In this document: positions 1 to 13,331 of the stretch, in pieces
How positions within the stretch are numbered: position 1 is the stretch's first letter
Layout: the number at the start of each line of letters is the position of its first letter
Origin: Lysobacterales bacterium UBA5700
GTDB taxonomy: Bacteria > Pseudomonadota > Gammaproteobacteria > Xanthomonadales > Xanthomonadaceae
Assembly: GCA_002420085.1 (NCBI GenBank)
Contig: DIHI01000087.1
Location: 16,898-30,228 of the forward strand
Direction: 5' to 3'
Length of the DNA: 13,331 nucleotides
The notes under the pieces: generated by a model
Seen by the model: only the letters and a program-made list of their open reading frames with translations
What the model was told of the DNA's origin: nothing
The model's database searches: none
Translations under genes and position numbers: made by a program

Positions 1-1
1 C

Positions 2-169
2 AACCGAGCGGTCGCCATCGGTGCCTCCCTGGATGTGCGCTACTCCCGACAGTTCGAGATGAACGTGACCGGCAACTCGGCGATCTCGGCACGCCTAGTG
101 TCGATCCCGGCACCGCCGCAGTTCCTTGAGACCATCCGGGCGTTCCTGGCGCCGGGCGGCACGCCATGA
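2..169 (+). CDS. Module-family protein, C-terminal fragment (copy 0)
   Basis: This is the last 55 codons of a gene that begins before the window; the first complete codon is at base 2 and TGA is at 167-169. The visible tail has LDVRYSRQFEMNVTGNSA followed by ARLVSIPAPPQF. It matches the C-terminal ends of the genes at 166, 657, 1506 and 5130, whose shared pattern is V-D-x-S-Y-(S/A)-x-(K/R)-(Y/F) and then (K/R)-(L/I)-V-x-(V/I)-P-x-P. It is therefore the first visible copy of the repeated module family of this cluster. Its stop overlaps the next start as ATGA at 166-169, so the two are probably translationally coupled. The function is not recognised, and the N-terminal half cannot be judged. 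Confidence 0.85.
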   Translation, partial: NRAVAIGASLDVRYSRQFEMNVTGNSAISARLVSIPAPPQFLETIRAFLAPGGTP

Positions 170-630
170 CCGTCGTCGCCGTCACTCGGGCGTTGGTCAC
201 GGCACCATTGCCGCAGATCATCGAAAAGCTCGGCCTGGCGATCGCCCAGGCCCAGCTTGCCCTCGACACCAACTCGATCGAGGTCGCGCGACGCATGGCC
301 GAAACCGAGGTCGAGATCGGCGACGAAACCTACAACCTGCTCACCCTCGGCTTCTCACCGAGCTTCTACACCTTCACCGAAGCGACGGTCGAGGCCAAGC
401 TCAGCTTCACCATGACCGAGACCACCGACATGTCGGTCGCCGTGGGTGTGCAGGCGGGGGTCAATGTCGGCGTTTTCATGGCGGCCGCGACCGTCGATGT
501 GTCCTACGCGCGCAAGTTTTCCGTCACCTCCGAGGGCGTCAGTTCGATCGCCGCCCGACTGGTGTCGCTGCCCGCACCGGACGTGTTCACCCAACTCCTC
601 AAGCGCCGGTTCGAGCAACCGGTTGCGTAA
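166..630 (+). CDS. Module-family protein, short form (copy 1)
   Basis: A 154-residue protein of unrecognised function and one of six related proteins in this cluster. Residues 13-40 form a likely amphipathic helix (APLPQIIEKLGLAIAQAQLA, then LD-x-NS). The core GFSPSFYTFTEAT lies at 62-74, followed by an alternating beta-like stretch with Val/Gly/Ala at 88-108. The C-terminal signature VDVSYARKFSVTSEG is at 110-124, with ARLVSLPAP ending at 138. It is the minimal version of the module, with no insert and no extra domain. No signal peptide or convincing transmembrane segment is seen, so it is probably cytoplasmic. The start ATG lies in the ATGA overlap with the preceding gene and has no strong Shine-Dalgarno of its own, consistent with coupling. 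The next gene follows 26 bases later behind an AAGGAG. Confidence 0.85.
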   Translation: MTVVAVTRALVTAPLPQIIEKLGLAIAQAQLALDTNSIEVARRMAETEVEIGDETYNLLTLGFSPSFYTFTEATVEAKLSFTMTETTDMSVAVGVQAGVNVGVFMAAATVDVSYARKFSVTSEGVSSIAARLVSLPAPDVFTQLLKRRFEQPVA

Positions 631-656
631 CCGAATCCTGACAAGGAGACACTGCG

Positions 657-1466
657 ATGGCGATTGGACAGGAACTTCTCAACGTCCCGATGGGCGACAT
701 GATCCGGCAGATGGCGTTCGCGATCGCCGAGGCCCAGTACAAACTGGACGAAAACTCGATCAATGTCGCCGAGATGATGGGCGGCTTGCAGACCGTCACC
801 GATGACGATGGCAAGGTCACCTTCGATGACAGCCGGGTGTTCTTCGGCTACGAATACATGACCCTGGGCGAGGCGGTCGCCTATGCCGCAGTGGATGATG
901 CCGTCTCGGGTGCGCTCGATGAAACCGAAGCCCTGAAACTGCTCGATGTGGTCAAGAAGGTGGCCAAGGAACTGCATGACGTGACCGATGTCGGCACTCT
1001 CAGCGAGGCCCAGAAGAAACTGGAGATCCGGGTTCCGACCCGCGCCTCGATGCTCGAACTCGGCTTCACCCCGACCTTCTACCAGTTCGTCGATACCATC
1101 ATCGAAGTCAAGATCGCCATCAAGATCACCCGCGAGCGTTCGTCCAGCTTCGGACGTACCGAAACCAGTCGCGATGCCAGTTCGTCGGTGGCCAGGAAGC
1201 GCAGCTTCTGGGGCACGCGCAAGTCAACGAGTTCCAACACCTCGGTCTCGACCAGTCAGGTCGATGCCTCGTACTCGTCGAAATACTCCTACAGCGCCGA
1301 GGGTGCCAGCCTGTTGCGTACCAAGCTCAGTCCGGTGCCGCCCCCGGCCGTGCTGGAGGACCGCATTCGCGGCTTCATGGACAGTGAGTCACAGCGTCGT
1401 CAGGCCAGCCTCGAAGCCAAGCGCATCGATCTGGGCCTGACCCCGCCGCCACCGCCGAGCCCCTGA
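657..1466 (+). CDS. Module-family protein with internal insert and Ser/Thr-rich loop (copy 2)
   Basis: A 269-residue member of the repeated family; function not recognised. The N-terminal helix occupies roughly residues 5-40 (AIAEAQYKLDENS at 22-34). Next comes an insert of about 85 residues (41-126), acidic and partly helical, that no other copy has. The core GFTPTFYQFVDT lies at 136-147. A 40-residue Ser/Thr/Arg-rich stretch (161-200) precedes VDASYSSKYSYSAEG (202-216) and KLSPVPPP (223-230). The tail is charged and helical and ends in a proline run (263-269). The start is supported by AAGGAG at 643-648, eight bases before the ATG. The central block is nearly identical in DNA to the next gene, suggesting duplication or gene conversion. 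No membrane or export signal is seen. Confidence 0.87.
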   Translation: MAIGQELLNVPMGDMIRQMAFAIAEAQYKLDENSINVAEMMGGLQTVTDDDGKVTFDDSRVFFGYEYMTLGEAVAYAAVDDAVSGALDETEALKLLDVVKKVAKELHDVTDVGTLSEAQKKLEIRVPTRASMLELGFTPTFYQFVDTIIEVKIAIKITRERSSSFGRTETSRDASSSVARKRSFWGTRKSTSSNTSVSTSQVDASYSSKYSYSAEGASLLRTKLSPVPPPAVLEDRIRGFMDSESQRRQASLEAKRIDLGLTPPPPPSP

Positions 1467-1491
1467 TCGGCCCGTCCGAACCGATTCGAGC

Positions 1492-1497
1492 AAGGAG
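1492..1497 (+). promoter_or_regulatory. Ribosome binding site that selects the 1506 start
   Basis: AAGGAG lies eight bases before the ATG at 1506. Another ATG at 1499 opens a different frame but sits only one base after the AAGGAG, and its product has none of the family motifs. The 1506 frame gives the family N-terminus, so it is the real start. Confidence 0.6.
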
Positions 1498-1505
1498 AAT
1501 GAAGG

Positions 1506-2072
1506 ATGAGCGTTGGCACCGAGCTACTCAATGCGCCGTTTCCGGAAATGGTCAAGACGCTTGGCGTCGGCATCGCCGAGGCGCAGTACGAACTCGACCT
1601 GGTGTCGATGAAGATCGCCCGGATGATGGCCGGCTATGCGCCGGACCCGGAGCCCGAGGAAGGCAAGCCGGCGCCCCCGGCCCCGGCACAGCCCGAGCGC
1701 ACCATGCTGGTGCCGCTCGGGGACGGCAAGAGTTACAGCCTGCTGGAACTCGGCTTCACACCGACCTTCTACCAGTTCGTCGATACCCTGATCGAGCTGA
1801 AGATGTCGATCTCGATGTCTCGGGAAACCAATATCGCGCGGTCCTCGACCGTGGTCGCCGGCAGCGTCAAGGGCTCGGTCGGGTTCTTCTCGGCATCGGC
1901 CAAGATGCGCGTCTCGACCGTGTCCGCCAGCTACTCGGCAAAGTACCAGTATTCGGCCGAAGGCAGTTCACTGATGCGCACGAAACTGGTTCCGGTGCCA
2001 GCCCCGGCGATCCTTGAGGAGCGCATCCGGGCAATGATCGCCGCCTCCCAGCCGGCACCGCCGGGTCCGTGA
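1506..2072 (+). CDS. Module-family protein with Pro-rich spacer (copy 3)
   Basis: A 188-residue member of the repeated family; function not recognised. Residues 6-37 are the N-terminal helix (LLNAPFPEMVKTLGVGIAEA, then Q-x-x-LD). A Pro/Glu/Ala-rich spacer at 45-65 replaces the long insert of the preceding gene. The core GFTPTFYQFVDT is at 83-94, the Ser/Val-rich beta-like stretch at 100-138, and ASYSAKYQYSAEG at 141-153. LVPVPAP (161-167) precedes a short amphipathic helix EERIRAMI. The tail is Pro-rich. It is the closest relative of the protein encoded at 657, sharing the 12-residue core exactly. The start at 1506 is preferred because of the AAGGAG at 1492-1497 and the family alignment. No signal peptide or transmembrane segment is seen. 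Confidence 0.87.
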   Translation: MSVGTELLNAPFPEMVKTLGVGIAEAQYELDLVSMKIARMMAGYAPDPEPEEGKPAPPAPAQPERTMLVPLGDGKSYSLLELGFTPTFYQFVDTLIELKMSISMSRETNIARSSTVVAGSVKGSVGFFSASAKMRVSTVSASYSAKYQYSAEGSSLMRTKLVPVPAPAILEERIRAMIAASQPAPPGP

Positions 2073-2096
2073 TTGGAATTCGTGACAGGAACCTGC

Positions 2097-2135
2097 ACCC
2101 TGTAACCCTGAGCCAACCAGCAGTGAGCTAACCAG
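2097..2135 (+). repeat. Short direct repeats in the leader of the 2148 gene
   Basis: In the 75-base gap before the gene at 2148, ACCCTG occurs at 2097-2102 and 2105-2110. GAGCCAACCAG (2110-2120) and GAGCTAACCAG (2125-2135) form a 15-base-period direct repeat with one mismatch. This could be a small operator or chance. The only Shine-Dalgarno-like sequence is AGGA at 2134-2137, which is weak. Confidence 0.3.
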
Positions 2136-2147
2136 GACACCCAGAGC

Positions 2148-3185
2148 ATGGCCGGACGCACCTGGCAGGAACTGATCGGCGCCCCCGCAGCAACCCCCGC
2201 GCCCGCGCATGCTTCTGCGCCCGCCCCCCGGCGCGAAGCTGTCGTTGCTGATCGTGCGGGCAGATCATCCCGACCAGGTGCGTCGCCGGCCAGCCCCGAT
2301 CAGGCAGCGCTGGCCAGCCCCCGTCTGGCGCAACTGATCGCCGAACGCGAGGCGCTGACCGCCCGGATGCATACCCTGGCCAGCGGTGGCGATGCCCTGG
2401 CGCCGCGCGACGCCGCACGTTTCCAGGTGCCGAGCTTCGCAGAGCGACGCGCCGAATTCCGGGCGCTGGAAGCACGGCTGGACGCTCAGCGCGAACGCAT
2501 CAGCGAGCCACCGGCTCGGCCGGCAGCAGACCGGCCGGGCACGCCCAACGCCGAGCGAACCCCACGCGAACCCGGCCTGCCCAGCCGGACCCGGCCGCGC
2601 AGCCCGGATCGCTTCGCCACACCGACCGCCTCGGCCCAGGAATTCCTGGCGCGCCGTGACCGGGACCGGATGGCCTTGCGCGACGCTGCCCGCGATCGGC
2701 TCGCCCCGCTGACTGCCGTCGCCGATGCCGGTCGCTCGCTCGGTACGGCAATCGGCGGCGCCCAGAGCAAGCTGCGCGACCTCGACAACCGGCTGGCCGC
2801 CGAAGGCGTATCGGCCGAGGAGCGTGCCGATATCCAGCGCGAACTCGGCTCCGACCGATTGAAGGCGATCGATGACACAGTCGGCTCGGTCAATCGCACA
2901 CTCGATGCTCCGAGCCGCGCGATCGACCGGATCGACAGCGCCTGGACCGGTCGCCGCGACCGCATCGAGGGCGCACTCGACCGGATCGGCCCCTACGCTG
3001 AGACCCGCGAACGGCGGCTCGGACTGGATACCGGAGGTTCCGGCGATCTGTTCGAGCGCATGCGCCGGAACCGGGAACAGGCCCTGCAACGGCGGCGCGA
3101 AGCCCGCGCCGAAAGTGCCGCCGACGATCATCGGCGCAACCAGGCGACCGCCCGTCGCCGCCAACGCGAGAGTGAACGTCGATGA
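2148..3185 (+). CDS. Arg/Ala-rich, mostly helical protein of unknown function
   Basis: A 345-residue, strongly basic, low-complexity protein that I do not recognise. It begins with a short ordered-looking MAGRTWQELIGAP, followed by an Ala/Pro-rich stretch (14-57). A helical, charged region runs from about 58 to 117 (LAQLIAEREALTARMH and similar). A Pro/Arg-rich, probably disordered linker covers about 118-160. A long helical second half (161-345) is dense in Arg, Asp and Ala and ends with an extremely Arg-rich tail. It has none of the motifs of the repeated family around it. The composition suggests a coiled-coil scaffold or nucleic-acid-contacting protein, but that is inference. The start follows a weak AGGA at 2134-2137. 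The stop overlaps the next start as ATGA (3182-3185), linking it to the same operon. Confidence 0.8.
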   Translation: MAGRTWQELIGAPAATPAPAHASAPAPRREAVVADRAGRSSRPGASPASPDQAALASPRLAQLIAEREALTARMHTLASGGDALAPRDAARFQVPSFAERRAEFRALEARLDAQRERISEPPARPAADRPGTPNAERTPREPGLPSRTRPRSPDRFATPTASAQEFLARRDRDRMALRDAARDRLAPLTAVADAGRSLGTAIGGAQSKLRDLDNRLAAEGVSAEERADIQRELGSDRLKAIDDTVGSVNRTLDAPSRAIDRIDSAWTGRRDRIEGALDRIGPYAETRERRLGLDTGGSGDLFERMRRNREQALQRRREARAESAADDHRRNQATARRRQRESERR

Positions 3186-3820
3186 GTGAAGGAAAATTCG
3201 TCGCCGGCTCGATCGGCGAACTGCTGGTCGCCATCGCCGCCGGGGTGCGTGATGCCCAGGACGCGCTCAACAGCGCCCCCCCGCTGGATGCCTTCGGGCG
3301 TCCAGCGCCGACCTATCACCTGCCCTTCGTCGATTTCGAGTTCAAGGTCGACATCGAGACTCAGGCCAGCGGCAACAAACCTACCCTGTTCGCGCGGCCA
3401 GTGCAGGACAGCGCTCGCTCGATCAGTTCCACCGTCTCCGGTCGGCTGGTCGCGATCCCCCCCAGCGATGGCCGTCCGACCCTGCTGCTCAACCTCGACG
3501 CCCGCGCGCGCAGCGCCCGACAGCACGAGATCACCGTAATCGCCAGCAACTCGGCTGGCGAAATCCTGGCCGGTGCCAGCATCGAACTCAATCTCGATGC
3601 CGACGCCTCACGCCGACTGTCGGAAGCATCCGGCGTCCGCCTGACCGGCCTCGGCGCAACCCGACTGGAATCGGCCCTGCTGGTCACCGACGACAGCGGC
3701 CGCGCCAGCACCGTGCTCGACATCGATGCCAATCTGCCGGCCCAGGCGACCGTGCTGGTCCGCGCTGAAATGGGTCCGGGCTCGGCCAGCCTGTCGTTGC
3801 CGGCAGGGGGTGGCCGATGA
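3182..3820 (+). CDS. Divergent module-family protein with C-terminal Ig-like domain (copy 4)
   Basis: A 212-residue protein whose first half is a shortened, divergent copy of the repeated module. There is an N-terminal helix (residues 10-30, IGELLVAIAAGVRDAQDALN), then a core YHLPFVDFEFKVDIE at 45-59 in the place of the GFTPTFY core. STVSGRLVAIPPS at 83-95 corresponds to the KLVPVPAP end. Residues 96-208 look like an immunoglobulin-like beta-sandwich. They have alternating hydrophobic strands and the turn TDDSGRASTVLDI (169-181), a pattern typical of Ig-like/invasin-type repeats. No signal peptide is seen, although Ig-like domains of this kind are commonly extracellular. Both junctions are ATGA overlaps (3182-3185 and 3817-3820), so it is probably made in step with its neighbours. 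The fold assignments are inference from pattern. Confidence 0.82.
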   Translation: MSEGKFVAGSIGELLVAIAAGVRDAQDALNSAPPLDAFGRPAPTYHLPFVDFEFKVDIETQASGNKPTLFARPVQDSARSISSTVSGRLVAIPPSDGRPTLLLNLDARARSARQHEITVIASNSAGEILAGASIELNLDADASRRLSEASGVRLTGLGATRLESALLVTDDSGRASTVLDIDANLPAQATVLVRAEMGPGSASLSLPAGGGR

Positions 3821-5064
3821 ACGCGATCGAAGTCGCCGCCCGGGTCTTCGACACCGACGGCAAGCCGGCCGCCAATCTGGCGCTGCGGATCGAAGCCTTC
3901 GTCCTGGACGGCAATGGCTGGACCCCGCTGCAGGAGGTCCGCACCAATGGCAACGGCGCCATCACCGCCCGCATCGCCACCACCGGCACCGGCCACGTCT
4001 ACGCACCCAGCGTGCGTCTGGTCGAGGCCGGCGAGCCGGCCCCTCGGGTGCTTGCCGAGGGCGGCATGATCACGATCACCAGCAACCAGCGTGCCCGGAT
4101 CGTGCGGATCGACTTCGGCGAGATCGAACAACTCGAAGAGACCGCCCACACCCGACTCGGCGCCCAGGGCCAACCGGCCACCGGTCAGCACGTCGTCGCC
4201 GGCCAGCCCCGGCGCGGCCAGATTTCGGCAGCCGTGATGGTCCGCGCAATGGCGGCCAGCAACAGCGCTGCGCTTGGCGCCGTCGCCCAGCCACAACTGG
4301 TCATGGCTCGGACCAGCGAAGCCCAGCGCATCCTCGGTGCCGACTTCGCCCGTCCGGGTGCCACTGCCCAGCCCGACGCCACTCGGCCGGCAACCGCCAC
4401 CCTCAGTCCGGAATTCGAGGTGCAACTGCGCAGCCTGCGTGCCGACCTGAGTGCCAAGGACATCGAAATCGACACTACCCGCCGCCGGGTGAGCGGTCTG
4501 GAATCCTCGCTCTCCGAAGCCGCCGCCAAACTCGCCGCTGCCGAGGCCGAGCGCGCCCGACTGGCCAGTGAAACCTCGCGCTTCCGCGAGCAGATCGAGA
4601 AGCAGGCGCCGATCAACACCCTGGCCCGCAGCATCGCCAGTGAAGCCGACACCGCCAACAAGAGCATGGCGGACGAAGGCGCAGCATTCCGGATCGCCAA
4701 CCTGTCGGTGACCCTGCGCGGTGCGATCGCCAACGACGGCAAGAACATCACGCTCGCCAATCTGGCCGACCTGCCCAAGGGCGCAGCGGCGGCCGCCTTG
4801 CAGGACATCAGCTTCAGTCTGATTCCCAACCGGATCCAGCCCAGCATTCCGGAAGGCTCGGTCAAGACGCCGAACATCCTCGGTCTGACCGAGTCGGCAG
4901 CCCGCCGGGTATTGGCCGAAGCCGGCCTGCGCATGGAATCCGCGCAACGCCCGAAGGGCGCCGGCGCTGGCTTCACGGTCGGCCAGGCCATCCAGCAATC
5001 GCCGGCAGCCGGTGGCGCGGCGGTCGCCGGCAGCACCGTGATCGTCGTCTTCGCGGCCCCGTGA
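3817..5064 (+). CDS. Beta-sandwich / coiled-coil / PASTA-domain protein
   Basis: A 415-residue multidomain protein. Residues 4-100 form a beta-rich domain resembling transthyretin/carboxypeptidase-regulatory sandwiches (VFDTDGKPAANLALRIEAF, then TNGNGAITARI). An Ala/Gln/Pro-rich linker covers 108-197. A coiled coil covers about 199-262 (LEASLSEA-type heptads rich in Ala, Glu, Arg). A compact unidentified domain spans about 266-336, with ANLSVTLRGAIANDGKNITL. The C-terminus (351-413) is a PASTA domain, with NILGLTESAARRVLAEAGLR and QQSPAAGGAAVAGSTVIVVF. PASTA domains normally lie outside the cell on Ser/Thr kinases or penicillin-binding proteins, where they bind peptidoglycan; here no export signal is visible. 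The start is in the ATGA overlap at 3817-3820. It is probably a connector in the same assembly as the module-family proteins. Confidence 0.85.
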   Translation: MNAIEVAARVFDTDGKPAANLALRIEAFVLDGNGWTPLQEVRTNGNGAITARIATTGTGHVYAPSVRLVEAGEPAPRVLAEGGMITITSNQRARIVRIDFGEIEQLEETAHTRLGAQGQPATGQHVVAGQPRRGQISAAVMVRAMAASNSAALGAVAQPQLVMARTSEAQRILGADFARPGATAQPDATRPATATLSPEFEVQLRSLRADLSAKDIEIDTTRRRVSGLESSLSEAAAKLAAAEAERARLASETSRFREQIEKQAPINTLARSIASEADTANKSMADEGAAFRIANLSVTLRGAIANDGKNITLANLADLPKGAAAAALQDISFSLIPNRIQPSIPEGSVKTPNILGLTESAARRVLAEAGLRMESAQRPKGAGAGFTVGQAIQQSPAAGGAAVAGSTVIVVFAAP

Positions 5065-5129
5065 GCCGAACCGCCGGCCGTTACCTTCAACCGACCCGTT
5101 GCAACTGATCCTCAAGGGAGCACATCGAC

Positions 5130-5807
5130 ATGGCACAGCGAATCGGCGATCTGGTCCAGGATGTCGTGGCATCACCGCTCGGCGATGTGATCGCCTCGGT
5201 CGGGGCCGGCGTTGCCGCCGCTCAGCAGGCGCTCGACGACGCCTCGCTCGCCAAGACCCTGGAAATCTATGCCGAAAACGGCGATGCCGCTCACGCCCTG
5301 CTGCGCGAGATCGGCTATCGGCCAACCTTCTATGCCTTGCCCGAAACGACCGGCGAGGTGCGGGTCTCACTCAGTCTGGCCAGCCAGCCGGGCGCCAGTA
5401 CCGGCACCGCTGTCCGACCGACGCCGACCGCCACCTCGGTCCAGCTTTCACGGCTCGGCCGAACCCTCGGCGTCGCCCCCAAGCTGTACGCCACCCCGGT
5501 CGATGCCAGCTACGCCAATCGCTACGGCTACCAGGCCAACATCAGCGCCAAGCTGACCTTCAAGATCGTCCCGGTGCCGGCGCCACAGGGCGTCGATGAA
5601 CTGCGCATCGCCCCGAGTCTGAAGGGCCAGACGGTCGCCCAGGCGATCGCCACCCTGAACCGTCTGGACCTGCAAGCGCGCTTCCTCGGTGCCGATGCCA
5701 GCGTCGTCGAGACCCCCACCGACAACGCCGTGATCGCCAGCCAGAGCCCCGACCCGGACACCATCCTGCGCCAGGGCGACAGCCTCAGCCTGACTCTCGC
5801 GCCCTGA
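5130..5807 (+). CDS. Module-family protein with C-terminal PASTA domain (copy 5)
   Basis: A 225-residue protein combining the repeated module with a PASTA domain. The N-terminal helix is at about 5-40 (ASPLGDVIASVGAGVAAAQQ, then LDD-x-S). The core GYRPTFYALPETT lies at 62-74, and a Thr/Pro/Ser-rich beta-like stretch at 84-105. PVDASYANRYGYQA at 123-136 and IVPVPAP at 146-152 follow. Residues 160-224 match the PASTA pattern: APSLKGQTVAQAIATLNRLD, then ASQSPDPDTILRQGDSLSLT. The start is supported by AAGGGAG at 5114-5120, nine bases before the ATG. It is the last gene of the cluster; the next gene, trpS, converges on it. No signal peptide or membrane segment is visible, so the PASTA domain would be cytoplasmic unless a non-classical export route exists. 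Confidence 0.87.
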   Translation: MAQRIGDLVQDVVASPLGDVIASVGAGVAAAQQALDDASLAKTLEIYAENGDAAHALLREIGYRPTFYALPETTGEVRVSLSLASQPGASTGTAVRPTPTATSVQLSRLGRTLGVAPKLYATPVDASYANRYGYQANISAKLTFKIVPVPAPQGVDELRIAPSLKGQTVAQAIATLNRLDLQARFLGADASVVETPTDNAVIASQSPDPDTILRQGDSLSLTLAP

Positions 5808-5811
5808 CTCC

Positions 5812-5895
5812 GTCCAGTCCGATTTGCGTCGGAGCCGCTCCGGCCAGGCCAGCTCAAGTCAGGCCAGACCGGACTGGACCAGACCGGACCAGACC
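5812..5895. terminator. Inverted repeat and short tandem repeats between convergent genes
   Basis: GTCCAGTCCG at 5812-5821 and CGGACTGGAC at 5870-5879 are perfect 10-base inverted repeats separated by 48 bases. GGACCAGACC is repeated directly at 5876-5885 and 5886-5895. The block lies between the cluster end (5807) and the end of trpS (5916), where a bidirectional terminator would be expected. There is no T-tract, so a classical intrinsic terminator is not shown. Confidence 0.4.
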
Positions 5896-5915
5896 AGCAA
5901 CGGGTCGGGCAGGCA

Positions 5916-7247
5916 TCAGCCCGCGTCCTCGGCCAGGATCGCGATCGCCTCGACCACCTCGTCGAACAGCACGCCCTCGGCCAGATCGCCGATCAGTTCC
6001 TCACCCAGGTGCAAGGCCGTGTCCTCCAGCCGGCGCAAGCCACGGCCCCCCGCGCGCCTGAGCCGCGCGATGACCTCGCCGGCCGCACGCGGTGCTGCAT
6101 GGCCCCGGCTTTGCAGCAAGGTTCGGCCATCGCCGGCCACCAGCTTGAAGTAGAACCGACCATCCGACTCGCGATACTGCTTGAACAACGGTCGCACCGC
6201 GCGAGTCCGCTCGGCAAGCACCCGCACCGCAGCCTGTACCGGCCGCAGACCGACCGCCGAGCGCAACCGTGCAAGCAGGGGCATGGCAATGGCGCGCGCC
6301 TTGACCGCACCGGCGTGCAACACCGCCTCGATCGCCTCCGGATCAGCGACCAGCGCATCGTAGCGCGCACGCATCGGCGCCAGCACCGAATCGATCTGCT
6401 CGAATACCCGCTGCTTGGCCTCGCCCCAGGCCAGACCAACTCGCAGATCAGCCGCGAACGCGGCCGCCTGCTCGGCACTGGCGAACGCCGCATACAGCGT
6501 GTGCAGGGCATTGCCATCGGGATCCTTCGGCTCACCGGGTAGCCGCGAATCGGTGACGATCTTCATGATCGCTTCGCGCAATGCCGCACGGCCACCCTCG
6601 AACAGCGGCACCGTGTTGTCGTAGCTCTTGGACATCTTGCGGCCATCGAGTCCAGGCAGGGTCGCCACCGACTCGTCCACCGCCGCCTCGGGCAAGGTGA
6701 AGAATTCATCCTTGAACAGATGATTGAAGCGCTGGCCGATGTCGCGCGCCATCTCGATGTGCTGCACCTGATCGCGCCCGACCGGCACACTGTGGGCATT
6801 GAAGATCAGGATGTCGGCCGCCATCAGCACCGGATAGCAGAACAGCCCCATGGTGACCCCGGCGTCGGGATCGTTGCCAGCGGCCTCGTTGGCATCGGTT
6901 GCCGCCTTGTAGGCATGGGCCCGGTTGAGCAGACCCTTGCCGGCGACGCAGGTCAGCAACCAAGTCAATTCCGTGATTTCCGGAACGTCCGATTGCCGGT
7001 AGAACACCACCCGCTGCGGATCCAGGCCGCAGGCCAGCCAGGTCGCCGCGATCGCCAGCCGCGAGCGGGCGATCCGATCAGGATCATCGCACTTGATCAG
7101 GGCATGGTAATCAGCCAGGAACAGGAAACTGTCCACGTCCGGCGCCTGACTGGCGGCGACCGCCGGACGGATCGCTCCGACATAGTTGCCCAGATGCGGC
7201 GTGCCAGTGGTGGTGATTCCGGTCAGCACACGGCGGCGCTCGGTCAT
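5916..7247 (-). CDS. trpS: Tryptophanyl-tRNA synthetase with C-terminal YegP-like extension
   Basis: Charges tRNA-Trp with tryptophan using ATP, in the cytoplasm. It is a class I synthetase, with the HIGH-type motif as HLGN at residues 18-21 and KMSKS at 204-208. Family-typical blocks include [34 protein letters not shown]-x-QHIE and VTDSR. At 443 residues it is about 100 longer than the E. coli enzyme. The extension at about 340-443 includes [16 protein letters not shown] (365-380), which resembles the YegP/DUF1508 repeat. The start is taken at ATG 7245-7247 because homologues begin just before [16 protein letters not shown] 7260-7262 (five residues more) is an alternative, and neither has a strong Shine-Dalgarno. 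The open frame continues to 7472, but that part overlaps the divergent neighbour. It is transcribed alone. Confidence 0.96.
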
Positions 7248-7262
7248 GGTCGGGTCGCTCAT

Positions 7263-7462
7263 CTTCGGCGTGGTCGGCAAATGGACCGTCAAGTTTAGCC
7301 CGGTCCACGTCCAGCCGACATCGCCCGCTCGATGGCTGCCAACCCGGCTGCGGCCGAGCCACTGCCGCCAGACCTGATGCCCACGACCCAAACCCCACGA
7401 CCGCTCCCGGTGCGTACAGGCCAGATGAGCGCCCCCGCCACCCGCACCCGAGGAGACCCCCG
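7263..7462. promoter_or_regulatory. Divergent intergenic region holding both promoters
   Basis: This 200-base gap separates the trpS start from the divergent secreted-protein gene and must hold promoters for both. On the - strand, TTGACG (7292-7287) resembles a -35 box but has no good -10 box at the right distance; TAAACT (7297-7292) is a possible -10 box. No trp-type leader, T-box or operator was recognised. GAGGAG at 7450-7455 is the ribosome binding site for the + strand gene. Confidence 0.3.
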
Positions 7463-8248
7463 ATGTCACCACTCAAGCACCTCGCCCTCGCCTTCGCAGC
7501 CCTGCTGGCGATCGCCCCCGGCTACGTTGATGCCGGCTACCGCAACCCCCTGGTCGAACTGCAACTGCACGACCGCGACACCGGCGAATACCTCCAGCCA
7601 CACCGCCATCGCGGCCGCGATCATGTCGCCGGAACCCCCGGTCATCGCTACGCCGTGCGCATGCGCAACATCAGCGATCAACGGGTGCTGGTCGTACTGT
7701 CGGTCGATGGCGTCAACGCCATCACCGGACAGGATGCCAGCCCCGAGCAATCCGGCTACGTGCTGGAGCCGGGTCAGAGCGCCGACATCACCGGTTGGCG
7801 CAAGAGCATGGCCGAGGTCGCCCAGTTCGTGTTCACCGATCTCGACGACAGCTACGCCGCCCGCACCGGTCGGCCAACCAATGTCGGCGTGATCGGCGTT
7901 GCCGTGTTCCGCGAAAAAGTCAGGCCGGCCGAACCACCGGCCGTCGCCGCCGCACCGCAGCGGCGCGAAAGTGCCAAGGCATCCGCCGAAGCCGAGGCCG
8001 ACGCACGCCTGGCCGACGACGCCGACCGTGTCGGCCGCGCGCTCGGCACCGGCCACGGCCAACGCGAATGGGCACCGACCCGACACACCGCATTCGAACG
8101 CGCCACCCGCCGCCCGGTGCAGATCAGCGAACTGCACTACGACAGCCGCGAACGGCTGATCGCCGCCGGCATCATCCCCGCCCCGCCGCGCCCGATCGCA
8201 GCGGTCCCACGGGCATTCCCCGGCGGATTCGTCCCCGACCCGCGTTGA
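7463..8248 (+). CDS. Secreted or periplasmic protein of unknown function
   Basis: A 261-residue protein with a typical Sec signal peptide: [20 protein letters not shown], with likely cleavage after VDA at residue 24. The mature N-terminal part (25-150) is a beta-rich conserved-looking domain, with [20 protein letters not shown] at 63-82, SGYVLEPGQ at 97-105 and [11 protein letters not shown] at 141-151. The second half is an Ala/Pro/Glu-rich linker (155-190) followed by a short region with [11 protein letters not shown] (196-206) and a Pro-rich tail. I recall similar uncharacterised secreted proteins in Proteobacteria but cannot name a function. GAGGAG at 7450-7455, seven bases before the ATG, supports the start. 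It is a single gene, divergent from trpS and followed by a gene-free stretch. Confidence 0.88.
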
Positions 8249-8403
8249 CCGACCGGCCGCGCATGGATCAGGAGTCACTGGAGGAAACGCGACGGTAGAG
8301 GCAGTACACCGTGGACTGGCACGATGGCAAGCCGGCCAGGATTAGAGGCCGCGCCGAGCCAGACCGCCAGCCCATGAAGGAAGCCCTCAGCGTGGATACA
8401 GCC

Positions 8404-8544
8404 GCTGTCATTCTGCGCGCAGCGAAGCTGCTGTCGCAGAATCCATGACGAGCCGCAAGACCGGGGCAGATGGGCCCTGCGACCTCGCGCAGGGTGACAG
8501 CGACTTTGCGCGGGGTGTGCGAGTTCATGCAGGGTGACAGCGAC
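8404..8544. repeat. REP/BIME-like paired hairpin repeat
   Basis: The left hairpin pairs ATTCTGCG (8410-8417) with CGCAGAAT (8435-8442), with CAGC-GAA-GCTG (8420-8430) nested inside. The right hairpin pairs CCCTGCG (8475-8481) with CGCAGGG (8488-8494). The units are in opposite orientation: GCTGTCATTCTGCGCG at 8404-8419 matches the reverse complement of 8486-8501 at 14 of 16 bases. GCAGGGTGACAGCGAC occurs at 8489-8504 and again at 8529-8544, giving a partial third unit. The type resembles widespread dispersed GTCATTCTG...GAATCC intergenic repeats. Confidence 0.65.
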
Positions 8545-8738
8545 GGGTCGAAAGTGATGCAGCACATGAAGCAGTCACCGATGTCGCGAGTCTTTCGCTC
8601 GACAGCCCGTGTTGTCGCATGGATCGGTGGGATAGCCCTTGGTCGTTGCACTGAAATTCGACGCGATCAGGTGACGAATAACAGCAGCCGATCCGGTCAT
8701 TGGCATGACTGCGGCGGATCGAAAACCAGGACAGTGAT

Positions 8739-8760
8739 GCCGGCTGGGCTGTCGGCCGGC
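8739..8760 (-). terminator. Weak candidate terminator of the rsmG-parAB operon
   Basis: GCCGGC at 8739-8744 and 8755-8760 can pair around a 10-base loop, eight bases beyond the stop of the last - strand gene. On that strand a TTTT occurs only further on (about 8722-8725), so termination is uncertain. Confidence 0.25.
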
Positions 8761-8767
8761 TCGCGGA

Positions 8768-9088
8768 TCAAGGCATCGGTTCGGGTTGTCGCCGCCCCCG
8801 CAGGTCGAGGTACAGGCTGTAGGCGGCGGTGAAGGTCGGAAAGAGATTCTGGAGCACGCCGACCGAGTCCTGTTTGGCGGAAAACAGGAAGTAGCTCAGG
8901 GTCATCAGGCTGCCGATCAGGCTCATGTACCAGAACAGGCGCGGGATGACCGGTCGGCCAGCGCGGTGCGAGGCGACGATCTGCACCAGCCAGCGCAGCC
9001 CGAACATCAGGGCGCCGGCATAGCCGATCAGTTTCCAGGGGGTGATGTGGATGCCGGTCCAGGCCAGGGCAAGGATTTCGGTGTTCAT
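8768..9088 (-). CDS. LAB_N-domain membrane protein (lipid-A-disaccharide synthase N-terminal domain)
   Basis: A 106-residue inner-membrane protein with about three hydrophobic segments (roughly 16-38, 51-70 and 75-95). It matches the LAB_N pattern: PWKLIGYAGALMFGLRWLVQ at 17-36, then S-H-RAGRPVIP and FWYMSLIGS. The domain is named after the start of some lipid-A-disaccharide synthase (LpxB) entries, but standalone copies lack the synthase; they usually accompany DPM1-like glycosyltransferases, probably as membrane partners. The upstream frame is open to 9697, but that part is a shadow of the glycosyltransferase. The true start is ATG 9086-9088, inside an ATGA overlap with the glycosyltransferase stop, with GAGGAAG upstream. 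It is the last gene of the operon. The PMT/ArnT-type transferase that often follows such pairs is absent. Confidence 0.88.
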   Translation of the reverse strand: MNTEILALAWTGIHITPWKLIGYAGALMFGLRWLVQIVASHRAGRPVIPRLFWYMSLIGSLMTLSYFLFSAKQDSVGVLQNLFPTFTAAYSLYLDLRGRRQPEPMP

Positions 9089-9882
9089 GGGGGAGGCACT
9101 TCCTCGACGTGCGGACGCAGGGTGCGACGGATCAGCCAGGCGACGCCGATCAGATCGAACAGGCCGACCCAGGCGCGCTGCCAGTTGCCGTACTTGGACC
9201 GACCGACCACTCGCGGGCGATGGCCGACCGGAATGTCCAGGGTCCGCCGGCCGGCTCGCCGGATGAGTGCCGGAAGGTAGCGATGCATGTGATCGAAGCG
9301 CGGCAGGGCGAGAAAGGCCCGGCGCTCGATCAGTTTCAGGCCACACCCGGTGTCGGGGCTGTCGTCGTGCAGCATGCGTCGCCGGACGGCATTGGCGATC
9401 CGTGAGGCGAGCCGCTTGGATGCCGGGTCGAGACGATGGATGCGCCAACCGCAGACCAGGCCGATCGCGGTGCGCTGACCGTGGTCGGTCTGCCGATCGT
9501 CGGCATGGCCCGATTCGACCGCCCGATCGCGGGCCGCCAGTAGCCGTGGGATATCGGCGGGGTCGTTCTGGCCGTCGCCATCCAGGGTGACGATCCAGTC
9601 GGCGCGGGCGGCATCGATGCCGGAGCACAGGGCGGCACTCTGACCGCTGCATGCAGCATGGCGCAGGATGCGCAGTTCGGGCATCGCCAGACGGCACTCG
9701 CCCAGGCGCGCCGACGTGGCATCGCGGCTGCCGTCATCAATGACGATGATCTCGAATGCCAGCAGCGGGCGCAGAACGGCAACGATCTCGGCGAGCAGGG
9801 GGCCGATGCTGTCGGCCTCGTCGTGTACCGGGATGACCACACTCAACAGGGGGGCGGGTTCACTCGATGCCGGCTCGGTCAT
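9085..9882 (-). CDS. DPM1-like family 2 glycosyltransferase
   Basis: Likely transfers a sugar from a nucleotide donor to a polyprenyl phosphate at the cytoplasmic face of the inner membrane, as DPM1/ArnC relatives do. The 265-residue protein has the GT2 start LLSVVIPVHDEADSIGPLL (12-30), VIDDGS at 47-52, and the DxD-type metal/donor motif as DGDGQNDP at 101-108. Family-typical GLVCGWR, LASRIANAVRRR, DTGCGLKL and SKYGNW follow. A hydrophobic stretch at about 238-252 could touch the membrane, and the partner is the LAB_N protein next door. A segment at 121-140 (AVESGHADDRQTDHGQRTAI) seems longer than in usual relatives. The start is uncertain: ATG 9880-9882 is chosen; GTG 9928-9930, two bases past the epimerase stop, would add 16 residues. 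Neither has a clear Shine-Dalgarno. Confidence 0.9.
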   Translation of the reverse strand: MTEPASSEPAPLLSVVIPVHDEADSIGPLLAEIVAVLRPLLAFEIIVIDDGSRDATSARLGECRLAMPELRILRHAACSGQSAALCSGIDAARADWIVTLDGDGQNDPADIPRLLAARDRAVESGHADDRQTDHGQRTAIGLVCGWRIHRLDPASKRLASRIANAVRRRMLHDDSPDTGCGLKLIERRAFLALPRFDHMHRYLPALIRRAGRRTLDIPVGHRPRVVGRSKYGNWQRAWVGLFDLIGVAWLIRRTLRPHVEEVPPP

Positions 9883-9932
9883 GATCGGATCTGGCTCGGA
9901 CGTGGGTCGGACGGGATCGGCGTAGCCCACAC

Positions 9933-10943
9933 TCAGGCTGCGTGCTCGTGTCGGTAGTAGTCGCGACACCATTCGACCACGCCTGGCAGACCCTGTTCGA
10001 TGGTGATCTGCGGCTGGTAGCCGAGATGCTCGCGCGCGGCCGAAATATCGGCCAAGGTTTCGATCATGTCGCCCGCTTGCAACGGCCGATCGCGCCGGAG
10101 GGCCCGTCGTCCGGCAGCCTGCTCGATGATGGTGATGAACCGTTCGAGTTCGACCGGCCGATGGTTGCCGAGGTTGAACACCCGATGCGGGACGATCCGA
10201 TCACGCTCGCCGTCATCGCCAGGCATGTCGCCGGCGTGGCCGGGCGGATGGTCGAGCGCGGCGATGATGCCGGCAACGATGTCATCGACATGGGTGAAAT
10301 CGCGGCGCATGCGGCCGTGGTTGTAGACCTCGATCGGCTGGCCGGCCAGTACCGCACGCGCGAACAGCACCGGCGCCATGTCCGGGCGGCCCCAGGGGCC
10401 GTAGACCGTGAACAGGCGCAGGCCGGTGCTGACCAGGCCATGGCTATGGCCGTAGCTGTAGGCCATCAACTCGTTGGCGGCCTTGCTGGCTGCGTACAGC
10501 GACAGCGGCTGGTCGATGCGCTGGCCTTCGCTGAACGGTGCGCGGGCAGCAGCGCCGTAGACCGATGACGAGGATGCGTAGATCAGGTGTTCGCTGCCGG
10601 TCCGGCGACACCCTTCGAGCACATTGAGAAAGCCGATCAGGTTGGCATCGGCATAGTCGTGCGGGGCGTGCAGGGCGTGTCGGACACCGGGCTGGGCGGC
10701 GAGATGGATCACCCGGCTGGGCCGCAGATCGCGGAACAGGGTCTCGCAGGCCGCCCGATCGGCGAGGTCGAGCACGATCGGCTCGAAGCCCGGACAGAGA
10801 CTGGCCAGACGGTCGCGCTTGAGCGCCGGGTCGTAGTAGTGGCTGAAGGCATCCACGCCGACCAGGCTGCGACCAGCGGCACGCAGGGCGCGACACAGGT
10901 GCGCGCCGATGAAACCGGCTACGCCAGTGATCAGGATGGTCAT
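9933..10943 (-). CDS. NAD-dependent sugar epimerase, UDP-glucuronate 4-epimerase type
   Basis: Interconverts a UDP-sugar at C4, most likely UDP-glucuronate to UDP-galacturonate, using bound NAD in the cytoplasm. It is an extended short-chain dehydrogenase of 336 residues, the usual length. The NAD-binding GVAGFIG is at 7-13, the acidic residue after the second strand is in GVDAFSHYYDP (29-39), and the catalytic YAASK is at 150-154 with SSSSVYG at 124-130. RLFTVYGPWGRPDMA (176-190) and RRDFTHVDDI (213-222) are typical of the UDP-glucuronate/galactose epimerase branch. The exact substrate cannot be fixed from sequence. Its ATG lies in an ATGA overlap with the parB stop (10940-10943), tying its translation to parB. 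It probably supplies the sugar donor used by the glycosyltransferase downstream. Confidence 0.93.
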   Translation of the reverse strand: MTILITGVAGFIGAHLCRALRAAGRSLVGVDAFSHYYDPALKRDRLASLCPGFEPIVLDLADRAACETLFRDLRPSRVIHLAAQPGVRHALHAPHDYADANLIGFLNVLEGCRRTGSEHLIYASSSSVYGAAARAPFSEGQRIDQPLSLYAASKAANELMAYSYGHSHGLVSTGLRLFTVYGPWGRPDMAPVLFARAVLAGQPIEVYNHGRMRRDFTHVDDIVAGIIAALDHPPGHAGDMPGDDGERDRIVPHRVFNLGNHRPVELERFITIIEQAAGRRALRRDRPLQAGDMIETLADISAAREHLGYQPQITIEQGLPGVVEWCRDYYRHEHAA

Positions 10944-11821
10944 GTCGGCCGCTTGAGGCCGAGCCGCTCCAGCACGCCGTCAAGGGCGTCCGCGCCATGG
11001 TAGTGGACGATCAGCTTGCCGCGACCGCCACGGCCATGCTCGATCGCCACACGCGCGTTGAGGGTCTCGGACAGTTCTCGTTCGAGGCTGGCGATGTCGG
11101 GATCGCGGGTGCTGGGCGCCGGCTGGCTGGGTTTCGTCCGAGTCTCGGCCAGACGCTTGGCGCGCTCTTCGACCTGGCGTACCGAGAGGCCCTGGTCGGC
11201 GGCCTCGTGGGCCAGGGTTTCGGCGATCTCGGCCGGCAAGGTCAACAAAGCGCGGGCATGACCCATCTCGATTCGACGCGCTTCCAGCAAAGCTCGAACC
11301 GGTGCCGGCAGATCGAGCAGGCGCAGCAGATTGGTCACCGCCGCCCGAGAACGGCCGACCGCTTCGGCGACCTGTTGATGGGTCAACTCGAATTCGTCGA
11401 TCAGCCGATGCAGGGCCTGGGCCTGGTCGAGCGGATTGAGGTCTTCACGCTGAATGTTCTCGATCAGGGCCATGGCCATGACCGCACGATCATCGACATC
11501 CCGGACCAGGACCGGCACCTCGCGCAGTTCGGCCAATTGCGCGGCACGCCAGCGACGTTCACCCGCGATGATCTCGTAGCGCCCGCCATCGAGCCCACGC
11601 ACCACGATCGGCTGGATCACGCCCTGAGCACGGATCGATTCCGCCAGTTCGGCCAGGCGCTCGCTGTCCATGCCGGTGCGCGGCTGGTATCGACCGGGCT
11701 GAAGGGTCGAAATCGGCAGCGACCGCAGTTCGCCATCGCTGCTGTCGAGGTCGGGGCCGCTGTCGGTGGGACTGAGCAGGGCGCTCAGGCCACGCCCAAG
11801 GCCGCGTTTCCGGGTTGCCAT
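10940..11821 (-). CDS. parB: Chromosome partitioning protein ParB
   Basis: Binds parS sites near the origin and spreads along DNA as a CTP-dependent clamp, acting with ParA to segregate chromosomes. The 293-residue protein shows the ParB CTP-binding boxes: GERRWRA at 87-93 and ENIQRE at 121-126. QPGRYQPR and GVIQPIVVR lie before them. A helix-turn-helix is at about 145-168 (ELTHQQVAEAVGRSRAAVTN). A C-terminal dimerisation region follows a Thr/Pro/Ser linker (227-240). The N-terminal RKRGLGRGLSALL is a typical ParA-stimulating peptide. ATG 11819-11821 is chosen; it overlaps the parA stop by one base (TGATG). A TTG at 11822-11824 is in frame but unlikely. No parS consensus was seen in this window. 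Confidence 0.97.
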   Translation of the reverse strand: MATRKRGLGRGLSALLSPTDSGPDLDSSDGELRSLPISTLQPGRYQPRTGMDSERLAELAESIRAQGVIQPIVVRGLDGGRYEIIAGERRWRAAQLAELREVPVLVRDVDDRAVMAMALIENIQREDLNPLDQAQALHRLIDEFELTHQQVAEAVGRSRAAVTNLLRLLDLPAPVRALLEARRIEMGHARALLTLPAEIAETLAHEAADQGLSVRQVEERAKRLAETRTKPSQPAPSTRDPDIASLERELSETLNARVAIEHGRGGRGKLIVHYHGADALDGVLERLGLKRPT

Positions 11822-12609
11822 CAAGCGGCCCCTCCGACGGTGGGCCGGACCCGCTCGCGACGCACGATCTCGCCGGCCAGACCGAGATAGGCCAGCGACC
11901 CGCGCGAGCCTCGGTCATAGGTGAGGATGCTCTGGCCGTGACTCGGCGCTTCTGCCAACCGAACGTTGCGCGGGATGATCGAACGGAATACCCGATCGCC
12001 GAAGTGTCGGGTGAGTTCGCCGCTGACGGCGGTGGTGAGGTTGTTGCGGACGTCGTACATGGTGCGCAGCACACCTTCGATTTCGAGATCCGGGTTGACC
12101 CGTGCCCGGATCGACTCGATCGTGTCGAGCAGGGCGGAGATGCCTTCCAGGGCGAAGTATTCACACTGCATCGGCACCAGTACCGAATGGGCAGCCGCCA
12201 GCGCGTTGACAGTCAGCAGCGAGAGCGCAGGGGGACAGTCGATCAGGATGTACTGATAGTCGCCGACCAGCGGTTGCAGGGCCTTCTTGAGCCGGTCCTG
12301 GCGATCCGGCAGGTCCAGAAGCTGGACTTCGGCGGCGGTCAGGTCGATGTTGCTCGGCAGCAGGTCGAAGCCCTCTTCCACCGATACGATCGCCGCACGC
12401 GCCTCGGCCTCGCCGAGCAGCACCTCCAGCATCGAGGCCGACAGGCTGCGCTTGTCGATGCCCGAGGCCATCGTGGCATTGCCCTGCGGGTCGAGATCGA
12501 CCAGCAGCAGCCGGCGCGGCGTGGTTGCCAGGGCGGCGGCCAGATTGACGGCGGTGGTGGTCTTGCCGACCCCGCCCTTCTGGTTGGCGATGGCGATGAT
12601 CCGAGTCAT
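11821..12609 (-). CDS. parA: Chromosome partitioning ATPase ParA (Soj)
   Basis: A Walker-type ATPase that binds the nucleoid in its ATP form and is triggered by ParB to move the origin region. The 262-residue protein has the deviant Walker A KGGVGKTTT at 11-19, the A' motif LLLVDLDPQG at 34-43, and Walker B ILIDCPP at 121-127. The length and the absence of an N-terminal helix-turn-helix indicate the chromosomal (Soj-like) type, not a plasmid ParA. ALEGISALLDTI and IIPRNVRLAEAPSHG are typical of the family. ATG 12607-12609 overlaps the rsmG stop as ATGA. The stop overlaps parB as TGATG, so parA and parB are likely translated at a fixed ratio. Confidence 0.98.
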   Translation of the reverse strand: MTRIIAIANQKGGVGKTTTAVNLAAALATTPRRLLLVDLDPQGNATMASGIDKRSLSASMLEVLLGEAEARAAIVSVEEGFDLLPSNIDLTAAEVQLLDLPDRQDRLKKALQPLVGDYQYILIDCPPALSLLTVNALAAAHSVLVPMQCEYFALEGISALLDTIESIRARVNPDLEIEGVLRTMYDVRNNLTTAVSGELTRHFGDRVFRSIIPRNVRLAEAPSHGQSILTYDRGSRGSLAYLGLAGEIVRRERVRPTVGGAA

Positions 12610-13280
12610 GGTTGTTCCTGGACGGCCACAGTGGATGGAGTATCGGGGTCGCGCACGACGATGACCAGATGGCGTTGCGCCGAAAGTCCAGGCACGGACA
12701 ACGCCGCGATCCGATCCAGACGCCAGCCGCGCGGCAAGCCGGCAATCTCTTCATCCGGGCGCTGTCCCTTGAGTGCCAGCACCCGGCCACCCGGACCCAG
12801 CAGATGCCCGCCAACCCGGATCAGTTCGGCAAGCGTACCGAATGCCCGCGCGGTGAGACAGTCGCAGCACCCTGGTTCGGGGACGGCCTCGGCCCGTGCC
12901 TCGATCACCCGAACATTGCCGAGGCCCAGGCGCCGAACCGCTTCGCGAAGGAAACGGGCCTTCTTGCCGTTCGACTCGATCAGCATCACCGCCAGATCGG
13001 GATCGGCCAGCGCCAGTGGAATCCCCGGCAATCCGGCACCACTGCCAATGTCGGCGAGCGGACCGGACCCGACGAACGGAGACACGACCAGCGAATCGAG
13101 CAGGTGTCGGACGATCATTTCGCCTCGATCGCGCACGGCAGTCAGGTTATAAGCCCGATTCCAGCGTTCGATCAGGTCGAGATAGGTGTCCAGCCGCTGA
13201 CCCAGGGACGGATCGGCCAGGCCGAGTGCGGCAAGACCGTCGGCCAGGAGGCGGCTGGGGTTGTCCGAAAGCGTATTCAC
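12606..13280 (-). CDS. rsmG: 16S rRNA (guanine527-N7)-methyltransferase RsmG
   Basis: Methylates G527 of 16S rRNA at N7 with S-adenosylmethionine as donor. The 224-residue protein (E. coli RsmG is slightly shorter) has RAYNLTAVRD at 42-51 and RHLLDSL at 58-64. The SAM-binding loop ADIGSGAGLPGIPLA is at 76-90, with LIESNGKKARFLRE at 100-113, TARAFG at 143-148 and LALKG at 168-172. The start is GTG at 13278-13280; no strong Shine-Dalgarno precedes it. The base order GTGA there means a frame coming from the right could end by overlapping it. rsmG usually follows mnmG and precedes parA in gammaproteobacteria, and the window ends where mnmG would be expected. Confidence 0.97.
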   Translation of the reverse strand: MNTLSDNPSRLLADGLAALGLADPSLGQRLDTYLDLIERWNRAYNLTAVRDRGEMIVRHLLDSLVVSPFVGSGPLADIGSGAGLPGIPLALADPDLAVMLIESNGKKARFLREAVRRLGLGNVRVIEARAEAVPEPGCCDCLTARAFGTLAELIRVGGHLLGPGGRVLALKGQRPDEEIAGLPRGWRLDRIAALSVPGLSAQRHLVIVVRDPDTPSTVAVQEQP

Positions 13281-13331
13281 AGCCGCTCAGTATCGCCGAT
13301 ATCCCCGGCGGTCGCGGCAGCGGTCGGCGAG
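13277..13331 (-). CDS. Possible C-terminal end of an upstream gene (mnmG position)
   Basis: On the - strand one frame from the window edge stays open for 17 codons (SPTAAATAGDIGDTERL) and stops with TGA at 13277-13279, overlapping the rsmG GTG as GTGA. This copies the overlap style of the rest of the operon, but the peptide is too short and has no recognisable mnmG signature. Another frame is open, and a third stops earlier, so this is only a possibility. Confidence 0.15.
   Translation of the reverse strand, partial: SPTAAATAGDIGDTERL

Follow-up and report, generated by a model that had tools for sequence, protein, structure and literature searches.

A ten-gene bacterial cassette whose related proteins are possible building blocks of an undescribed structure

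Closest described systems and layout of the locus

Flagellar axial (rod and hook) proteins, in which terminal helices surround a beta core, resemble the cassette described here in being paralogues of one operon with no signal peptide and with little or no cysteine. The comparison concerns only how such proteins work: Pfam flagellar rod/hook domains are absent (E <= 1), and the cassette lacks an export apparatus. Proteins of the DUF2589 family (PF11655) are likewise low in cysteine, one conserved position excepted, and two matches to the family occur in four of the five genomes that possess it. In contrast to the cassette, the eight DUF2589 loci that were read lack, by eye, A-B, G, PASTA and OmpA parts. 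A peptidoglycan-hydrolase-like gene lies near DUF2589 in five of these eight (names assigned by eye), and no such Pfam match is found in A-J. Another point of comparison is bL12, whose C-terminal domain (CTD) recruits translational GTPases. Gene A matches this domain (1ctf, E 9.6e-7, positions 10-80), contains at least three bL12-CTD-like repeats by hhalign, perhaps five, and gives the bL12-CTD-like match by profile in 36 of 41 cassette loci; as a single sequence it has no Pfam match. Unlike bL12, gene A is made of tandem repeats, and of the bL12 chains the C-terminal domain alone aligned.

The window, that is, the whole stretch of 13,331 nucleotides that was analysed, comes from Lysobacterales bacterium UBA5700. 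Its named genes are open frames that all run in one direction and almost abut (Table 1). A preliminary description of this DNA counted eight consecutive genes; the operon has ten, A to J, three of which begin upstream of the window. Judged from sequence, A-J form a structural system without annotated function, whose proteins, a family of related building blocks, may make up an undescribed structure located at the cell wall or beyond it. The copy at position 2 had been described as showing only the end of the module; it comprises the last 55 residues of gene C. The full gene (L001:15175-17066 of G000:C58, with 64 N inside) starts 1.7 kb upstream and carries there, besides helix and core, an OmpA domain as an insert (E 8.1e-8). 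Gene F has 2071 homologues at E <= 0.001. In gene G, which has no module match by BLAST, a W close to the N-terminus is almost invariant between loci, and gene I contains a weak, possible cryptic module at about residues 265-345.

Table 1. Cassette genes in the window
Gene	Position	Strand	Description
C, 3' end (g0)	2..169	+	Module C-terminal part; BLASTP E 8e-11 to g1
D (g1)	166..630	+	Shortest module, 154 aa; cysteine absent
E (g2)	657..1466	+	Module, 269 aa; insert separates helix from core; Ser/Arg-rich hairpin
F (g3)	1506..2072	+	Module, 188 aa; most conserved of all subunits
G (g4)	2148..3185	+	Charged; probably a helical or disordered rod (by eye)
H (g5)	3182..3820	+	Diverged module (~residues 1-100) and Ig-like C-terminal part (Big_1, below cut-off)
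I (g6)	3817..5064	+	Ig-like N-terminus (Big_1, below cut-off), coiled coil, C-terminal PASTA domain
J (g7)	5130..5807	+	Module with PASTA domain at C-terminus

Relationships and predicted fold of the module copies

The claim of six copies of one module is borne out. BLASTP with BLOSUM45 confirmed C, D, E, F and J as paralogues, with E-values of 4e-33 for g2-g3 (the best), 9e-28 for g1-g3, 1e-12 for g3-g7 and 3e-13 for g1 against the upstream gene C, in addition to the match of g1 to the end of C (Table 1). Gene H, at 3182, reaches only E 0.25 or worse against the other copies by BLAST, which is not significant, but joins them by profile comparison. Its profile-profile match to the module (94%, E 1.4e-7) spans helix, core and end, and its score is 47.6; the highest of 100 column shuffles reached 18.2, so that none was as good. 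Against a broader module profile, the helix alone aligned (60%, or 28% local and 41% global), at a score of 30.0 that exceeds all 100 shuffles.

The motifs described for these copies occur in a looser form than the one given. AQxxL[DN] is found in gene C and in each of the five complete copies, and the core G-x-x-P-x-FY in gene C and in four of those five. Strict VDxSY occurs in three of six copies (the genes at 166, 657 and 5130), while the strict ending (K/R)(L/I)VP(V/I)PxP occurs in two of six and its relaxed form in all six. Shuffling the eight proteins 2000 times gave a chance expectation of 0.0 for the core and 0.004 for the relaxed end. It is scarcely credible that these are unrelated small beta proteins with motifs made similar by convergence: although H and I have no significant BLAST match to other cassette proteins, the BLASTP E-values reject convergence for C, D, E, F and J, and the profile match of H lies beyond every shuffle.

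In the model of gene F, the sole copy modelled, the module is predicted to have two long strands joined by a variable hairpin, with a helix at each end. The DUF2589 model has the same order of secondary structure (F: H12-41, E88-103, hairpin, E150-164, H168-181; DUF2589: H12-42, E81-94, hairpin, E137-150, H156-167), and one BFVD entry, A0A516MP19, is the only match at E <= 0.001 for each of the two models, which are of middling confidence. These comparisons support a predicted fold shared between the module and DUF2589. Aligned with DUF2589, the broad module profile scores 33-46% locally, mainly over the helix and above all 100 shuffles, and 63% globally across 160 columns, almost the full length. 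Neither the profile of F by itself (1.7-3.5%) nor that of H (0.3-0.8%) matches the family. At the Pfam cut-off of 23 bits there is no DUF2589 match for D, E, F, H or J, nor anywhere else in the genome. The resemblance to DUF2589 suggested earlier finds support as regards fold, but not as regards Pfam membership.

Attached domains, gene order and distribution

Several cassette proteins carry additional domains. The gene at 3817 (I) and that at 5130 (J) each end in a PASTA domain overlooked in the preliminary description, with 34.1 and 35.7 bits respectively (E 2.7e-8 and 8.2e-9; Pfam cut-off 23.2), and an OmpA family domain in gene C, with 33.0 bits over a cut-off of 27.2, sits in the hairpin of the module. 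Both domains are of a peptidoglycan-binding type. In two divergent loci gene I has a Laminin_G_3 (LamG) domain that exceeds its cut-off, and a tail-fibre-like gene adjoins the Desulfonema cassette (Collar, E 0.0041, below cut-off). Gene B is TPR-like only, its best TPR match (24.0 bits) being under the Pfam cut-off of 27.8. In line with the earlier statement that no enzyme was found, no Pfam enzyme family passes its cut-off across the ten genes, and hydropathy shows no signal peptide or membrane segment in any of them.

The 41 cassette loci have record titles of nine phyla, and gene order is kept from Pseudomonadota to Bacteroidota. The exact order ABCDEFGHIJ is present in 28 of the 41 loci (gene E of locus L013 is labelled C in this count, owing to an over-long ORF), which excludes the case that the homologues never occur together. 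In Actinomycetota and Acidobacteriota records the order is also kept, but the cassette is cut off or one gene is unrecognised. From lineage to lineage the gene at each position remains distinct and in the same order, so the earlier claim that the copies are specialised by position is well supported. D, E and F are the most conserved genes, and I has the lowest identity between loci. The cassette genes are under purifying selection, with NG86 dN/dS values against L013 (gene E not included) of 0.12 for D, 0.14 for F and up to 0.64 for I at dS of 0.8-1.2; against L010 the estimates are saturated for several genes. The cassette is rare: none was detected in the 59 relatives examined or in 397 other genomes of the window's phylum. 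No flanking gene cluster is common to more than six of the 41 loci, nor is a conserved exporter found nearby. The cassette has probably spread by horizontal transfer. Our tree covers 32 of the 41 loci and the window, with L021, L042, L044, L048, L049 and L050 excluded beforehand and three further loci excluded for having fewer than three distinct ORFs. A compact locus on a Sphaerotilus sulfidivorans plasmid (L068:7643-10422) resembles the cassette in having, by eye, two modules, an H-like gene and an I-like coiled-coil gene consecutively; it differs in that A, B, G, J, OmpA and PASTA parts are absent by eye, and in its identity of 35% across 72% of g3.

Location of the subunits and competing explanations

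Across the 41 loci, C-J contain 95 cysteines in 87,566 residues (D-J, 34 in 66,772), compared with 262 in 19,896 for A and B and 1,050 in 96,702 for 273 flanking ORFs, counted over matched stretches only and with crude ORF calls. For a comparison on a small scale, no cysteine occurs in the 2,280 residues of eight exported flagellar proteins of E. coli, and fifteen phage P2 tail genes have 21 in 4,040 (0.52%). Low cysteine content is described for secreted proteins in general in PMC3297439, and for S-layer proteins in PMC3034196. The cytoplasmic location proposed in the preliminary description is doubtful because C-J are almost free of cysteine, A and B are not, and OmpA, PASTA, sub-threshold Ig-like and LamG parts are present.

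We infer from these sequence features that C-J form an extracytoplasmic assembly of position-specific paralogues that touches peptidoglycan, and that A and B are helpers inside the cell. That the cassette encodes one multi-protein structure, with C-J outside the cytoplasm and A and B inside, is our best explanation, held tentatively and with somewhat less than even confidence. A ring- or tube-like assembly would be built from C, D, E, F, H and J, each specific to its position, with D, E and F, the most conserved, as its core. J and C would touch peptidoglycan through their PASTA- and OmpA-type domains, H and I would project Ig-like or lectin-type domains, and G may be a rod. The assembled C-J would end outside the cytoplasm, while the bL12-CTD-like repeats of A and the TPR-like B would remain inside as assembly or targeting helpers. 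The export route is the least supported part, since both a signal peptide and a conserved exporter alongside are absent. A fuller version is possible but doubtful: an undescribed bacterial surface machine, anchored to peptidoglycan by its OmpA and PASTA parts, in which DUF2589-fold paralogues join in a heteromeric ring or tube that bears an exchangeable Ig/lectin tip. It would be exported by a route not of the Sec, flagellar/T3SS, T6SS or eCIS type, and its ten genes would move together from phylum to phylum. Flagellar/T3SS, T6SS and eCIS markers are absent in three carriers, and FlhA was not found in eight of 29. PADLOC defence models gave weak partial matches at best (E 0.0041; C minus its last part).

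The same lack of signal peptides, membrane segments and a conserved nearby exporter would also fit a cytoplasmic polymer or scaffold that is never exported, modelled on gas vesicles, R-bodies or bactofilins, with PASTA, OmpA and Ig-like folds serving as protein-protein contacts. The helper genes A and B look cytoplasmic, and cysteine-poor cytoplasmic polymers exist. We consider this unlikely, as the cysteine content breaks between B and C, and LamG in gene I of two divergent loci and the tail-fibre-like neighbour in a third are extracellular-type parts. A particle that works in the manner of a tailocin or eCIS but consists of unrelated proteins, is put together in the cytoplasm and leaves the cell by lysis would account both for the missing signal peptides and for that neighbour, and the hydrolase-like genes near DUF2589 relatives point the same way. 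Pvc16_N is present in 11 of 29 carriers, while in the window's phylum 14 of 299 genomes have it, a comparison that is not phylum-matched; among Pseudomonadota carriers this falls to four of 20 (Fisher p 0.02, rows related), and in the one Desulfonema chromosome record the eCIS marker and the cassette are 4 Mb apart. Sheath, tube, baseplate and ATPase are absent from the ten genes by Pfam or PHROGs (best PHROGs match E 0.0065, function unknown), the cassette has no holin or hydrolase, and the P2 tail proteins are less cysteine-poor, all of which makes such a particle distinctly improbable.

We regard as very unlikely a multi-component beta-pore former, in which the variable, partly amphipathic hairpins of several of the paralogues would enter a membrane as a mixed barrel. 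Long strands flank a flexible hairpin in the F model, beta alternation is as high in only four of 500 shuffles for g1 and five of 500 for the N-terminal flank in C, and weak Foldseek matches include pore formers. However, the best Foldseek E-value is 0.2, with TM-scores of at most 0.17 among the matches listed, amphipathicity is not clear for the hairpins of g3, g2 and g7 or for the end of C (53, 60, 251 and 52 of 500, respectively), and peptidoglycan-type domains with ten fixed genes are unusual for this class.

The ten-gene order is maintained from Pseudomonadota to Bacteroidota, yet the cassette is found in none of the 59 relatives examined. It links the uncharacterised DUF2589 fold, reported in an archaeon too, to a defined multi-component set, and its cysteine pattern provides a testable prediction as to which of the subunits pass out of the cytoplasm.

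Layout and conservation of the cassette

The operon, genes A to J, starts 3.4 kb upstream of the window and was read there in the upstream stretch L001 (table below). The source genome comprises 3.44 Mb in 167 contigs, and the window is G000:C58:16898-30228 within it. Genes identified by eye as sugar epimerase, ParB, ParA and RsmG follow trpS. The contig holds two runs of N, one of 64 bases inside gene C (L001:16834-16897) and one of 213 bases (L001:166-378). Window 7463-8248 (+) has an apparent N-terminal signal peptide and is spondin-like, both by eye, with a DUF7918 match below threshold (E 0.00097).

Genes of the cassette and the adjoining trpS
Gene	Position	Remarks
A	L001:13451-14575	374 aa
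B	L001:14572-15162	196 aa
C	L001:15175-17066	ends at window 169; 64 N within
D	window 166-630	
E	window 657-1466	
F	window 1506-2072	
G	window 2148-3185	
H	window 3182-3820	
I	window 3817-5064	
J	window 5130-5807	
trpS	window 5916-7472 (-)	first gene after J; opposite strand to the cassette

Gene F has 2071 homologues at E<=0.001, with 71-100% identity among the 120 matches listed. We found 41 related loci in nine phyla by record title: Pseudomonadota, Bacteroidota, Acidobacteriota, Actinomycetota, Gemmatimonadota and Latescibacterota, plus Chloroflexota, Desulfobacterota and Myxococcota with a divergent form only; several loci are metagenome bins, and some orders were placed in the phyla to which we take them to belong. 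The multi-copy gene set of the preliminary description is real and conserved, as judged by BLASTP, profile comparison and gene order, and the neighbourhood survey that it proposed found the order co-conserved, with ABCDEFGHIJ recovered exactly by profile search in 28 of the 41 loci. L013 has the same order with one ORF mislabelled, L038 has no recognised G, and five loci (L011, L024, L029, L032, L036) are compatible with cassette pieces at contig ends. A divergent and rearranged form is seen in five more (L042, L044, L048, L049, L050), of which three lie at contig ends. Inside a long contig of Mangrovicoccus ximenensis (L021) only C-D-E-F is present, either a decayed cassette or an assembly join. 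Mean identity to the window across the 28 canonical loci is highest for F (71%), D (65%) and E (59%), followed by J (48%), B (45%), C (43%), H (35%), A (33%) and I (29%); G was detected in 19 of the 28, at 39%. A Sphaerotilus sulfidivorans plasmid carries a compact relative of five genes (L068:7643-10422).

The shared module, its fold and accompanying domains

The proposal that the genes carry paralogous copies holds for C, D, E, F and J, linked by BLASTP, and for H, joined by comparison of profiles A6 and A3 (94%, E 1.4e-7), though the broader profile A7 aligned with H in the helix alone (60%; 28% local in a second comparison). With a larger H set the comparison reached 92% local and 95% global, better than all 100 shuffles. 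A cryptic module is possible in gene I, scoring 22.1 where the best of 60 shuffles scored 16.6. What varies is the hairpin separating two long strands: core-to-end distance is 52-91 residues in 135 ORFs of <=380 aa having both motifs and 74-519 (median 504) in 23 such ORFs of >380 aa, and the OmpA domain of C sits in this stretch.

The predicted structure of F (72 sequences; pLDDT 73.6, pTM 0.56) runs helix 12-41, strand 88-103, low-confidence hairpin, strand 150-164 and helix 168-181, and that of DUF2589 (38 sequences; pLDDT 65.4, pTM 0.47) has identical elements in identical order. At E<=0.001 each model has one BFVD match, in both cases A0A516MP19 (F: E 9.3e-4, TM 0.41/0.43, 16% identity; DUF2589: E 7.7e-9, TM 0.50/0.50, 30% identity). 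This shared match and the profile result make common ancestry of module and DUF2589 likely; the suspected resemblance is supported for the predicted fold, while Pfam membership was not accepted. A PDB structure search gave no significant match, its weak rows (FliF ring, FlgG rod) being a lead only.

DUF2589 itself matched in 5 of 200 genomes, with two matches each in four. We read eight loci, from these five genomes and L065-L067; an amidase-, GH19- or muramidase-like gene is nearby in five, and none was seen in the other three (by eye), one of which, L065, has an opposite-strand gene annotated as peptidoglycan-binding protein. DUF2589 genes occur at L053/L058, L055/L059, L052/L057, L066 and L067, usually duplicated or triplicated in tandem, and L053, L065 and L066 share a small gene of ~90 aa (by eye). 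The 4 kb record L067 (MT839761), which carries the label Bacteriophage sp., has DUF2589-like and muramidase-like genes and no phage hallmark by eye; it is possibly bacterial DNA. In the DUF2589 alignment A8, column 30 (index 29), which lies in the N-terminal helix, is cysteine in 31 of 38 rows; other positions account for only 10 of the 41 cysteines.

Gene A has no Pfam match; at profile level it matches the C-terminal domain of bL12 (1ctf, E 9.6e-7). Comparison of five hand-cut segments by hhalign supports putative repeats (r1-r4 97%, r1-r2 95%, r2-r4 94%; weaker, r2-r3 76%, r3-r4 72%, r1-r5 63%); r1-r3, r2-r5 and r3-r5 gave no repeat match, and the cuts of r4 and r5 overlap, which makes their match trivial. 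Gene B is TPR-like, yet under every Pfam cut-off, and the charged G protein carries an almost invariant W near the N-terminus. I and J both end in a PASTA domain, preceded in a 1546-residue I-type protein of an Anaerolineales bin (L044:2807-7447) by six Laminin_G_3 stretches; the I gene of L063 has one. The Desulfonema cassette is followed by a tail-fibre-like gene whose Collar match stays below cut-off (E 0.0041); this repeat protein with a collar-like end is split by chromosome record ends (L048:12283-13113 and L060:16715-17776).

Distribution and inheritance

The cassette is absent from all others in the 60-genome kinship set and from all 397 other genomes of the phylum, while all nine carrier genomes searched show matches. 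A D-E-F tree of 33 rows groups Gemmatimonadota and Latescibacterota with Halomonas (96/94), places one Propionibacterium row inside a Rhodobacterales group (99/96) and joins the window to two Alphaproteobacteria (99/99). Named relatives of the window's trpS among the 120 matches listed are Pseudomonadota (e.g. Chitinimonas, Niveibacterium, Acidihalobacter, Arenimonas), which we take to be beta and gamma groups; on that basis the genome is taken to belong to Pseudomonadota. Its trpS points to beta or gamma groups, whereas in the tree the cassette sits closest to Alphaproteobacteria. These groupings and the trpS mismatch suggest horizontal transfer, short of proof given the bins and long branches. 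Flanking genes are common to four Halomonas loci, and the cassette therefore looks like an old resident there.

Cysteine content and predicted destination

Over the matched stretches in the 41 loci, cysteines number 154 in 13,141 residues for A and 108 in 6,755 for B, then 61 in 20,794 (C), 0 in 6,143 (D), 1 in 10,963 (E), 5 in 7,695 (F), 8 in 11,500 (G), 1 in 8,094 (H), 19 in 14,655 (I) and 0 in 7,722 (J), against 1,050 in 96,702 for 273 flanking ORFs. In small samples, exported flagellar proteins of E. coli have 0 in 2,280, flgN plus flgM 0, and phage P2 21 in 4,040 (tail) and 17 in 1,991 (head). Reviews describe low cysteine for secreted proteins (PMC3297439) and for S-layer proteins (PMC3034196). 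From the low content of C-J and the break between B and C, we read C-J as probably destined outside the cytoplasm.

Hydropathy agrees with the preliminary description in finding no signal peptide or membrane segment (top 19-residue mean 1.87, in gene A). Among 29 carriers, the FlhA family is present in 21, VipB in 15 and Pvc16_N in 11; none of the three was detected in Tenacibaculum sp. AHE14PA (complete chromosome) or in T. soleae and Halomonas alimentaria (both drafts). For Pvc16_N (eCIS), 11 of 29 carriers compare with 14 of 299 genomes in the phylum of the window, unmatched by phylum, and 4 of 20 Pseudomonadota carriers with the same 14 of 299 (p 0.02, rows related). The association is weak, and Pvc16_N is not a requirement.

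Within the searches conducted, the cassette is undescribed. It probably encodes one structural machine, a putative function, and its cysteine-poor proteins with wall-type domains would, we infer, place it outside the cell.
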